64,000 nt of DNA from Bdellovibrio sp. NC01 (GTDB lineage Bacteria > Bdellovibrionota > Bdellovibrionia > Bdellovibrionales > Bdellovibrionaceae). Positions within the stretch are counted from its first letter, which is position 1. Every line of letters starts with the position of its first letter. The notes beneath the pieces were generated by a model, which was given only the letters and a program-made list of their open reading frames with translations, searched no databases and had not been told where the DNA came from. The translations under genes were made by a program, and so were the position numbers. The DNA is taken from assembly GCF_006874625.1 (NCBI RefSeq), contig NZ_CP030034.1, forward strand, positions 434,001-498,000, given 5' to 3'. Shown here piece by piece: positions 1-64,000 of the stretch.

Positions 1-141
1 TTTCGTCGCTTTCGCTGGTGTTTGCGCCGGTTCTTGAGTTTGAGATTGCGCTTTAGCATTCACACAAATAGCGACGACGAAGATGCAGAACATCTTCGAA
101 ATTTTTAGTGGTGTGGTGATTAAGGCAAATTTTATCTTCAA
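1..141 (-). CDS. Secreted protein, 5' end only (runs off the left edge)
   Basis: An open frame on the minus strand leaves the window at base 1, so only the first 47 codons are visible. The best start is a TTG at 139-141 preceded by GGAG at a good distance; an in-frame ATG lies at 91-93. The N-terminus is basic (Lys-Ile-Lys), followed by a hydrophobic stretch ending in a signal-peptidase-like Asn-Ala-Lys-Ala, then a Gln/Pro/Ala/Lys-rich segment. It therefore looks exported. It begins 2 nt after the stop of the upstream giant lipoprotein gene, so the two are probably co-transcribed. No function can be assigned from the visible part. Confidence 0.6.
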   Translation of the reverse strand, partial: MKIKFALITTPLKISKMFCIFVVAICVNAKAQSQTQEPAQTPAKATK

Positions 142-143
142 AT

Positions 144-3100
144 CTAAAGCTCCGGTGTTAATCCAATGTTTGCGAGTCCTAAACGTTGCGTAGTGGCTGC
201 GTAAGGAACGACGAGCAGTTTTCCTGTCGTATTGTAGTAAGAACGACGAGAGTAAACAGTCGCTGGATTGCCAGAGGTCGCTTGAGTTAAGTAAGCGCTT
301 CCCGCGCAAGTCGGTGTTGTTGCCGTCGTCGTACAATAGCGTACTTCGTAGCGTGGGCTGTTGAGACGATCCCCGTAATCACCAGTCACAACATAGTTAA
401 TCCAAAGATGTGCGCCGGTGCCGCTCCCCACGATTTGTAAACTCGGATATAGACCTAATCCCGAAGAATCAGCACTTTGTGCGGTGACTTGGGAAGCACA
501 TGTGAATGTTGTTGTTGAAGTGAAGTCACACGTTGAAAGCTTAGATGCTTTATAGATGTTTTCGCCCGCTTGATGAGCGACATAGAATTTCGTTCCATCC
601 ATAACCATTGATGGATAAACACCGGGTTCAAATGTATCGCCGCCGATAACAACGCTTTGATTATCGATCACAGAATTTGATCCACATGTTGGCGTGTTAT
701 CCCCACCAATCGTACATGCTGTGCCCATTAAGACTCGGGTTGAAGCTTGCGTAAAGTATGAAACGACAGCTTGCGCCCCATTGAAGGCCAGGCTGATGTA
801 AGATGCGTTGTTGTCGCCTAAAGTGGCGTTCTCATAGGCTTTACAAGTATTAACATTTACGCCGTTGGAAGGATCAGTGCCTGCGGTATCGATATCGCAG
901 ACTGTGATGATGAATCCGGTATGAGTTTGATTAGCCATAGCGAGTTTGTCGCCAGAGATTACCATTGCAGGATACAAACCAGCACCAGCTTTATTAATGG
1001 TTGGCGATGTATGTGGTTTCAAGATCGCACAGTCTGAAAGAGTGGGGCTAGATGAACCTTTTTTGATGCAACTTAGAATCGTCGCATCACCATACCCGGA
1101 ACTATCATTTTCTTGATTTTGAAGAGCGACAAATATTTTATTTCCGCTTTGTTGGATGCGCGGACCGGAACCGTTTCCAATTCCTGATAGGAACAATCTT
1201 GTACCATCATTAATTTCACTTTGTTGACAAGAAGTCGTATTAACTGCCGACTCTGTCGTCATCGGGCATACCGTAATTACGGGACGAGAGTACGCGCTGG
1301 CTACTGTGCCATCTGTACTGCGAGATGCAAAGTAATAGTAAGTTCCATCTGAAGTGACGTCACCTTCCAAACCAAATCTGACTGCTCCAAGGGTTCCGGT
1401 TGTTTCGTTATAACTGGCAGCCTTTATTGCTAAAGCCGACGTTGTAGTTTGTTGTGTTGTAACTACATCTTGGGCTGCGACGAACGAAGCGGCTTGTGTA
1501 GGGCTGAATAAGATTGAATAAGTACAGCTAGCTTGACCAGCAAGAGTCGAACCACATGTTGAACTTGTGACGGTGAACACGCTTGAATTTGTGCCCGTGA
1601 AAGTTGAAAGACTTAAGCCCGTTGCAGTGCGATCACCGTTGTTTGTGATTGTAATTGTCCCTGAAGTTGCGGTTTGAGTCACTTTCGTTGGGCCGAAAGT
1701 AATCGAAGCCGGCGAAGACGTGATCGAAACAGATCTCAATGAGTGACCTACGACGTGCGAAGCGGCTGCCGTAACTGTATTGCCACTCAGGACGCTTGTG
1801 CCAGTGACGGTCAAAGCATAATCAGACGTTTCATTGTTTGTTGTTGGCGTATACACAACATCGAAAGTACAAGTTGCAAGTGCCGCAATTGTTGTTCCCG
1901 TACAAGTGTCATTTGCAACTGTCATTGTGCCAGTCGCACCACTTGATGAAACAAGGCCCACAGTAAGACCCGAGATATCGCCTGCACCAGATGCATTATT
2001 GCGAATTGTATAAGTCACAGATTTATTGGCAGGGATTAGATTTACGATGTTATTCGCATCATCTGTTGGACCCGTGATATCTGTTGTCGCAATTGTCGTG
2101 ATGAAAGTACTTTGCGCACGTGTATCTTTAATCGCAAGTGCCGCAACCGGAACCGTTGAACCAGTAATTGCCACGGTCTTCGTCGAGTTATGTGCGTTTT
2201 GAGTTTCCGTCAAAGTCAAAGTTTGCGAAGCATTTCCAGTGGAACCTTCCGCATAACTTGAAACCTGAATCGTGCAGTTCGCGCCTGCCGCAATCGTCGC
2301 ACATGTGCCTGAGTTCAATCCAAATGGTGGATTTGTTAATCCAGTAAAACCAAGATTCGCAACACGATTACCGTTGTTTGTGATGACAACAGACTTCGTA
2401 TCATGCGGGCCTGCAAAACCAAGCTCAACGGGGCCGAACGCTAACGTGTTGACGGAAAGAGCCAAGCTCATCGTCGTGCCTTTACCAGTTAGCGTGATGT
2501 CATTGTTATACGGGTTCGGCAACAATGCTCCTGCACGAAGCACGATTGATTTATTACCCGAAGTCGTTGGCTGGAAATTCACAGTCACAGTACAGCTATC
2601 GCCTGGATTCATGTGATTCCCGATAGCGCAAGTCGTGGCCGTGATCGTAAATGAAGAATCAGAACCGACAAAACCAAATGAAGTTAAATCAATCGCATAA
2701 GATTTTGGATTCGTAAGTGTGAAAGTCTGAGTCAGTTGTTCGGTGTTAATATCTTGTTCTCCGAAAGCAACTGTGCCAGTCCAATTCATTTTCGGAATTT
2801 CTTTTACTTCAGCACTCAGTGCCACTTCCGTATGTCCACCCACTGCGCAATCGACATTCAATTTTTTACCAGTCAACGAAATGCCAGAAGACTGACTTGG
2901 CAAAGTCACTTTAATCGAGCACGAAGAACTGCTATTAATAGTCGCAGCACATGTCGAAGTCCCGTCAATCGTAAACGGTGAGTCGATTGTATAGTTACAA
3001 CTTGTCGCATGATCTAAAGAAGACGGATTCGCAATCGTGATAGCTGGAGAGGTCGCGGCTGCGCCAATGTCAATATCCCCAAAGTTATAGACAGAAGAAA

Positions 3101-6100
3101 CTGAATTAGTGATTTGTTCTGCAGAGCCTGCATAAGAAATAGTTTTGCTGATAGCTCCTGCACTTACAGTATACGTGCCTGAAGTCGTTCCGGTTGCACT
3201 TGGATCAAAATTAATCTTCATCGTGCAATTCGCCCCAATCGCAAGCGTATTGCCGTTGCAAAGATCATTTGAAACAGACCACGGTAAACCCTGACTTAAA
3301 GCCCCTGACACTAATGCAGCGGAAGTTCCATTCGCAGCATTGTTGCTGACAGTAATTGTTTGCTCGGTATGCGAACCAACTAAGTGACCTAAGAAACTTA
3401 CGGACATTGGTGAAGGGACCACGCGCGAAGTAGGATCAACCGCTTCTCCTGTAAATGATGCTGTCAACGTCGCGAAGTTAGAACCCGTCACTGAAAGAGT
3501 TGCAGTGCGAGTTCCCGAAATACTCGGTGTCCAAGTGACGTCGATTGTGCAAGAAGCAGTCGGGGACATCTGGGTTGGACAGTTGTTCGCTGTGATTTGA
3601 AATTCAGGCATGTTTGAAACGGCGGCAAGCACGGCTTTCGCAACATCATCAAGCGCCACACCCGTATGAGTTAAAGTCATCGTTGTTGTATAAGTCTGAC
3701 CAATATCCACATAACCTAAGTTTGTCGTACCAGTTAAACTTAATGTTGGCGGCTTTTGTACGTAAGCATGAAGTGCAACACGAGCGCGACCACCCACCGA
3801 ACATGTGTAATCAAGAGTTTCGTTGAAATCCGCAGACGCACTTTGTGATGGCAATACAACCTGAGTCGAACAAGAACTCAAAGGTGCTAACGATGAAGTA
3901 CAAGTTGAGTTAGTCACAACAAATTGCGCAGAAGTACTTAGCGTACAAGAACTTGCCGTATCCACATCAGAAGGATTCGAGAAGACAAACGTCTGAGAGT
4001 ATTGTGCCGTACCAGTTGGCACGATGTTCATGTCATAGCTCGCTGCTGACGATTGAATTTTCACAGCTTCGCCAGAAAATTTTAGAGAAGGCATCGTTGT
4101 TAACGTGCCGTCAGAAGAACTTAAAGTTAAAGCACCCGTCGTTGCACCAATAGCTTCGCTACCTGCCGTTGCTGAAGGATTAAAGCGAACACGCACTTTA
4201 CAAAGATCGGAATGCAGAAGAGTGCCGCTTGCTAAGTTGGCACAATCGCTGGCTCCGGCTGAAACCAAACTCCAACTTGTCGGAGCAGAAGGCAGTGTCA
4301 CACTTAAGTCAGGAACGTCGGCGCTTAAATCAGAATTCGCTAAAACAAAATCGAAATCCTGAGTTATTCCCACAAGACGTTTTTTTGCGTCCGCTTGCGC
4401 AGGTGGCAGCGTCACTAAACGAAGCTCACTGCGTGACGAGCCCGAAAGTTGTACGGTCGCAGTGCCACCGACAGAACAAACGTAAGAAAGGGCTGCTTGA
4501 TTATCAACCTCAGGCGACTTCGCAGTGTAGTGAACTTTCACATTACAACTTGCACCAGCCGCCAGTGAAGTGGCGCCATAACAAGAGCTATCGTAATCAA
4601 CGACGAAATTCTGTGCGCTCAGTGCTGAACTGTCTAGACGACAACCAGTTGCTGCCACACTCGTTGGATTTTTAAATTCGAAGCTATAGCTTGGACGATC
4701 TTTGGTTGGAACGACACTGCCGAAATCAACTCGTGCTTGCGACGCTCTGACAGTAGAAACAGACCCCACTAGCGCAATATTAGAATCCAAAGTGGCCTGT
4801 GTGGATTTTGCCGTTAATGAAGCAGAATAATTTCCAATCGCAGTACCATTCAATCTCACGACAACATTACAGCTTGCGCCCGCCGCCAGCGTACTTGCAC
4901 ATGTAGATGATTGAACCGCAAAACGTGTTCCCGATAAATTATTTAAAGTAATTTGTAGGCCGGTTAAGGGCGAAGCATCTGTGTTTGTGAACTGAATTGT
5001 CTGATCTTTCGTTGATGACAACAACACGTCACCGAAATTCGCTTCATTGGTGCTTGCGATTAACAAGCTAGAAGTTTTTCTACCATGAAGGGGAATTGTT
5101 AAATTGCCACCACGAGTGTCACAAAGAATTTGCAGCTGTGCCTTCGCATCACCAGAACTTACAATCGGTGTCCACTGCACATTGATATCGCAATCCGTGC
5201 CACCAGCCACAGAGCTCGTGCATGTTCCCCCCGGAGTGACTGCAAATTGCGAAGCATTCGTGCCGCCGATTGTATTGAACGTACATGCAGTTGCAGGGGA
5301 GCTAGGACCAGAAGGCAAATTCAAGTGCAATGTTTGAACAATCGGAGCCGTTGCATTGCTCGTTCCAAAATCTAAGGATGATTGTGTTGTCGTCCACTGG
5401 TAAGCATTACCCTGGAAGCGAAGGACCTGCGAAATGCCGTTGCTTGCGCTGACTAAAAGATCACACGTTTGCAAACCAGCTGTCGTTGGCTTGTAAGTCA
5501 AAGTCAGTTCACACGAGGTTTTTCCAGCAAGATCAGTGACTGCACTGCATGGTCCTGTCAGGCCATCACTTAAAGTACATGCTGATCCGGGCTTCAAAGA
5601 ATAATGGATGTTTTTAAGATCAATCGCTGTACCAGCAACATCTTGTCCGTGATTTTCTAAATTAAATTGGAAAGAGACGGGTGCACCGGCAGCAACATCG
5701 TGAACAAACGTATCCGGCAAAGCAAGTTTGGTTGGATCGACGTAAAAATCCGCAAGCAGCGAGTTAGCATCGAAGCCTGAATTGATAATGAAGTCTTCAC
5801 CAAGGAATGTTTTAAAATTCAGCTGAACAGTTTGCGCCGCAGGAGCTGGATCGTTGGGTTTATACAAAATCGCTACTGAACAACTTTGACTATATAATAG
5901 TGTTGTACCAATGCATGACTTTGCAGAGCGAGCATCGCCGTCGGTAAACGCAGCATCACCTGGACTTAAGGCCTTACTTGCGAACGTTAACGGAGAAAGA
6001 CCAGGGTTGGTAACAACGAACTCTAAAAGAATCTGTTCGCCATAACGAACTGTTTTGATTTTTAAAGAACCCAGTGAGCCATTTGCACCCACAGAAACTG

Positions 6101-6278
6101 AAGATGAATCGCTATCACTGCCTTGGAAGGCAATCGATGTAGAAGCGGAAGCACAGTTGGCGTTATTATTAAGACAAGCAGATGACGAGATGACTCCTTG
6201 GGGAGAGCACCCAATCAGTGTTAGCAGATATAATAGATAAAAACCGTTCAGCAGTTTTTTAATCAATTCCAGCCTCAT
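144..6278 (-). CDS. Giant lipoprotein with tandem choice-of-anchor-D (ASH-like) domains
   Basis: About 2,044 residues. I start at ATG 6278, which gives a standard lipoprotein signal (basic start, hydrophobic core, lipobox L-I-G-C with Cys24); a GTG at 6308 would add ten residues ahead of it. From roughly residue 60 to 1560 the protein is a run of beta-rich units of about 100 residues, each with the pattern 'FG-V...T...T.TN.G', 'F.V....C...LA.GASC...V.F.P...G...A.L' and 'L.G'. This is typical of choice-of-anchor-D/ASH (Hydin-like) Ig folds. The last ~450 residues change to repeated blocks with Cys pairs and 'YPS-M...G.K.Y.A', resembling a beta-propeller. Probably a surface-exposed adhesive or structural protein anchored by lipid. 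Substrate or partner unknown. The next gene starts 2 nt downstream. Confidence 0.85.
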   Translation of the reverse strand: MRLELIKKLLNGFYLLYLLTLIGCSPQGVISSSACLNNNANCASASTSIAFQGSDSDSSSVSVGANGSLGSLKIKTVRYGEQILLEFVVTNPGLSPLTFASKALSPGDAAFTDGDARSAKSCIGTTLLYSQSCSVAILYKPNDPAPAAQTVQLNFKTFLGEDFIINSGFDANSLLADFYVDPTKLALPDTFVHDVAAGAPVSFQFNLENHGQDVAGTAIDLKNIHYSLKPGSACTLSDGLTGPCSAVTDLAGKTSCELTLTYKPTTAGLQTCDLLVSASNGISQVLRFQGNAYQWTTTQSSLDFGTSNATAPIVQTLHLNLPSGPSSPATACTFNTIGGTNASQFAVTPGGTCTSSVAGGTDCDINVQWTPIVSSGDAKAQLQILCDTRGGNLTIPLHGRKTSSLLIASTNEANFGDVLLSSTKDQTIQFTNTDASPLTGLQITLNNLSGTRFAVQSSTCASTLAAGASCNVVVRLNGTAIGNYSASLTAKSTQATLDSNIALVGSVSTVRASQARVDFGSVVPTKDRPSYSFEFKNPTSVAATGCRLDSSALSAQNFVVDYDSSCYGATSLAAGASCNVKVHYTAKSPEVDNQAALSYVCSVGGTATVQLSGSSRSELRLVTLPPAQADAKKRLVGITQDFDFVLANSDLSADVPDLSVTLPSAPTSWSLVSAGASDCANLASGTLLHSDLCKVRVRFNPSATAGSEAIGATTGALTLSSSDGTLTTMPSLKFSGEAVKIQSSAASYDMNIVPTGTAQYSQTFVFSNPSDVDTASSCTLSTSAQFVVTNSTCTSSLAPLSSCSTQVVLPSQSASADFNETLDYTCSVGGRARVALHAYVQKPPTLSLTGTTNLGYVDIGQTYTTTMTLTHTGVALDDVAKAVLAAVSNMPEFQITANNCPTQMSPTASCTIDVTWTPSISGTRTATLSVTGSNFATLTASFTGEAVDPTSRVVPSPMSVSFLGHLVGSHTEQTITVSNNAANGTSAALVSGALSQGLPWSVSNDLCNGNTLAIGANCTMKINFDPSATGTTSGTYTVSAGAISKTISYAGSAEQITNSVSSVYNFGDIDIGAAATSPAITIANPSSLDHATSCNYTIDSPFTIDGTSTCAATINSSSSCSIKVTLPSQSSGISLTGKKLNVDCAVGGHTEVALSAEVKEIPKMNWTGTVAFGEQDINTEQLTQTFTLTNPKSYAIDLTSFGFVGSDSSFTITATTCAIGNHMNPGDSCTVTVNFQPTTSGNKSIVLRAGALLPNPYNNDITLTGKGTTMSLALSVNTLAFGPVELGFAGPHDTKSVVITNNGNRVANLGFTGLTNPPFGLNSGTCATIAAGANCTIQVSSYAEGSTGNASQTLTLTETQNAHNSTKTVAITGSTVPVAALAIKDTRAQSTFITTIATTDITGPTDDANNIVNLIPANKSVTYTIRNNASGAGDISGLTVGLVSSSGATGTMTVANDTCTGTTIAALATCTFDVVYTPTTNNETSDYALTVTGTSVLSGNTVTAAASHVVGHSLRSVSITSSPASITFGPTKVTQTATSGTITITNNGDRTATGLSLSTFTGTNSSVFTVTSSTCGSTLAGQASCTYSILFSPTQAASFVAAQDVVTTQQTTTSALAIKAASYNETTGTLGAVRFGLEGDVTSDGTYYYFASRSTDGTVASAYSRPVITVCPMTTESAVNTTSCQQSEINDGTRLFLSGIGNGSGPRIQQSGNKIFVALQNQENDSSGYGDATILSCIKKGSSSPTLSDCAILKPHTSPTINKAGAGLYPAMVISGDKLAMANQTHTGFIITVCDIDTAGTDPSNGVNVNTCKAYENATLGDNNASYISLAFNGAQAVVSYFTQASTRVLMGTACTIGGDNTPTCGSNSVIDNQSVVIGGDTFEPGVYPSMVMDGTKFYVAHQAGENIYKASKLSTCDFTSTTTFTCASQVTAQSADSSGLGLYPSLQIVGSGTGAHLWINYVVTGDYGDRLNSPRYEVRYCTTTATTPTCAGSAYLTQATSGNPATVYSRRSYYNTTGKLLVVPYAATTQRLGLANIGLTPEL

Positions 6279-6489
6279 TACCAGTACGCACAAGTCGAAG
6301 TTGTTCACGGGAATATATCTATATAATTAATCGGTATAACGAGGTGCCTCCTAAAGAGACAAAGTCATATTTGTTGCCGCAATTTGTGCGTAGTGAGCGC
6401 ATATATTCTCCATAAGCGAAAAATCTCACAACTTTAGGCTAGAAATGTAAAAAAATGATACGTATCACTTTAGGAATTTCTCACGACTC

Positions 6490-6498
6490 CGATGAGTA
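6490..6498 (+). promoter_or_regulatory. Candidate flagellar promoter -10 element (CGATGAGTA), copy 1
   Basis: CGATGAGTA occurs 97 nt upstream of the first flagellin ATG and again (7812-7820) 125 nt upstream of the second flagellin ATG. TCCGATGA resembles the sigma-28 (FliA) -10 consensus GCCGATAA at 6 of 8 positions. No good -35 TAAA is seen at standard spacing, so this is a candidate only. Confidence 0.35.
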
Positions 6499-6538
6499 AG
6501 GTAAGAAATGAACCGCCCATCGGCACTAAGACGGTGCT

Positions 6539-6577
6539 CTGAGTTTCAAGGATCGAAACTCAGTAAATCTTCAAGGA
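6539..6577 (+). promoter_or_regulatory. Flagellin leader: GGA-loop hairpin plus second GGA motif at the Shine-Dalgarno
   Basis: CTGAGTTTC (6539-6547) and GAAACTCAG (6555-6563) form a perfect 9-bp stem with the loop AAGGATC. The octamer TTCAAGGA spans stem and loop (6545-6552) and recurs at 6570-6577, where it is part of the Shine-Dalgarno AAGGAGGAGG just before the ATG at 6587. A GGA in a hairpin loop plus a second GGA over the ribosome-binding site is the arrangement bound by CsrA in other flagellin leaders. Binding here is inferred. Confidence 0.45.
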
Positions 6578-6586
6578 GGAGGAATT

Positions 6587-7435
6587 ATGGGTTTACGTAT
6601 TAACACGAATACAGCTTCGTTGAACGCACAAAGAGTTTTGTGGGGCACGAAGATTGGTCTTGATAAGAGCATGGAAAAGCTTGCATCAGGATTCCGTATT
6701 AACCGCGCTGGTGACGATGCTGCCGGTCTAGCGATCTCTGAGAATTTGAAAGCTCAAGTTCGCGGTCTAAAACAAGCGTCACGCAATGCTCAAGACGGTA
6801 TCTCTCTAGTCCAAGTGGCAGAGGGTTCAATGAATGAGATCTCTTCGATCTTAATCCGTTTGAGAGAGTTGTCTGTACAAGCAGCTTCTGACACTGTCGG
6901 ACCGACTGAGCGTCAGTTCCTAAACGTAGAGTATGATCAACTAGTATCAGAGATCGACCGTATCTCCGAAGGTACAGAGTTCAACGGAACTCAACTTTTG
7001 GCAGGAACTGGTTCTATCTTGGACTTCCAAGTTGGTACTAGAAATAATCCAGAAATCGACCGTATCTCTTTCGACGCATCAAAAGCAGACGCTAACTCTG
7101 CAGCACTTGGTGTAAACTTGACGTCAGTAGCAGATAAAGCTTCAGCACAAAATGCTCTAGCAGCTATCGACCAAGCGATCGTAAGTGTCTCTGCAATGCG
7201 TGCAGACTTCGGTGCGATCCAAAATCGTCTTCAATCAACTGTTTCGAACATTCAAGTATCGGTTGAGAATATGTCTGCTGCTAACTCTCGTATCAGAGAC
7301 GTAGACGTAGCTGAAGAGACTTCAGAAATGACTAGAAATAATATCTTGTTGCAAGCAGGTACTAGCGTACTAGCACAAGCGAACCAACAAGCTAACGTAG
7401 CACTTGGACTCTTGAACAAATCTTTCCAAGGTTAG
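6587..7435 (+). CDS. fliC: Flagellin
   Basis: A 282-residue flagellin, the subunit of the flagellar filament, exported through the flagellar type III apparatus. It starts with the conserved 'MGLRINTN..SLNAQR' and carries the D0/D1 signature 'SGFRINRAGDDAAGLAISENL' region (about residues 34-54) and 'RELSVQAASDT' (about 94-104). It ends with the conserved C-terminal helix 'NSRIRDVDVAEETSEMTRNNILLQAGTSVLAQANQ'-type segment. Short length means the variable D2/D3 domains are absent. The strong Shine-Dalgarno AAGGAGGAGGAATT sets the start. A second flagellin follows on the same strand. Bdellovibrio genomes encode several flagellins; which numbered paralogue this is cannot be decided here. Confidence 0.97.
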   Translation: MGLRINTNTASLNAQRVLWGTKIGLDKSMEKLASGFRINRAGDDAAGLAISENLKAQVRGLKQASRNAQDGISLVQVAEGSMNEISSILIRLRELSVQAASDTVGPTERQFLNVEYDQLVSEIDRISEGTEFNGTQLLAGTGSILDFQVGTRNNPEIDRISFDASKADANSAALGVNLTSVADKASAQNALAAIDQAIVSVSAMRADFGAIQNRLQSTVSNIQVSVENMSAANSRIRDVDVAEETSEMTRNNILLQAGTSVLAQANQQANVALGLLNKSFQG

Positions 7436-7811
7436 TCTAACAACTTACTTCGATAATGGATTGTCGGAGTAAGTAGACTCAACTTCCGAAAAGATTTCGG
7501 TTCCCGATCTTATCTTCAATGATCAAGATCACCCTCAAGAGAACCGTCTAACGACGGTTCCGAGTGTATAAAAGCCCGAAGCTCTATTAAAAGAGCTGAC
7601 TATATTGATCTGTTTCCTGCGACGTGTCCCCACAGAAATGTGGGGAACACAATTTTCTTCCGAAGCTCTCGGCTTCGATGACGACGTTCTTAGTCGTGTG
7701 ATTTTTATTCGCGCACCCTGCGCACGTTTCAAAAAAGTTTTCTCTCGTAAATTTCCAAAAAATAAAAAAAAGAAATCGAAAATCTGGACTCGAGATCTCT
7801 TGAATTTTTGT

Positions 7812-7820
7812 CGATGAGTA
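7812..7820 (+). promoter_or_regulatory. Candidate flagellar promoter -10 element (CGATGAGTA), copy 2
   Basis: Second copy of the 9-mer seen upstream of the first flagellin. Here it is preceded by GT (GTCGATGA, 6 of 8 matches to the sigma-28 -10). As with copy 1, the -35 is unclear. Confidence 0.3.
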
Positions 7821-7906
7821 TAGCGGAGCTTCTTCGCAAGCATCCACATTATTAATTTAACAGGTGCACGGATCGCGCCTTATGCCAATGGATGGCAACA
7901 CTTCAC

Positions 7907-7936
7907 GGAGGAAGAAACTTATGCACGGAGGATAGA
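7907..7936 (+). promoter_or_regulatory. Flagellin 2 leader with duplicated CACGGAGGA and a four-codon mini-ORF
   Basis: Two copies of CACGGAGGA lie 17 nt apart. The first is a Shine-Dalgarno for ATG 7921, which opens the mini-ORF ATG-CAC-GGA-GGA-TAG (7921-7935). The second copy is inside that mini-ORF and is the Shine-Dalgarno for the flagellin ATG at 7937, one base after the mini-ORF stop. The arrangement suggests translational coupling or occlusion of both sites by a GGA-binding regulator. Confidence 0.5.
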
Positions 7937-8770
7937 ATGGGATTAAGAATTGGAACAAACGTGTCGGCATTGAATGCACAAAAAAACCTGTATATGACAC
8001 GTCTGAACGCAGATAAATCAATGGCAAGATTGGCTTCTGGACAAAGAATCAATCAAGCTGCAGACGATGCTGCGGGACTTGCGATCAGCGAAAACTTAAA
8101 AGGACAAATTCGCGGTCTTAGACAAGCTAACCGAAATGCCAATGATGGTATCTCGTTAGTGCAAGTGGCAGAGGGTTCATTGAACGAAGTATCCAACATG
8201 CTCATTCGCTTGAGAGAGTTGGGCGTTCAAGCTTCATCTGATACTATTGGTGACACAGAAAGAAAGTTCCTAGATGTTGAGTATCAACAGTTGAAGTCAG
8301 AGGTTCAGCGTATTACTGAATCAACGAAGTACAACGGATACGATCTTCTGAACGGAACTGGTGGAATGATTGATATTCAAGTGGGCGTGAACAACGATGC
8401 TTTCCAAGATCGCATCAGTTTCAACGCAGGTGCAGCGAACTCTTCACTAGAGGCTTTGGGTCTAACTGCTGAATCAGTAGGAACGAAACAAGGTGCGCAA
8501 CTAAGCTTGAGTACGATCGACTCAGCACTCACTTCGGTGAATGCGATTCGTGCAAACTTTGGTGCTCTACAAAATCGTTTGGTATCAACATCTAATAACT
8601 TGTTGATCGCAGATGAAAACTTGTCAGCAGCAAATTCGCGAATCAGAGACACTGACGTAGCGGCAGAAACATCAGAGATGACAAGAAATAACATCTTGTT
8701 GCAAGCGGGTGTATCAGTCCTAGGTCAAGCGAATCAGTCGCAACAATTGGCTTTAAAACTTTTGGGCTAA
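7937..8770 (+). CDS. fliC: Flagellin (second copy)
   Basis: A 277-residue flagellin. I place the start at ATG 7937, giving 'MGLRIGTNVSALNAQK', which matches the first flagellin and the family; the longer frame from 7892 adds 15 residues that do not fit. The D0/D1 helices are strongly conserved with its neighbour ('INQAADDAAGLAISENLKG', 'GDTERKFLDVEYQQLKSE', and the C-terminal 'NSRIRDTDVAAETSEMTRN'). The central part differs between the two. It forms the filament together with other flagellins; the separate leader suggests its dosage is set independently. It ends at a strong terminator (8816-8840). Confidence 0.96.
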   Translation: MGLRIGTNVSALNAQKNLYMTRLNADKSMARLASGQRINQAADDAAGLAISENLKGQIRGLRQANRNANDGISLVQVAEGSLNEVSNMLIRLRELGVQASSDTIGDTERKFLDVEYQQLKSEVQRITESTKYNGYDLLNGTGGMIDIQVGVNNDAFQDRISFNAGAANSSLEALGLTAESVGTKQGAQLSLSTIDSALTSVNAIRANFGALQNRLVSTSNNLLIADENLSAANSRIRDTDVAAETSEMTRNNILLQAGVSVLGQANQSQQLALKLLG

Positions 8771-8815
8771 TTGAGTAAAAGTTAAAATAAATCTCCCTGA
8801 AGACTGGGAGTAAAG

Positions 8816-8840
8816 AGGGCTGCGGAAACGCGGCCCTTTT
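8816..8840 (+). terminator. Intrinsic terminator after flagellin 2
   Basis: A 9-bp stem (AGGGCTGCG / CGCGGCCCT, one G·U) with a GAAA loop is followed by TTTT. A weaker CTCCC/GGGAG hairpin lies just before it (8793-8810). It sits between convergent genes and abuts the stop codon of the DUF2252 gene. Confidence 0.85.
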
Positions 8841-8841
8841 A

Positions 8842-10023
8842 TTATTGATTCGCTTTAGAGATATTAGTGATGTATTGAACAGCTAGGGACGTGAAGCTGT
8901 CATAAGCTCCGTCGGCTTCGAGTCGTTTTTTTAGCTCGCCACCCATTTGTTGTTGACCGTGAGCAAGACCCATTTTGTTTGCAATATACAACGACATCTC
9001 TTGAGCATCTTTTTTGTCTTTATCAGCGGTCATTAAAGCCGGATCAAGATTCACGTAGGAATAAAGTCTTTCGCGTAACAAAAAGACCTTGTCGCCAATT
9101 TGCAAAAACTTGTAAGGACCGAGCACTTCTTGAGACGGGCGATAAGTATCCGCGATGTTTTTAAAACGCGTTAAAGCGTCAGGCTGGTGTGTGTAGAGAG
9201 CTGTCGCGGGATCTGTTTCCATTTTAAATTCAAAGACATGGCGTTCGCCTTTTTTCTCTAACAAGAACCAAAAACGTGGAAGACCTTGGCTGCCGCCACT
9301 GTCTTTAGTGCGGTAACCGACGTCTAAGATTTCATAACCCGTCATTTCATTTTGAAATGCAGGAAGAACTTGTTCATATAAGGCACGAATCTCTGCCGAA
9401 GTATTTGGAATCGGAGTTACTTCGGCATCGGGCGAAAAATTTCTGCCATTTGAAAGTTTAGAAATTCTTTTTAGCTGGCGATCGGCGAAATCTTTATCTG
9501 ATTTGTCTTCAACTTGTTTTAAGTAATCAGGCTTATCCATTTTTTTGCCCGAAACTCCATCAACATAAGCTTTGAATAAGTCTTTTGCGTCGACTTTAAA
9601 TGGAGAGATTTGATTGCCGACGAAATAGCGCAAGAAATCACCGGCAAGGGGCGCATTCATACCACTGTCATCGACATCGATGAGCGCATATTTTCTTCCA
9701 CCGTCTTTAAGAGCGACGTCGCCGAAATTTTGAATGTGCGGATCACCTGTGACGGTGCCGCGTGGTTGAAGAAGTGGGATTTGATTATCACGCAGCCAAT
9801 TCCAAAAGTGCGGTGCATTCGCACGGAAAGCCATGAACAGACTGCCGTCGTATTTTCTCCACGTGCCGTCGATTTTTAGCTGTACACCTTGTGAATCGGT
9901 GGCGCCAAAAATAGTGGTGCAAACCTCGCCAGCCGCAAACGCCGAAGCAGGCGCCAATAGGGCGAAAGCTGTCAAAATGTTCATCACCATATGGGTGCGA
10001 GCAGGCGTTAAAATGGACTTCAT
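8842..10023 (-). CDS. Exported DUF2252 family protein
   Basis: About 393 residues. I prefer ATG 10023, which has GAGGTG at a workable distance; a GTG at 10035 overlaps that Shine-Dalgarno. A signal peptide ends around 'ASAFA-AGEVC'. The DUF2252 hallmark is clear: 'GDPHIQNFGD' at about residues 93-102 followed by 'ALIDVDDS' about 13 residues later. These resemble the catalytic-loop and metal-binding motifs of kinase-like phosphotransferase folds. The family has no settled reaction. Export is notable because relatives without a signal peptide are cytoplasmic. It converges with flagellin 2 across a shared terminator. Confidence 0.85.
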   Translation of the reverse strand: MKSILTPARTHMVMNILTAFALLAPASAFAAGEVCTTIFGATDSQGVQLKIDGTWRKYDGSLFMAFRANAPHFWNWLRDNQIPLLQPRGTVTGDPHIQNFGDVALKDGGRKYALIDVDDSGMNAPLAGDFLRYFVGNQISPFKVDAKDLFKAYVDGVSGKKMDKPDYLKQVEDKSDKDFADRQLKRISKLSNGRNFSPDAEVTPIPNTSAEIRALYEQVLPAFQNEMTGYEILDVGYRTKDSGGSQGLPRFWFLLEKKGERHVFEFKMETDPATALYTHQPDALTRFKNIADTYRPSQEVLGPYKFLQIGDKVFLLRERLYSYVNLDPALMTADKDKKDAQEMSLYIANKMGLAHGQQQMGGELKKRLEADGAYDSFTSLAVQYITNISKANQ

Positions 10024-10179
10024 CGTAATCTTCACCTCTAGTCCTCAATATAATCAATTTCCGAGCCAAATTTACCAAAAGTGACGTCATGTTTTCATTA
10101 GATTTTCATTGCTGGCGATGGCGCACAGAGTAAACCGGTTATCATTGAATTCGAAGCGGAAAACTGAAATTTTGCCCTC

Positions 10180-11334
10180 ATGAAACATATCTTTGCTGTG
10201 CTGTTTTTCGCGATGACTTCAATCTCTGCTCACGCTGCGTGGGATTTGAATGACGTGTCTTATCTTATGCCGTTGCCAGTGCGTATTGGTGAAAACAAAT
10301 TGTTAAGCTTGGATATGCCGGGAAAAGGGGGCGCTCTTCTTCCTTCAAAATTCTTGGGCACACTGCCGCCACTTTCGCCAGTGCACACGGAAGAGGAAAT
10401 TAAAAACACATTGCGCGTAATTGCTGTGCGTATTGATCCTTGTTTCCCATTGCCAACTCCGCAGTCATGCCAGAAGCAAATGCGTTTAGTATGGCAGCCG
10501 ATCGAACCAGGTCGCAGAGATCAACCGCAAACAGTCGATGCGGCTCTTCACAGTTTCTATGTTTTAACAGACGCAGAATTCGATACGCTTCTTCAAGATA
10601 TCGGTGAGTGGAAAAATAAATACCAAGTAAAAACCCAAGGCCTGCCTTTGCAAATTCATCCCGCGTGGGCTCGTGAAAAAGATCAAAGTGCTGCGCTTAC
10701 TGATTTTAATCAGATCGTGCGCAAGTATGCTGGTGTTGCAAATCTTTCGCGTGTGACCGCGATGGTTGTACGTGGCGCCGGTGACATGTGGGCTTTCCAA
10801 GGTTTTAGTGTGAAGAATGGCAAATTGGAATTGCTTAAAATTCCGCGTTTGGATCGTTCCGCTCAAGCATTTATCAACTTCGCAGTTCCTTCTGATCATT
10901 TTGAACGTGGGCAAATTTCTCCAGAGCCAAACAGCCCGGATTCAGTGAATCAAGTTATTCGTGATTCACAGCGTTTCCAATCGGGTATGGAAGATATTTT
11001 GCGTAAGGATCTTGCGGGTTCTTTGCGCATTGAAAATCCAACAGTCTATAATCCTGAAAACATGGACTGCGTTAGTTGTCATGTGGCGCAGGCGGCACGT
11101 GAATGGATTGGTCGCAATCGTGCGGATATTGGGATCGACAATATCTGGAATGCAAATGCGTATATGAATGCTCGTTATAATTTGAAGAACACGTCGCCGA
11201 TTTTGGCGAACACTCAAGTGATCAGGGCCTTCGGTTATTTCGGCCCAGATATGGCCATCAGTCAGCGTATCATCAACGAGTCTGCCGAAGTGGCAGACGC
11301 CGTTAATAAATACGTAGGCTTTATTCAGAAATAG
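10180..11334 (+). CDS. Secreted mono-haem cytochrome c-like protein
   Basis: A 384-residue protein with a signal peptide (cleavage near 'SAHA-AW'). A single c-type haem site C297-V-S-C-H301 lies near the C-terminus, inside 'NPENMDCVSCHVAQ'. The rest (residues 25-285) has no family I recognise and contains a Cys pair at 88 and 97 that may form a disulfide. It probably acts in the periplasm in electron transfer or haem-dependent chemistry. The 3' end overlaps the convergent LysR-like gene by 14 nt. No strong Shine-Dalgarno is visible before the ATG. Confidence 0.75.
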   Translation: MKHIFAVLFFAMTSISAHAAWDLNDVSYLMPLPVRIGENKLLSLDMPGKGGALLPSKFLGTLPPLSPVHTEEEIKNTLRVIAVRIDPCFPLPTPQSCQKQMRLVWQPIEPGRRDQPQTVDAALHSFYVLTDAEFDTLLQDIGEWKNKYQVKTQGLPLQIHPAWAREKDQSAALTDFNQIVRKYAGVANLSRVTAMVVRGAGDMWAFQGFSVKNGKLELLKIPRLDRSAQAFINFAVPSDHFERGQISPEPNSPDSVNQVIRDSQRFQSGMEDILRKDLAGSLRIENPTVYNPENMDCVSCHVAQAAREWIGRNRADIGIDNIWNANAYMNARYNLKNTSPILANTQVIRAFGYFGPDMAISQRIINESAEVADAVNKYVGFIQK

Positions 11335-12091
11335 CTGTTGTGATATTTTCCCAAAGCACAGGGCTTAAGAGTTCCGAACCGATCATCAAAACGGGTTCCG
11401 CATCTTTTGCTCTGCCACGCTTCGCTTCCGTAGGCATGTGACCTGTACCGCCGGTTTTTTCAAACCACGATTTTCTCATCGCCAAAGAATTTGAAACAAG
11501 AATGTGTGGATACGCTTCAAGCTCTTTTTTATTCGAGCGACCGTATTCAAACGAACTTAAAACCGCGAAGTTCTTGTTCGTGTTGATCTCTTCCAATTTT
11601 TGGAAACCAAGTTCCATCAAATATTTAAACTTCTGACGACCCGGTTGTTTGGAAGTGAAGATCAAATCCAAATTTCCTGACAAGAAATTCGCTTCAAGTT
11701 CATTCAAGTCAAAGATATCTAGAGTGATTTTCTTTACGCCCACTTCTTCAAAGCACAGTCTTACGGCTTTCAAAGCGAAGTCCGAAAGGCCTTCTAGCGT
11801 GCCAATGTGCAATTCGCCAACCATTTGATTGTTGCTGATCCCTTGCATTTCAAGTTCAAGACGGCGAATGGACTTTTCAAAGATCTCTGCCAACTGGAAA
11901 GCGACGGCAGTCCAGCCGGATTTTCTTTTTGCAGAACGATCAAGAAGAACGATTTTAAGCTCGTCTTCGATCTTTGCGATAATGCGCGACAGTTGTGGTT
12001 GGCTTAAGCCCACGTGCAATGCTGCGGCTGAAAGGTTTTTAAAGTGAACAGCTTTGGCTAGAACGCTGAGTTCATAATAAAGTTGTTGCAT
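11321..12091 (-). CDS. LysR-type transcriptional regulator
   Basis: 256 residues. The N-terminal winged helix-turn-helix is recognisable ('AVHFKNLSAAALHVGLSQPQLSRIIAKIEDELKI', written here as a family pattern over about residues 14-47) and is followed by 'GELHIGTLEGLSD', the start of the effector-binding domain. At 256 residues it is about 40 shorter than usual LysR proteins, so the effector domain is abbreviated. It lies 13 nt downstream of ubiB on the same strand and is probably transcribed with it. Effector and targets are unknown. Confidence 0.8.
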   Translation of the reverse strand: MQQLYYELSVLAKAVHFKNLSAAALHVGLSQPQLSRIIAKIEDELKIVLLDRSAKRKSGWTAVAFQLAEIFEKSIRRLELEMQGISNNQMVGELHIGTLEGLSDFALKAVRLCFEEVGVKKITLDIFDLNELEANFLSGNLDLIFTSKQPGRQKFKYLMELGFQKLEEINTNKNFAVLSSFEYGRSNKKELEAYPHILVSNSLAMRKSWFEKTGGTGHMPTEAKRGRAKDAEPVLMIGSELLSPVLWENITTAISE

Positions 12092-12104
12092 AAAGTTCTA
12101 CACC

Positions 12105-13781
12105 TCAGGGCTTTCTAATATAGTTTACGAATGCTATTAGACCCAAAATCACAGCCAGGATATAACCGACAAAACTCGCAGTCGGAATACCCCAGACATG
12201 ATTCGTAGTATCGTGGACGAAAATATAAGACGAACTTAAAATCAAAGCAGAGATAATCACGCCCAAGAATAATAAATTAAACGAAACCTCAACGGAACGT
12301 TTAAGCTCTTTAATCTCTGCCACTTTAATTTTAAATGCGTGATCGGGACTGTTGATCTTTCTGAAGAAGAAATTCAACTGTCGTGGAAGCGCATGAATGA
12401 ACGCACGCGATTCACGCGCAACCTGTGTCAGGTCATTCATCACACGCTCTGGTCCGTATTGAGTCTTCGCCAGTTCCCCTGCAAATTGCAAAGAGTACGT
12501 CAGGAAGTCGAAGTCTTTATCGATTTTGCGACCAATGCCTTCAATCGAAACAATCGATTTAAAGAACATCATCAGTTCAGTTGGAACTTGAATATGATGG
12601 CGAGCCGCGATTCCAGAAGAACGCATAAGGATTTTGCCCAAGTTCACGTTCTTTAGTGTCAGTCCGTAATAAGGCGCAATCAATTCACGCAATTCTTTCG
12701 CGAACAAATCACTATTCACTTTGTCTGAAAACGGAGCCAGATCGACATATTCAAACGCCAAACGGTCATAGTCTTCTTTCGATAAAGCTAAAAGCATATT
12801 CGCGATAGCCGTTTGTGTGCGCGTATTTAAGCGACCGACAACGCCGAAATCAATAAGCCCTATGTGATTGTCGGGAAGGACGAAAAAGTTTCCTGCGTGT
12901 AAATCACCGTGGAAAAGTCCGTCATGGAAAACCATCTTAAGATAAGCACCTAAACCGCGACGAATAACTTCTTTCGCGTCACTACCACCTTGAGCCAATG
13001 AAGTTTCTTGGCTTAACGGAACTCCTGGCAATGCTTCCATTGTCAGAACTCGCTCGGTCGTTAGGTCGAAATAAACTTTCGGAATTTTGATCGTCGCATC
13101 TTTGGCGAAGTTTTCTTGGAAGCGGCGAATGTTATTTGCTTCAACGACGAAGTTGGTTTCAAGTTCCAGTGTTTTAAAATACTCATTCACGATACCTGTT
13201 GGATTGAACGGGCGGGTTTCCGGAATATAAGTCGCTAAAAGATCGGCCAATAGGTACAACACATTCAAATCGTCATTAATCGTAAGAATAATGCCGGGGC
13301 GTTGTACTTTAATGACGACATCTTCACCCGTTGCCAGACGCGCACGATGGACTTGCGCGATACTTGCTGAACCTAAAGGCTCGGGATCAATGGATGCAAA
13401 TTTTTGATAAAGAGTATTTCCGAATTCTTCTTTAAGGACTTCTTCGACAACAGAGAAGGGTAGGGGCTGCACACGATCGTGCAATTTTTCGAACTCAGCG
13501 ACGTATTCTTCGGGAACTAAATCGGGACGAGTCGCTAATACTTGTCCCAATTTTACGAATGTCGGGCCGAGCTCTTCGAAACTCATTCGCATGCGTTCTG
13601 CCATGGAAAGAGATTCAATATCCGAAGAGGAACTCAGCCTTTCAATAATGAACTTACCGAGTTTTACCTTTTCCGCGACCTTGTGAAACCCGTGCTTTGC
13701 GAACACCCCCACTATCGTTCTTAGACGAGCGGCGTTCTTTAGGGTTTTTCCTATCTGACTTCCGGTCTTTAAGGCTGTCAC
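12105..13781 (-). CDS. ubiB: UbiB/ABC1/AarF family atypical kinase
   Basis: About 558 residues. Motifs of the UbiB family are present: 'KLGQ' (about residues 77-80, the KxGQ motif), the Ala-rich nucleotide loop '[11 protein letters not shown]', 'FHGDLHAGN' as catalytic loop and '[10 protein letters not shown]' as metal-binding DFG equivalent. Two hydrophobic helices at the C-terminus anchor it in the inner membrane. The family supports ubiquinone or other isoprenoid-lipid metabolism. I start at GTG 13781, preceded by GGAG 7 nt away; a TTG at 13832 is possible. Either way the N-terminus overlaps the rnr coding region in another frame, because family-conserved residues ('[15 protein letters not shown]') begin before the rnr stop. 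Confidence 0.9.
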
Positions 13782-16338
13782 TGTTCTTCTCCGAATTCTC
13801 GTTATTATCTCGGAGTTTAGATTGTTCGGCAAACATCAATTTTTTACTGAGCTTAGGTTTGTCTGCTGAATCCTCGCCCTTAGACTTGCGATACTCTGCA
13901 GGTCCCAAGATCATGCGTAACAAGTTTTCGTCAGGACCCTTGCGTGCATCGTCTTCGCGGTCAACAGGACGGAAACTTTGCGAAGCTTTGCGCACTTTTT
14001 CAGCTTGTCCAGATTCATCCTCACGACTGTCACGGAAGAATTTGGATTTATTGCCTTGTTTGCCAGCGAAGCGAGATGGTTTTACACCACGATCAGAGAA
14101 TGTTTCTTCGCGGCCGGATTTTCCACCACGACGTTCACTGCGTGGACCCATCTCGTGACGAGATCCGCTTTCACCACGAACTTTTTCCTGACGGTCATTG
14201 CGATCAGGACGTGCGTTGCGATCACGACGATCGCTACCGCGATCTTTTCGATCGCCGTTCTTGTTATGAATGCGCGGGTAATCGCGTTCATCACGTGATT
14301 TTTCATTTTTAGAATTCTTACGAAGCTTATTAAGATATTTTTCAGAACTTTTTTGTGCGTCTGTGCGCTCATCAAGTTCATCCATCTCATCATCTTCATC
14401 TTTTTCTAGACCTGCTTTTACGAAGCTGACTTGGCCTAGTTCAGGATCGGCTGCCGCCACTTGAATGCGAATGGCATCACCGATATTGAAAGAAAAGCCA
14501 GAGCGGCGGGCAACAAGGCGAATATTTTCTTCGTCGTACTCCCACTTATCGTTGCCAAGATCATCAAGACGGATCAAACCATCGCAATCGTATTCACGTA
14601 ATAAAACGAAAATACCGAATTTCGCAACCGAGCTGATGATGCCATCAAACTCTTGGCCGATGAATTTTTCCATGAAGCGAGCTTTTTTAATCGATTGAAC
14701 TTGGCGTTCTGCTTTCGTTGAACGTTGTTCTGCCGCGGAAAGAATTGTTCCCGCTGTTGCAAGATCGTCTTCGCTCATCAAACGGTATTGATTGCTTTTC
14801 ACAACTTGGTTTTTAAGCAAGCGGTGAATGATCAAGTCAGGATAACGACGGATCGGAGAAGTGAAGTGCGCGTAGAACTCAAAGCCTAGACCGAAGTGGC
14901 CGACGTTATTCGGGCTGTATTTCGCTTGGCTCATCGAACGAAGTGCAAGGATGTTTAAGATCTGCGCTTCAGGACGGTTTTCAAACTCTTCCAAAGCTTT
15001 CGTTAAACGCTTTTGCAATTTGCCTTGGTTTAACTTCGTTTTTCCACCGAACGTCATCAAATACTTTTCAAGGATATGAATCGCCTGCTCGTTAGGTGGT
15101 TCGTGGATACGATACAAAGCCGGTACATCACGCGAGTGCAAGAATTTTGCAACCGCGACGTTTGCTGCCAACATCATCTCTTCAATCAAACGATGTGAAA
15201 ACAGACGTTCAGATCTTTGAATGTCAATCGGTACGCCGGCGCCGTCGATGACAAGCTCTGTTTCAGGGATTTCTAGGTCCAGCGAGCCATCTTTAAAGCG
15301 TTTTGCCATTAAAATCTTAGCTAAATCGGCAAGGCGTAGAATGCCTTCACGAACATGTTCGTGTTTTTCTACTTTATTGCCGTCGATAACTTCTTGGGCC
15401 TCACCGTAAGTAACGCGAGATTTACTTTCCATGACGGCTTCATAGAAATCAGATCCTGTCATTTCACCCGTGAAGTCGAACTGCATCTCAGCAACCACAC
15501 ACAATCTAGGGACGTGAGGATTCAGAGAGCATAAACCGTTACTTAGAACTTCAGGCAACATCGGGACAACGAAATTAGGGAAGTAAACCGAAGTCCCGCG
15601 CTCATAAGCATCGCGATCAATCGCGGAACCGACCTGCACGTAATGGCTAACGTCAGCAATCGCTACATATAATAGAAAGCCTTCGTTATTTGTTTCAACG
15701 TAAACGGCGTCGTCGAAGTCTTTCGCTGTCGCGCCGTCGATTGTGATCAGGTCTAGGTGGCGAAGATCTTTACGACCTTTAAAGTCTTTCTCTTCCGGCA
15801 CCTCTTTATAATGAGTCGCCTCTTCCAAAGTTTCTTTCGAGAACTCTTGTGGGATGTTGCTTGAAAGAATCACGCGTTTGATATCAGTCAATGGATCAAG
15901 GGCGTCGCCGATAACGGCCGTCACTTTACCAGTGAAACCTTTGCCGTCTTCGGGATAGCTGATGGCTTCGGCAGCAACCAACTCTTTGTCTTTGGCGCCC
16001 ATGGAGTCTTCAATTTTGATTTTAAGATCCTGACCCCAGCCTTTGCCTTCGTCACGAAGGATTCCGAATTTATCGTTCAGTTTAAAGAAGCGTCCTACAA
16101 ATGTTTTAGTTCCGCGAGAGATAATTTTTACGATTTCACCGCGAAAACGTTCGCCGCCTTTTTCTGGATAAACCTCCACCATGACTTTATCGTTCGTCAT
16201 GATGCCTTCCATGGAATTGCGTGGGATATATACGTCTGGTTGGTCTTTGTCGTCTGCGATGAAAAATCCGAAACCGTCTGGATGTCTTTTGATTGTGCCT
16301 GGGAGAATTTGTTTCTTCTGCATGTGCGAGATGTTCAT
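13654..16338 (-). CDS. rnr: Ribonuclease R (3'-5' exoribonuclease)
   Basis: 894 residues. OB/cold-shock domains occupy the first ~150 residues ('GTIKRHPDGFGFFI'). The RNB catalytic domain has 'LITIDGATAKDFDDAV' at 197-212 with the metal-binding aspartates D201, D207, D209 and D210, then 'AIADVSHYV' and 'RGTSVYFP'. An S1 domain follows at roughly 560-645 ('GIISSVAKFGIFV'). The last ~240 residues form an unusually long, highly charged Lys/Arg/Asp/Ser-rich tail. RNase R degrades structured RNA processively. ATG 16338 has AAGG touching it; ATG 16323 is an alternative. First gene of the rnr–ubiB–LysR group. Confidence 0.95.
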   Translation of the reverse strand: MNISHMQKKQILPGTIKRHPDGFGFFIADDKDQPDVYIPRNSMEGIMTNDKVMVEVYPEKGGERFRGEIVKIISRGTKTFVGRFFKLNDKFGILRDEGKGWGQDLKIKIEDSMGAKDKELVAAEAISYPEDGKGFTGKVTAVIGDALDPLTDIKRVILSSNIPQEFSKETLEEATHYKEVPEEKDFKGRKDLRHLDLITIDGATAKDFDDAVYVETNNEGFLLYVAIADVSHYVQVGSAIDRDAYERGTSVYFPNFVVPMLPEVLSNGLCSLNPHVPRLCVVAEMQFDFTGEMTGSDFYEAVMESKSRVTYGEAQEVIDGNKVEKHEHVREGILRLADLAKILMAKRFKDGSLDLEIPETELVIDGAGVPIDIQRSERLFSHRLIEEMMLAANVAVAKFLHSRDVPALYRIHEPPNEQAIHILEKYLMTFGGKTKLNQGKLQKRLTKALEEFENRPEAQILNILALRSMSQAKYSPNNVGHFGLGFEFYAHFTSPIRRYPDLIIHRLLKNQVVKSNQYRLMSEDDLATAGTILSAAEQRSTKAERQVQSIKKARFMEKFIGQEFDGIISSVAKFGIFVLLREYDCDGLIRLDDLGNDKWEYDEENIRLVARRSGFSFNIGDAIRIQVAAADPELGQVSFVKAGLEKDEDDEMDELDERTDAQKSSEKYLNKLRKNSKNEKSRDERDYPRIHNKNGDRKDRGSDRRDRNARPDRNDRQEKVRGESGSRHEMGPRSERRGGKSGREETFSDRGVKPSRFAGKQGNKSKFFRDSREDESGQAEKVRKASQSFRPVDREDDARKGPDENLLRMILGPAEYRKSKGEDSADKPKLSKKLMFAEQSKLRDNNENSEKNSDSLKDRKSDRKNPKERRSSKNDSGGVRKARVSQGRGKGKTR

Positions 16339-17050
16339 CCTTATTATCTAAAGACTATCACTCAACTGATTTACAGCGATAGAAAATAAACGGCTCAAGC
16401 GAATCTCGAAGAGTATTTCTTTATGAATTCTTAAGATCTCGCGATCCGACAAAACTTGGCCACATCAATATATAGAGAGACTTTTCACTCGCAGAATTTA
16501 TATCCCGAAATTCGTGGTACGCGTTCGTCTTGTTAAATATTCATTCAATATTTCGGGGGAGCGAGCAGCTTTTAAAATTCATGAGAGTTCGAAATCTAAG
16601 ACGAAGGTCTAGGTTTTTGCGTCTCTTTTTACACGTGAGCTGGACTATGATCTAGTGCGGCAGCTCTAATTTGAAATCAAGCGTCATTGGGGACAAAAGC
16701 TTAAAAAAGAGGCGTAAAGAAAATGAAAATGAAGTGCGAAAAATTCGCACTTATCCACATGTGACATTTTCGTCGCGATCGTCATGAAATGTGCTCCAGT
16801 AGCGGATTTCATCGGCAGGACCTTGCAAAAGTTAAGCGCACACATCTCAAAGAAACATAAAAATTTTTGTGCGAAAAAATGGCGTGAGAAGTGAATTGCT
16901 TTTTTGAAGTTTTTTGATGGAGCAGTTTGGGCTTCAACATTTTTGTTGTTGATCTCGCACTGGACCCTCATTAGCATTTTTTGTGTAACGAATTACAAAC
17001 TTTAATGGATTTAAAGTAATTAGATTGCAACGAAACGAAAGGATGCAACA
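16339..17050. other. 712-nt intergenic region, rnr / outer-membrane protein
   Basis: No convincing gene. A 97-codon frame at 16684-16977 (minus) has Cys/His/Phe-rich unbiased composition and no Shine-Dalgarno. The region must contain divergent promoters for rnr and for the barrel protein at 17051. Structure seen: a perfect 9-bp inverted repeat AAGTGCGAA–AAA–TTCGCACTT at 16732-16752, a CAACA/TGTTG repeat near 16936, and an AGACG/CGTCT pair followed by TTTTT near 16600-16630. AT-rich sequence precedes the barrel-protein start, with a ribosome site GAAAGGATGCAACA. Confidence 0.5.
16732..16752. repeat. Perfect inverted repeat, operator or hairpin candidate
   Basis: Arms AAGTGCGAA and TTCGCACTT (9 bp each, no mismatch) are separated by AAA. 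The dyad lies about 300 nt upstream of the highly expressed barrel-protein gene. It could be an operator, or a stem in a leader RNA. Confidence 0.4.
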
Positions 17051-18181
17051 ATGAAACAACTATTGGTATTGGCAGCATTGTCAATGGCAGCAGCTCCAGC
17101 GATGGCTTCTAAAGCTCGCTTGAATTCTCTAGGTAACGCAGCTCACTTGATCGATACTCAAACGATCTTCGTAAACCCAGCTGACATGAACTACACTGGC
17201 GATTTCGCGACTCTTGAGTTCGGTTCTACTAACGGAACAACTTACTCTTGGGACGGTACATCTGTCGTTACTAACACAAGCCCTAAAGCTGAAGGTGGTT
17301 TCGTAAGAACTACTTCTTTCGGTAAAGTTGGTGCGTACCTTGGTCACCGCAATGACACTACGACTTCATTCATCGATGGCGTGAATCAGGCAGCTTTGGC
17401 TTCTGCAGCTCACACTAACGTATTGTTGACTGAGCAAAATCCTCTAGATCTTTTCTACGGAACAGATTTCAGCGGTATGAAATTCGGTGCTGAAGTTCAC
17501 TACTCTAATTCTAAAAATGAAACGGCTACATTCACTCAAAAACAAAACACTTTGGGTCTTTCAGCTGGTCTTCGTACTGACGTTTGGAATGCATACGCAC
17601 GCGTTGGTTTGATGGGTAAAACTGAAAATGATCTAGCTGGTGTTGGCGCTCCTGAGTTGGAAGCTAAAGGCCTTTACAAAGTAGGCGGCGGTTACTGGTT
17701 TGATTCTATCTATGCATTCGCTAACTACGAATACGCAAAAGGTACAGCGTCTTCAACTTTGACTGGTGATAACGATATTTCTAAAAATGCTTGGGAAATC
17801 GGTATGGTTAACAACCATAAAGTAGAAGGCGGAAACTTCTTCTACGGTATCAGCTACCTTTCAAACGAAGTTAAACAAGAACCAGCTTCAGGCTCAGTAA
17901 AAACAACTCAATCAGGTCTTCCATTGGTTGTTGGTATGGAATTGGATGCAGCTTCTTGGTTGACTCTTCGCGGTTCTGTTAAACAAACAGTTATCGTTGG
18001 CGAAAACAAAAACGAATCTGCTAACACTAAATCAAACCTTACAAACGACACTGTTGTTGCAGCTGGTGCTGGTTTGAAATGGGGCAAAATCGAACTTGAT
18101 GGTTCACTTGCTGGTTCAACTTCAGGCGACGTAAACGGCAACACTTTGTTGGCTGACGTAGCTCTTACTTACAACTTCTAA
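17051..18181 (+). CDS. Major outer-membrane beta-barrel protein
   Basis: 376 residues with a clear signal peptide (cleavage after 'AMA-SK'). The mature protein alternates hydrophobic and polar residues with many Gly and aromatic residues, and ends in the barrel signature '..ADVALTYNF' with a terminal Phe. The codon choice is strikingly uniform, as in abundant proteins, unlike flanking genes. This and the long upstream region suggest a major outer-membrane protein. No specific porin family is obvious; the early 'NPADMNYTGDFATLEFG' pattern resembles surface-exposed long-chain transporter-like or uncharacterised barrel proteins. A strong terminator follows. Confidence 0.8.
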   Translation: MKQLLVLAALSMAAAPAMASKARLNSLGNAAHLIDTQTIFVNPADMNYTGDFATLEFGSTNGTTYSWDGTSVVTNTSPKAEGGFVRTTSFGKVGAYLGHRNDTTTSFIDGVNQAALASAAHTNVLLTEQNPLDLFYGTDFSGMKFGAEVHYSNSKNETATFTQKQNTLGLSAGLRTDVWNAYARVGLMGKTENDLAGVGAPELEAKGLYKVGGGYWFDSIYAFANYEYAKGTASSTLTGDNDISKNAWEIGMVNNHKVEGGNFFYGISYLSNEVKQEPASGSVKTTQSGLPLVVGMELDAASWLTLRGSVKQTVIVGENKNESANTKSNLTNDTVVAAGAGLKWGKIELDGSLAGSTSGDVNGNTLLADVALTYNF

Positions 18182-18209
18182 TTTTAGAAGACGTAATAAG
18201 TTGAAACTC

Positions 18210-18237
18210 AAAAAGCCCGGGGCAACCTGGGCTTTTT
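18210..18237 (+). terminator. Intrinsic terminator after barrel protein
   Basis: AAAAAGCCC (18210-18218) and GGGCTTTTT (18229-18237) form a 9-bp stem; the T-run ends the hairpin. It separates the barrel-protein gene from the downstream envelope operon. Confidence 0.85.
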
Positions 18238-18283
18238 GCTTTTTTAAGCTAGTACTTTTCTGTTCCGCTGCTAAAGTAAACGA

Positions 18284-18874
18284 GTGGTGGAATTACTTCT
18301 AAGTTTACTACTTGCGATTTCAGCTTCGGCAGCTTCAACGTCGGTCTGTGCAAAGCTCACGGAAAGTAAAGAGCTGACTCGCAACCTTCAGTGTTCAAAC
18401 TTCAATGTCCAAAAACGCATTCAAACTAAATTGCCTCAGGCGAACTTCATGGGAAGTGACCTGACCCACAGCGATTGGCATCAAAGCGACCTCAGCAAGG
18501 GCAATTTTAAAAACACTGTGATGGATCGTATGTCGGCGCAGAAAACTGACTTCAGCGATTCGTTGTTCTTACAAACCCGCGCACATGCCGCCCACTTCGA
18601 TTATTCCGACTTCACGCAAACGGACTGGAGTGACAGCAATATTCAAGGCAATCGCTTTACCGGAGCCAAGTTCTTACGTGCAAACATGCAACGTGCGAAC
18701 TTAGCGTTCAGTGATTTGCGCTTTGCCAACTTTACTGATGCCGATCTTCGTGGTGCCGATCTAACTTCATGCATTTGGTATGGTGCTGTTTTTAAAGGTG
18801 CGGTTGTCGATAAAGCAACGAAGCTGCCATTCCCTCAACAGAAAGCGCAAGAACTTGGAATTATTGAAAAATAA
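18284..18874 (+). CDS. Exported pentapeptide-repeat protein (operon gene 1)
   Basis: 196 residues starting at GTG 18284 (GTG 18287 also possible); the Shine-Dalgarno is weak. A signal peptide covers about the first 17 residues. From about residue 50 to 170 it carries A(D/N)Lxx-type pentapeptides ('ANFMGSDLTHSDW', 'ANMQRANLAFSDLRFANF', 'ADLRGADLTSC'), which fold as a right-handed quadrilateral beta-helix. The C-terminal end 'ATKLPF...Q.A.ELG' is nearly identical in design to the end of the second pentapeptide protein of the same operon (22556-23098), so the two are paralogues. Function unknown; a periplasmic scaffold is plausible. Confidence 0.85.
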   Translation: MVELLLSLLLAISASAASTSVCAKLTESKELTRNLQCSNFNVQKRIQTKLPQANFMGSDLTHSDWHQSDLSKGNFKNTVMDRMSAQKTDFSDSLFLQTRAHAAHFDYSDFTQTDWSDSNIQGNRFTGAKFLRANMQRANLAFSDLRFANFTDADLRGADLTSCIWYGAVFKGAVVDKATKLPFPQQKAQELGIIEK

Positions 18875-19721
18875 GAAAACAATTCTGACGTCGCTTTTAT
18901 TGATCGCGCTGGCCACCGCGACTTATTTTATCCTATTTCACAAGGTGCAAATCTCTTGTGAAACGTTGCTGTGGGCGCGTTTCCCGAATGAAGAAATGAA
19001 ACTGGAACAAGAATTGTGGGAGCCAGCCAAAGATAAATGTGCCGTTCGCAACTTAATAGAAATGGCGAAAAAGCATTGCGAAGCCTTCAAAGCCAATCCC
19101 GACTTCTTAGGCATTAGCGCTTATATGCAAGTGCGCGAAGGCAATGTCTATGGGTATCGTATCAGCTTAAACGAAGCAAACGCCTGCGATGAGCGCCGCG
19201 AGCGCAGAGCAATCGCAGAGCCCAACTACAAAAAAGATAAAGCCTGGCAGCAAGTATTCGATACGAAATTCCCTTATAAAAATCCACCACAAGCGAAATT
19301 ACAGGACCGCTCGTATAATATCCAGGGTTATAGCTTGAAACCCGAAGGACATATTGAGCAAGGGCAGTTGTTTATTGATATCTTCAACACAGGATGGGTG
19401 TTCTTAAGTAATCCAAAGAAGAACATCTCTCGCTACGTTTATATTCCAGACATACAGTGGAATACATCGCCGCTAGCGCAAGTGTTTGATGATTCTTCAG
19501 TGGTGATCTACACACGTTTTGGTCAGTTTTATATTTTCGATGAGCATCTTTCACTTGTGCATTACTGGGCGACACATACGAAAGTCTGTGGTGATGCCTC
19601 GGTGGACAACGGTGTGATGGCAATCTGTCTGACTGATTTGCGAGAGCAGACAAACTATGAAGTCAAAGTGAACCTCAGGTCTGGAGACCTGTTTGGCGCC
19701 AAGGAATTGCCCACGCATTAG
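18864..19721 (+). CDS. Membrane-anchored periplasmic protein, unknown (operon gene 2)
   Basis: I start at TTG 18864 (GGA upstream), which overlaps the end of the previous gene by 11 nt and gives about 285 residues; the open frame extends upstream to 18780 but overlaps more. One membrane helix near the N-terminus ('TSLLLIALATATYFILF'), then a soluble domain with several Cys ('CETLLW', 'DKCAVRN', 'KKHCEAF', 'NACDERR') that may form disulfides. The second half has short beta-rich segments like a propeller blade set. I do not recognise the family. The coupled position suggests it works with the operon's other envelope proteins. Confidence 0.7.
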   Translation: MKNKKTILTSLLLIALATATYFILFHKVQISCETLLWARFPNEEMKLEQELWEPAKDKCAVRNLIEMAKKHCEAFKANPDFLGISAYMQVREGNVYGYRISLNEANACDERRERRAIAEPNYKKDKAWQQVFDTKFPYKNPPQAKLQDRSYNIQGYSLKPEGHIEQGQLFIDIFNTGWVFLSNPKKNISRYVYIPDIQWNTSPLAQVFDDSSVVIYTRFGQFYIFDEHLSLVHYWATHTKVCGDASVDNGVMAICLTDLREQTNYEVKVNLRSGDLFGAKELPTH

Positions 19722-19742
19722 TTAAGACCTTAAAATAGACTA

Positions 19743-22571
19743 ATGCAGAAGAAGCTTTCTTGGATTTTCAGCATTTGCGCTTTTGTCACAGGTCTTCTTG
19801 TATGCCTGTATGTGTTTGCGAAAAAAGATTTCGCATTTACGCAAAACACTTTCTATCACATCCAATTCGCAAGAACTTACGCCAAAGGCATCTGGAATTT
19901 CGCCGACTTAGGAATTCTTTCGCACAGTTATTTCGATAAAGTTTTTATCGATCAACACATTCTTTATCATCTCTATCTAATTCCCTTTTTGATTTTCTTT
20001 AGTCCATTCGTTGCAACAAAAGTCGCGATGTCGGTATTGATTGGGATCGTGTTATTTCTGATGCATAGAATACTGCGCAAATATATGAGCGACGTGATGG
20101 CGCTAGCGTTAACGGTGTCATTCGTTTTTTTAGGCGGCAATGCAATCACGCGCGTTTTTTGGGAACGACCGGCGCCGATTAATTTTATCGCGATTTTATT
20201 TCTGTTGCTGCTAAGTCAAAAACAAATAGGTGCGTGGCTGTGGCTTATTGTTGGTTATGCATTTTCCATGGTTAGTTTTGAAACCGCGTTCTTAACTGCG
20301 GCTTTCGGTTGTTTCTTTCTGTTTGATTTTAAGAATACATCTTGGAAAAAAGTGGCTGCCTTGGTATCGGGCGTGGCCTTGTCATTCGTACTAGCACCTT
20401 TCCCGGTCGAAAAAATTAAATATTTTGCGAACCTTCTTTACTACAATCTGTTCATTGAAAAAAAGATTCGTGAATGGCAAGCAGCCAAAGAACCCGCAGA
20501 CGTTTTAGGATTATTCTTAATTATCTTTCTGTCAGCCGTATGTTTGCGTTGGTTTCAAAAGGCCAAGGAAGAGTTTTCAAATAGATTCACTCTGACTCAC
20601 AAGTTGTTGCTTGCGTCCTCGGGTCTATTGATCGTTTCTTTAGAAGTCACACGCTTTAGTTATTTGTTTTGTTTATTGGCTTTCCTTATTTTTGCAATTG
20701 CGCTTTCCGAATTCCGGGACAATCAAAAAAAGTGGACTGAATACACCGCGAAACTAGTTGCCGTCGTATTTTTGATTTGCGCGGTAATGAATATCACGGC
20801 TTTAAAAAAGAATTTTCGCGGTGACAGTGGGACTGCTCGCGATTTAGAAAAATTTGCGATTTGGTATAACGGCAGCGAGTATCGTGGCAAACCATTCTTA
20901 GTCATGTCATGGGAATACTGGAGTCCATTATTTTATAATGATCGTTACACGAAAGCAGAACCTGGCTTTTCTGTCTTCATTTACGATTTCAAAGACTCAG
21001 GTCGCATGCAACAGTTGGGTCGTTTTGTTGATCGCCCAGATTCCTTAACCTGGCAGCAGACGCGAGATCTATTTGCGGCGTGGAATACGGATGTCTTGCT
21101 AATTGAAAAAGCCCATCGTAGTTACGCTACAATTAAAAGCACTCAAGGATATTTAGTTAAGATTTACGAAGACGAAAAGTTTGAATTATTGCAATTGCGT
21201 GAGCCAAATAAAAACGTTACTCAAACAATGAATAACGACTGCGACGGAAAAGCCCTGGAAGGACGCTATTTTGCTTCAAATCTTCAGGATGATTTTAAAT
21301 ACTCCGCTCAGCCGAATAAAAATTTTCAAAGTTATGTGGTTCTAACCAAGTCTTCAGAAGATATTGCCGGAAGCCTTTATCCTTTTTTAAAAGGTCATTA
21401 TCTGTACTGGGACAAAGCGGAAAAGAAATTTTATAACTCTGCGAAGATGCTTAGCACGAAAAAGCCCTATCAAGCGTTTGAACTTTATCGCAGTACTCAA
21501 TGCAATAAGAAAGATGGGAAGTGGATCGCAAGCCGCCCTGGTCTTAATCCCGAGCGCAGTGAAAAAGAATTTCTTCGTACGGGACTACAAGAAAGCTTGA
21601 ATTACCTAAGCCGTCTGATTTCCCAAAATAATGGCGAATTGCCCTATGACTTTGAAGACGAAAATAAATTTACGGACCAGTCTTCATCGACCTTCATTCG
21701 TATTCATCTTGGAATTTGGGCATTATGCGAGCAGAAGGAATTGTTTAAATCGGACAAAGCCTACGCAGATTATTCTAGCAACTGTGTTCGCGCGCTAAAT
21801 GCCGCTTACAAAAATATGCAAGGGCCTATCGAGCATAAACTGGGAGAATGGGCGACGCTAGCATACTCTTATCTGTCTTTGCAGAACACGGCAGACTGGA
21901 ATGATCAGTTACGTGACGAGTTCCAAGATATTCATCAAATCATTTTAGGTTATTACGATGCGAAAAGCGCATCGGAACTAACACCAGAAAGAGATTTATT
22001 CTCTTATGGTGAAGGACTTTTGTATCTTTTGAAAACTGGAAATAAAGATCTGCCTCTTGAGAAATATCTGAACACTTATTGGGATTCTTATCGGGCTTCC
22101 GGAAATATTTTTTATATTCGCTGGCTGTCAGAATCTTTGGCATTAGCCTTTGAGCAAACTAAAAAGCCCCTTTATGCCCAGCGCCTGCATCAATTGTTCT
22201 TAGACGCAAAAAGTTTGTTATCAACCGATGTGGGCACTGACATGGAAGGCTGTCTGTATGGACAAATGCCAGGCAGTGTAGTCATTCATAATCCACATCA
22301 TTTGACCGGACTCTTGTTAGAGGGGCTTGTTACTGCGAAAGATTTACGGACAGCAGAAGGAACATCAGTTTTAGAAAAGGCAACGATCCAAAAAATGTTT
22401 ACGTGTGTCGGTCGCATCCAACGCACGTCATGGAACTTGCCATTTACGGGCAATAAAGAAAATGCGCTAGGTGGGATTCCTTTAAGTTACGATAACGATA
22501 CTTTGAAGGCAGATTTGCAAGGACACGTAACAACAGCAATGGGGAGGATGGTGCAATGGGACGCGCAGTGA
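19743..22571 (+). CDS. Polytopic GT-C-like membrane protein with alpha-helical periplasmic domain (operon gene 3)
   Basis: 942 residues. The first ~370 residues contain about nine to eleven hydrophobic helices, with aromatic and charged residues between helices 1 and 2 ('DFAFTQNTFYHIQFARTY'), the overall plan of GT-C glycosyltransferases or DUF-type mannosyltransferase relatives. A diagnostic DD/ED loop is not evident. Residues ~380-540 form a soluble domain of the ArnT/PMT C-terminal type. From ~610 to the end the sequence is helix-rich with paired helices ('RIHLGIWALCE', 'EWATLAYSYLSLQN'), suggesting an (alpha/alpha) toroid as in sugar-active enzymes. A lipid-linked sugar or glycan role is inferred. 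It overlaps the next gene by 16 nt. Confidence 0.65.
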   Translation: MQKKLSWIFSICAFVTGLLVCLYVFAKKDFAFTQNTFYHIQFARTYAKGIWNFADLGILSHSYFDKVFIDQHILYHLYLIPFLIFFSPFVATKVAMSVLIGIVLFLMHRILRKYMSDVMALALTVSFVFLGGNAITRVFWERPAPINFIAILFLLLLSQKQIGAWLWLIVGYAFSMVSFETAFLTAAFGCFFLFDFKNTSWKKVAALVSGVALSFVLAPFPVEKIKYFANLLYYNLFIEKKIREWQAAKEPADVLGLFLIIFLSAVCLRWFQKAKEEFSNRFTLTHKLLLASSGLLIVSLEVTRFSYLFCLLAFLIFAIALSEFRDNQKKWTEYTAKLVAVVFLICAVMNITALKKNFRGDSGTARDLEKFAIWYNGSEYRGKPFLVMSWEYWSPLFYNDRYTKAEPGFSVFIYDFKDSGRMQQLGRFVDRPDSLTWQQTRDLFAAWNTDVLLIEKAHRSYATIKSTQGYLVKIYEDEKFELLQLREPNKNVTQTMNNDCDGKALEGRYFASNLQDDFKYSAQPNKNFQSYVVLTKSSEDIAGSLYPFLKGHYLYWDKAEKKFYNSAKMLSTKKPYQAFELYRSTQCNKKDGKWIASRPGLNPERSEKEFLRTGLQESLNYLSRLISQNNGELPYDFEDENKFTDQSSSTFIRIHLGIWALCEQKELFKSDKAYADYSSNCVRALNAAYKNMQGPIEHKLGEWATLAYSYLSLQNTADWNDQLRDEFQDIHQIILGYYDAKSASELTPERDLFSYGEGLLYLLKTGNKDLPLEKYLNTYWDSYRASGNIFYIRWLSESLALAFEQTKKPLYAQRLHQLFLDAKSLLSTDVGTDMEGCLYGQMPGSVVIHNPHHLTGLLLEGLVTAKDLRTAEGTSVLEKATIQKMFTCVGRIQRTSWNLPFTGNKENALGGIPLSYDNDTLKADLQGHVTTAMGRMVQWDAQ

Positions 22572-23098
22572 TGATCTTCCTGATTTTGTTTTGTGTGTTT
22601 AGTGGATTTGCACAAGCGGATGTTTCGCCTCTTCAAGGCAGCAATCGTCGCATTCAAGCTTCGTTATTGCAGGGGCGAACCTATGAAAATTTCTTATGTC
22701 AGAATTGCAGATTGCAGGGCGCTTCTTTAAAGAACACTGTCTTGAAACTTGGTACTTGCCGCTATTGCGATTTTTCTGAAATCGATGGCGTAAATCTTGA
22801 TGCACGCTCAATAAATTTCGATCACTCCAAATTCAGACTGGCAAATCTTGAAAACGCAGATTTGTCAGCGGTTCGGGCTTACTTTAGCAATTTTCAAAGT
22901 GCAAATCTGAAAAACGCAAAGATGTGGGGCTCTGATCTGCGCTATTGTAATTTTGAAAACAGCGATTTGCGGAATGCCGACTTAAGTAACGCCTTATTGG
23001 TGGGAGCAAGCTTTCAGGGCGCTAAATTTAATCATGCAACGAAGTTGCCATTTTCTAAAGAGCAGGCCTTAAGCAAAGGGATGTTATGGGAAAAATAA
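22556..23098 (+). CDS. Exported pentapeptide-repeat protein (operon gene 4)
   Basis: 180 residues with a signal peptide (cleavage near 'AQA-DVS') and the Shine-Dalgarno GGGGAGG inside the preceding gene. Repeats such as 'ANLENADLSAV', 'ANLKNAKMWGSDL' and 'SDLRNADLSNALL' span about residues 55-160. Four Cys, two of them as 'CQNC' and two as 'CRYC', occur early, unusual for this fold and suggestive of disulfides or a metal site. The last ~20 residues match those of operon gene 1. It overlaps both neighbours, so translation is coupled. Confidence 0.85.
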   Translation: MGRAVMIFLILFCVFSGFAQADVSPLQGSNRRIQASLLQGRTYENFLCQNCRLQGASLKNTVLKLGTCRYCDFSEIDGVNLDARSINFDHSKFRLANLENADLSAVRAYFSNFQSANLKNAKMWGSDLRYCNFENSDLRNADLSNALLVGASFQGAKFNHATKLPFSKEQALSKGMLWEK

Positions 23099-24291
23099 CT
23101 GGCTACTTTGCGAAGCAGGTTGAAGAAATCAAAGGCGATATTGCGCTTATTTATTACGGCGCTGCTTTATGCATCGTTCATATCTTCACCTTTACATTTT
23201 GGAACAATCAAAATTTTATAAATCATTTTATTAATCGAGGTGCCGGTTCTGAAATGTGCTGGCCCTTTTTTCCGGACTGCCCATCGATTGCTTTTTCATC
23301 GGCAACGTCGGCTGCGATTGCACTTTACGCTTACTTGGCCTTAGCCATCGTTGGAACATTGTTGTTCCTTTTTAAGAAAGTCAAAGCGGGTTATTGGACG
23401 CTGATAGTTCTTGTCATAGTAAAAGTGTTATTCGTGCTAAAGAGCTATAACTTCATGGGGAACTATCACTACATGCCATTATGGGCGAGCGTGGCTTACT
23501 TATTGTTTGCGGATAAAGTGCGAACTTTGTTTTACCTTATCGTTTCGTTTTACATGGGTGCGGGACTGATTAAGTTCAACTATGAATGGTTGTCGGGAGC
23601 TTCACTTTTAAGACCCGCCATTATCGGCGGAACTCTTTTAGGAATTTCGTTGCTTTACGTGATTCTGTTCGAAATGTGTTTTTGTTGGGGATTATTAGTA
23701 AAACGCAAATGGTTGTTCTGGCTTGCAGTCATTCAAGTTTTTGCGTTTCATGCGTTTTCTTGGCACATCGTGGGATATTTCTATCCATGTGTGATGAGTT
23801 GTACGGTTTCAATTTATGTGCTGAAGGCGCTACAAAAAGATTATTGGCGTGATGAAAACTTCTTATTGAAATTTCCTTCAGCTAAAGGTGCTCTAGCATT
23901 GCTTGCGGTATTTTGGTTATGTCAATTGGTGCCCAAGGCGACTCGTACTAACTCGGCGGTAGATGGTTTGATGCGTATTCCTTCTCTAAATATGCTTGAT
24001 GCACGAACTGAATGCCACGTCACTTTATTTGAAGATATCGACGACCATACGCGTATGGATAGCAACTATTTTTCGAAGACATTCGCGGTTAGAACGAAGT
24101 GCGATCCGGTCGTTTACTTGTCACAGGTAAATCAACTTTGCAAAAAAGATCCAAACCAAAAACTGCATTTGTCGCTGCAATCGCGTTTAAGCACGGATGA
24201 CAAATTCTATAAAGTTTTAGATATCAAAGATGCGTGCCACAAGTCTTATAACTTGTTGTGGGCAGAAATGTTCGAGGCTCAACATGATTAA
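23086..24291 (+). CDS. HTTM / gamma-carboxylase-like membrane protein (operon gene 5)
   Basis: 401 residues with about seven to eight membrane helices to residue ~290, then a Cys-containing periplasmic tail. The segment 'FYMGAGLIKFNYEWLSGASLL' (residues ~155-175) resembles the 'Y..AG..KLD.DW..G..M' segment of vitamin K-dependent gamma-carboxylase/HTTM proteins, and Lys163 aligns by eye with the lysine proposed as catalytic base in the carboxylase. 'NYHYMPLWASVAYLLF' (126-141) fits the helix before it. If this holds, the protein may modify exported proteins or lipids. The identification rests on one motif and the topology, so it remains tentative. Start: AAGGG 6 nt before ATG 23086. Confidence 0.55.
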   Translation: MGKITGYFAKQVEEIKGDIALIYYGAALCIVHIFTFTFWNNQNFINHFINRGAGSEMCWPFFPDCPSIAFSSATSAAIALYAYLALAIVGTLLFLFKKVKAGYWTLIVLVIVKVLFVLKSYNFMGNYHYMPLWASVAYLLFADKVRTLFYLIVSFYMGAGLIKFNYEWLSGASLLRPAIIGGTLLGISLLYVILFEMCFCWGLLVKRKWLFWLAVIQVFAFHAFSWHIVGYFYPCVMSCTVSIYVLKALQKDYWRDENFLLKFPSAKGALALLAVFWLCQLVPKATRTNSAVDGLMRIPSLNMLDARTECHVTLFEDIDDHTRMDSNYFSKTFAVRTKCDPVVYLSQVNQLCKKDPNQKLHLSLQSRLSTDDKFYKVLDIKDACHKSYNLLWAEMFEAQHD

Positions 24292-25558
24292 AGGACCTCA
24301 GATAAAATATTTCCTAGCGTTCTTTGTGCTGTATTGCCTTGTCGTTTTCGTCATGGCTTTCCGTCATAATCCACACTTTCAGACGATTAATTTAGATAGT
24401 TGGCCGACGCCGGTGAAGATGCCTTATACGCATCCGGTGCAATTCTCAAAACCCGGTGCACCCGTAACCGCGCCCGTGTTTGAGTATCGTGGTAACAACA
24501 AGCGCCAGGGCTGGGTGACGGTCGATCGCCAACCGAAGTCGCTGACCGAAGTTTGGAAAACAGAACCACTTAATATTGGTGTCCACAAAGCCATGAAGTC
24601 GGTGCCAGCGGTTGATGCCTCTGGTGTGTATGTGGGTTCTGACTCGGGTTGGTTTTTCAAATTCGATCATCAGGGTAAAAAAGTATGGTCGTATTTTGCA
24701 AGTTCCGCCACTAAAGGATTTCATGCAACCGCAGTACTTGATGAAAACTTTGTCTATGTCGGTGCGTATAACGGCATAATGTATTGTCTGCGTAAAGAAA
24801 ACGGAGAGCTTGTGTGGGCGCATCAATTAGGTGGCTTCATTGGCTCATCAGCATTGTTAACAAAGAACTTTCTTTATGTCGGTGTCGAGACAGAAAAAGA
24901 CGGTTTCCTGGCAAAACTGGATGCACGTAATGGCGAAATAGTGTGGCGCGGAACATTTACAGGGGCCCCAGTCCATTCATCACCAGCTCTAGATGAAAAA
25001 AGTGGGACTGTCGTTATCGCAAATATTTTTGGTTCGGTTTCCGCTATTGAAGAAGAAACCGGAAATTACTCAATGATCTTGCAAACAGGTGATGCCATTC
25101 GTTCGACCGCAAGTATCGCTAACGGTGTTGCCTTTATTACATCCTACGATCACTGGATTTACGCTTTGGATATCACAACCAAAAAGGTTGTATGGAAAAA
25201 AGAGTATAAGGAAAGTCTGTTAAGTTCCGTCACAATTGATCAGGATAGCAATATCGGTTATATCGCAACAACCAGCTCGCTATTCGCTTTTTCTTTGCAG
25301 GATGGACATTCACTTTGGCAAAACGATTTCCCGGCTAATCCCACCGCTGGGACGCCTGTATTGTTGAAAGGCAAGACCGATTCTTCGTTGTTGATAGCCT
25401 GTGGCGGGGACAGTCTTTGTGTTGTAAATGCTAAGAACGGAAAAAGTATTGTGCGGAAAAAAATGAACGGCACCTTAAATTCGATGCCGTCCGTTTTTGA
25501 TAATAAAATTTACGTAAGCCTGCAAGAGAAGGCCGGATTACAAGTATTCAGTTACTAG
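24284..25558 (+). CDS. Membrane-anchored PQQ-type beta-propeller protein (operon gene 6)
   Basis: 424 residues from ATG 24284 (GAGG 6 nt upstream), overlapping the previous gene by 8 nt. One N-terminal membrane anchor, then a beta-propeller of PQQ_2/BamB-like blades: 'GVYVGSDSGWFFKFDHQGKKVWSY', 'FVYVGAYNGIMYCL..ENGELVWAH', 'FLYVGVETE...LDARNGEIVWRG' and so on (roughly residues 85-420), about seven blades. It is probably periplasmic and may serve as a docking platform, as BamB does; binding of PQQ itself is not implied. It ends the operon and overlaps the convergent giant lipoprotein gene by 4 nt. Confidence 0.85.
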   Translation: MIKGPQIKYFLAFFVLYCLVVFVMAFRHNPHFQTINLDSWPTPVKMPYTHPVQFSKPGAPVTAPVFEYRGNNKRQGWVTVDRQPKSLTEVWKTEPLNIGVHKAMKSVPAVDASGVYVGSDSGWFFKFDHQGKKVWSYFASSATKGFHATAVLDENFVYVGAYNGIMYCLRKENGELVWAHQLGGFIGSSALLTKNFLYVGVETEKDGFLAKLDARNGEIVWRGTFTGAPVHSSPALDEKSGTVVIANIFGSVSAIEEETGNYSMILQTGDAIRSTASIANGVAFITSYDHWIYALDITTKKVVWKKEYKESLLSSVTIDQDSNIGYIATTSSLFAFSLQDGHSLWQNDFPANPTAGTPVLLKGKTDSSLLIACGGDSLCVVNAKNGKSIVRKKMNGTLNSMPSVFDNKIYVSLQEKAGLQVFSY

Positions 25559-28500
25559 TAACCACCGTCACCACCATCACCACCGTCACCGTCGTCACCA
25601 CCGCCATCGCCACCACAATAGAGGTAGCAACCTTGAGAAGTGGCCTGTCTGTTGTAACAGTCTGTACCACCACCACGAGAGCAACCGATCACTGACGCTG
25701 GTGCACCGCCTGGACAATCATTGCGTGAACATGTTTGCGCCGTCGCTGGTTTACCACCGCCGCAATAACCATCAGCAGCTACGGCACCATCACTTCTGCG
25801 ACATACAACAGTTCTGTATTCAGTACCATAGTTCACAGGACAATAAACGGTTTGTGATTGCGTACCACCTACAACCGGACAAGACTCGCCACGATACTGC
25901 ATCTGATCGCAACCGCACGCAGACCATCCACCGTATTGCCAAGCTGGTTGACCAACGGAACATCCACCGAAACCACCTTGATACCAATTTGGTTGTGGAG
26001 CTGTACAGCCATACCAACCCGTTGAAATTTCCCACCAGTATGTATAGTCGATACGTGATGGGGAAACTGTATCATAGATTGATTGCAAGCCAGCGTTGTT
26101 CGTCACCACATATCTGAAGTGATAACAACGACCTTGTGTACCGGTGAAGCCATATGAAGTCGCTCCGGCAGTAAGACCGCCAAGACCAATCCAACCTGAC
26201 CAGTCCGCTTGGCAGTTGCCATCAATGTTCGTGGCTTGACGGTAGTACAATGCATAACTTGCATCTGCTGGACTCATACCTGATTCAGGGTCCACACCTT
26301 TATTCAAAGAAACTGTGATTCCCGTCGTCGTTTGATTTCCAGTTGGATTTGCAATGCCACCGCTTGCAGGAGGCGTATTATCAAAGCGCAAGATCGCTGC
26401 AGGGGAGTGATAGTTACCGACGTGACCCCACTCATCCACACTGCGCGCTTGGAATTTATAAGCCTTACCAAGTGCACCTGTGAAACCTTGAGTACCGCAA
26501 CCGTTGCCAGTACGAGTTAAAGGTTTCCATGCGCTCCAAGTATTTAACACACCATTCGACAATGTCGTCTCTTGGTATTGAACTGTACAACCAGATACAC
26601 CCGAGAAGTCATCTACTGCCGCAACACCTACCGAAGTATTGAATGTGTTGTTCAAGTAGCCATCCGTGTATGAAACAGTTGTTGTCGGGCCCGTGATATC
26701 TAGGATCACAGAGTTTGTATAATCCGGCGTTGTGTTGTGAAGCGAATCACGGAACGCCATATAGACAGTATGTGAACCAGACACGTTCGTCAGAAGATAG
26801 TTCATTGAAGAAATACAGTCGACCCAGTTCGATGGGTGAGCAGACTCTGCCGTCGCTGACTGTACTCCGCCTGAAATATCCGTTGGACAATTCACAACCA
26901 CATCAAGATTTGGATCACCGACAACGTTGTTACCGTTGTTGATAATATTGAAACCACCACCCACTGGAGCTAATGTATCCAGACGAATAGAGTGTGTGAC
27001 GATCGCAGAGATATTGTCGAAACGATCCTTGAATTTCATATAAATCGTTTTCACACCGTTACCCGCAGACAACGTAAACGATTTTGAAGCAGCGATTGGT
27101 TCCCAAGACGTGTTGTCTGAAGAGTCCTCGCTGGCCAACATATACAGTGGCAATGTCGCATCGGTTGGATATGTGATCGCCAATGTCACTAGCGCAGAGT
27201 TTGTACCTACCGCGCCACCATTGATAGCGAAGTCACCACCCTGAGGAGCATCAAATTCCTTACATTGGTTGTTAGACCATGTGTAACCAACATCACAAGT
27301 AACGTGCTCACAAGAGCCGAAGTCCGTAAAGGCAGGACCTGTCCAAGTTTGATCACCGTTACCGAAATCAACAGTACAAGCGCGAGTTTTATTTAAGAAC
27401 GTCGCTGTAACCGGCGCTGCATTCGAGAACGGTTCTGAAATTTTAATTGAGGCCGTGCTAATTGTGTCAGAACTGATACGGCATTCAGCAACACCATTGG
27501 TATCTGAAGAATCACAATCGTATTTAATCGTGCCTGGGCCCGTGATTTCAAGTTTTGGAATCACGCCAGACATCGCAGTCGTTGAGTTTTTCTTCAACGT
27601 TACTTTTACTTTTGCAACCGCGCCTGGAGCGTTGGCGTAAGTCGTCAAAGTACCTGATGACGATTCAACAATGCTTGAGAAAGTATTGATAAATTTCACT
27701 ACGAAACGCGATTTCAACAAAGGATTAGAAACTTCGATCGTTTTATAACCCCAAGTGTCTGAAGTGATCGCGCAATCCGTACCACCCAACAAACCAGTAG
27801 CTGGGCAGTTTGCTGTTGTATTGCCTGTACCAGTAATTTTCAATGTTGGTACAAAACCAACACGCGGCAAGTTCGATTCATTTCTGATTGTTAATGACAA
27901 GGTCGCAGAATCCACCAAGTCTGCCGCCGCAGAATCTTTAGTCAATTCGGCACTTGAAGAATAATCGCCGAACAGAATTTCAACCGTTTGCTCACTTCCA
28001 GCTGGAGAAGTCACTGTGACATTATATTCACCTGACGTGTCAGCGGAGATATAACAGCGAGACTCACCCTGAGCATTCGATGGCGTACAAGTATAAGTTG
28101 CTTCACCAGGGCCTGTAACCGTCAATGTCGGAGTTGTGTCAGTGATGATATTACCTTGCGCATCACGTGTGATAACTGTGATCACGTCCTGGTCACCAGT
28201 ACCAGCTTCTGCTCTATTGTTACCAATGCTGACATTTGATTCGCCGAACGTGACAGTCACTGGTTCAGACACAGGAGGTTCCGTGAATGTGACAGTTTTA
28301 TCACCTGGAGTATCTGAACTGATATGACATTCCGCCACGCCATTCGCATCGGAAGGCGAGCACGTCATAGTATTGTTACCGCCACCTGTAACAGTACCTT
28401 GCGGAGTTTGACCGGCAATTGGATTACCATTATTGTCGCGAATTGTAACCGAAACGATTTGTTCACTGCTTCCGTCGGCAGGAATTGTTGTGCTGCCAGG

Positions 28501-29616
28501 CGGATTCGTCACAGTGGCATCAGAGTATTTATCACCGAAGCTTACAGTCACTGTTTCAGAAATTCCTGATGGCTCCGTAACACTAACTGTTTTATCGCCA
28601 GGTGTAGTTGAAGTAATTGTACAAGTCGATACACCGCTCGCATTGCTTGGTTCACACACGTAGCTTGTATTCGAGGCAGGAGAAACGTTTAGCACGGGTG
28701 TAACGCCGGTTTGTGGTGTGCCGTCTGGATTCGTTGGTAATTGAACATTTATAGTCGTTTTGGCGCCATCATCAGTCACACTGCCGGCATTGCCACCATT
28801 GTCACTTGAGTGAGCATGAGAATCGACCGGAGTAATATGAGAAGTTACGAAATCAACTTCGATCGGATCTTGAACTAATGGATTCGTAAACGTGACGCTG
28901 ACAGGACCTGATGTATCGTTCGTGATATAACATTTAGCAACACCATTATTATCCGCAGGATCACAATGGTATTGTGGATGACCTGGGCCAGTAACTGTTA
29001 ATTGCGGAACTGCACCCGGATCAATATCGCCATTTGGCGTTCTTACAGTAACATCAATAACCACTGGATCTTGTCCGTTAGCGTACGTTGTTCCTGGCTG
29101 AACAGTGACAGCGTTGTTGTCGTCATAGAATGTAACTTCGATGTGAGCTTTCACGTTGGCATTCGCCAAAGTTACAAGATACTGACCCGTTTTTGTTGAG
29201 CTGAGTCCGCAATAAGTAACACCGGTATCGTCAGTCGTACCGCACTTGGATGTAATTTGCGTTGTCCCTGTGATTTTTAATTCCGGCTGAAAACCTTTTT
29301 TGGGAGCGGGCTTCACGTCATAAACTGTGACTTTCAAAAAGACGTCTTTAACTTTACCCGTTGTCGTAGAACTCGCGTGCTGAACGAATTTGTTTTTAAG
29401 GTTTAATGAAGTAATCAGGGACGCGTCTTGTTCTAACTCGATCTTTGTCAGGTTGTATGAAATGTCAGTATTGGTCTCTTTAATAAGACCAGTGATTGAC
29501 CCAAGGGTACAACCCGTGAGCAACAATAGAAGCGCACCGATCCAAATCCCTAGTGGTTTAAAGATCGCGTACACAAGTCGAACAAGAATGCTGTTACAAA
29601 GACGAACCGGCAGCAT
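25555..29616 (-). CDS. Giant lipoprotein with Ig-like repeats and thrombospondin-like Cys-rich end
   Basis: About 1,353 residues from ATG 29616, which has AGAGGA just upstream (the ATG at 29634 lacks one). Lipobox 'LLTGC' with Cys36. Residues ~60-770 are Big-1/invasin-like repeats of ~95 residues ('TI.DNNGNPI.G..P...VTG.G...C.PSD.NGVAEC.ISSDT.G.KTVT'). Then come Ig-like domains with 'GP' linkers (~830-1180). Residues ~1190-1330 are rich in Cys, Trp and Gly ('GGWSACGC', 'YRTVVCRRSDG', 'QTCSRNDCPG') and resemble thrombospondin type-1 repeats. It ends in a Gly/Asp tail coded by a simple repeat at 25559-25612. A surface adhesin role is inferred. Confidence 0.85.
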   Translation of the reverse strand: MLPVRLCNSILVRLVYAIFKPLGIWIGALLLLLTGCTLGSITGLIKETNTDISYNLTKIELEQDASLITSLNLKNKFVQHASSTTTGKVKDVFLKVTVYDVKPAPKKGFQPELKITGTTQITSKCGTTDDTGVTYCGLSSTKTGQYLVTLANANVKAHIEVTFYDDNNAVTVQPGTTYANGQDPVVIDVTVRTPNGDIDPGAVPQLTVTGPGHPQYHCDPADNNGVAKCYITNDTSGPVSVTFTNPLVQDPIEVDFVTSHITPVDSHAHSSDNGGNAGSVTDDGAKTTINVQLPTNPDGTPQTGVTPVLNVSPASNTSYVCEPSNASGVSTCTITSTTPGDKTVSVTEPSGISETVTVSFGDKYSDATVTNPPGSTTIPADGSSEQIVSVTIRDNNGNPIAGQTPQGTVTGGGNNTMTCSPSDANGVAECHISSDTPGDKTVTFTEPPVSEPVTVTFGESNVSIGNNRAEAGTGDQDVITVITRDAQGNIITDTTPTLTVTGPGEATYTCTPSNAQGESRCYISADTSGEYNVTVTSPAGSEQTVEILFGDYSSSAELTKDSAAADLVDSATLSLTIRNESNLPRVGFVPTLKITGTGNTTANCPATGLLGGTDCAITSDTWGYKTIEVSNPLLKSRFVVKFINTFSSIVESSSGTLTTYANAPGAVAKVKVTLKKNSTTAMSGVIPKLEITGPGTIKYDCDSSDTNGVAECRISSDTISTASIKISEPFSNAAPVTATFLNKTRACTVDFGNGDQTWTGPAFTDFGSCEHVTCDVGYTWSNNQCKEFDAPQGGDFAINGGAVGTNSALVTLAITYPTDATLPLYMLASEDSSDNTSWEPIAASKSFTLSAGNGVKTIYMKFKDRFDNISAIVTHSIRLDTLAPVGGGFNIINNGNNVVGDPNLDVVVNCPTDISGGVQSATAESAHPSNWVDCISSMNYLLTNVSGSHTVYMAFRDSLHNTTPDYTNSVILDITGPTTTVSYTDGYLNNTFNTSVGVAAVDDFSGVSGCTVQYQETTLSNGVLNTWSAWKPLTRTGNGCGTQGFTGALGKAYKFQARSVDEWGHVGNYHSPAAILRFDNTPPASGGIANPTGNQTTTGITVSLNKGVDPESGMSPADASYALYYRQATNIDGNCQADWSGWIGLGGLTAGATSYGFTGTQGRCYHFRYVVTNNAGLQSIYDTVSPSRIDYTYWWEISTGWYGCTAPQPNWYQGGFGGCSVGQPAWQYGGWSACGCDQMQYRGESCPVVGGTQSQTVYCPVNYGTEYRTVVCRRSDGAVAADGYCGGGKPATAQTCSRNDCPGGAPASVIGCSRGGGTDCYNRQATSQGCYLYCGGDGGGDDGDGGDGGDGGY

Positions 29617-29636
29617 AGTGATCCTCTTACCCATGC

Positions 29637-29656
29637 TTATCGGTAAAAACCGATAA
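29637..29656. repeat. Perfect inverted repeat ahead of giant lipoprotein 2
   Basis: TTATCGGT–AAAA–ACCGATAA, 8-bp arms without mismatch. In the lipoprotein mRNA it would form a hairpin ending 2 nt before the upstream ATG at 29634, which supports use of the downstream ATG at 29616. Otherwise it may be an operator shared with the divergent gene at 29803. Confidence 0.45.
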
Positions 29657-29802
29657 AAGTTTAAGTTTTTTTCTGGAACACTGGGAACGCCCCAAAGTGA
29701 GACGTTATTGTGACTTTCTCGCAGGACTAAAGGATTTAAGGTGAAGTGCCAATTTCGCCGATAGGATTTTAATAGGTTATTAATTTCCCGGGAACCACTT
29801 GT

Positions 29803-31209
29803 ATGCGATTAAGACCTTCACATCTATTTTTTACGATTCTTGTTATCGGCTCCATCGGAGTTGTCAGTTTCTTTTTAACTAGGAACAAAAACCATCATAC
29901 AAATACAAGCGCCGTCATACAGGAAGTTAACCATAACAATAACACGACGAGTGGGCGAAGAACTCTTTGTGATTACAAAGCACCCGATCGTCACTTCTAT
30001 TTAAATGATATTTATTTAGAGCGCATCATTTCCGGTTTTTCGAAAGCGGTTTTAATTCCTGTTGCAGATACTAGCTGTTTGCCAAATTCCTTTTCGGGAA
30101 TGGTAGATTTCATTCGTTTTCAAAGTCCCGAGTTCGTGCCGTTTGGCTACAATCATTCATTGGAGCTAGCTTTGACGAAAAGCGCAGACACCTATGTGAT
30201 GCAAGATTTTGCTAACGACAAAACTTCGCTAGAGCATCTGGGATATTCTAAGTTTGATCAATTGCAGGCAGACCTAAAGAAAGCTTATGGACCGGAAGCG
30301 CTTAAAGGAAATTTTCTTTGGGTCAGTGTACAGCCCCTGAAAATCACTTGGTCGCGACGTAATTATGAAGTGCCCTCTTTCCATCCCTTGGCTGCCACAA
30401 TTAGTAAGCAGGAAGTAGCATCGCTTTTGAAAGAAAAACCACAGGTGGTGGACGTACGCGAAACTATCGATGGGGATAAAAAACTTCCCGGTGCTATTGT
30501 TTATAATAAATTTAAACCAGATTTGCGCATGCATATCGCCGCGATTGGCGACTTACGACCTTACGCTGCTTTATTTAAGCAGTTGGATAAGGACAAGCCT
30601 GTTATTGTGTACGATAAAAATGAAATTCACTTCGGTGCATATAACATAGCCACAATCTTGGGGTCGCAGAATTTTAAAAAGATTTATATTTTCCGCGGCG
30701 GTTATGATGAATGGGCAGGTGTGCCGATTCTTGCGCCGAATGATTTAAATGTAAAGATAGTCAGTGGCGCTGAGATCGTAGAAATGCGTAAGAAAAATCA
30801 ACTTCTTATCATTGATGTCAGAAATCTGGGCTCATATAAATTCCGTCATATACTTGAAGCGAAACATGCAACGGTCGGAATGTTCCTGAATAACAGAGCA
30901 ATCTTTAGTATGATCGAGGTCATGCCAGATTCGATTCCCATCATCATGGGAGAAAACGAATACGACTGGCGTCCTTATAATATTATTAAAAACATGTTGA
31001 AGACTAAGCCAGAGCTTGCGAAAAAAATTTACTGGTATCGCGGTGGTATGAGTGATGCGCGCTTCCTAGAGGCCATGCGCGTATATCTGCCAGATTCGGA
31101 ACGACTTAAAATTGGACCACGTTTGGTCAAAGATTATGAGCGAACTCGTGACGCTAATCCCATTGATGGTCGTCGGGGAGATTTCAAGAGCCAAGAAGAC
31201 AAGCTCTAA
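29803..31209 (+). CDS. Membrane-anchored double rhodanese-like protein lacking catalytic Cys
   Basis: 468 residues: one N-terminal membrane anchor (about 8-25), an Asn/His/Thr-rich linker, a unique domain to ~195, then two rhodanese-like domains. Domain 1 (~200-310) has 'QVVDVRE', 'LPGAIVY' and 'FRGGYDEWAG'; domain 2 (~320-435) has 'LIIDVRN' and 'WYRGGMSDARF'. In both, the active-site loop has no Cys: Asp271 ('IVYDKNEIHFGAY') and Gly383 ('IIMGENEYDWRPY') take its place. Sulfur transfer is therefore unlikely and a binding or regulatory function is inferred. Tail-to-tail 26-nt overlap with the sulfatase-like gene. Confidence 0.8.
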   Translation: MRLRPSHLFFTILVIGSIGVVSFFLTRNKNHHTNTSAVIQEVNHNNNTTSGRRTLCDYKAPDRHFYLNDIYLERIISGFSKAVLIPVADTSCLPNSFSGMVDFIRFQSPEFVPFGYNHSLELALTKSADTYVMQDFANDKTSLEHLGYSKFDQLQADLKKAYGPEALKGNFLWVSVQPLKITWSRRNYEVPSFHPLAATISKQEVASLLKEKPQVVDVRETIDGDKKLPGAIVYNKFKPDLRMHIAAIGDLRPYAALFKQLDKDKPVIVYDKNEIHFGAYNIATILGSQNFKKIYIFRGGYDEWAGVPILAPNDLNVKIVSGAEIVEMRKKNQLLIIDVRNLGSYKFRHILEAKHATVGMFLNNRAIFSMIEVMPDSIPIIMGENEYDWRPYNIIKNMLKTKPELAKKIYWYRGGMSDARFLEAMRVYLPDSERLKIGPRLVKDYERTRDANPIDGRRGDFKSQEDKL

Positions 31210-33517
31210 GATTTTCTGCTGGTTTCTGCATGAAGCCGGGCAGACGTTTTGTTCCTTCGCTCCATTCTTTAAGGATCAAATCACGATCGCCGTTTTTACA
31301 CCATGAGTTCATCACATCAAATGAACGATATTGGATGAAATTATTCTTCAGACGCAAGCGCATCAGCTCGTTCATATAGAACATCGCAAGGTCCTTATCC
31401 TTAGCTTTGTGATAAGCCTCAATCGCCAGATAAAACTTTTGATAGGGATTGATATCTTCGTCTTTAATTTGATCCCACAGCGGTTGCGGTTGCAGTTCAC
31501 CATCTAATTCTGCCAACTCCATAGGGAACAGAATGCCGTTTTTAAAATCCGGGGCGCTTTGCTTAAGCAGCTCTTGCCACATCTCTTTCACCAGCGTTGG
31601 ATTTTCTTTAACAAGATTCTTCGCGCAATTGATGTCGCTAGCTAGGTCACACAAGAACAGACGAAATCCTGTAAGTGTCGGATGCAATGTCAGGCGCATG
31701 CCGTTCTTAATCAGCGCTCTTTGTTTTTGTAAAAGCAATGCGGGATCGAGCTCTGAACGGACGAAGACTAAATCATTGCTTGGGTTGAAATCGTAAAGAT
31801 CACGAATGCCGCCGCTTTTATCAAAGAACAAGAATTGTTCTGGATAAGTGCTGGAAACCCAAAGTCCCGTTTCGGTGTAAGCACCTGCCGTCGCTTCTTT
31901 CGGAGTAAAATTTCCATTTTTTACGAAGTCCAATAGCTCAGGCACGAGATTTTGAAATTCAAAAGTCATGTGATGTTTCGTTGCTGTCTGATTTGGCAAC
32001 CAGATTTGCATCAATGGAAATTCTGAACGGGCAGAGAACAAAAGATTGTCGCCATGTGCGACCATTCTTTGTGTGGGATATTCTCCACCTGTCGACCACA
32101 CGTTTTCGCCATGATCCGACATCAAGACGATAATGGTATTCTTTTTTCTTTTCTCTAAATATTGCAGGACGGGGTCGATAAATTGATCGCGGACTCTTTC
32201 TAAGGACTTATCGTATAAAGCTTGATTGTACGAAGCACGCTGTTTCCATTGTTCGGTTGTCAGCGTTTCGCGTGCCGCCTTATTCCAAGATGTATACGAA
32301 AACTTCAAGCCGCCATGAAAATCTTTTTGCTCGGCATAATATGGATAAGAACTTGATGCCGGCCAGTGATGCGCACACGTGTGCAAGAATATAAATTGCG
32401 GCTCTTTTTGTTGGAGTCGCTCGCTGAGCATCGCTAAGGTTTTATTAGCAAAGAGAGGAACTCGAAACGCAGGATTATAAGCGGCATTAAGATAAAGGCT
32501 TGGAACAAAGATCTTTCCTAAGTCGTTATTGAAAAGCGAATAAAACAAGAATGGCCTTGCAATCATCGGTAACAAGACGCTAGGCAAGCCTCCCGGCGGA
32601 TTCATCGCATGATCGAAGCGTTCTGGCGGAATGAACTTAAACGCCATCGAATCAACGATCATGCTTGTTGAATAGCCAAGCTTTTTAAAGTCGTTCAGTA
32701 ATGAATTTTGCAGATAGTCTGGATCAGTCGCTTTTTTGCCTAAGTTATAGCGGATGCCGTGCTCAAAAGGACTTTGGCCAGTTAGTAAACTGGTCAGTGA
32801 GGCGTGAGTCTGCGCAACCGGTGTCACGGGACTTGTGATCTCGATACTGTCGTTAAGAAAGCGTCCAAGGGCATCGTTTTCTTTGCTCATCCCGTTCTTG
32901 ATGAATGAGTCATGATTTACAGAATCCAGTGTGACTAGGACGACGTCAGGTTTACTTTTTTCCGTTGCAGTTGCTTCTGGAATTGTGACGTTGTCGTATT
33001 TAAATAATGCCCAAAATATATAGATAGCAAAACCTAGAAAAAATGCGCAACCGACGATTTTTTGCGACTTCTGTGGATTTTTCAGAAGTGCGGGGGTTTG
33101 CATTACACCGACTATAATCCACCCGGTGAATAAAATGACGGCCAACGGAAAGGCATAAATCGGAGAGTTTGCTAACAGTAGCTTTCCGCCGGGAAGATCT
33201 TCAATGAGTGCCGGATGATAAAGCGCCAGTTTTGCAAAGATGATCCCAGCGAATAGCGTGATATGCACCCAACGAAATTTTTTAATAAATGTTTTTTCTA
33301 AAGTCGCCAAAAGCGCGTAGAAAAATATAAAGAGACAGAGGTCGCCAATGTAGAATTGAGCGATCTGCCAAACGGCTTCAAAGTCGACCAGCTTATCACT
33401 GACTCCACGTGGAAGTGCGGACGCGATATATAGAGTGGTCATAAGTTGTAGGACATACAACAGCAGTGTCAGCAAGAATGCTGGAAGTGACCACAAACGT
33501 TTAAGCCATGTCTTCAT
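31184..33517 (-). CDS. Membrane sulfatase / alkaline-phosphatase superfamily enzyme
   Basis: 777 residues. About five N-terminal membrane helices (to ~175) precede a sulfatase-fold domain. 'PDVVLVTLDSVNHDSF' supplies the metal-binding Asp198; 'TPVAQTHASLTSLLTGQSPFEHG' places Thr237 where sulfatases have the formylglycine Cys, as in phosphoethanolamine and lipoteichoic-type transferases; 'VLMSDHGENVW' and 'AHGDNLLF' give the second metal site. A Thr nucleophile points to a phosphotransferase or hydrolase rather than a sulfatase. The domain faces the periplasm. The gene is 18 nt downstream of the DUF1513 gene and likely shares its transcript. Confidence 0.8.
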   Translation of the reverse strand: MKTWLKRLWSLPAFLLTLLLYVLQLMTTLYIASALPRGVSDKLVDFEAVWQIAQFYIGDLCLFIFFYALLATLEKTFIKKFRWVHITLFAGIIFAKLALYHPALIEDLPGGKLLLANSPIYAFPLAVILFTGWIIVGVMQTPALLKNPQKSQKIVGCAFFLGFAIYIFWALFKYDNVTIPEATATEKSKPDVVLVTLDSVNHDSFIKNGMSKENDALGRFLNDSIEITSPVTPVAQTHASLTSLLTGQSPFEHGIRYNLGKKATDPDYLQNSLLNDFKKLGYSTSMIVDSMAFKFIPPERFDHAMNPPGGLPSVLLPMIARPFLFYSLFNNDLGKIFVPSLYLNAAYNPAFRVPLFANKTLAMLSERLQQKEPQFIFLHTCAHHWPASSSYPYYAEQKDFHGGLKFSYTSWNKAARETLTTEQWKQRASYNQALYDKSLERVRDQFIDPVLQYLEKRKKNTIIVLMSDHGENVWSTGGEYPTQRMVAHGDNLLFSARSEFPLMQIWLPNQTATKHHMTFEFQNLVPELLDFVKNGNFTPKEATAGAYTETGLWVSSTYPEQFLFFDKSGGIRDLYDFNPSNDLVFVRSELDPALLLQKQRALIKNGMRLTLHPTLTGFRLFLCDLASDINCAKNLVKENPTLVKEMWQELLKQSAPDFKNGILFPMELAELDGELQPQPLWDQIKDEDINPYQKFYLAIEAYHKAKDKDLAMFYMNELMRLRLKNNFIQYRSFDVMNSWCKNGDRDLILKEWSEGTKRLPGFMQKPAENLRACLLGS

Positions 33518-33535
33518 AATGTCTACGCAGCCGGA

Positions 33536-34759
33536 CTAAGCAATGAATGGCCAGTTAATTTCTGTGCCGTGAGGCCCACGCCCCGCCCAGTTGTGTAATT
33601 CCTTTTTTGGATTATCAAAAACTTTTTTTAGATCAACAAAGTCTTTCGTTTTACTTGAGTACGCCAGAAATGGCAGTCCACTGGCGCTTTGTGATAAAAG
33701 CAGAAGCGTCGGCTCTGGGGTTTGAATCACAGCGCGTGGCAAAGTCATAGAAAGTGTTTTAGTAACTTTCTTTTTCTCGATGTCGATCACAGCCACCTTA
33801 TCAGATTCGGGGAAAGTAACTAGCGCTTCTTTACCACCAGGCATGACACGCGCACTGAGAGCTTCGCCAATGCAGTCTTTGATTGCTGAATCGACCATCA
33901 GATCCGTGACCTTTTCGCCCTCGATCAACGCTAGCGCCGAAGGGGTTTGCACTGAATTTGGATCATCTAAACTTAAACCAAGTGCCAGAATATTTTTATC
34001 GTCGATATTAAAAAAGTGCGCATAGCCTTTGGAACCGTGAAGCAATTCAACTTGCGACACAAGTTTGCCAGACGCTACATCGATCTTTGTGAAGTTTGTC
34101 TGCAACGTCACTTTGCTTTTCGCGTAGCGATCCACTTGATATTTTGGGACGCCCGAATTCATCACCATATAGTTTTTGCCATCGTGGGATAGTTGCAACT
34201 CGTGCGGATTCATTCCGTAAGTGCTGATGCGATCAACACACTTTAAGCTCGAAGATTCATATACCAACAAACAACCGTGTCCCGAATCGTAATCCATCGC
34301 GCTGACTAAAAAATGTTTTGCATCAGGAGTGAAAACTCCATGCCCAAAGAACACCGTGTTTTTAGGAAGAACAAGGGGAGTCACTGAGGCAGATCTAACT
34401 TTGATATCGAGTGCGTTCTTACCCCATTTTTGAATGGCAATCAGCTGATCTTTATTCACAGGATTCTGAATGATCTGATGGGTAAGGAAAGTTGTTTCGA
34501 ATTTTTTAAATTCAGTGCCAGCAAAGTTGCCAAGAAAGATATTGCCAGGTAAATCCACGCGAACCGAGGCATAGACTTTGTCGACGCCTTTTTCTTTGCG
34601 ACCGTCACCGATCACGAAGCCACGCTTAAGGAGATCATTTGCAAAGGCCTTATTTTCCAATTCCTGGGCGGCCCTTGCTAGAGGCTGATTCCACAGAACA
34701 GCAGTTGAGAGGCCACCAAGAAGTACAAGAAGCTCACGACGGTTCATTGTGTTTTTCAT
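33536..34759 (-). CDS. Tat-exported DUF1513 beta-propeller protein
   Basis: 407 residues. The N-terminus has a twin-arginine signal ('NRRELLVLLGG'), better presented from ATG 34747 than from 34759. The DUF1513 pattern is clear: 'FFGHGVFTPDAKHFLVSAMDYDSGHGCLLVYE', 'STYGMNPHELQLSHDGKNYMVMNSG' and 'GSKGYAHFFNIDDKNILALG'. These fold as a propeller. In other bacteria such proteins often accompany imelysin-type iron uptake, but no such gene is next to it here. It precedes the membrane sulfatase-like gene by 18 nt. Confidence 0.8.
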   Translation of the reverse strand: MKNTMNRRELLVLLGGLSTAVLWNQPLARAAQELENKAFANDLLKRGFVIGDGRKEKGVDKVYASVRVDLPGNIFLGNFAGTEFKKFETTFLTHQIIQNPVNKDQLIAIQKWGKNALDIKVRSASVTPLVLPKNTVFFGHGVFTPDAKHFLVSAMDYDSGHGCLLVYESSSLKCVDRISTYGMNPHELQLSHDGKNYMVMNSGVPKYQVDRYAKSKVTLQTNFTKIDVASGKLVSQVELLHGSKGYAHFFNIDDKNILALGLSLDDPNSVQTPSALALIEGEKVTDLMVDSAIKDCIGEALSARVMPGGKEALVTFPESDKVAVIDIEKKKVTKTLSMTLPRAVIQTPEPTLLLLSQSASGLPFLAYSSKTKDFVDLKKVFDNPKKELHNWAGRGPHGTEINWPFIA

Positions 34760-34841
34760 ATCTTATGATCTTAGGAACTGTTTCACGTTTTTGCGACCCT
34801 TTTCCCGGTAATCCCAGACCGATGTCGTGAGCGCAAAAGAA

Positions 34842-34872
34842 AAAGAGTCATACCCACCGGGCATGACTCTTT
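34842..34872 (-). terminator. Intrinsic terminator after small exported protein
   Basis: AAAGAGTCAT (34842-34851) and ATGACTCTTT (34863-34872) form a perfect 10-bp stem; on the minus strand a T-rich run (TTTTTCTTTTG) follows, which suits the gene at 34912-35289. Confidence 0.85.
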
Positions 34873-34911
34873 CTGAGACGCATATATTCGTCGTCGTTTA
34901 TTTACTGAGAA

Positions 34912-35289
34912 TTACAGACCTTGAGCTTTGATGATCTGATCAACTTGTTTAGAGAATTTTACTAGGTGATTTTTCAACTCTTTAGCACCTTGATCATCGT
35001 GATCTTGTACGATTCTTTCAAGTGTTGCACTTGCTACTGTGACTTCTTGACCAATTGCTGAAAGAACGCCGCGAGTGTCATCAACGTTTTGCAAGCTGTC
35101 TTGAACTTTGTTTAAGTGAGCGATTGAGGCGTTGATCGTATCTAAGTTAGCATAGAATTTATTTTCTGCCATAGCCGCTTCAATTTTGCCTTCAGTATTC
35201 ATCATCATGATATCGTCAACTTCCTCCGCCTTCGCGAAAGAACCCAACAACATTGCAGCTGCGATCAAACCAATAAGTACCTTTTTCAT
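34912..35289 (-). CDS. Small exported helical protein, unknown
   Basis: 125 residues with a signal peptide (cleavage near 'AKA-EEV') and the Shine-Dalgarno GGAGAGAG. The mature ~105 residues are almost entirely amphipathic helix with heptad-like spacing ('LDTINASIAHLNKVQDSL', 'KELKNHLVKFSKQVDQI') and no Cys. It resembles small periplasmic helical-bundle proteins. It has its own terminator and sits alone, so it is probably monocistronic. No function can be given. Confidence 0.8.
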   Translation of the reverse strand: MKKVLIGLIAAAMLLGSFAKAEEVDDIMMMNTEGKIEAAMAENKFYANLDTINASIAHLNKVQDSLQNVDDTRGVLSAIGQEVTVASATLERIVQDHDDQGAKELKNHLVKFSKQVDQIIKAQGL

Positions 35290-35391
35290 AATCTCTCTCC
35301 TTTAATTTAAAATCTTCCGGAGAGTAAACAGTGCGAGGCTTGTGCCTGGGTGAGCTGAAAATAAACGTGGATGTTGCTGTCTATGAATAAG

Positions 35392-35488
35392 ACAAAGGCC
35401 CCAGAGGGGCCTTTGTGCTGTCTTTTTAATGTGTTAGATCTTCGACAACTGTCTCAAGCTGAGACAGTGCTCCCGCAGGACGGGGAGC
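35392..35488 (-). terminator. Three tandem hairpins downstream of the nuclease operon
   Basis: On the minus strand, in order: GCTCCC/GGGAGC around 35470-35488; a perfect 9-bp stem ACTGTCTCA–AGC–TGAGACAGT (35448-35468); and a perfect 11-bp stem ACAAAGGCCCC–AGA–GGGGCCTTTGT (35392-35416). The last works as a terminator in either direction (GCTGTCTTTTT follows on plus, CTTATTC on minus). They end the bmp–ABC–nuclease operon or form its 3'UTR. Confidence 0.65.
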
Positions 35489-35505
35489 AGAGGAGATTCA
35501 AAAAA

Positions 35506-36579
35506 TTACTTTTTGTCTGTCGCTTTGTCTTCAGGAATATCGAAGTAATCCGGCATCACGAAATCAACCGTGAACGGATATTTATAAGACTTGTAAGCGC
35601 CGATCTTAGGACGACCTGCTTTAACGTAAGCTTCATCCCACAACGCTGCAGTCATCACCGCACCACGAGCAAGATTTTGCAAAGCGATGTTTTTCATAAG
35701 TTTGAACGCAACTGCGGGATCTTTTCTTTCAGCATCCGTGCGCACTTCCATGCCGTGGTCTTTAACAACAGAAGATTTTTTAATCACTGGATCCATTTTC
35801 AAAATCTTCGGAGCATCACTCATAGAAAGAAGTGACAACGCTTTCATTTTTTCGATCACAGTCGGTGGTTTCAAGAACGAAGGATTTTTCATCGCGCGCG
35901 CTTCTTTCAAAACCAAAGCATCAAGATCGCCATCGAATTCGCCAACAATAGCGTCTTCGAAGTATGCGTGAATACCGCCGTGGCCAGTTGCCCACCCGTC
36001 GTAATCAGCAGTCGTATGGAAAGGTTGAGATGTATCGCCAGTGAAGTGACCCATCAAGCCCATATCAGTGACCATTTGGTACGCCAATTTGTTGTAAGCA
36101 AGTTCGTTGTCTTGTTCTTCTTTGCGATTTGCAGGAACTTTTGCAGCGTCGAATTGTGGTTTCAAAGCTTCGATACGACGAACGAATTGATCAGCTCTCC
36201 ACCATGCAGAACCCAATTCATTTGGAATGAATTTAAGAGTTGAACCATCTTTTTTGAATTTGTTTTCTTTGCCTGTGAAGTCTTTAACGATTTGTTTGTA
36301 ATCAACAGGAATGTCTTTCACAGCCATGCCGGTTACTTCCGGGTCCATGAAGTGCGCAGGGCTACCGTATTTCACAGCATCGCCGCCCAAAGATTTCCAA
36401 TAGAAGTCAGGCATATTGCACAAGTGACCCATCATCTGAGGTTTGTTGCGAAGGTAATCCTTCAAGCCTTTTTCTTTCACTAGGAAACTTGCCGTACGGC
36501 AGATAGTGTCGTGACCGCGACCGCCCCAACCGAATGCAGTTGAAGATAGAAGCAAAGTCGCTAGTAGAATGCTCTTCAT
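35506..36579 (-). CDS. Secreted S1/P1-type zinc nuclease
   Basis: 357 residues. The signal peptide ends so that Trp18 becomes the mature N-terminus, as required in S1/P1 nucleases where it binds zinc. Further zinc ligands are visible: His23 ('GRGHDTIC'), then 'GHFTGDTSQPFH' with H178, D182 and H188, and 'GHGGIHAYFED' with H204. The family cleaves single-stranded DNA/RNA and removes 3'-phosphates. It starts 11 nt after the permease gene with the Shine-Dalgarno AAAGGAG, so it is the last gene of the nucleoside-import operon. It may degrade prey nucleic acid for uptake. Confidence 0.88.
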   Translation of the reverse strand: MKSILLATLLLSSTAFGWGGRGHDTICRTASFLVKEKGLKDYLRNKPQMMGHLCNMPDFYWKSLGGDAVKYGSPAHFMDPEVTGMAVKDIPVDYKQIVKDFTGKENKFKKDGSTLKFIPNELGSAWWRADQFVRRIEALKPQFDAAKVPANRKEEQDNELAYNKLAYQMVTDMGLMGHFTGDTSQPFHTTADYDGWATGHGGIHAYFEDAIVGEFDGDLDALVLKEARAMKNPSFLKPPTVIEKMKALSLLSMSDAPKILKMDPVIKKSSVVKDHGMEVRTDAERKDPAVAFKLMKNIALQNLARGAVMTAALWDEAYVKAGRPKIGAYKSYKYPFTVDFVMPDYFDIPEDKATDKK

Positions 36580-36590
36580 AGAAGCTCCTT

Positions 36591-37466
36591 TTAAAATTCT
36601 TTGCCCAATGCTTTCGGCGGACGGCTTGCACCGATAAACCCAGCAAGAGCAATGATAGTGACGATGTAAGGTAAAATCTGAACGAACTGAACAGGAATTT
36701 CCATTCCCGCGATCTGCATGCCTTGCAAACGAATTTGAAGTGCATCAACAAATGCAAAGAACAAACACGCCGCAAATGCAGGAAGAGGTTTCCACTTACC
36801 AAAAATCAAAGCAGCCAAAGCCATAAAGCCGCGACCACCCGTCATCATAGGAGAGTAAGAAGACGCCAAGAACAAAGACAAACTCGCGCCACCCCAAGCA
36901 GCAAACGCACCACTTAAAGTCACAGCGGTCCAACGCACTTTGCGAACACTGACACCAGACGCTTGCAAAGCTTCAGGATGTTCACCTGCAAACAACAACC
37001 ACAAGCCTGAGCGAGTTTGGCGCAACCACCATGTCAGGCCCGCTACTAAGAGTCCTGCCATCACAAGGGGTTCAAAATAAAAACGCGTTTCCACCGCAAT
37101 TGGCGGAGTTGAGCCTGTCGAGTTAAAAAGAATTTTTGTGATAAATGGAATCACACCCATGGCAAGTAAGTTGAACGCCATGCCAGTGACGATCTGATCG
37201 GCTTTTAATTCGATCACAAACAAAGCGTAAAGAGCGCCAATCAGTAAGCCCGCAACCAGAGCTGCAAGCCATCCAATCCACGCATGACCGGCATAATAAG
37301 CACCCACAGCGCCAACGAATGCGCCGACTAACATGAAACTTTCTAGTGCGACGTTCACAATGCCAGAACGTTCACTCATCATGCCGCCCATCGAAGCAAA
37401 CACTAACGGAGTCGCTAAACGCAAAGTTGCTAAAACCAAAGTCGTCAGAACAAGAAACATATCCAT
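36591..37466 (-). CDS. Nucleoside-type ABC importer, permease 2
   Basis: 291 residues, eight to ten hydrophobic helices, matching the BMP-family (YufQ/NupQ-like) permeases: 'GGMMSERSGIVNVALESFMLVGAF' near the N-terminus and 'GRGFMALAALIFGKWKP' near 205-221 are typical. With permease 1 it forms the membrane channel. Its ATG overlaps the preceding stop as TAATG, which indicates translational coupling and equal amounts of both permeases. Confidence 0.9.
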   Translation of the reverse strand: MDMFLVLTTLVLATLRLATPLVFASMGGMMSERSGIVNVALESFMLVGAFVGAVGAYYAGHAWIGWLAALVAGLLIGALYALFVIELKADQIVTGMAFNLLAMGVIPFITKILFNSTGSTPPIAVETRFYFEPLVMAGLLVAGLTWWLRQTRSGLWLLFAGEHPEALQASGVSVRKVRWTAVTLSGAFAAWGGASLSLFLASSYSPMMTGGRGFMALAALIFGKWKPLPAFAACLFFAFVDALQIRLQGMQIAGMEIPVQFVQILPYIVTIIALAGFIGASRPPKALGKEF

Positions 37467-38494
37467 TATTTCTTCCCCTTACGCGCACGAAGATGTTCCC
37501 AATAAGCTTGGGCAGCCACACCTAAGATAATCAAAGCTTGAATGATACGCGAAAAATCACGCGTGATCGTCGTCGTTTCTAAATCCAAATCGGAAGCACC
37601 TTTATGAAGTGCACCCATCAAGAAGGCTGCGGCAATAATTCCCAACGGATTGTTATTCGCAAGTAAAGCGACCGCAATACCGATGAAACCGTAATCGGGC
37701 GAAAAGCCCACGCGATATTGTCCCGAACTGCCCATGACTTCAGAAAGTGCGACACAACCCGCAAAGGCACCAGCTAAAGTCATCGCAATCATCAGAGTTT
37801 TCTTTTCAGAAATTCCACCACGATGAGCCGCTTCAGGATTTGAACCCACGGCACGAAGTTGATAACCCCAGGTCGTTTTCCAAAGGAAAATCCACACTAA
37901 TACTGCCAATACAATCGCAACACCCAATGAAGCATTCGCCGGAGTATCCGGGAACCATCTTGCAATCAGATCGTAGTCTTTAAACAAATAATTCGCAGAC
38001 ACAACAGCGGTTTCTGGATTTTGTGAATTCGGATTTGGAATGACTTTCAAAGCAAACCAACTTGCAAGTCCGGCCGCGATGAAGTTCATCATAATCGTGA
38101 TGATAACTTCGTGACTGCCGCGAACGGCACGCAACCAACCAGGAATGAAGCCCCACAAACCACCGACAAACAAAGCACAGATAAAAGCAAACAACGGAGC
38201 AATAGGAAAGGGCACTTGCGGAAACAAAACCCCAACCGCCGCCGCCGTCACGGTCGCCATCGTCAACTGACCTTCAGCGCCGATGTTAAATAAACCCGCA
38301 TGAAAACCTATCGCCACCGAAAGACCGCAAAAGATCAACGGCGTTGTGTACGATAAAGTTAAGCCCAAGTCATACATCGAGCCAAATGCCGAACGCACCA
38401 GGATCATGAAAACGTGGAATGGATTTTCACCAGCAAACAAAGTTAAAAGCAAAGCCAGGATCAAACCGACGGCGAAACCAAGAAGACGTCTCAC
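37466..38494 (-). CDS. Nucleoside-type ABC importer, permease 1
   Basis: 342 residues, starting at GTG 38494 with GGGAGG upstream; the start overlaps the ATPase stop as GTGA. It shows the BMP-type permease patterns 'GFHAGLFNIGAEGQLTMATV' (about 62-81) and 'YGFIGIAVALLANNNPLGI' in the C-terminal half. It is YufP/NupP-like. Together with permease 2 it builds the inner-membrane heterodimer for nucleoside or purine-derivative import. Confidence 0.9.
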   Translation of the reverse strand: MRRLLGFAVGLILALLLTLFAGENPFHVFMILVRSAFGSMYDLGLTLSYTTPLIFCGLSVAIGFHAGLFNIGAEGQLTMATVTAAAVGVLFPQVPFPIAPLFAFICALFVGGLWGFIPGWLRAVRGSHEVIITIMMNFIAAGLASWFALKVIPNPNSQNPETAVVSANYLFKDYDLIARWFPDTPANASLGVAIVLAVLVWIFLWKTTWGYQLRAVGSNPEAAHRGGISEKKTLMIAMTLAGAFAGCVALSEVMGSSGQYRVGFSPDYGFIGIAVALLANNNPLGIIAAAFLMGALHKGASDLDLETTTITRDFSRIIQALIILGVAAQAYWEHLRARKGKK

Positions 38495-39969
38495 AAGACA
38501 CCTCCCATAGCGGCACCTAAGGCGATTTCATCAAACTGCGTGCGCGTAAATTCTTTCACCACACGGCCTTTATAAAGAACAAGAATACGATCTGAAAGAG
38601 CCATCAATTCATCAAGCTCGGAAGAGATCAACAACACACCAGAACCTTCATCGCGACATCGGCGCAATTGATTATGAATAAACTCAATCGCACCGATATC
38701 CACACCACGAGTAGGTTGCGCCGCAATCACCACACCTGGATTTTGCGAAAGCGCGCGGGCCACCACGAGCTTCTGTTGATTACCACCAGAAAGTTTATCA
38801 AAAGAGTGATGTTCGTTACGAGGACGCACATCATAAGTTTCCATCGCTTCACGAGTGGCTTGCAGAATATCTTTCTTGCGCAAGAAGATCCCACGCGAGA
38901 AGCGCAGAAGTTTTTGCTGACCCAACAAGAAATTTTCCCACACTGGGCGGCCTGGTAACATACCAAAACGTAAACGATCTTCAGGGAATGAGCCAACGTG
39001 ACCCAAGGTTGCAATCGATCCTTGATAGCTTTTGCCAATTAAAGAGTGCGAATCAAGCAAAGCACGAATCAAAATATCCTGACCGTTACCTTCAACACCG
39101 GCGATGCCGACAATTTCACGACCATGGACTTTGAAAGACACATCTTCCACAGAACAAGTGCCAAGCTTTGCATGCAAGCGTTGAATATCAAGAACCGCTT
39201 TTGCAGTTTCAACTGACGTTGAACGCTCTTGCGGATTTTGCAAGCGGCGACCAACCATCAGTTCGGCAAGTTCAGCCGTCGACGTTTCAGAAGTTTTTTT
39301 CGAAGCAACCACACAACCGGCACGGAAGACAGTGACTTCGTCAGTCAGTGCCATCACTTCTTTCAACTTATGCGTGATGATCAGAATCGTTTTACCTTCA
39401 TCACGTAAGCGACGCAGATTTTTGAAAAGATCTTGCACTTCTTGCGGAGTCAAAACCGCCGTCGGCTCATCCAAGATAAGGATTTGCGAATCTTCAGAAA
39501 GAATTTTTAAAATCTCGATACGTTGTTGGGCGCCAACGGACAAAGATTCCACGCGAGCATCAAGATCAATATCGAAACCATAACGTTGTGCAATTTCATG
39601 CAAACGAGCTTTTTGAACTTTGCGCGGAAGAACAGAAAAGGCTGAACCCTTTTGTTGTAACAGAATATTGTCTAAAGCAGTGAAGGGCTCTGCCAACATG
39701 AAGTGTTGGTGAACCATGCCGATCTTTGCATTCATCGCATCGATCGAAGAGTGAAATGAAACAGGCTGGCCGTTTAAAAAAACTTGGCCTTCATCGGGAC
39801 GATAAAGACCAAAAAGGATTTTCATAGCTGTGGATTTGCCGGCACCGTTTTCACCAACGATACCGTGGATGCTTCCAGCAGAAATTGAAAATGAAAGGTC
39901 CGAGTTGGCTTTTACTGCGCCAAAGTGCTTAGAGATTCCTTTAAATTCAACTGCTGGAACTAAACTCAT
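38491..39969 (-). CDS. Nucleoside-type ABC importer, ATP-binding protein (two ATPase domains)
   Basis: 492 residues carrying two ABC ATPase domains in tandem. Domain 1 has Walker A 'GENGAGKST', signature 'LSVGAQQRIEI' and Walker B 'LILDEPTAVL'. Domain 2 has a degenerate Walker A ('GVEGNGQDIL'), signature 'LSGGNQQKLVV' and 'VVIAAQPTRGVD'. This fused layout is usual for BMP/sugar-type importers (YufO/NupO). The start lies 5 nt after the substrate-binding protein stop. Confidence 0.93.
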   Translation of the reverse strand: MSLVPAVEFKGISKHFGAVKANSDLSFSISAGSIHGIVGENGAGKSTAMKILFGLYRPDEGQVFLNGQPVSFHSSIDAMNAKIGMVHQHFMLAEPFTALDNILLQQKGSAFSVLPRKVQKARLHEIAQRYGFDIDLDARVESLSVGAQQRIEILKILSEDSQILILDEPTAVLTPQEVQDLFKNLRRLRDEGKTILIITHKLKEVMALTDEVTVFRAGCVVASKKTSETSTAELAELMVGRRLQNPQERSTSVETAKAVLDIQRLHAKLGTCSVEDVSFKVHGREIVGIAGVEGNGQDILIRALLDSHSLIGKSYQGSIATLGHVGSFPEDRLRFGMLPGRPVWENFLLGQQKLLRFSRGIFLRKKDILQATREAMETYDVRPRNEHHSFDKLSGGNQQKLVVARALSQNPGVVIAAQPTRGVDIGAIEFIHNQLRRCRDEGSGVLLISSELDELMALSDRILVLYKGRVVKEFTRTQFDEIALGAAMGGVL

Positions 39970-39974
39970 GGGGC

Positions 39975-40967
39975 CTATTTCTTTTTGTAGTAATCAGGAA
40001 CTTGGATTTGGCCCGCGATGATTTTCTTTTTGATCTCTTCGACTTTTTTCTTCATGTCAGCTGTGATCAGTTTTTCGTTGTATTTATCAAGCGTGTAATC
40101 GACACCGTGGTTTTTCAAACCGAATTGCTCGATGCCGGCAGTGAACTTGCCTGCTTGTGCATCTTTGATTGTGTCGTAAACAGCAACGTCTACGGCTTTC
40201 AACATGCTCGTCAAGATGAAGCCAGGCTTGATCCAGTTTTGATTGCTGTCACAACCGATCGCCAATTTCTTTTTGTCTTCAGCGGCATCAAACACGCCAG
40301 AGTTCGAAGCACCAGCCGCTGCAAAGATCACATCAGCACCTTTGCCGTATTGAGATAAGGCAAGCTCTTTTGATTTAGCTGGGTTGTTCCAAGCCTCACC
40401 CGTAACACCGACGTAGTTTTCAGTTACAGAGACTTTTGGATCGACGTACTTAGCACCCGCTGCAAAACCCATCGCGAATCTGCGGATCAACGGAATATCC
40501 ATCCCGCCAACGAAACCAACCGAGTGAGTTTTTGAAGCCATCGCTGCAAGAGCACCGACAACAAACGCACCTTCGTGTTCAGCGAACATCAGTGAACGAA
40601 CGTTAGGAGCAGTGACTTCGCCATCAACAACAGCGAACTTGATATTTGGAAATTGCGAAGCAACTTTTTTAACTGCTTCTTTCTGTGCGAAACCAATTCC
40701 GATCACAAGATCGAAATTTTTGCGTGCGAAGGCGCGATGTAGATTCTCAATCGCGTTTGTGTCAGTTGCCTCAACGTACTTAAGTTCAATTTTAAGATCT
40801 TTCTCAGCTTTCGTTGCGCCAATGTAGGCTGCTGAGTTGAAAGATTTGTCGTCTTTGCCACCCTTATCGAGTACCAAACCCACTTTAATCGGATTTGCGA
40901 ATGTTGTGATTGAAGAAAGAGTGCAGAACAACAAAGTTAACAAGGGAGTAAGGTAAGCTTTTACCAT
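39975..40967 (-). CDS. BMP family substrate-binding protein (nucleoside importer)
   Basis: 330 residues from ATG 40967 (AAGGA upstream). A signal peptide runs to 'TTFA-NPI' without a lipobox Cys, so it is a soluble periplasmic form of a family that is often lipoprotein. BMP/PnrA features include 'DKGGKDDKSFN', 'DLVIGIGFAQ', 'VVDGEV' and 'AAAGASNSGVFDAA', then 'IGCDSNQN'. The family binds purine nucleosides. It heads the operon bmp–ATPase–permease–permease–nuclease. Confidence 0.92.
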   Translation of the reverse strand: MVKAYLTPLLTLLFCTLSSITTFANPIKVGLVLDKGGKDDKSFNSAAYIGATKAEKDLKIELKYVEATDTNAIENLHRAFARKNFDLVIGIGFAQKEAVKKVASQFPNIKFAVVDGEVTAPNVRSLMFAEHEGAFVVGALAAMASKTHSVGFVGGMDIPLIRRFAMGFAAGAKYVDPKVSVTENYVGVTGEAWNNPAKSKELALSQYGKGADVIFAAAGASNSGVFDAAEDKKKLAIGCDSNQNWIKPGFILTSMLKAVDVAVYDTIKDAQAGKFTAGIEQFGLKNHGVDYTLDKYNEKLITADMKKKVEEIKKKIIAGQIQVPDYYKKK

Positions 40968-41068
40968 ATTTGGGTTCCTTATTAAGCGCATTCACAGATG
41001 AGAGTGCACAGCAATTAAGCGTTTGATTTTACAAAAATTTTCAGTTTTTGAACGGGCTCAAATTAGGA

Positions 41069-41167
41069 GACTGACGTTAGTCAGTCAAGTCATAATCATT
41101 TCAGGCACATAATCGAGTGCCGTTACAACTCGGTTATGTCGAAATTTCAATTAGGCGGTTGTATAAT
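41069..41167 (+). promoter_or_regulatory. Promoter/operator region between bmp operon and Crp/Fnr-type gene
   Basis: A TATAAT (41162-41167), preceded by GTTG, lies 59 nt before the regulator ATG and is a good -10. Just upstream are two dyads: GACTGAC–GTTA–GTCAGTC (41069-41086, perfect) and CATAATCGAGT–9 nt–ACTCGGTTATG (41108-41138, one mismatch in 11). Neither matches the Fnr/Crp consensus. They may be operators for the divergent bmp operon, for autoregulation, or both. Confidence 0.5.
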
Positions 41168-41225
41168 ATCAGCTTAGGATGACTTCAACATTTAACCCAA
41201 CGAAGAAAGTGCGGAGGATAAGAGT

Positions 41226-41942
41226 ATGGAATCTCAAACAATACTCAATGGCGGAGTAAACTCCCTTGGTTTTATGGGCAATCAAAACCTAAGCATTCCG
41301 AATACTTCGAATGTTCCTTACGAAGTCATTCACCTCAAAGAAGAGGAAATGATTTTTAAAGAAGGGGACACGCCGAAGGGCCTTTATTACGTTCAATCGG
41401 GATGTGTAAAAGTTGTCGTGAATCGTTCTCATGCCCGTGGACGTACGACAACAAACGAATACGTTACAAAACTGGTATCTCCAGGCGAGTACTTTGGTTA
41501 CAAGTCGCTTGTTAAGGGGATGACTTCGGTGTCGCATGCGAAAGCTGTGAAATCGACAGTGTTGTGGTTGTACCCTCGTGAACTTATTCAAGTTGCGATG
41601 GCACAAGCTTCTCCACTGATTAAGCTTTTGTTGAATCAAGCAGTGAATGACCTGGAGTCTTTCGAGACGACAAGCCAACTTCACTATTTGGCTTCTGTTC
41701 AAGAGCGTATCGCCTACCAATTGGTATTGCTTGCCGACAAATTCGGTGTGCAAACGCCAAATGGAATCTCTTTGAACTTGAAACTGACACGCAATGAATT
41801 CGCACAATTGGCTAGTACAATTAACGAATCATTGTCTCGTCATCTGACTGAGTTCAAAAATGAAGGTCTGATCGACTTGAATGGTAAAGAAATTATCATC
41901 AAAAACCGCGAAGGTTTGATGAGAAGATCTGGAAACTTCTAA
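41226..41942 (+). CDS. Crp/Fnr-family transcriptional regulator
   Basis: 238 residues. A cyclic-nucleotide-binding-like beta-roll (about 30-145; 'EEEMIFKEGDTPKGLYYVQSG', 'VSPGEYFGYKSLV') is followed by a long dimer helix and a C-terminal winged HTH of the Crp type ('LKLTRNEFAQLASTINESLSRHL', about 178-200). The Arg/Ser pair that binds cAMP phosphate is not evident in the beta-roll and no Fe-S Cys cluster is visible, so the effector is unknown. Shine-Dalgarno GCGGAGGA. The gene is alone and ends in palindromes plus a terminator. Confidence 0.9.
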   Translation: MESQTILNGGVNSLGFMGNQNLSIPNTSNVPYEVIHLKEEEMIFKEGDTPKGLYYVQSGCVKVVVNRSHARGRTTTNEYVTKLVSPGEYFGYKSLVKGMTSVSHAKAVKSTVLWLYPRELIQVAMAQASPLIKLLLNQAVNDLESFETTSQLHYLASVQERIAYQLVLLADKFGVQTPNGISLNLKLTRNEFAQLASTINESLSRHLTEFKNEGLIDLNGKEIIIKNREGLMRRSGNF

Positions 41943-41948
41943 ATCCTT

Positions 41949-41967
41949 ACTCCGACAAAGTCGGAGT
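41949..41967. repeat. Short 3' palindrome (ACTCCGAC family), copy 1
   Basis: ACTCCGAC–AAA–GTCGGAGT, perfect 8-bp arms, 7 nt after the regulator stop. Similar palindromes occur at 46059-46077 and 55605-55623, always just downstream of a gene. Confidence 0.5.
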
Positions 41968-41992
41968 GTAGACCAGCAATTTAGAAAAATAA

Positions 41993-42025
41993 AAACCCAC
42001 AGCGTTGAACACTGTGGGTTTTTTT
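41993..42025. terminator. Bidirectional terminator
   Basis: AAACCCACAG (41993-42002) and CTGTGGGTTT (42012-42021) form a 10-bp stem with T-runs on both strands. It serves the Crp/Fnr gene (plus) and the subtilisin-like gene (minus). Confidence 0.9.
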
Positions 42026-42037
42026 ATGCCCAAAAGT

Positions 42038-43624
42038 CTACGGCAGGTAAAAACCGTTCGCAGGGAACGAACTTGCACGGCACAAGCCGGCTTCGATCGG
42101 TCTTTGGAAAATTTCCGCGGCACCTGCAGGAATTGCCGCATAACGGTTGTAAACGGCATAACCGCCTTGTGGCAAAGCGACGATCATATCATTTATCAAC
42201 TGACGACGCAGACCCGAAGCAAGAGTGATTGGGTCGAACGGCACAATAATGCGGTTACCGATAGTTGTCGCAACCAAAACGCCGCCTTTATTGAAGACAT
42301 CACGCAAATATGCCGGTGGATTTGGATAAGCCATATCGACAAAACATCCCGGTCCCGTTGGTCTGAAACCAAGAACGTTCAAAGAAATATTGCTGGATTG
42401 GTTCCACGCACCAGCCGATTTCACGATACGAAGCAAATCAGCGCGACCTAATTTCGGTTGTTGCGATTTTAAAAGACCAAGACCCGCAGCCACGATCGCT
42501 GCTGAATTTGAACTGCCAAATGGAGTACGACCGTCTTGAAGTTGCAAACGTGAAGGCGCAAAAATATCTGGTTTACCAGACGATGCTGAACGCGAAGACA
42601 TTGGGAAATCGCTTGCGCCCACGGCAATCACTGTTGGGTTGTCAGCTGGATTCAAAACAGATTCATTGATTGAATGCGACGGCATCGTGATGTTGTCGGG
42701 TTCAATCGAAATGCGCAAAGAATCTTGAGCCGCAAAATTGCCAGAGCGGTTTTTCACTCGCAAGAAGTACAAACCTGGCGACAATTGTGTTTCGATGATT
42801 TCACGTGGATATTTAGAAAAACCAGGACGCGATTCATTCACGTCGTCAGATTGTTTTGTCGCGCCCACTTGCAGAACGTTCAAAGTGTCGTCAGTTAAAA
42901 CCAGATCTAAATCTTTCTTTGTTCCAAGATCGACATTGTCTTTGAAGTCATTCCACGAAAGCACCACGCGCAAGAAGCACGACTTTGTTTCGTTTTGTTC
43001 GCAACGAATAGCCAAGGCATTGTTTTGATCAGGCAAACGCACCCAGTTGTCTTGGATGGTTTGAATCGTAGAGTTGTAAGTTGTTAAATCAAAATTACCT
43101 GCGGCATTCACCCAGATGATGCCTGCAGATGTGGCGCGGTTGACCTCTTTATTGATGAAGCCTTTACCGTCATTGTTACCGCCGTACTGCCATACTTCCG
43201 AGTACAGGATAAGATCCACTTTGCTTGCGATCGCATCGTCGATCGCCGCTTTAAAGTTTGAATAACCGAACACATTGTACAAAGTAAGTTCTGGAGCCCA
43301 TTGCGACGCTTGCATATCGTTCGTCATGAAAGCAGTCAGAATTTGCGCCATACGCAAACCGTGTTCAGTTTCGTTATTTGTAGGAGCACTCACAGGACCC
43401 GCAATGTAACGAGTGCCCGCAGGCAGAGACACACCGATTTCTTTTTGGAAACCAGCGAAGCCTTTATCGAAGACAGCGATTTTTAATTTACGACCCGGGT
43501 TTTGCGCTTGGTAAAACTTTGCAAAGCCAAGTTGTGACTTCAAAGAATCCAAATTTGTGAATGGACCTGCAAACGCGGCAACAGAAATGAATGTAGAAAT
43601 TAAAAATGAAACATAAAACTTCAT
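42038..43624 (-). CDS. Secreted subtilisin-like (S8) serine protease
   Basis: 528 residues with a signal peptide (cleavage near 'AAFA-GPF'). The S8 triad is visible: Asp53 in 'IAVFDKGF', His88 in 'NETEHGLRMAQIL' and Ser372 in 'FGSSNSAAIVAAG'; Asn177 in 'WVNAAGN' is the oxyanion residue. Between Asn177 and the Ser an insertion (~200-310) resembles a pre-peptidase beta-sandwich ('DLDLVLTD', 'GLYFLRVKN'). The canonical GTSxSxP is altered to G-S-S-N-S-A, but the nucleophile is kept. Likely exported to digest prey or remodel envelope proteins. Confidence 0.85.
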   Translation of the reverse strand: MKFYVSFLISTFISVAAFAGPFTNLDSLKSQLGFAKFYQAQNPGRKLKIAVFDKGFAGFQKEIGVSLPAGTRYIAGPVSAPTNNETEHGLRMAQILTAFMTNDMQASQWAPELTLYNVFGYSNFKAAIDDAIASKVDLILYSEVWQYGGNNDGKGFINKEVNRATSAGIIWVNAAGNFDLTTYNSTIQTIQDNWVRLPDQNNALAIRCEQNETKSCFLRVVLSWNDFKDNVDLGTKKDLDLVLTDDTLNVLQVGATKQSDDVNESRPGFSKYPREIIETQLSPGLYFLRVKNRSGNFAAQDSLRISIEPDNITMPSHSINESVLNPADNPTVIAVGASDFPMSSRSASSGKPDIFAPSRLQLQDGRTPFGSSNSAAIVAAGLGLLKSQQPKLGRADLLRIVKSAGAWNQSSNISLNVLGFRPTGPGCFVDMAYPNPPAYLRDVFNKGGVLVATTIGNRIIVPFDPITLASGLRRQLINDMIVALPQGGYAVYNRYAAIPAGAAEIFQRPIEAGLCRASSFPANGFYLP

Positions 43625-43745
43625 GAAGACTCTCTTTGAGTGCTGCCGCAGTTTTGAGTTTGCAGCAGCTCTCTAAAAAATTAAAAACGAAGCCGGCCCT
43701 GTGAAGTTTTATGACAAGATGAAGAGCAAGGGCCGAGCAGGCTTA

Positions 43746-44153
43746 TTAGTACCAGTAGTTAGAGTAGTAGTAATAAGTGTAGTAACCGTAGTTGTATGTG
43801 TAACAAGGACGGTACCAGTTTCCATACCAGTACATGTAGCTGTAGTAGTATGTGTTGTAACCATTGTAGAAGTACCAGCTTGAAGAACCGCCGTCGTGAT
43901 CAAGTTCGCCACCAACGTTTGTTGCTGCTACTTTTGCAAAGTTACCAGTTTGAGCCAATGCTTTCGCTTGAACTTCGTTTGCTGGAGCTGCTGCTGTTGC
44001 AACCGCTGCAGAGTTATCACGAGCATCAACGCGTACAACAACTGCACCGTTCATCGCTGTTTGATTGATAACTGAACTTTCGTTATCAAGTTCACCGGCA
44101 AATGCAGAACCAGAAGCCAATGCCAAGGCTGCTACAAGAATCAGATGTTTCAT
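43746..44153 (-). CDS. Exported tyrosine-rich protein
   Basis: 135 residues with a signal peptide (cleavage near 'AFA-GEL') and a strong Shine-Dalgarno AAGGAGG. The central part is Ala/Val/Asn-rich. From residue ~93 the last 43 residues contain 21 Tyr plus 5 Trp, a very unusual composition, with one Cys. Such aromatic tails can form beta-rich aggregates or dityrosine cross-links or bind glycans. 'GELDNESSVIN' and 'GGELDHDGGSS' are partly repeated. No family recognised. It is flanked by a weak downstream hairpin. Confidence 0.8.
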   Translation of the reverse strand: MKHLILVAALALASGSAFAGELDNESSVINQTAMNGAVVVRVDARDNSAAVATAAAPANEVQAKALAQTGNFAKVAATNVGGELDHDGGSSSWYFYNGYNTYYYSYMYWYGNWYRPCYTYNYGYYTYYYYSNYWY

Positions 44154-44276
44154 CAGAATTCCTCCTTAAAATGTTTGCTCTTTTTTTCTGCAAACGAGGC
44201 CTGTTGTCACTCGAAAACCGCCTGTTATTTGAAACTCCTTGACGCCAAGCAAGGCAAGCGGGTAGGTCGTTAGCTT

Positions 44277-44987
44277 ATGGAACCAATTGGCTTCATCGAA
44301 AGCTGCTTTAAAGATAAATTTGGAACACCGCGCCAGCCTGGTCTTGTGAAAAAGGCTACGGCCAAACTTAAGATTCGCGGTGATCTTCAGCCTGCAGAAG
44401 CTCTGCAAGGTCTTGAGGGCTTTTCGCACGTGTGGCTGATTTGGGTTTTCCATCAAAACAAAGTCTCTCGTTATCACGCGAAAGTTCATCCTCCGCGCTT
44501 AGGTGGGAAGAGTATGGGTTTGTTTGCGACACGAACTCCGCATCGTCCAAATCCGATTGGTCTTTCTTTGGTTGAGCTTATCAGTGTTGAAAAAGATGGG
44601 ATCATCGTCAGTGGTGCAGATCTGGTGGATGGAACTCCCATTTTAGATATCAAACCATATTTGCCTGAGGTCGAAGCGATCCCAGGAGCACGCACGGGTT
44701 GGCCCGCAGAAGTTGTCAAAGAACCAATCCATGTCGAATTTACAGAGCAGGCGCAAATTGCGCTTTCGAAGTGGGAACAGAAAAATCCCGACAAAGCGTT
44801 GCGTGAAATTATCGAGGAAACTCTGCAATTAGATCCGCGTCCTGTAATTTACAGGGGTTACGAGCAAAAAGACGATGCTCCATATCGCTCTGAACATGCG
44901 GTTCGTTTGTTCGATGGAGATGTCCATTTCAAGTTCGAAACACCCACCCTCGTTCGAGTTACCGATATTCTTTTTACGCATAATTAG
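44277..44987 (+). CDS. trmO: tRNA (N6-threonylcarbamoyladenosine-37) N6-methyltransferase TrmO
   Basis: 236 residues. The TrmO/TsaA/YaeB (UPF0066) signature is clear: 'PIGFIES' at the start, 'GLEGFSHVWLIWVFH' (45-59) and 'LFATRTPHRPNPIGLSLVEL' (82-101). It methylates t6A37 in tRNA using SAM. The C-terminal ~90 residues are the usual helical extension. A weak Shine-Dalgarno precedes the ATG. It lies between divergent and convergent envelope genes without operon partners. Confidence 0.93.
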   Translation: MEPIGFIESCFKDKFGTPRQPGLVKKATAKLKIRGDLQPAEALQGLEGFSHVWLIWVFHQNKVSRYHAKVHPPRLGGKSMGLFATRTPHRPNPIGLSLVELISVEKDGIIVSGADLVDGTPILDIKPYLPEVEAIPGARTGWPAEVVKEPIHVEFTEQAQIALSKWEQKNPDKALREIIEETLQLDPRPVIYRGYEQKDDAPYRSEHAVRLFDGDVHFKFETPTLVRVTDILFTHN

Positions 44988-45058
44988 TTGCAGTTGCCTT
45001 TTATTAAGGCGCCAAGTTACATAGCCTCTGTAACCTAGAAACTTAAACAGGGGGAAAA

Positions 45059-46048
45059 ATGAGAACGGAAACTACTTCTCATAATGAGGCTGCAGCGAAC
45101 ACTCTTCGCAAGGTGCCGACACTAAGCTTAGCAAGTTACACAAAAGGAACTTCTGAAGAGAAATCGAAATTCATCGATCAGTTGTTCACAGGCCTTAAAG
45201 AGTACGGCTTCATCATCTTGAAAGATCACAACGTAAAACCAGCTGATCTTCACAAAGCCTACCAACTTCTTGAAACATTCTACGCTTTGCCTGAAGACGT
45301 AAAAAAATCTTACATCTCTCCAAACGCAGGCTTCCAACGTGGTTACACTCCATTCGGTAAAGAACACGCTAAAGATTCTCCAGTGATGGACTTGAAAGAG
45401 TTCTGGCACGTGGGTCGCGTTCTTGCTGACGGTCACGACTTGAAATCTGTTTACCCAGAAAACATCTGGCCAGAAGCTCACGTACCTGAATTTAAAAATC
45501 ACTTCGTTAATTTGTATGCGGCTTTGGAAGAAGCCGGCGACGTTATGCTTGAAGCATTGACGATGCCTCTTGAAGTCGACAAAGACTTCTTCGCGCGCAT
45601 GACGAAAGATGGAAATTCGATCTTAAGACTTTTGCATTACCCACCAATTCCAGAGGGTGTTGATCCTCGTTGTGTGCGTGCGGCAGCTCATGAAGATATT
45701 AACTTCATCACAATCTTGCCTGCGGCGACCGCTTCTGGTTTGCAATTGAAAGATCGCGATGGCACTTGGTTGGATATCGTTTCTGAACCAGACACTTTGA
45801 TCGTTGACGTTGGTGATATGTTGGCTCGTTTGACGAACGACGTTTTGCCTTCGACTACTCATCGTGTGGTGAATCCAGATGATGGTAAGAACGGCAGCCG
45901 TTACTCTATGCCATTCTTCTTGCACCCGCATCCACAAGCGATGTTGTCATGCTTGCCTTCATGCAAAGGCACTGGCGCGAAATACACTGATATTTCTAGC
46001 CATGACTTCTTGATGCAGCGTTTGCGCGAAATTGGTCTAATCAAGTAG
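45059..46048 (+). CDS. Isopenicillin N synthase-like 2-oxoglutarate/Fe(II) oxygenase
   Basis: 329 residues. The double-stranded beta-helix metal ligands are H211 and D213 ('AAAHEDINFITIL') and H268 ('STTHRVVNP'), with R281-x-S283 ('GSRYSMPFF') for the 2-oxoglutarate carboxylate. The N-terminal half shows the DIOX_N pattern ('GFIILKDHNV', 'FYALPEDVKKSY', 'GFQRGYTPFG'). Substrate is unknown; relatives in bacteria include ethylene-forming and amino-acid hydroxylases. Codon use suggests good expression. Shine-Dalgarno AGGGGG. Confidence 0.88.
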   Translation: MRTETTSHNEAAANTLRKVPTLSLASYTKGTSEEKSKFIDQLFTGLKEYGFIILKDHNVKPADLHKAYQLLETFYALPEDVKKSYISPNAGFQRGYTPFGKEHAKDSPVMDLKEFWHVGRVLADGHDLKSVYPENIWPEAHVPEFKNHFVNLYAALEEAGDVMLEALTMPLEVDKDFFARMTKDGNSILRLLHYPPIPEGVDPRCVRAAAHEDINFITILPAATASGLQLKDRDGTWLDIVSEPDTLIVDVGDMLARLTNDVLPSTTHRVVNPDDGKNGSRYSMPFFLHPHPQAMLSCLPSCKGTGAKYTDISSHDFLMQRLREIGLIK

Positions 46049-46058
46049 GCAGGTCTGC

Positions 46059-46077
46059 ACTCCGGCTTCGCCGGAGT
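46059..46077. repeat. Short 3' palindrome (ACTCCGGC family), copy 2
   Basis: ACTCCGGC–TTC–GCCGGAGT, perfect 8-bp arms with a TTC loop, 11 nt after the oxygenase stop. See copies at 41949 and 55605. Confidence 0.5.
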
Positions 46078-46139
46078 AGGGAAGTCTATCTTTCCTCTTT
46101 AGCTTGATACGTTTATTGTCACTAATTTAGTAATGACTT

Positions 46140-46171
46140 CAAGAAGGGGAACAGTAATGTTCCCCTTCTTG
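46140..46171 (+). terminator. Perfect 14-bp hairpin with GTAA loop
   Basis: CAAGAAGGGGAACA (46140-46153) pairs fully with the segment at 46158-46171; the loop GTAA is a GNRA tetraloop. No T-run follows, so it may act as an RNA stability or processing element rather than a standard intrinsic terminator. Confidence 0.55.
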
Positions 46172-46231
46172 CATTCTGGGAGGATTGCTAGGTAAGACAA
46201 GACTCACTCGTAGAAACATGAGGGGGGATTC

Positions 46232-46705
46232 ATGCGATACTTGGTGACTGTAACTCTAGTGATGGTGAGTTTTTGGGCTTTGGAATCATTGGCTCTTGAT
46301 CTGCCGATGCGCTTTGAAGTGAAACGTTTGGGACAGCAGCGTAAGAGCCTTGAGAAGTCGGTGGTGTGGAATCCGACAACGCAAGAAGCGATGGTGCGCA
46401 TGGGACTTGTGCCCACATACGTGGACCCAATCTTGACAGAAAAAATCTTAAACTTCGCGACTGCGCGCACCGTTGAAGTTGTTCCACTTGTTGATCCAGA
46501 ATTAGGCGAAGGCTGCACTGAAGTTTCGCAATGGCAATTTGAATATCGTCCAGGTCTTCCTGATTATTTAATGTATATCACCTTAAAAGGACCAAATTGC
46601 CAACGCTTAGCAGAACACTTAGAGGTGTATAATACTCGCTTTCGCTTTATCGGTCTTGCGACAGAAGTAGATCCCGTTGACGTCTCGATAGAGATCGTTC
46701 GATAG
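46232..46705 (+). CDS. Small exported protein, unknown
   Basis: 157 residues with a signal peptide (cleavage near 'SLA-LDL') and the Shine-Dalgarno GAGGGGGG. The mature protein is beta-rich with two Cys (in 'EGCTEV' and 'GPNCQR') that may form a disulfide. No known family. The next gene starts 7 nt after its stop, so the two are one transcript. Confidence 0.75.
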   Translation: MRYLVTVTLVMVSFWALESLALDLPMRFEVKRLGQQRKSLEKSVVWNPTTQEAMVRMGLVPTYVDPILTEKILNFATARTVEVVPLVDPELGEGCTEVSQWQFEYRPGLPDYLMYITLKGPNCQRLAEHLEVYNTRFRFIGLATEVDPVDVSIEIVR

Positions 46706-46712
46706 TTAAGGG

Positions 46713-47489
46713 ATGACAAAACGTAGTTCAATCATCCTTGGTGCGATCGTAGTCGCGATCATCTTAGTTCTTTCATACTGCTATTTCGGCGGTGGCTTCG
46801 GAAAATCTTCGAACATGCCGCCGGATCTTCCAAATCCACACGGAGATCCCGCAGTTCCAACAACAAGTAAAACACAAACGGCCGAAGTGCCAGAGCCCGC
46901 TTCTGGCGAACCCGCAACCGATGCGAATGGTTTCTTGCCAACAAAAATGGAAGATCCAAAACTTTTCGAAGGTCTGCAAACGAACTTCAAGCAAATGTCG
47001 GTGTGCTTGAATATGAAGATGGGACCGTTCTCGCAAGGCGATGACATGAACTTCGAAACGTTAAATACAATCATCGCTCCTGATTTGGGCGACATCGTGA
47101 CAACGACGGAAGACTGGTCAGCGACAGATATTAAAACAAACTCTGGTGAAATTCGTCGTATCTTCTTACGTACAAATCCAAGCAACGATACAGAGCAAAC
47201 GAAAACTTTGAATTATTATTCGATTCAACCCAATGGCGCGCAAAAAGAAATCTCTTTATCGAAAGAGCAAAGAACAAATCCAACTGATACATTGCTTGCA
47301 AGTCTTGAAGGCGATGGACAATTGGTCAGCAAATCTGTCGCGCGCAAAGTTTATTATCAAAACGGCGATGATTTAAGCGTCGTTGAACGCAACGGTCGAG
47401 TGTATTCGTTCGAACTTGCTCACGATGGTAAGACATTTAAATGCAGCGGTGTTGATGCTGCGAAATCACTTTCTTGTAGCTGCAAATAA
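46713..47489 (+). CDS. Membrane-anchored Pro-linker protein, unknown
   Basis: 258 residues: one N-terminal membrane helix (about 7-25), then a Pro/Thr/Ala-rich linker (about 33-75) and a soluble periplasmic domain with a Cys cluster at the extreme C-terminus ('FKCSGVDAAKSLSCSCK'). The domain has alternating beta strands and is not recognised. The AAGGG upstream touches the ATG. Co-transcribed with the preceding exported protein and closed by a terminator. Confidence 0.7.
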   Translation: MTKRSSIILGAIVVAIILVLSYCYFGGGFGKSSNMPPDLPNPHGDPAVPTTSKTQTAEVPEPASGEPATDANGFLPTKMEDPKLFEGLQTNFKQMSVCLNMKMGPFSQGDDMNFETLNTIIAPDLGDIVTTTEDWSATDIKTNSGEIRRIFLRTNPSNDTEQTKTLNYYSIQPNGAQKEISLSKEQRTNPTDTLLASLEGDGQLVSKSVARKVYYQNGDDLSVVERNGRVYSFELAHDGKTFKCSGVDAAKSLSCSCK

Positions 47490-47496
47490 ATCTAAA

Positions 47497-47528
47497 GAGG
47501 CGAGAGCAATCTCGCCTTTTCTTTTTTC
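47497..47528 (+). terminator. Intrinsic terminator
   Basis: AGGCGAGA–GCAA–TCTCGCCT (47498-47517), 8-bp stem with a GNRA loop, followed by TTTCTTTTTT. Confidence 0.9.
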
Positions 47529-47650
47529 TGATTAAAAATTTTTGAAGATCACTCTGAAATTGACATCTCAAATGAAAAGTTTGTCTCAATCGGCCATCAA
47601 GGGTTGCGCGACTTAACATTTGGGTATTAGATGAAATTTTCGGAGGTGAT

Positions 47651-48991
47651 ATGGATCCATTGGCTCCCGTAGTATCTTGGGCTCCTCTTGACAGTTTGTA
47701 CCGTCTGACTTTGGCTCTTGGAATTGGCTTGTTCATCGGTTTAGAGCGCGAGTGGCGTGGCAAGGAAGCTGGCTTACGCACATTTGGTTTCGCCGCACTG
47801 ATTGGTGGCATGGGTGGTTTGCTTGGCGATGGCTATGCGATCATGGGCGTGTGTCTTTTAGGAATTCTTGTATTCTTCCTGAATTGGCAATCGTTGCGAG
47901 ATAATAAAGGTACAGAGTTAACAACTTCAGCAGCTTTGCTGGTCACGGGAGTTGTTGGCGTGTTGTGCGGTAAAGGTCATACCATCACGCCCACGGCGGT
48001 CGGAGTTGTGTCGGCGGGTTTGCTTGCATGGAAGGAGCATCTTGCAAATTTCAGTCATAAGTTAACGACGGAAGAAGTACGCGCTGAGATCTTGCTTGCG
48101 ATTTTAACCTTCGCAATTTATCCGATTTTACCGAAGCACGCGGTCGACCCTTGGGGTTTGATTATTCCGCAACAGGCTTTCGTCACAGTGATTATTATCG
48201 CAGCGATTGGTTTTATTAACTATGTGTTGATGAAAATCTTTGGTCCCAAAGGCATGGAGATCACAGCATTCTTTGGTGGTTTAGTAAATAGTCGTAAAGT
48301 TATCGTTGAGTTGACGTCACGTTTGCAAACAACGGGCGAAGTCTTATTGCCTTCCGTCTACAGTGGCGTGATGTTGGCAACGGGTGCGATGCTTTTGCGT
48401 AACGGCATCATCATTTTGATTTTCGCACCTGCGGCTGCCTTGTATTGTGCGACGCCGTTTTTGCTGATGATCGCGGCCTGTGCGGCTCTTTGGTATTTCT
48501 ATCCAACGAAATTAATTCATAAAGAGGGCGCTGCTTCGCTGTCTTTGGAGTCTCCATTCCGTTTAACAGCCGCGTTGAAATTTGGTTTTGTATTCTTGGT
48601 GCTCAATATCGTTGGCGCTTTAGTGCAAAGGAATTTCGGTTCGAACAGTTTTTACTTTGTAAGTTTATTAGGTGGTTTGTTATCAAGCGCTTCGTCGATT
48701 GCTTCTGCTGCGACTTTGATGAGTCATGGCGAGCTGCCATTAAGTACCGGCGTGAATGGCGTGATCATCTCAAGCCTTACAAGTATTCTAATTAATATTC
48801 CTTTGATCCGTACAATGACGACGGATAAGACTTTCAAACGCCGAGCTTTCGTTGCGTTGTTTTTGATCGCCATTCTTGGTGTGATGGGAATGGCGGCAAA
48901 CGAAGTGCTAGCGCACTACTTTGTGAAGCCCAATTTGGGCTGCTGGAAAAATATCGAACAGCGAAATCCTTCCCTAAACATTTATACGTGA
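47651..48991 (+). CDS. MgtC/SapB–DUF4010 family membrane protein
   Basis: 446 residues with about twelve hydrophobic helices. The N-terminal quarter is MgtC-like ('LALGIGLFIGLEREWRGKEAGLRTFGFAALIG' family pattern at about 20-51). The C-terminal part is DUF4010 ('FFGGLVNSRKVIVELTSR', 'LLGGLLSSASSIASAATL'). The start is fixed by an ideal Shine-Dalgarno GGAGGTGAT. MgtC-type proteins affect magnesium homeostasis and membrane potential; the role of the fused DUF4010 form is not established. Confidence 0.88.
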   Translation: MDPLAPVVSWAPLDSLYRLTLALGIGLFIGLEREWRGKEAGLRTFGFAALIGGMGGLLGDGYAIMGVCLLGILVFFLNWQSLRDNKGTELTTSAALLVTGVVGVLCGKGHTITPTAVGVVSAGLLAWKEHLANFSHKLTTEEVRAEILLAILTFAIYPILPKHAVDPWGLIIPQQAFVTVIIIAAIGFINYVLMKIFGPKGMEITAFFGGLVNSRKVIVELTSRLQTTGEVLLPSVYSGVMLATGAMLLRNGIIILIFAPAAALYCATPFLLMIAACAALWYFYPTKLIHKEGAASLSLESPFRLTAALKFGFVFLVLNIVGALVQRNFGSNSFYFVSLLGGLLSSASSIASAATLMSHGELPLSTGVNGVIISSLTSILINIPLIRTMTTDKTFKRRAFVALFLIAILGVMGMAANEVLAHYFVKPNLGCWKNIEQRNPSLNIYT

Positions 48992-49050
48992 TTCCGGGAT
49001 TGGCGTGGAGTTTGTAAAAAGACTCGCGAACCACAAATCATGGGATTTAT

Positions 49051-49479
49051 ATGAAGGCATTATTGGCTTTAACAATATTGTTAACGGCGGTCAGCGCACA
49101 CGCGGGTGTCAAATGGCTAGACATCTCTGCGCAGTATACCTGTGAAACCAACCACGTCTTTTTGAAGACGGCGGAAGGCTTACCTTTGAATTTCAAGCCC
49201 AATGAAAAAGTGATCTATCAACCGGATGTTTCCAAGAACCAAAATCTGGTGATTGGTAACTATGGCTACATCATCTGGATTCGCCAATTAAGCGATACCG
49301 AAATGGGCTTTACGATACTAAAGAACATCAATGGCGAAATGAAACAGGATCAAACGTTGAGTTTCGCAAGTTCTCAAGCTTCGACAGAAATGGATTTTCC
49401 TCTGAATAACTCTGCGGGAGAAGGAAGTGCTCGCTGCAAAATTGAGTTAAGCAGTAAGCCTTCTGATAAATTTAAATAA
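49051..49479 (+). CDS. Small exported protein, unknown
   Basis: 142 residues with a signal peptide (cleavage near 'AHA-GVK'). The mature part is beta-rich and holds two Cys ('YTCETN' and 'ARCKIE'), probably a disulfide linking N- and C-terminal strands as in small Ig-like periplasmic proteins. No family recognised. Its 3' end overlaps the convergent LysR gene by 8 nt. Confidence 0.75.
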   Translation: MKALLALTILLTAVSAHAGVKWLDISAQYTCETNHVFLKTAEGLPLNFKPNEKVIYQPDVSKNQNLVIGNYGYIIWIRQLSDTEMGFTILKNINGEMKQDQTLSFASSQASTEMDFPLNNSAGEGSARCKIELSSKPSDKFK

Positions 49480-50383
49480 AGATATCTTTGCGATTTTTAA
49501 ACCACGAAAGAATAGCCTCTTTCGTGGTTTTTATTTTTTGAGATGTGTAGGTTTCTTTCAAGTACACCAAGTAAAACGAATGCGTCGAGATTTTGTATTC
49601 GGGGAACAGGTGAATAAGTCGACCCTCTTTGATGTCATCGGCGACCAGGAAATAGGGCAGGCGAGCGACACCCAAACCTTCAAGACACATCTTTCTTGAA
49701 AGCGTGTATTGGTTCGATGCAAATTTCCCTTGGGTTTGCACAACATACTCTTTATCGCCCGAGGTCAGAGTCCAAGAATTCCAGTTGCGTGAAGGTGCAT
49801 GCATGATGCAATTGAGTTTGTTCAATACTTCAGGAGTGGCATTGTTAGGCAGTTTGACTTTATTCGGAGCCACACAAATCACATCGCGCATTCTGCCTAA
49901 GTAGCGTGCGACCACATCAGGGTCATGGTTGTCTTTTGAACGAATCGCAAAATCAGCTCCCGATTTTTTAATGTCACGAACTTCATTAGAGGCATCAATT
50001 TCAACTTGCACGTTGGGAAGAATGTCGTTGATCTGCCCTAAAAATGAAGCTGTGAAAGTCTCTGCTAAAGAAACGGGGACCGAGATTTTCACATTGCCCG
50101 AAAGTTCCTGACTCATGTCTTTGATCAGTTTTCCTGCTTCTTCAGTTAAGCCAAAAATCTTTTCGCAGTATGAATAAAGAAAGCGACCCTCTTCCGTCAG
50201 ATTTAAGCTGCGAGTTGTGCGATGGAAAAGAGTCACACGCATTTGAGCTTCCAGCGCTTTCACCTGTTTACTGAGAAGGGCTTTTGAAGAGTGCACGGCA
50301 TCTGCCGCTTTGGTAAAGCTACCTTCTTTAGCGACAGAATAGAAAGCTAGTAAATCCTGAACGTTGCGTGTGATTGTTTCCAT
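49472..50383 (-). CDS. LysR-type transcriptional regulator
   Basis: 303 residues, full length for the family. The HTH spans about residues 10-65 ('GSFTKAADAVHSSKALLSKQVKALEAQM') and the effector domain starts near 90 ('LSGNVKISVPVSLAETF'). The order and sequence resemble the AaeR/DmlR-type subgroup. It is divergent from the SDR gene 88 nt away, the classic arrangement in which LysR regulates its neighbour. The first codons form one arm of a 13-bp inverted repeat (see 50371-50458). Confidence 0.92.
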   Translation of the reverse strand: METITRNVQDLLAFYSVAKEGSFTKAADAVHSSKALLSKQVKALEAQMRVTLFHRTTRSLNLTEEGRFLYSYCEKIFGLTEEAGKLIKDMSQELSGNVKISVPVSLAETFTASFLGQINDILPNVQVEIDASNEVRDIKKSGADFAIRSKDNHDPDVVARYLGRMRDVICVAPNKVKLPNNATPEVLNKLNCIMHAPSRNWNSWTLTSGDKEYVVQTQGKFASNQYTLSRKMCLEGLGVARLPYFLVADDIKEGRLIHLFPEYKISTHSFYLVYLKETYTSQKIKTTKEAILSWFKNRKDIFI

Positions 50384-50458
50384 ATGTTGACAATATGTTT
50401 CTATATCGCGGTTTTTTCAAGACTGGGGCGGACGTATATTCATTTATGGAAACAATCA
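50371..50458. repeat. 13-bp inverted repeat spanning LysR start and SDR leader
   Basis: TGATTGTTTCCAT at 50371-50383 (LysR codons 1-4, minus strand) is repeated inverted as ATGGAAACAATCA at 50446-50458 in the SDR leader, without mismatch. Between them CATAT–N7–ATATG (50381-50397) forms a smaller dyad that could be the LysR operator. Confidence 0.5.
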
Positions 50459-50475
50459 TAAGGAGTTCTAGATGA
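50446..50475 (+). CDS. Nine-codon leader ORF upstream of SDR gene (tentative)
   Basis: ATG at 50446 opens a nine-codon frame that ends in a TGA overlapping the SDR start as ATGA (50472-50475). It contains the SDR Shine-Dalgarno (AAGGAG). Its first three codons are identical to those of the divergent LysR gene. It lacks its own clear Shine-Dalgarno, so translation is uncertain. Confidence 0.25.
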   Translation: METIIRSSR

Positions 50476-51074
50476 AAGTCGTAGTCATCGGTGCCACGGG
50501 CACCATCGGAAAATTAGTTAAAGCAAACTTAGAAAAAGCAGGTCACGAGGTCGTGAGTGTTGGTAAAACCTCAGGTGATTTTCAAGTGAACATCGAGGAC
50601 GCCGCAAGTGTGCGCGAGCTTTATAAAAAAATCGGGTCCTTCGATGCGGTCGTGAATGCGGCTGGGGATTTGGCCTTTGCACCACTAGACAAAATCACGC
50701 ATGCGCAATGGATGACCGCGATCAACAGCAAACTTTTGGGCCAAGTGAATCTGGTACAACAAGCAATTCCGTTTATAAATGAAAAGGGCTCATTCACTTT
50801 GGTATCAGGCGTGGTGAGTGAATATCCTATCGCTCACGGGGCAGTTGCTACGGTTGTGAATCGTGCTGTCGAGGGTTATGTCCAAGCGGCAGCTTGCGAG
50901 TTGCCTAAAGGCCTACGCATCAATGTCGTCAGTCCTACTTTGCTAGAAGAGTCGGCAGCAGCCTATAGTCCATTCTTCCCTGGTTATACTCCGGTGCCGG
51001 GCAAATTAGTGGCGCAGGCTTATGAAAAATCAGTATTGGGAATTCAAACGGGGCAGATTTTTAAACTGCATTAG
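50472..51074 (+). CDS. Short-chain dehydrogenase/reductase, atypical
   Basis: 200 residues. A Rossmann NAD(P) motif 'IGATGTIG' (6-13) and 'NAAGDLAF' mark the SDR fold. The usual catalytic Tyr-x-x-x-Lys is missing: after 'LVSGVVSEYPIAHGAV' the helix reads 'ATVVNRAVEGYVQAAACEL', with Asn where Lys is expected. This matches a compact SDR subgroup with altered active site. 'GLRINVVSPTLLEES' is the normal PG-loop equivalent. Likely regulated by the divergent LysR. Shine-Dalgarno AAGGAG. Confidence 0.88.
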   Translation: MKVVVIGATGTIGKLVKANLEKAGHEVVSVGKTSGDFQVNIEDAASVRELYKKIGSFDAVVNAAGDLAFAPLDKITHAQWMTAINSKLLGQVNLVQQAIPFINEKGSFTLVSGVVSEYPIAHGAVATVVNRAVEGYVQAAACELPKGLRINVVSPTLLEESAAAYSPFFPGYTPVPGKLVAQAYEKSVLGIQTGQIFKLH

Positions 51075-51113
51075 AAGTTCCCCATTCATGCTGATCACTC
51101 GCTGAGAATAAAA

Positions 51114-51144
51114 AAAAGCCCCGTGTTTTTAGCACGGGGCTTTT
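51114..51144. terminator. Bidirectional terminator between SDR and valS
   Basis: AAAAGCCCCGTG and CACGGGGCTTTT form a 12-bp stem with a 7-nt loop and A/T runs on both sides; it serves both convergent genes. Confidence 0.92.
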
Positions 51145-51165
51145 AGTTTTTACTGAACTAAGAAA

Positions 51166-53856
51166 CTATTGGAAACGAGTCAAAGCATCGCGCAAAGATT
51201 CCAACTGCACTTTTGATTGCGCAAGAAGGACTCTGTCTGCGGCGATAACGTCTTCATCAGCGTTAGCAACGAACTTTTCGTTTGAAAGCTTACCGCTCAA
51301 GATGCCGATATCTTTTTGCAATTTCTCGATCGACTTGTTGATACGTTTCAACTCTTCGTCGAAATCTACCAAGCCTTCAAGAGGGATGATCACTTTTACG
51401 TTTGCATCGCCAACCGTTACCGGTGCCACAGCACACTTCATCAAGTTGCCTTCAGGTCCCACTTCCATATTTTCCAAACGACCCATAGTCATGATTGCTG
51501 TACGGTTGTTGCCCAAAACTTTTTGCACTTGATCGTTTGTTACACCCAAACGCACATTCAATTTCACAGCCGGGCTGATTCTGTTTTCGCCGCGGATGTT
51601 ACGCATTGCTGTGATCACTTCTTTTACCAAGTCGATTTCTTGTGCTGCCGTTTCAGAACCCAAGGCCAAGAACTCTTTGTCGTTTCTTGTGTTTGGATAT
51701 TGATCGATGATGCACGCTTGACCACGGATCGGAAGTTTTTGGTAAATCTCTTCAGAGATAAACGGTGTGAACGGGTGAAGCAAACGCGCGATACGGTTTA
51801 ATACTTGTGCAAGTACCAACTGAGTCGCGGCTCTTTCTTCCGCATTCGTGCCGTTCATGATTGGTTTCGTAAATTCGATATACCAGTCACAGAATTGATT
51901 CCAAATAAACTGATAAAGCGCTGTCGCGGCTTCAGAGAACTTCTCTGCTTCCATGGCTTCTTCAACTTGTTTTGTCACCTCAGCAAGCTTCGTGATGATC
52001 CATTGATCGAATACGCTGATGTTAGCTTTATTCGGTAATGCTTTTACACCTTCTGCAGGCGCTTTGAAGTCAGACAAGTTTGAAAGTGCGAAACGAGTCG
52101 CATTCCAGATCTTATTCATGAAGTTACGATAGCCTTCAAGACGTTGTTCGCTGAATTTAAAGTCTTTACCAGAGTACAAGTGCGCAGCGAATGTGAAGCG
52201 CAAAGCATCGGCTCCGTATTTATCGATCATCTCTACTGGATCGATCGAGTTGCCTAAAGACTTCGACATTTTACGACCTTGAGAATCGCGCACCAAACCG
52301 TGGATATAAACCGTACGGAAAGGAACATCGCGCTTGAACTCAAGACCCATCATGATCATACGTGCAACCCAGAAGAAAATAATATCGTGACCAGTTACTA
52401 GGTAACTAGTTGGGTAGAACGTTTTCAAAGTTTCAGTTTCGTTTGGCCAACCCATTGTAGAGAACGGCCATAGAGCAGACGAGAACCAAGTATCAAGGAC
52501 GTCGTCATCTTGTTTTACGTGTGTGTTGCCGCACTTTTCACAAGCTGCTACGTCTGTTTCGCTCACAGTCGTGTGATTGCAATTATCGCAATACCAAACT
52601 GGAATACGGTGACCCCACCACAATTGGCGAGAGATACACCAGTCTTCAATGTTGTTTAACCAGTGAAGATAAACTTTTGTCCAAGACTCTGGTTCGAAAC
52701 GAATTGTGCCGCTTTCAACAACACGCTTCGCTGGATTTGCAAGAGCTTCCATTTTAACGAACCATTGCTCGGACAAGAATGGTTCAACCACGGCGCCTGA
52801 ACGCGAGCAGTGGCCGACAGAGTGAACATGTGGTTCCTCTTTCGCTAGCAAGTTTTGAGCTTTCAAATCTTCAACAACACGTTTACGCGCTTCTTGAACT
52901 TTCAAACCAGCGTAGACGCCAGCGTTTTCATTCATCTCTGCTTTGCGAGTCAGAAGGTTGATGAAATCGAGGTTGTGCGCTTTACCAACTTTGTAGTCGT
53001 TGAAGTCATGCGCTGGAGTGATTTTCACAACGCCTGAACCGAACGCTTTATCAACGTACGTGTCAGCGATGATTTTAATTTTTCTTCCAGTCAGTGGAAG
53101 GATCACGTTTTTACCAACAAGGTGTTTGTAGCGATCGTCTTCTGGATTTACCGCAACCGCTGTATCACCCAACATTGTTTCAGGACGAGTTGTAGCAACC
53201 GTCAAGAAACCAGAACCATCTTCAAGAGGATAGTTGATGTGATACAAAGTCCCTTTGATTGTTTGGTGCTCAACTTCAAGATCTGAAATGGCAGTTTCCA
53301 AAGGACCTGACCAGTTCACCAGGCGTTGACCACGATAAATCAAACCTTTGTTGTACAAAGACACGAATACTTTGCGAACTGCTTTTGATACGCCTTCGTC
53401 CAAAGTGAAAACCGCGCGATCCCAATCACACGAATCACCAAGTCTGCGCATTTGCGAGTAGATGCGATTACCGTATTGGTGTTTCCACTCCCAAACTTTT
53501 TCTACGAATTTTTCGCGACCTAGTTCGTGACGAGTCACGCCTGTTTTCTTCAACTCTTTTTCAACAACTGTTTGAGTTGCGATACCGGCGTGGTCCGTTC
53601 CCGGCAACCACATCGTGTTGTAACCATTCATGCGTTTCCAGCGGATCAACATATCTTGAATCGTGTGATCCAGGGCGTGACCCATGTGCAAGAAACCTGT
53701 GACGTTCGGTGGAGGCAAGATGATCGAAAATGGAGGTTTTGTGGATTGATCCTGAGCTTTGAAGAAGCCCGAATTTTCCCACCACTGATATGTTCTGTTT
53801 TCTACATCAGCGGGATTATAACGATCTGACAATTGCGCTGGATTTTGCTCTGACAT
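51166..53856 (-). CDS. valS: Valyl-tRNA synthetase
   Basis: 896 residues. Class I synthetase motifs: 'PPNVTGFLHMGHALD' with HMGH at 57-60 (HIGH equivalent) and 'GRKMSKSLGNSIDP' near 530 (KMSKS). A CP1 editing domain lies between, with 'TTRPETMLGDTAVAVNP', and two zinc-type Cys pairs ('WYCDNCNH', 'ACEKCGNT'). The C-terminal ~70 residues form the coiled-coil arm of ValRS ('LKRINKSIEKLQKDIGIL'). It charges tRNA-Val with valine and edits misactivated threonine. Confidence 0.97.
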   Translation of the reverse strand: MSEQNPAQLSDRYNPADVENRTYQWWENSGFFKAQDQSTKPPFSIILPPPNVTGFLHMGHALDHTIQDMLIRWKRMNGYNTMWLPGTDHAGIATQTVVEKELKKTGVTRHELGREKFVEKVWEWKHQYGNRIYSQMRRLGDSCDWDRAVFTLDEGVSKAVRKVFVSLYNKGLIYRGQRLVNWSGPLETAISDLEVEHQTIKGTLYHINYPLEDGSGFLTVATTRPETMLGDTAVAVNPEDDRYKHLVGKNVILPLTGRKIKIIADTYVDKAFGSGVVKITPAHDFNDYKVGKAHNLDFINLLTRKAEMNENAGVYAGLKVQEARKRVVEDLKAQNLLAKEEPHVHSVGHCSRSGAVVEPFLSEQWFVKMEALANPAKRVVESGTIRFEPESWTKVYLHWLNNIEDWCISRQLWWGHRIPVWYCDNCNHTTVSETDVAACEKCGNTHVKQDDDVLDTWFSSALWPFSTMGWPNETETLKTFYPTSYLVTGHDIIFFWVARMIMMGLEFKRDVPFRTVYIHGLVRDSQGRKMSKSLGNSIDPVEMIDKYGADALRFTFAAHLYSGKDFKFSEQRLEGYRNFMNKIWNATRFALSNLSDFKAPAEGVKALPNKANISVFDQWIITKLAEVTKQVEEAMEAEKFSEAATALYQFIWNQFCDWYIEFTKPIMNGTNAEERAATQLVLAQVLNRIARLLHPFTPFISEEIYQKLPIRGQACIIDQYPNTRNDKEFLALGSETAAQEIDLVKEVITAMRNIRGENRISPAVKLNVRLGVTNDQVQKVLGNNRTAIMTMGRLENMEVGPEGNLMKCAVAPVTVGDANVKVIIPLEGLVDFDEELKRINKSIEKLQKDIGILSGKLSNEKFVANADEDVIAADRVLLAQSKVQLESLRDALTRFQ

Positions 53857-54002
53857 CTAAGAATACCCCAAACAGTTTAGTTCTTCGGCGAACACCGAAG
53901 TAAGGACACGAAATCCCAAGGTTTTTAACCCTTAGAGACTACCAAATTCAAGGTCTATTGACGAGTATAGCCGCGGCAATCGCGTCGAGAGTCCAGCCCG
54001 AA

Positions 54003-54087
54003 GGTGTCTGTCGTTTTTTTGGGTCTACACCGCAGCGAAAACTTAAGATTAATGACGCACTGTAGACCCAAAATAACGACAGACACC
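54003..54087. mobile_element. REP/MITE-like inverted repeat, 85 nt
   Basis: A 27-nt arm beginning GGTGTCTGTCG (54003-54029) is repeated inverted at 54061-54087 with a single mismatch; a 31-nt unrelated loop lies between. Ends with GGTGTCTGTC are typical of REP-like palindromes mobilised by RAYT/IS200-type transposases in many bacteria. No transposase is nearby, so it would be non-autonomous. Confidence 0.6.
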
Positions 54088-54105
54088 CCTGAGTTTCCCA
54101 AAAAG

Positions 54106-54134
54106 AAAAAGGGAGGCTTTTGGCCTCCCTTTTT
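54106..54134 (-). terminator. Intrinsic terminator of barrel-protein gene
   Basis: AAAAAGGGAGGC–TTTTG–GCCTCCCTTTTT, a 12-bp stem including the A/T flanks; works for the minus-strand gene ending at 54158. Confidence 0.9.
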
Positions 54135-54157
54135 GAGTTGTGCTTTGGTTTTCTTGA

Positions 54158-55255
54158 TTATTTCAAGAAGTCGCCCAAAAGGCGTGTACCAACTACGATC
54201 TCTTGGCGAGTTTTCGTGTTGTCAGCGTCTTCAGTCGTGTAGTTGTAAGCTACGTGGTAACGGAAGATGTCGTCTTTACGTGGTTTGTACTCAAGAACCG
54301 CGCCGTAACCCATTGTTTTGTTTGTACCAGCGATTGAACCGTTAGATGCAACGTCGATCTCTTGGTTGTCGCTTGTAACTTCAAGACGTGGAGTCCAGTT
54401 TTCCCAGCCAGTGTAAGCAGCTTTGAATACGAAAGTAGTCAATTTATCAGTGCCTGCTTCGTATTCAGCATTTTGGCCCAAGTAGTCCAATTGCAACAAG
54501 ATAGGATTTGAATCCCATTTCAAACCAACAGCCCACAAACCAGTTTTGTCGTCAGCCATTGATGCAGCAGTTGTGAATGCACCAGTGTTTGTACCGCCAA
54601 GTTGGTGGTAAGAAGCCATTACGCCGAAAGCTTTATCAGCAAATGCACCTTGGTAAACGAAACCATATGCGTTTGTAGAGTTTTGGTCGAAACCAGAAGC
54701 AGCACCATTGTTAGATTGGTCTTGCGCTGGATTGAATGCCATCAAACCGATAGTTTGAGTGCCATCACCGAAAGAGTACTCAGCTCTTGCACCAGTCATA
54801 TATAGAATGTTCGCCGCACCAGTATTGTACAGGTGACCAGCGCCGCTCAATGAAGACGCATAAGATTGAGAAGTTAGGTACAAGTCTGCGCCAGAAGTAG
54901 CAGCTTCGAAGCCACCGATTTGCGACGCCATTTTACCCAAAGTGATGCTGAAGCCTGAACCCAATTTTTGAGTCAAGTAAGCCAATTGCACTTGAGTGTT
55001 AACATTGTCACGAGTCGTGTAAGTTGGCGTGCTGTAGAAGCCCCAACGTAGACGGTATGACAAATCTTCATTCAAGTTTCCTTTAAAATCGATACGACCG
55101 ATTTTGAAATAGAACTTGTTTGTGTCAGGTTTCGCCGCTTCTTCATTGAAATCTAGTGACTGGAAATCACCACGGAAATCATAGCTGATGCTGCCAGCGT
55201 GTGCTGTCGCAGCAAGCGTTGTCGTTGCTAAAGTTGCCATCAAAAACTTTTTCAT
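54158..55255 (-). CDS. Porin-like outer-membrane beta-barrel protein
   Basis: 365 residues from ATG 55255, which opens a good signal peptide (cleavage near 'AHA-GSI'); the frame is open upstream to 55420 but that part is not protein-like. The mature sequence has porin O/P-type features: 'FKIGRIDFKGNLNEDLSYRLRWGF', 'LAYLTQKLGSGFSITLGKMA' and 'GYGAVLEYKPRKDDIFRYHVAYNYT'. Codon use is biased as in abundant proteins. The leader carries two copies of a CsrA-like site (next feature), suggesting post-transcriptional control. Substrate not predictable. Confidence 0.85.
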   Translation of the reverse strand: MKKFLMATLATTTLAATAHAGSISYDFRGDFQSLDFNEEAAKPDTNKFYFKIGRIDFKGNLNEDLSYRLRWGFYSTPTYTTRDNVNTQVQLAYLTQKLGSGFSITLGKMASQIGGFEAATSGADLYLTSQSYASSLSGAGHLYNTGAANILYMTGARAEYSFGDGTQTIGLMAFNPAQDQSNNGAASGFDQNSTNAYGFVYQGAFADKAFGVMASYHQLGGTNTGAFTTAASMADDKTGLWAVGLKWDSNPILLQLDYLGQNAEYEAGTDKLTTFVFKAAYTGWENWTPRLEVTSDNQEIDVASNGSIAGTNKTMGYGAVLEYKPRKDDIFRYHVAYNYTTEDADNTKTRQEIVVGTRLLGDFLK

Positions 55256-55257
55256 TC

Positions 55258-55323
55258 CTACATCCTTGGTTAAAGTTTTATGGGTGTTAATTTGTATATT
55301 GAAAATAATGCTACATCCTTGGT
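55258..55323 (-). promoter_or_regulatory. Barrel-protein leader with duplicated ACCAAGGATGTAG
   Basis: On the mRNA strand the 13-mer ACCAAGGATGTAG occurs at 55311-55323 and again at 55258-55270, directly ahead of the ATG at 55255, so the second copy covers the Shine-Dalgarno. AAGGAUGU matches the core of the CsrA consensus (ARGGAUGU). Each copy also contains AUG-UAG, a start immediately followed by a stop. Confidence 0.5.
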
Positions 55324-55604
55324 CGGTATCCAACAACGCATTCTTTTTTGTGTCGCTTGGCTTATAAATTTTTAGTTTTGCGTTTTGAGCGAGTCCGTGA
55401 ATCAAGAATAATTTGTCCAAGCTTCAAGACGACGCTGAAATATTCGAAGAGTTAAGAAGAACACGAATCAAATCATGACAATAGAATCGTTGCTTAGATA
55501 AAAAGGTTTTGTTGAGATAAATGATTTTTGCGTTTTTGCACTAATTTGGTGAACAAAACAGTTTCGCGAAAATAGAAAAATAAAAACAGTCGAGAGAGTT
55601 GGTG

Positions 55605-55623
55605 ACTCCGGCGAAGCCAGAGT
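55605..55623 (-). repeat. Short 3' palindrome (ACTCCGGC family), copy 3
   Basis: ACTCCGGC–GAA–GCCAGAGT; the one mismatch becomes a G·U pair on minus-strand RNA. It lies downstream of the rhodanese-like gene, after its terminator. Confidence 0.45.
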
Positions 55624-55632
55624 GAACGGAGC

Positions 55633-55669
55633 AAAAGAATGAAGGAGCTTTAAGCTTCTTCATTCTTTT
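55633..55669 (-). terminator. Terminator hairpin with the stop codon in its loop
   Basis: A 17-bp inverted repeat with one mismatch (55633-55649 / 55653-55669). The three-base loop 55650-55652 is exactly the UAA stop of the rhodanese-like gene; the 5' arm encodes its last residues. On the minus strand the hairpin ends in TTTT. Confidence 0.75.
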
Positions 55670-55991
55670 CTTTTTGAATACCGATGAAACCACCGCGCAC
55701 ATAGTGAGCGTTGAGGAAGCCCGCTGCTTCTAACTCATCCGCGATTTTCTTAGAGCGCGAACCGTCTTGATCAAGAACGACAATCGCAAAGTGCGGAGGA
55801 AGTTTTTTCGCTTTAATAGCACCGACATAGTCTTCGTTTTCAACTTCAACTGTGACGGCAGCAATGTGCATCGCTTCGACACTTTTGTACCAAACGCTAA
55901 GATCCACCCCAAGGTTGATCAACATGAACGGCACACGACCGCGAACTAAATTATCGAATTGAAAATAACCAATTTGTGCAACGTCGATCAT
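55650..55991 (-). CDS. Rhodanese-like protein lacking catalytic Cys
   Basis: 113 residues, one rhodanese domain. 'PFMLINLG' replaces the first strand and the active-site loop reads 'VVLDQDGSRSKKIADEL', with Asp74 where the catalytic Cys belongs; 'HYVRGGFIGI' is the usual last strand and turn. There is no Cys at all in the protein. A binding rather than sulfur-transfer function is inferred. It starts 7 nt after the MFS gene and is co-transcribed with it. Confidence 0.82.
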   Translation of the reverse strand: MIDVAQIGYFQFDNLVRGRVPFMLINLGVDLSVWYKSVEAMHIAAVTVEVENEDYVGAIKAKKLPPHFAIVVLDQDGSRSKKIADELEAAGFLNAHYVRGGFIGIQKEKNEEA

Positions 55992-55998
55992 AATATTT

Positions 55999-57216
55999 TT
56001 ATCCTACGCGAGCGTGTTCTGGGATTGAACGATAGATTGAAATCACGATCATGAAACCAATCAATGCAAGCAAACCCGAAGTTAAGAAGGGCGAAGTGAT
56101 GGAAATGTGTTGGTACAACAAACCACCCAATGCAGGGCCGATGATACGACCTAAGGAAGCCATACTTTGTGTGACTCCCATCGCAACACCTTGTTCTTTT
56201 TGATCTGTCAATAAGCTGATTGAACCCAATGTCGAAGGATTCGCTAACCCATTACCCAAAGACAGAACAGTCATCGTCAAACACATCAACGCCAAGTTGT
56301 TAGAGAACGCAATGCCTGCGATTCCTAAAGCTAGAAGTAAAATTCCAAGACGCAAAACTTTACGCTCGCCCCATTTAGGAAGAAGGCGACGAACCAAGAA
56401 ACCTTGAGTGAAGATGATGATCACGCCGATGTATGCGAAACCAAAACTGACTTGCTTTACATCCCAGCCGAACTTTTCACCCATGAACAAAATCAAAGTC
56501 GCTTCCATGCCTGACATCGCCAAAGAGGACAGCAAGAAAACCGTCATCAATGGACCCACAGTTTTCACATTCAAATAGTGCCACATCACAGAGAAGCGTT
56601 TTTTCTTTTCAGCGGATTCACTTTTCTCTGACAAAGATTCTTTCAGATACTTGATACCGAAAAGGAAGTTTGCAAAACAAAGAACCGCAACCCAGCAGAA
56701 CGAGAACGAAGTATCAAAGTGAGGAGCCGAATTGATGTGACGACCCCAAACTGCAAGCAAACCGCCTAACGCAGGACCGACAACAAAACCCAAACCGAAG
56801 GCAACACCGATCAAGGCCATGCCTTTCGAGCGTTGATTTTTGGGAGTGATATCGGAAATGTATGCAGAGGCAGTTGAAATACTTGCGCCAAAGAAGCCTG
56901 CAAGAATACGAGCGACAAACAACCACTCAAGTGTGCGCGCCCAAGCAAACAATAGATAAGAAAGTCCTTCGCAGGCCAAGCAGAATAGCAAGATAGGTCG
57001 TCTGCCTAAGCGATCGCTCAAGCGACCCCAGAATGGAGAAAACAAAAATTGCATCGCCGAATAAACAGAAAGAAGAAGACCCGTTTGAGTTGCCGTTGCA
57101 CCGAAGTTTTTGCTCAAAATGGGAAGAATTGGAATAACGACACCAAAGCCCACCAAATACAGGAAGACGGTGAAAAATATGATGGCCATTTGGGATTTAT
57201 TTGAAGTCTCGTTCAT
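55999..57216 (-). CDS. MFS drug:H+ antiporter (TetA-like)
   Basis: 405 residues with twelve hydrophobic helices. Motif A 'GRLSDRLGRRPIL' lies in the 2-3 loop (about 60-72), and motif C-type 'GVAFGLGFVVGPALGG' in helix 5 is a mark of drug exporters. The closest plan is the tetracycline/multidrug antiporter group. It precedes the small rhodanese-like gene by 7 nt. Substrate unknown. Confidence 0.88.
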   Translation of the reverse strand: MNETSNKSQMAIIFFTVFLYLVGFGVVIPILPILSKNFGATATQTGLLLSVYSAMQFLFSPFWGRLSDRLGRRPILLFCLACEGLSYLLFAWARTLEWLFVARILAGFFGASISTASAYISDITPKNQRSKGMALIGVAFGLGFVVGPALGGLLAVWGRHINSAPHFDTSFSFCWVAVLCFANFLFGIKYLKESLSEKSESAEKKKRFSVMWHYLNVKTVGPLMTVFLLSSLAMSGMEATLILFMGEKFGWDVKQVSFGFAYIGVIIIFTQGFLVRRLLPKWGERKVLRLGILLLALGIAGIAFSNNLALMCLTMTVLSLGNGLANPSTLGSISLLTDQKEQGVAMGVTQSMASLGRIIGPALGGLLYQHISITSPFLTSGLLALIGFMIVISIYRSIPEHARVG

Positions 57217-57263
57217 GGAGTAATACTTGCTCCTTTATCTAGGCTTGTTAATATTAGGAAGTT

Positions 57264-58445
57264 ATGAAAATGGCAAATAATCTTAAGTCTTTGACGTCAC
57301 TCTGCGCTCTTGTTTTGTCAGGTATTGTCCTGGGTTCTTCCACAGCCCATGCCTTTGATAACTACAAAGAATTTAAACGAGATCACTGGGATTTCGAATT
57401 AGGCACGCAATTCTTCTATACGGAAGCCAATTACGTAAACATGGGGAGTGGAACAACCAATTTAACGAGCGGAAATCACTATCAGTTGATTGATGTGAAC
57501 TTTGAGACTCGTTATATGCCTCGTAAAGACTGGTCTTTCTTTGCGGCGGGTGTGTTGAGCACGGCTGAAAGTAAAAATTCAGTGGCAACGCGCTCAAACA
57601 GCAGCTTTTCAAAGATGATTTTGGGCCTTGATTTCGTGATGTATGACGGTCCTTTCCAATTAGTTCCGGAAATTGCGACATTGATTCCGTTTGATAAAGT
57701 TGACGGCACAACGGACCAAGTTTTGACCTCCGAAGGAGTTTTCGAAGCGTGGGCGCGTTTGACGGCACAAAAAGATTTCGGCGCTGCTCGTATTTACGGT
57801 TGGCTGGGTTTGAATTATCGCGGTGAAGGTCGTTCTTACTTGATGCCTTGGGGTGTCGGTGTGCAAGGCAAGTTCACGTCATTCAAATTGGGCGGTGAGC
57901 TTTTCGGTACACAAAGTGTGACGGACGATACGGGTGATAGATCCGTGCGTATTGCTTATATCAACACGGTCGATGCGGAATCCTTCAAGTGGTACATGGT
58001 GAATCCTTCAGTTGTAGACACATTGTTGTATGCAACATGGGAAATCAATCCTGCATGGAGTATTCAAGTCAACGGTGGCGCAACGGTTGCCGGTGAAAAC
58101 ACAGCAGCTGGTTATCACGTCGGTGGTTTCATTCGCTACAGCTTCGACATGAGCAAAGGCTACACACAACAAGAAGACCGTTTTGTGCCTGTGACAAACC
58201 CGGTGCCGCGCGGTCGTTCGAATATGTATAAAGAAACTGACACCGATTTGAGCTCGCAAAAGAAAGTTAAAAACTTTAAAGAGCAAACAGATGACGGTGT
58301 CGATCAAAGCTTGTTCCAACCGCAACCAACGCAAAGAGTGAAACCAAAGACTGTCGATGATGAATTGCAAAGACAGATGGACGACGCTGAAATGCAAATT
58401 GAGTTGAAACAAGATAAAAAGAAGAAACGCAGAAGAAGTAATTAA
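57264..58445 (+). CDS. Outer-membrane barrel protein with charged C-terminal tail
   Basis: 393 residues with a signal peptide (cleavage near 'AHA-FDN') and the Shine-Dalgarno AGGAAG. Residues ~30-290 alternate as a beta barrel ('WDFELGTQFFYTEANY', 'YHVGGFIRYSFDMS'). The last ~100 residues are hydrophilic and mostly charged, ending in 'KKKKRRRSN', which may face the periplasm. No known family. It is divergent from the MFS gene and its 3' end overlaps yggU by 4 nt. Confidence 0.75.
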   Translation: MKMANNLKSLTSLCALVLSGIVLGSSTAHAFDNYKEFKRDHWDFELGTQFFYTEANYVNMGSGTTNLTSGNHYQLIDVNFETRYMPRKDWSFFAAGVLSTAESKNSVATRSNSSFSKMILGLDFVMYDGPFQLVPEIATLIPFDKVDGTTDQVLTSEGVFEAWARLTAQKDFGAARIYGWLGLNYRGEGRSYLMPWGVGVQGKFTSFKLGGELFGTQSVTDDTGDRSVRIAYINTVDAESFKWYMVNPSVVDTLLYATWEINPAWSIQVNGGATVAGENTAAGYHVGGFIRYSFDMSKGYTQQEDRFVPVTNPVPRGRSNMYKETDTDLSSQKKVKNFKEQTDDGVDQSLFQPQPTQRVKPKTVDDELQRQMDDAEMQIELKQDKKKKRRRSN

Positions 58446-58723
58446 AGTTTTAACTTTTCGCGTACGAACTGCTCTGAAACCCCGAGCAGTTCGACTGTTT
58501 TCTGCCTGCCAGTGTCACCGCGAATGATGGTGATGTCTCTTTTAGGTAAATCAAAATAATCAGACAAAAACGCGATCAATCCTTCGTTGGCTTTGCCATC
58601 GACGGGTGGAGCTGTGATTTTTATTTTTAATAGACCGTTGTGGGAACCGACGATTTCGTTTTTGGAAGACTTGGGCTGAATAAAAAGGTGGAGTCGAACT
58701 CCACCTTTTGTCACTTCAATCAT
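58442..58723 (-). CDS. yggU: DUF167 / YggU family protein
   Basis: 93 residues, the normal size of the family. 'LHLFIQPKSSKNEIVG', 'LKIKITAPPVDGKANEGLIAFLSDYF' (family pattern, about 33-58) and 'IIRGDTGRQKTVEL' are diagnostic. Biochemical function is unknown. It starts as TAATG from the divIVA stop, a tight coupling that belongs to the conserved yggS–proC–divIVA–yggU neighbourhood. Confidence 0.93.
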   Translation of the reverse strand: MIEVTKGGVRLHLFIQPKSSKNEIVGSHNGLLKIKITAPPVDGKANEGLIAFLSDYFDLPKRDITIIRGDTGRQKTVELLGVSEQFVREKLKL

Positions 58724-59268
58724 TATTCAGCAGAAAGAGGCGATACGTTTGTTGATCTGCCGTTGTTCGCTTGCGTATTACCGTTTGCGAAAGTTTGGTT
58801 CGGCATGTTCATTTGTGGCATGTACTTTTCGCCTTGTTCAAGAAGAGCAAGGTGAGCTTGCGCCAAAGCTTTCAAATTCGCTTCGAATTGCATGCGTGTA
58901 CGTTTCAACTCTGCGACTTCTTGATACATTTTTTTCAATGAATCACGTGAATCGCGAGTGATGATCTCTGCTTTTTGATTCGCATCAGCGATGATCAACT
59001 TCGCTTCACGATCAGCGTCTTGGCGAAGACGATCTGACATTTGTGTTGCAGTTTGAATAGTCTCTTTAAGAACTTGATCGCGTTCTTTGTATTCCATCAA
59101 TGATAGATCTTTTTCACGAACGGCTTCTTTCAAAGCATTACGTTCTTGAATCAAAGACTCCATTTGTGCGGCGATTTGCTGAAGGAAATCCATAACCTCA
59201 TCAGCATCTAAGCCCATCATCTTCTTACCAAAAGACTTGTGAGCAATATCAATTGGAGTAATTTTCAT
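58723..59268 (-). CDS. divIVA: DivIVA family cell-pole/division protein
   Basis: 181 residues from ATG 59268, with AAGGAGGAAC right before it. The N-terminal DivIVA membrane-binding domain ('MKITPIDIAHKSF', 'GLDADEVMDFLQQIA') is followed by a long coiled coil (about 35-135) and an Asn/Gln-rich tail. DivIVA binds curved membrane and organises poles; in Bdellovibrio the homologue affects progeny shape. It sits with proC and yggS upstream as in Gram-positive division clusters. Confidence 0.93.
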   Translation of the reverse strand: MKITPIDIAHKSFGKKMMGLDADEVMDFLQQIAAQMESLIQERNALKEAVREKDLSLMEYKERDQVLKETIQTATQMSDRLRQDADREAKLIIADANQKAEIITRDSRDSLKKMYQEVAELKRTRMQFEANLKALAQAHLALLEQGEKYMPQMNMPNQTFANGNTQANNGRSTNVSPLSAE

Positions 59269-59326
59269 TTGTTCCTCCTTGAACAATATGATTAAGGATA
59301 AAGGGCGAGTCTGCGGATGGGCAAGA

Positions 59327-60154
59327 CTATTTGATTTCTCTAGCCATTTCTTTGTTTCTCATCGCGGCTTTTTCAAAGCTGATGCGAAGAGCACGTTCGA
59401 TTTCAAGTTCGCGCATAGACTGAAGTCCAGCTGCGGTCACGCCTTTCTTAGATGTGACGCGGGCTTGGAGGTCTTCAACACGTTCGCGAGCTTGGGCCGC
59501 TAACAACGAAGCACCGACAAATGTTTCAATTGTCATAACGCGAGCCTCTTCATCAGAAAAGCCGTGTTCTTCAATCCAATCTTGCCAGTACATCATCATC
59601 TCAAAGACGAAACCTGTTCCGCTTGAGCATGAAATCATCAGGGCTTCGAATTGATCTTCGTCGCTATTTTTAATCACGCGACCTAGTGGCGCGAATAAAT
59701 CTTCGACGGTGCTTTCAAGAGCTTCGTCGTCGTCATCATTCAAAAGATATCCGATCACACCGCGACCAATGATCGACGGAGTGTTCGGCATCACACGCGC
59801 AAGGCGTGCTCCGTTAAGGAATCTTTCAAGTTTTTCCATACGAATACCTGCAGCCACGCTGATGACGATTTTATTTTCGTCAAACGCACGACCAACAGGT
59901 TCCAGTGCCACCAACAAATCTTGGGGTTTAACGGCCAAGATGATGATGTCACAGATATCAATAAGCTCTTCATTGTTAGTCAGAGTATTGATTTGGAATT
60001 GTTCTTTAAGTTTGATCAGTTTGCCTTCAGATCGGTTGCTTGCGTAGATGTGTTTCGCGGGGATTCCGCCTTCGACAAGACCCTTGATCATGGCTTGCGC
60101 CATATTCCCGGCACCCAAAAATCCAATTTTTTGCGCTTTTAATAGTGGGTTCAT
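59327..60154 (-). CDS. proC: Pyrroline-5-carboxylate reductase
   Basis: 275 residues. Rossmann motif 'IGFLGAGNMAQAMIKGL' (10-26), 'ILAVKPQDL' and 'RVMPNTPSIIGRGVIGY' are typical. 'GSGTGFVFEMMMYWQD' and 'ASLLAAQARERVEDLQARVTSKKGVTAAGL' (family pattern) form the dimer domain. It catalyses the last step of proline synthesis. Next to yggS and divIVA as in many bacteria. Confidence 0.94.
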   Translation of the reverse strand: MNPLLKAQKIGFLGAGNMAQAMIKGLVEGGIPAKHIYASNRSEGKLIKLKEQFQINTLTNNEELIDICDIIILAVKPQDLLVALEPVGRAFDENKIVISVAAGIRMEKLERFLNGARLARVMPNTPSIIGRGVIGYLLNDDDDEALESTVEDLFAPLGRVIKNSDEDQFEALMISCSSGTGFVFEMMMYWQDWIEEHGFSDEEARVMTIETFVGASLLAAQARERVEDLQARVTSKKGVTAAGLQSMRELEIERALRISFEKAAMRNKEMAREIK

Positions 60155-60186
60155 GGAGTATTGGCTCCTTCCAGTACTGTGTCAGT

Positions 60187-60846
60187 CTAACGTCTGACAG
60201 GGCGTTCGCCAAACAAAATAGTCCCAAGACGCACAATGGTTGCGCCTTCTTCTATGGCGACTTGATAATCATGGCTCGTGCCCATTGACAGCTCCGTCAT
60301 CGGATGAACTGTCGTGTCAGTTTGCCGTTTAAGCTCGTCACGCAAAGCGCGGAGCTCCGCAAAGTAATGACGTACTTCAGACCCCGTTTCGGTTAATGGC
60401 GGCATCGTCATCAAACCCATTATATGCAAGTTGGGAAGTTTCATCAGCTCAGGCCATGCCGCAAGAACGTCGTTCTTATCAAAACCGTTTTTGGTTTCCT
60501 CGTGGGCAAGGTTCACTTGGATAAGAATATTTTGTTGAACGCCTTTAGAGTCGCATTGACGGCTTAAAACTTGGGCAAGCTCAAGGCTTTCCACCGAATG
60601 AATCAGATGGAATTTCCCAACCACGTATTTGGCTTTATTTTTTTGCAGATGGCCGATCAAGTGCCATTCAATATCGGGTAGGTCGGAAAGAGCTTCCTGT
60701 TTGTCTAAAGCCTCTTGCACATAGTTTTCACCAAAACGACGTTGTCCTTGTCCGTATAAATCGCGGATCTTTTCCATAGGTTGTAACTTGGAAACGGCGA
60801 GAAGTTTGGCTTTACCTAATTGACTCAAGACTTGTTGCAAAGACAT
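60187..60846 (-). CDS. yggS: PLP homeostasis protein YggS
   Basis: 219 residues. Lys20 in 'LLAVSKLQP' carries pyridoxal phosphate; 'FGENYVQEALDK', 'WHLIGHLQKNKAKYV', 'IMGLMTMPP' and 'LSMGTSHDYQVAI' are conserved. The protein is a single TIM-barrel without the second domain of alanine racemase. It regulates PLP and amino-acid balance. 32 nt separate it from proC. Confidence 0.94.
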   Translation of the reverse strand: MSLQQVLSQLGKAKLLAVSKLQPMEKIRDLYGQGQRRFGENYVQEALDKQEALSDLPDIEWHLIGHLQKNKAKYVVGKFHLIHSVESLELAQVLSRQCDSKGVQQNILIQVNLAHEETKNGFDKNDVLAAWPELMKLPNLHIMGLMTMPPLTETGSEVRHYFAELRALRDELKRQTDTTVHPMTELSMGTSHDYQVAIEEGATIVRLGTILFGERPVRR

Positions 60847-60865
60847 GCAGCTATCTTAGTCAGTT

Positions 60866-61579
60866 TTATTTACAAAGGCTATAAGCTTGAACGGCTTCTT
60901 GGATTTCTAAATAGATTTTTTTTCTAGAAGTGACTTTAAGCACTTCCCAATAAGGGGAGCGGGTAAATAGGTCTTCACCACGGCCCAACTGGTCATTCAA
61001 CATCGCCATTGAACATTTAATACTGCCTTCTGCCGTGCTGCCATCGCCATTGCGGCAGCCGCCAGAATATTCGCCCTCGCGACCTTTATGAAGTTGCAAA
61101 AGACCAACAAGAGTTCCGTTGGGTCCACCATGAAGCGGCGGACTTTTACGGCACGAGCTTTCGTGATTCGACATCGCAGCGATAATCGTGACCCACATGC
61201 CTTGTTTGCCTTCGGGACTCATCTGTTCATAGCCAGGGCAAAGTTCTTTTAAATCGCGTGATCCGCGTTCAAGTTCTGAATACTGACGTGATTGAAGTTG
61301 TTTGATGACCTCTTGGCCCCAGGGACCATAAGACGAGCCATTTGAAAATTTCCCACAAGTCTCAGCCCAGTTCATGCGCTCTTGAACATCACTGACGGCT
61401 TGAGCCACTTGTCCGTTGCTGACTGTGTTTCTGATATCACGAGCTAACATTTGCTCGCGTGATTTTGTAGAGGGCAAAGAACATTCAACACAATTGCTTG
61501 CTTCAACGCCCGCAAACGCAAGCGATGCTTGGAATAAAAAGGCGGTAGCGATGATAGTTAGCCTTACGTTGAATTTCAT
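60866..61579 (-). CDS. Secreted lysozyme-like (transglycosylase-fold) protein
   Basis: 237 residues with a signal peptide (cleavage near 'AFA-GVE'). 'VTIIAAMSNHESSC' carries a Glu in the position used by lytic transglycosylases, followed by 'NGTLVGLLQLHKGRE' and 'SIKCSMAMLNDQLGRG', which fit the SLT/goose lysozyme fold. Eight Cys suggest four disulfides. The N-terminal ~130 residues are not recognised. Peptidoglycan cleavage of prey or self is a reasonable guess. Co-directional with the yggS block. Confidence 0.75.
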   Translation of the reverse strand: MKFNVRLTIIATAFLFQASLAFAGVEASNCVECSLPSTKSREQMLARDIRNTVSNGQVAQAVSDVQERMNWAETCGKFSNGSSYGPWGQEVIKQLQSRQYSELERGSRDLKELCPGYEQMSPEGKQGMWVTIIAAMSNHESSCRKSPPLHGGPNGTLVGLLQLHKGREGEYSGGCRNGDGSTAEGSIKCSMAMLNDQLGRGEDLFTRSPYWEVLKVTSRKKIYLEIQEAVQAYSLCK

Positions 61580-61771
61580 AGTGACCTCGACAAAGATTTA
61601 CTATTCATCGATGGTGCCAGTCTTAAATCTAAACAGTTGAATTTCACGCCAGTAAGATTGTCGATCTCAGTCGAGGGTGACCAAAAAGGCTTCTGCCTCT
61701 CATTTTGAGACGGCGGTGTTTTGTTAGAAACCACGATGCCTGCAAGAAGTAGTTACGCAACACTGATAATA

Positions 61772-62974
61772 ATGAAGCGCGGATATAAAATTCTTATTTC
61801 TCTTGCTGTGCTTTTCATCGTGGCTCGCATCGCTTTGCCGCTGGGATTTCTTTACGTCATCAATAAAAAACTAAGTCATGATATGCCGACGTATGTGGGG
61901 CGCATTTCCAATTTCAGTATTTCCTTTCATCGAGGCTCCTACGAAATAGATGGACTGCGTATCTGGCGCAAAGATCGGGCGGAGTACGATCCCATTATCG
62001 CTGTCGATAAAATTCGCGTGAGCTTTTTGACGCATTTGTTTATTGAAAAGAAAGTTTTAGTTAGCGTCGACGTTGATCGACCGCGCCTTCATATCATCGA
62101 CAGCGTCATCAAGGGCAATCAGCAATACGGTGAAGAGCAAAATTGGGAAAAGCTTTTTGAAAAGTTCATTCCCTACGATGTCGAAAATATCAAAGTCGCC
62201 GATGGCAGTATTGTGTTCGTGAATCGCGACTATAAGAAACCCGTGCAAGTTAGTATTGATAAAATCTCTGTCAGCATTATGAATTTGCACAATACTGAAA
62301 AGGTGAATCGAAAACTGCCAGGTCAGATTAAAATGTCAGCCCGCCTGCAACGAGAAGGCTGGATTCGCGCTAGTGTTCAGTTCAATAAAGATGCTGAAAA
62401 TCCAACCTTCAATTTAAAAGCGGATTTAACGTCAACGAATCTGGCGCGAATGAATAACACCTTTATCTTGTACGGACCTTATTATTTTTTGCGTGGAGAA
62501 ATGTCGTTATTTTCTCAAGTCTTCGTAAATAACGGTGCGGTTCGCGGTTATTTGACGCCATTTTTTAAAGATGTCGAGGCTGTGAAGATCACTTGGAACA
62601 ATCGCATCGAAAAGCATATTTTTGCAGAATCGATTCAAGCACTGGGTGATATCGTTCTTTCCAATTCAAAACGCTTGCATGGTAAACGTTATGCTTTCAG
62701 TGGACAGATGGTTCCCGGTGAACCGCGATGGCAGGCGTTCTGGACGGCTGTGCGCAGTGGCTTTCAAAAAAATGTGCCTGGCAAAAAGAACATCGCCAGT
62801 CGTAAAGTCAGTTCATTCTCTGCAAAGTGGCTTGAATCGACTGACGGGCAGACTCCAGCAAATCCTCCGAAGCGTTACGGGCTTCGCGAAGAACTAGAGC
62901 TTTTTCAAAACACACCTTTGCTTGTGCCCACTTCATTTGATCAAAATAATTTTTCCCCGCATGTTGCCAGATAA
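61772..62974 (+). CDS. AsmA/DUF748-like membrane-anchored protein
   Basis: 400 residues from ATG 61772; ATG 61736 is possible, neither has a clear Shine-Dalgarno. One N-terminal anchor, then beta-rich repeats of the AsmA/DUF748 type ('ISFHRGSYEIDGLRIWRK', 'VDRPRLHIIDSVI', 'IKVADGSIVFVNR', 'NPTFNLKADLTSTNLARMNN'). Such proteins bridge the envelope for lipid transport. The last ~55 codons overlap the convergent TPR gene, and this tail has no repeat pattern, so an altered reading-frame end is possible. Confidence 0.78.
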   Translation: MKRGYKILISLAVLFIVARIALPLGFLYVINKKLSHDMPTYVGRISNFSISFHRGSYEIDGLRIWRKDRAEYDPIIAVDKIRVSFLTHLFIEKKVLVSVDVDRPRLHIIDSVIKGNQQYGEEQNWEKLFEKFIPYDVENIKVADGSIVFVNRDYKKPVQVSIDKISVSIMNLHNTEKVNRKLPGQIKMSARLQREGWIRASVQFNKDAENPTFNLKADLTSTNLARMNNTFILYGPYYFLRGEMSLFSQVFVNNGAVRGYLTPFFKDVEAVKITWNNRIEKHIFAESIQALGDIVLSNSKRLHGKRYAFSGQMVPGEPRWQAFWTAVRSGFQKNVPGKKNIASRKVSSFSAKWLESTDGQTPANPPKRYGLREELELFQNTPLLVPTSFDQNNFSPHVAR

Positions 62975-63353
62975 AATCATTCAAGTGACCAAGATCGCGG
63001 CTTTGTGCAAGGGCCATCAAATCGTCAAACATCGGATTACTTAAATCAAAACACGACTGCCATTGATAGACGTGGGCCAGGCGAATTTGTTGCGTGATTT
63101 TCCACGCCTCGCCCAAATTGTGGCGTTCAATAATTTCCAAAGATTTTAAAAGATAATCGCGTGCTTCGCCCAGGAATCCCAGAATGCGCAAGTAAGTTCC
63201 GATTTCACCAAGAGCTTTCACGCGCTCTACAGGATTTTGAATTGTTGAAAGAGCAATCTTCTTTTCTTGTACGTACAAATCCATATCGTTCTCATTTTGA
63301 GGACGATCATGAAGGTTCTCGTCAAAATAGATGTCGAGATTGTACTCTTTCAT
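62808..63353 (-). CDS. TPR-like protein
   Basis: 181 residues. From about residue 43 it shows TPR-type paired helices ('ALGEIGTYLRILGFLGEARDYL', 'QIRLAHVYQWQ', 'YFDQMKWAQAKVCFEKALVL'). There is no signal peptide. It starts as ATGA from the maf stop, so it is coupled to maf. Role unknown; TPRs mediate protein binding. The final 167 nt are shared with the opposite-strand AsmA-like gene. Confidence 0.78.
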   Translation of the reverse strand: MKEYNLDIYFDENLHDRPQNENDMDLYVQEKKIALSTIQNPVERVKALGEIGTYLRILGFLGEARDYLLKSLEIIERHNLGEAWKITQQIRLAHVYQWQSCFDLSNPMFDDLMALAQSRDLGHLNDFIWQHAGKNYFDQMKWAQAKVCFEKALVLREARNASEDLLESARQSIQATLQRMN

Positions 63354-63931
63354 GACTCCAATTTTGCCAAAAGATGGCGAACTACCGCAACTGGTAAACC
63401 AACGACGTTATCAAATGGGCCTTCGAACTTTTCCACGAACTTGCCCCCATGACCTTGAATGCCATAGGCGCCGGCCTTATCCATGGGCTCACCCGTCGCA
63501 ATATAGGTCCAGATTTCATCATCATTAAGTGTCTTGAAGAAAATTTTTGTCGTCTCAACATGAGACAACTCTTTGCCGGTGTCGGTGTCGACCACGCAAA
63601 CTGCGGTCAGTACTTCATGATAATTCCCAGACAAAAGTTTTAAAATGCGGTAGGCATCGTCGCGATCTGCGGGTTTTCCAAGCGGGCTCCCACCAAAAAT
63701 CACTTCCGTATCGGCGGATATGAGGATCGCAGGGCCTTTTCCACTCGACTTATGGTCAGCTAAAGCCTGTCTAGCTTTTCGTCGGGCGATATCCAAAATC
63801 TGGTCATTCACATTCAGGTTTTTGTTAGGAATTTCCGATACTTTAACTGGTACCACGTCGAATGAAAAACCAGCTTCGTGAAGAAGTTGACGACGACGTG
63901 GGGATTCAGATGCCAACACAATTGGTTTCAT
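63350..63931 (-). CDS. maf: Maf family nucleotide pyrophosphatase
   Basis: 193 residues from ATG 63931, which gives the family start 'MKPIVLASESPRRRQLL'; the ATG at 63985 adds 18 atypical residues. 'ILISADTEVIFGG' and 'GKPADRDDAYRILKLLSG' are Maf motifs, and 'DKAGAYGIQGHGGKFVEKFEG' carries the conserved Gly/Lys. The family hydrolyses non-canonical or UTP/dTTP-type nucleotides and is tied to division arrest in Bacillus. Coupled to the TPR gene by ATGA. Confidence 0.93.
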   Translation of the reverse strand: MKPIVLASESPRRRQLLHEAGFSFDVVPVKVSEIPNKNLNVNDQILDIARRKARQALADHKSSGKGPAILISADTEVIFGGSPLGKPADRDDAYRILKLLSGNYHEVLTAVCVVDTDTGKELSHVETTKIFFKTLNDDEIWTYIATGEPMDKAGAYGIQGHGGKFVEKFEGPFDNVVGLPVAVVRHLLAKLES

Positions 63932-64000
63932 GAATTCACTTGAACACAAAGAGGCGAAAATGGGAAGTGCAGAGTTAATGCTCATACTAGGATTGCTGCT

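Follow-up and report, generated by a model that had tools for sequence, protein, structure and literature searches.

High-affinity sites for the RNA-binding regulator CsrA present a GGA in a hairpin loop, and SELEX ligands have given the consensus RUACARGGAUGU, whose ACA and GGA do not vary (PMC7652899). The E. coli glgC leader, a case of two-site repression by CsrA, carries one GGA in a hairpin and a second in the Shine-Dalgarno (SD) sequence (PMC7652899). The flagellin genes hag of B. subtilis and flaA of Campylobacter are under CsrA-FliW control (PMC7652899, PMC4894983). Our literature search found no paper on CsrA in Bdellovibrio.

We analyzed a 64-kb stretch of Bdellovibrio DNA, hereafter the window, which corresponds to positions 434001-498000 of a complete genome of 3.98 Mb. 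Background frequencies were estimated from a sample of ~10% of the genome (464 kb) and from 313-314 sampled starts. A preliminary description of the window had drawn attention to two identical 13-mers 53 nt apart in the leader of a porin-like gene. Both exact copies of ACCAAGGATGTAG were located on the minus strand, at 55258-55270 and 55311-55323, with a start-to-start distance of 53 nt. The features of this locus are as follows.

54158-55255, minus strand: outer-membrane porin ORF of 365 aa, with signal peptide MKKFLMATLATTTLAATAHA and Pfam family PF07396 (Porin_O_P).
55256-55301, minus strand: predicted 5' untranslated region of ~45 nt, its start placed from the position of the -10 element; contains the downstream 13-mer copy only.
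55258-55270, minus strand: downstream 13-mer copy, which is the SD region, with AAGGA 12 to 8 nt before the ATG.
55308-55313, minus strand: putative -10 element TAGCAT; most orthologs have TAnCAT, with a nearly invariant CAT.
55311-55323, minus strand: upstream 13-mer copy, mostly within the putative promoter spacer, with its terminal TAG in the -10 element; kept in no relative.
55331-55336, minus strand: putative -35 element TTGTTG, with 17 nt between it and the -10 element.
55633-55669, strand not assigned: terminator-like hairpin of 17 pairs that separates the porin gene from the minus-strand gene upstream of it (55650-55991).

The porin ORF, which starts with an ATG at 55255, matched PF07396 with an E value of 6e-13, exceeding the curated cut-off, and homologs were present in 23 of the 23 genus relatives searched. 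We first assumed that it was PopA/Bd0427; this assignment was rejected, since the solved PopA structures 9GA1 and 9GF0 (PMC12228718) correspond to the ORF at 17051-18178 rather than to that at 54158-55255. An Rfam scan of the window gave no family reaching its gathering score. The weak matches near 54002-54179, to microRNA and sRNA models, were set aside as due to chance; the stretch at 54002-54090 (minus strand), just 3' of the porin gene, had microRNA matches far below the gathering score and is probably a long terminator-like hairpin.

Apart from the porin-leader pair, the 64-kb window contained no 13-mer that was repeated exactly within 60 nt. Among 60 first-order Markov versions of the window, three contained at least one such pair (~5%; mean, 0.12 pairs), and the repeat could therefore have arisen by chance. 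The surprise attached to the pair is weak at best: the repeat is real and unusual for one leader, and it is within chance expectation once the whole window is scanned. A third exact copy of the 13-mer elsewhere in the 3.98-Mb genome was rejected; it sits within an unrelated coding-like region, on the opposite strand. The preliminary description had suggested a genome-wide search for a regulon marked by AAGGATGT pairs; this search returned just one pair with a gap of ≤70 nt in 3.98 Mb, leaving the proposed regulon without further members of this kind.

The downstream copy overlaps the SD sequence of the porin gene, as had been proposed, and in 20 of 20 aligned genus leaders an AAGGA starts 11-13 nt ahead of the ATG. 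Because AAGGA is itself the SD sequence, overlap of one GGA site with it is not diagnostic of a regulator. Each copy was also said to create an AUG-UAG start-stop. ATGTAG is indeed present in both copies in the window, but it is not conserved: relatives read ATGTAC, AAGTAA, ACGTAG or ACATTT at this position. In the same region, a conserved AAAACTTT before the SD sequence (55272-55279, minus strand) is complementary to a conserved AAAAAGTTTT at the porin coding start (55243-55252, minus strand), a pairing that would place the SD sequence and the ATG in a loop; its stability did not exceed that of shuffles. A candidate hairpin formed by AAAACTTT and AAAGTTTT around the SD sequence was rejected; its letters are conserved, yet its stability was no better than that of shuffled sequences (z +0.9).

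The surroundings of the upstream copy were examined in an unconstrained MAFFT alignment of 20 genus porin leaders. Two blocks, TTGTTG and TAGCAT/TAACAT/TACCAT, were conserved 17 nt apart with no gap between them. The invariant columns were T30, T33, and T34 of TTGTTG and A57 and T58 of CAT, and A54 and C56 were kept in at least 90% of the 20 leaders. The spacer, which holds AAGGATG in the window, was variable across the 20 leaders, and the AAGGA at positions 46-50 (numbered on the window's row) was not conserved. The upstream copy, and with it a second AAGGATGT, was absent from 22 of 22 relatives compared; in the closest of them, whose porin protein is 59% identical, the spacer reads GCTCAGGAACTTGGCTG and is unrelated to the upstream copy. 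A two-box score at 17-nt spacing, defined after the alignment had been seen, reached 13-17 of 17 in 20 of 23 leaders, with means of 15.2 for real and 10.5 for shuffled leaders. The gene for the PopA homolog is preceded by TTGATC and, 17 nt further on, by the same -10 word, TAGCAT.

From their conservation and spacing, the two blocks are most likely a sigma-70-like promoter, TTGTTG-N17-TAGCAT, and it is from these boxes that we infer the start site. Agreement of the porin boxes with the E. coli consensus is no more than moderate, and they were not called by a generic promoter scan. TTG-N20-TAnnAT was just slightly commoner at 17-nt spacing in the sampled intergenic regions, and cases of TTG-N20-TAnCAT in the 464-kb sample were too few to assess genome-wide enrichment. 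A start-site map of attack-phase cells placed FliA-type promoters at two thirds of 140 start sites and had no motif like that of the porin (PMC3627812). If 55308-55313 is the -10 box, transcription is expected to start near 55297-55303 and to give an mRNA with one 13-mer copy. The upstream copy lies upstream of this predicted transcript and thus could not be a CsrA site. A longer minor porin transcript may exist; the terminator-like hairpin at 55633-55669 makes read-through transcripts that contain both 13-mers less likely.

The repeat is very probably a coincidence between two signals of the porin gene that are ordinary and unrelated, a promoter and an SD sequence. The upstream copy would fill part of the 17-nt spacer and supply the first three bases of the -10 element. 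Transcription would start ~10 nt downstream of that copy, so that the mRNA carries just one. The porin gene would then have its own promoter and a ~45-nt leader, and its translation would rely on an ordinary AAGGA site. The repeat as such would have no role. This reading builds on the observed conservation and spacing of the blocks, the absence of the upstream copy from relatives, and the lack of hairpin context around the GGAs.

The preliminary description had instead explained the pair by two-site CsrA repression, with both copies in the mRNA, a CsrA dimer bridging and looping them, and the ribosome blocked. It had named absence of CsrA as an outcome that would count against this model. The genome does encode csrA, between flgL and fliW in the order flgL-csrA-fliW (75 aa; E 8.5e-26; L4 and R44 present), so the model cannot be dismissed on that ground. 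It also draws on the downstream copy, AACCAAGGAUGU, which fits 10 of the 12 positions of the SELEX consensus RUACARGGAUGU (PMC7652899), and on the fact that bridged leaders with one site over the SD sequence are a known CsrA mode. A CsrA with R44 and a site overlapping the SD sequence are, however, the only elements of such a system found here. Conserved promoter boxes flank the upstream copy, which itself is not conserved; this leaves one GGA within the predicted transcribed leader where two would be needed, and the 22 relatives do not share both sites. Even if the upstream GGA were transcribed, its probability of lying in a small hairpin loop was 0.0, against 0.31-0.39 for the SD GGA; an ANGGAN hairpin-loop GGA was not found in the porin leader, the SD GGA had a loop probability below 0.14 in most relatives, and the leader folded no better than its shuffles. 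The window also reads CCA where SELEX ligands always have ACA. With the upstream copy in promoter DNA, absent from relatives, and neither GGA in a stable hairpin loop, looping by CsrA as a block to porin translation is highly improbable.

CsrA might act at the downstream copy alone, in competition with the ribosome. Several relatives read AAACAAGGATGT there, matching 11 of 12 consensus positions including ACA and GGA; the flanks of AAGGA are conserved beyond what an SD sequence needs, and ACAAGGATG is rare elsewhere, occurring at none of 313 other starts sampled. The GGA is nevertheless part of any AAGGA SD sequence, where conservation is expected anyway, hairpin presentation is absent in most relatives, and the following bases differ, with GGACAT in one subclade and GGAAGT or GGACGT in others. 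We regard single-site control as unlikely, and any effect of CsrA at the porin SD sequence may be of a weak single-site kind. Somewhat less likely still is that the conserved upstream blocks form an operator for a DNA-binding regulator, instead of or besides promoter boxes. Conservation does reach TTGTTGGC and an ACA stretch upstream, beyond the needs of a core promoter, but the 17-nt spacing and the TA..AT match suit a core promoter, and under either reading the upstream copy would act as DNA and not as leader RNA. A promoter and an SD sequence that happen to share 13 letters thus remain our preferred explanation of the repeat.

The two flagellin leaders of the window, 48 kb from the porin gene, provide a positive contrast, with conserved GGA hairpins. 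The flagellin genes start at 6587 (flagellin-1) and 7937 (flagellin-2), and their leaders contain the following hairpins.

6539-6563, plus strand: flagellin-1 leader hairpin CTGAGTTTC-AAGGATC-GAAACTCAG, with GGA in the loop and compensatory changes.
6568-6583, plus strand: flagellin-1 SD hairpin TCTTC-AAGGAG-GAGGA, with an ANGGAN loop; invariant.
7862-7880, plus strand: flagellin-2 leader hairpin AGGTGC-ACGGATC-GCGCCT, with GGA in the loop and compensatory changes.
7883-7897, plus strand: second hairpin of the flagellin-2 leader, TGCCA-ATGGA-TGGCA, which has a loop GGA.

For flagellin-1, the GGA loop probability was 0.998 in the leader hairpin and 0.94 in the SD hairpin, and just one of 200 shuffles folded equally well. 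Across 21 distinct flagellin-1 sequences, 98.6% of pair cells hold, and double-sided changes were seen in eight cells; shuffles gave 2.5 such cells, and slid controls gave none. Both loop probabilities of flagellin-2 were 0.99, 98% of its pair cells were formed, and the compensatory stem AGACGC/GCGTCT occurred in two distinct sequences. Loop GGAs of the flagellin leaders were invariant throughout the genus; covariation was modest because most stem pairs are invariant. Near the flagellin-2 start, after the GGA-loop hairpins, lie two CACGGAGG words (7904-7911 and 7924-7931), and these words, like the hairpins, are almost unchanged across the genus. The leaders at 6587 and 7937 share the traits of the hag/flaA type, namely loop GGAs together with an SD GGA, stems with compensatory changes, and csrA and fliW encoded together in the genome. 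Judged by sequence and predicted folding, both look like strong CsrA-type leaders, to which CsrA would bind as a repressor. The preliminary description had placed the porin and both flagellins in one regulon of abundant surface proteins; its flagellin part agrees with these leaders and with csrA lying by fliW, whereas the porin of the window's species is an unlikely member.

Porin orthologs of some relatives have leaders of another kind. In three of them (L022, L027, and L028), the hairpin CGTTA-ACGGACA-TAACG lies within a longer predicted 5' untranslated region, with a loop GGA probability of 0.97-0.98 and the GGA 45-47 nt before the porin start; the SD GGA (GGACAT) is also in a loop, with a probability of 0.71-0.80. 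A fourth (L023) has a GGA at -45 in a larger loop. In all four, the upstream GGA inside the 5' untranslated region differs from the window's upstream copy. L022, L027, and L028 are closely related, so their hairpin may represent one event. An automatic scan for GGA hairpins matched 11 of 314 sampled starts, several of them inside neighbouring coding sequence, and a lone hairpin match is therefore weak evidence. Since three species have a two-GGA hairpin leader, CsrA may control the porin elsewhere in the genus. Separately, upstream of the PopA/Bd0427 homolog (ORF 17051-18178; PDB 9GA1, E 4e-48), ACTTTAATGGATTTAAAGT at 16999-17017 (plus strand) forms a hairpin with its loop GGA 44 nt before the start, and about half of its relatives retain the ATGGAT loop. 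It is conceivable, and in our judgment rather doubtful, that the reach of CsrA-FliW in Bdellovibrio extends past flagellin to other surface proteins, with the porin a target in part of the genus through a hairpin that was gained or lost, and with at most an SD site in the window's species.

Compared with known systems, the porin leader is most like a sigma-70-type promoter followed by an SD leader, which it resembles in its TTG...-N17-TAnnAT spacing, its predicted leader of ~45 nt, and an AAGGA 7 nt before the ATG. It departs from that type in that its -35 TTGTTG and -10 TAGCAT are partial matches to the consensus, with the start predicted from them. With the E. coli glgC leader it shares one GGA over the SD sequence, but the second porin site lies outside the predicted mRNA and outside a hairpin loop. 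The glgC architecture is found instead in the flagellin leaders of the window. GGA pairs upstream of starts thus say little unless the transcript boundary and the hairpin context are taken into account, and the conserved GGA hairpins of the flagellin leaders allow a direct test of whether CsrA-FliW controls flagellin in a bacterial predator. These flagellin leaders, together with csrA-fliW, resemble B. subtilis hag and Campylobacter flaA, a likeness that covers the flagellins and not the porin.
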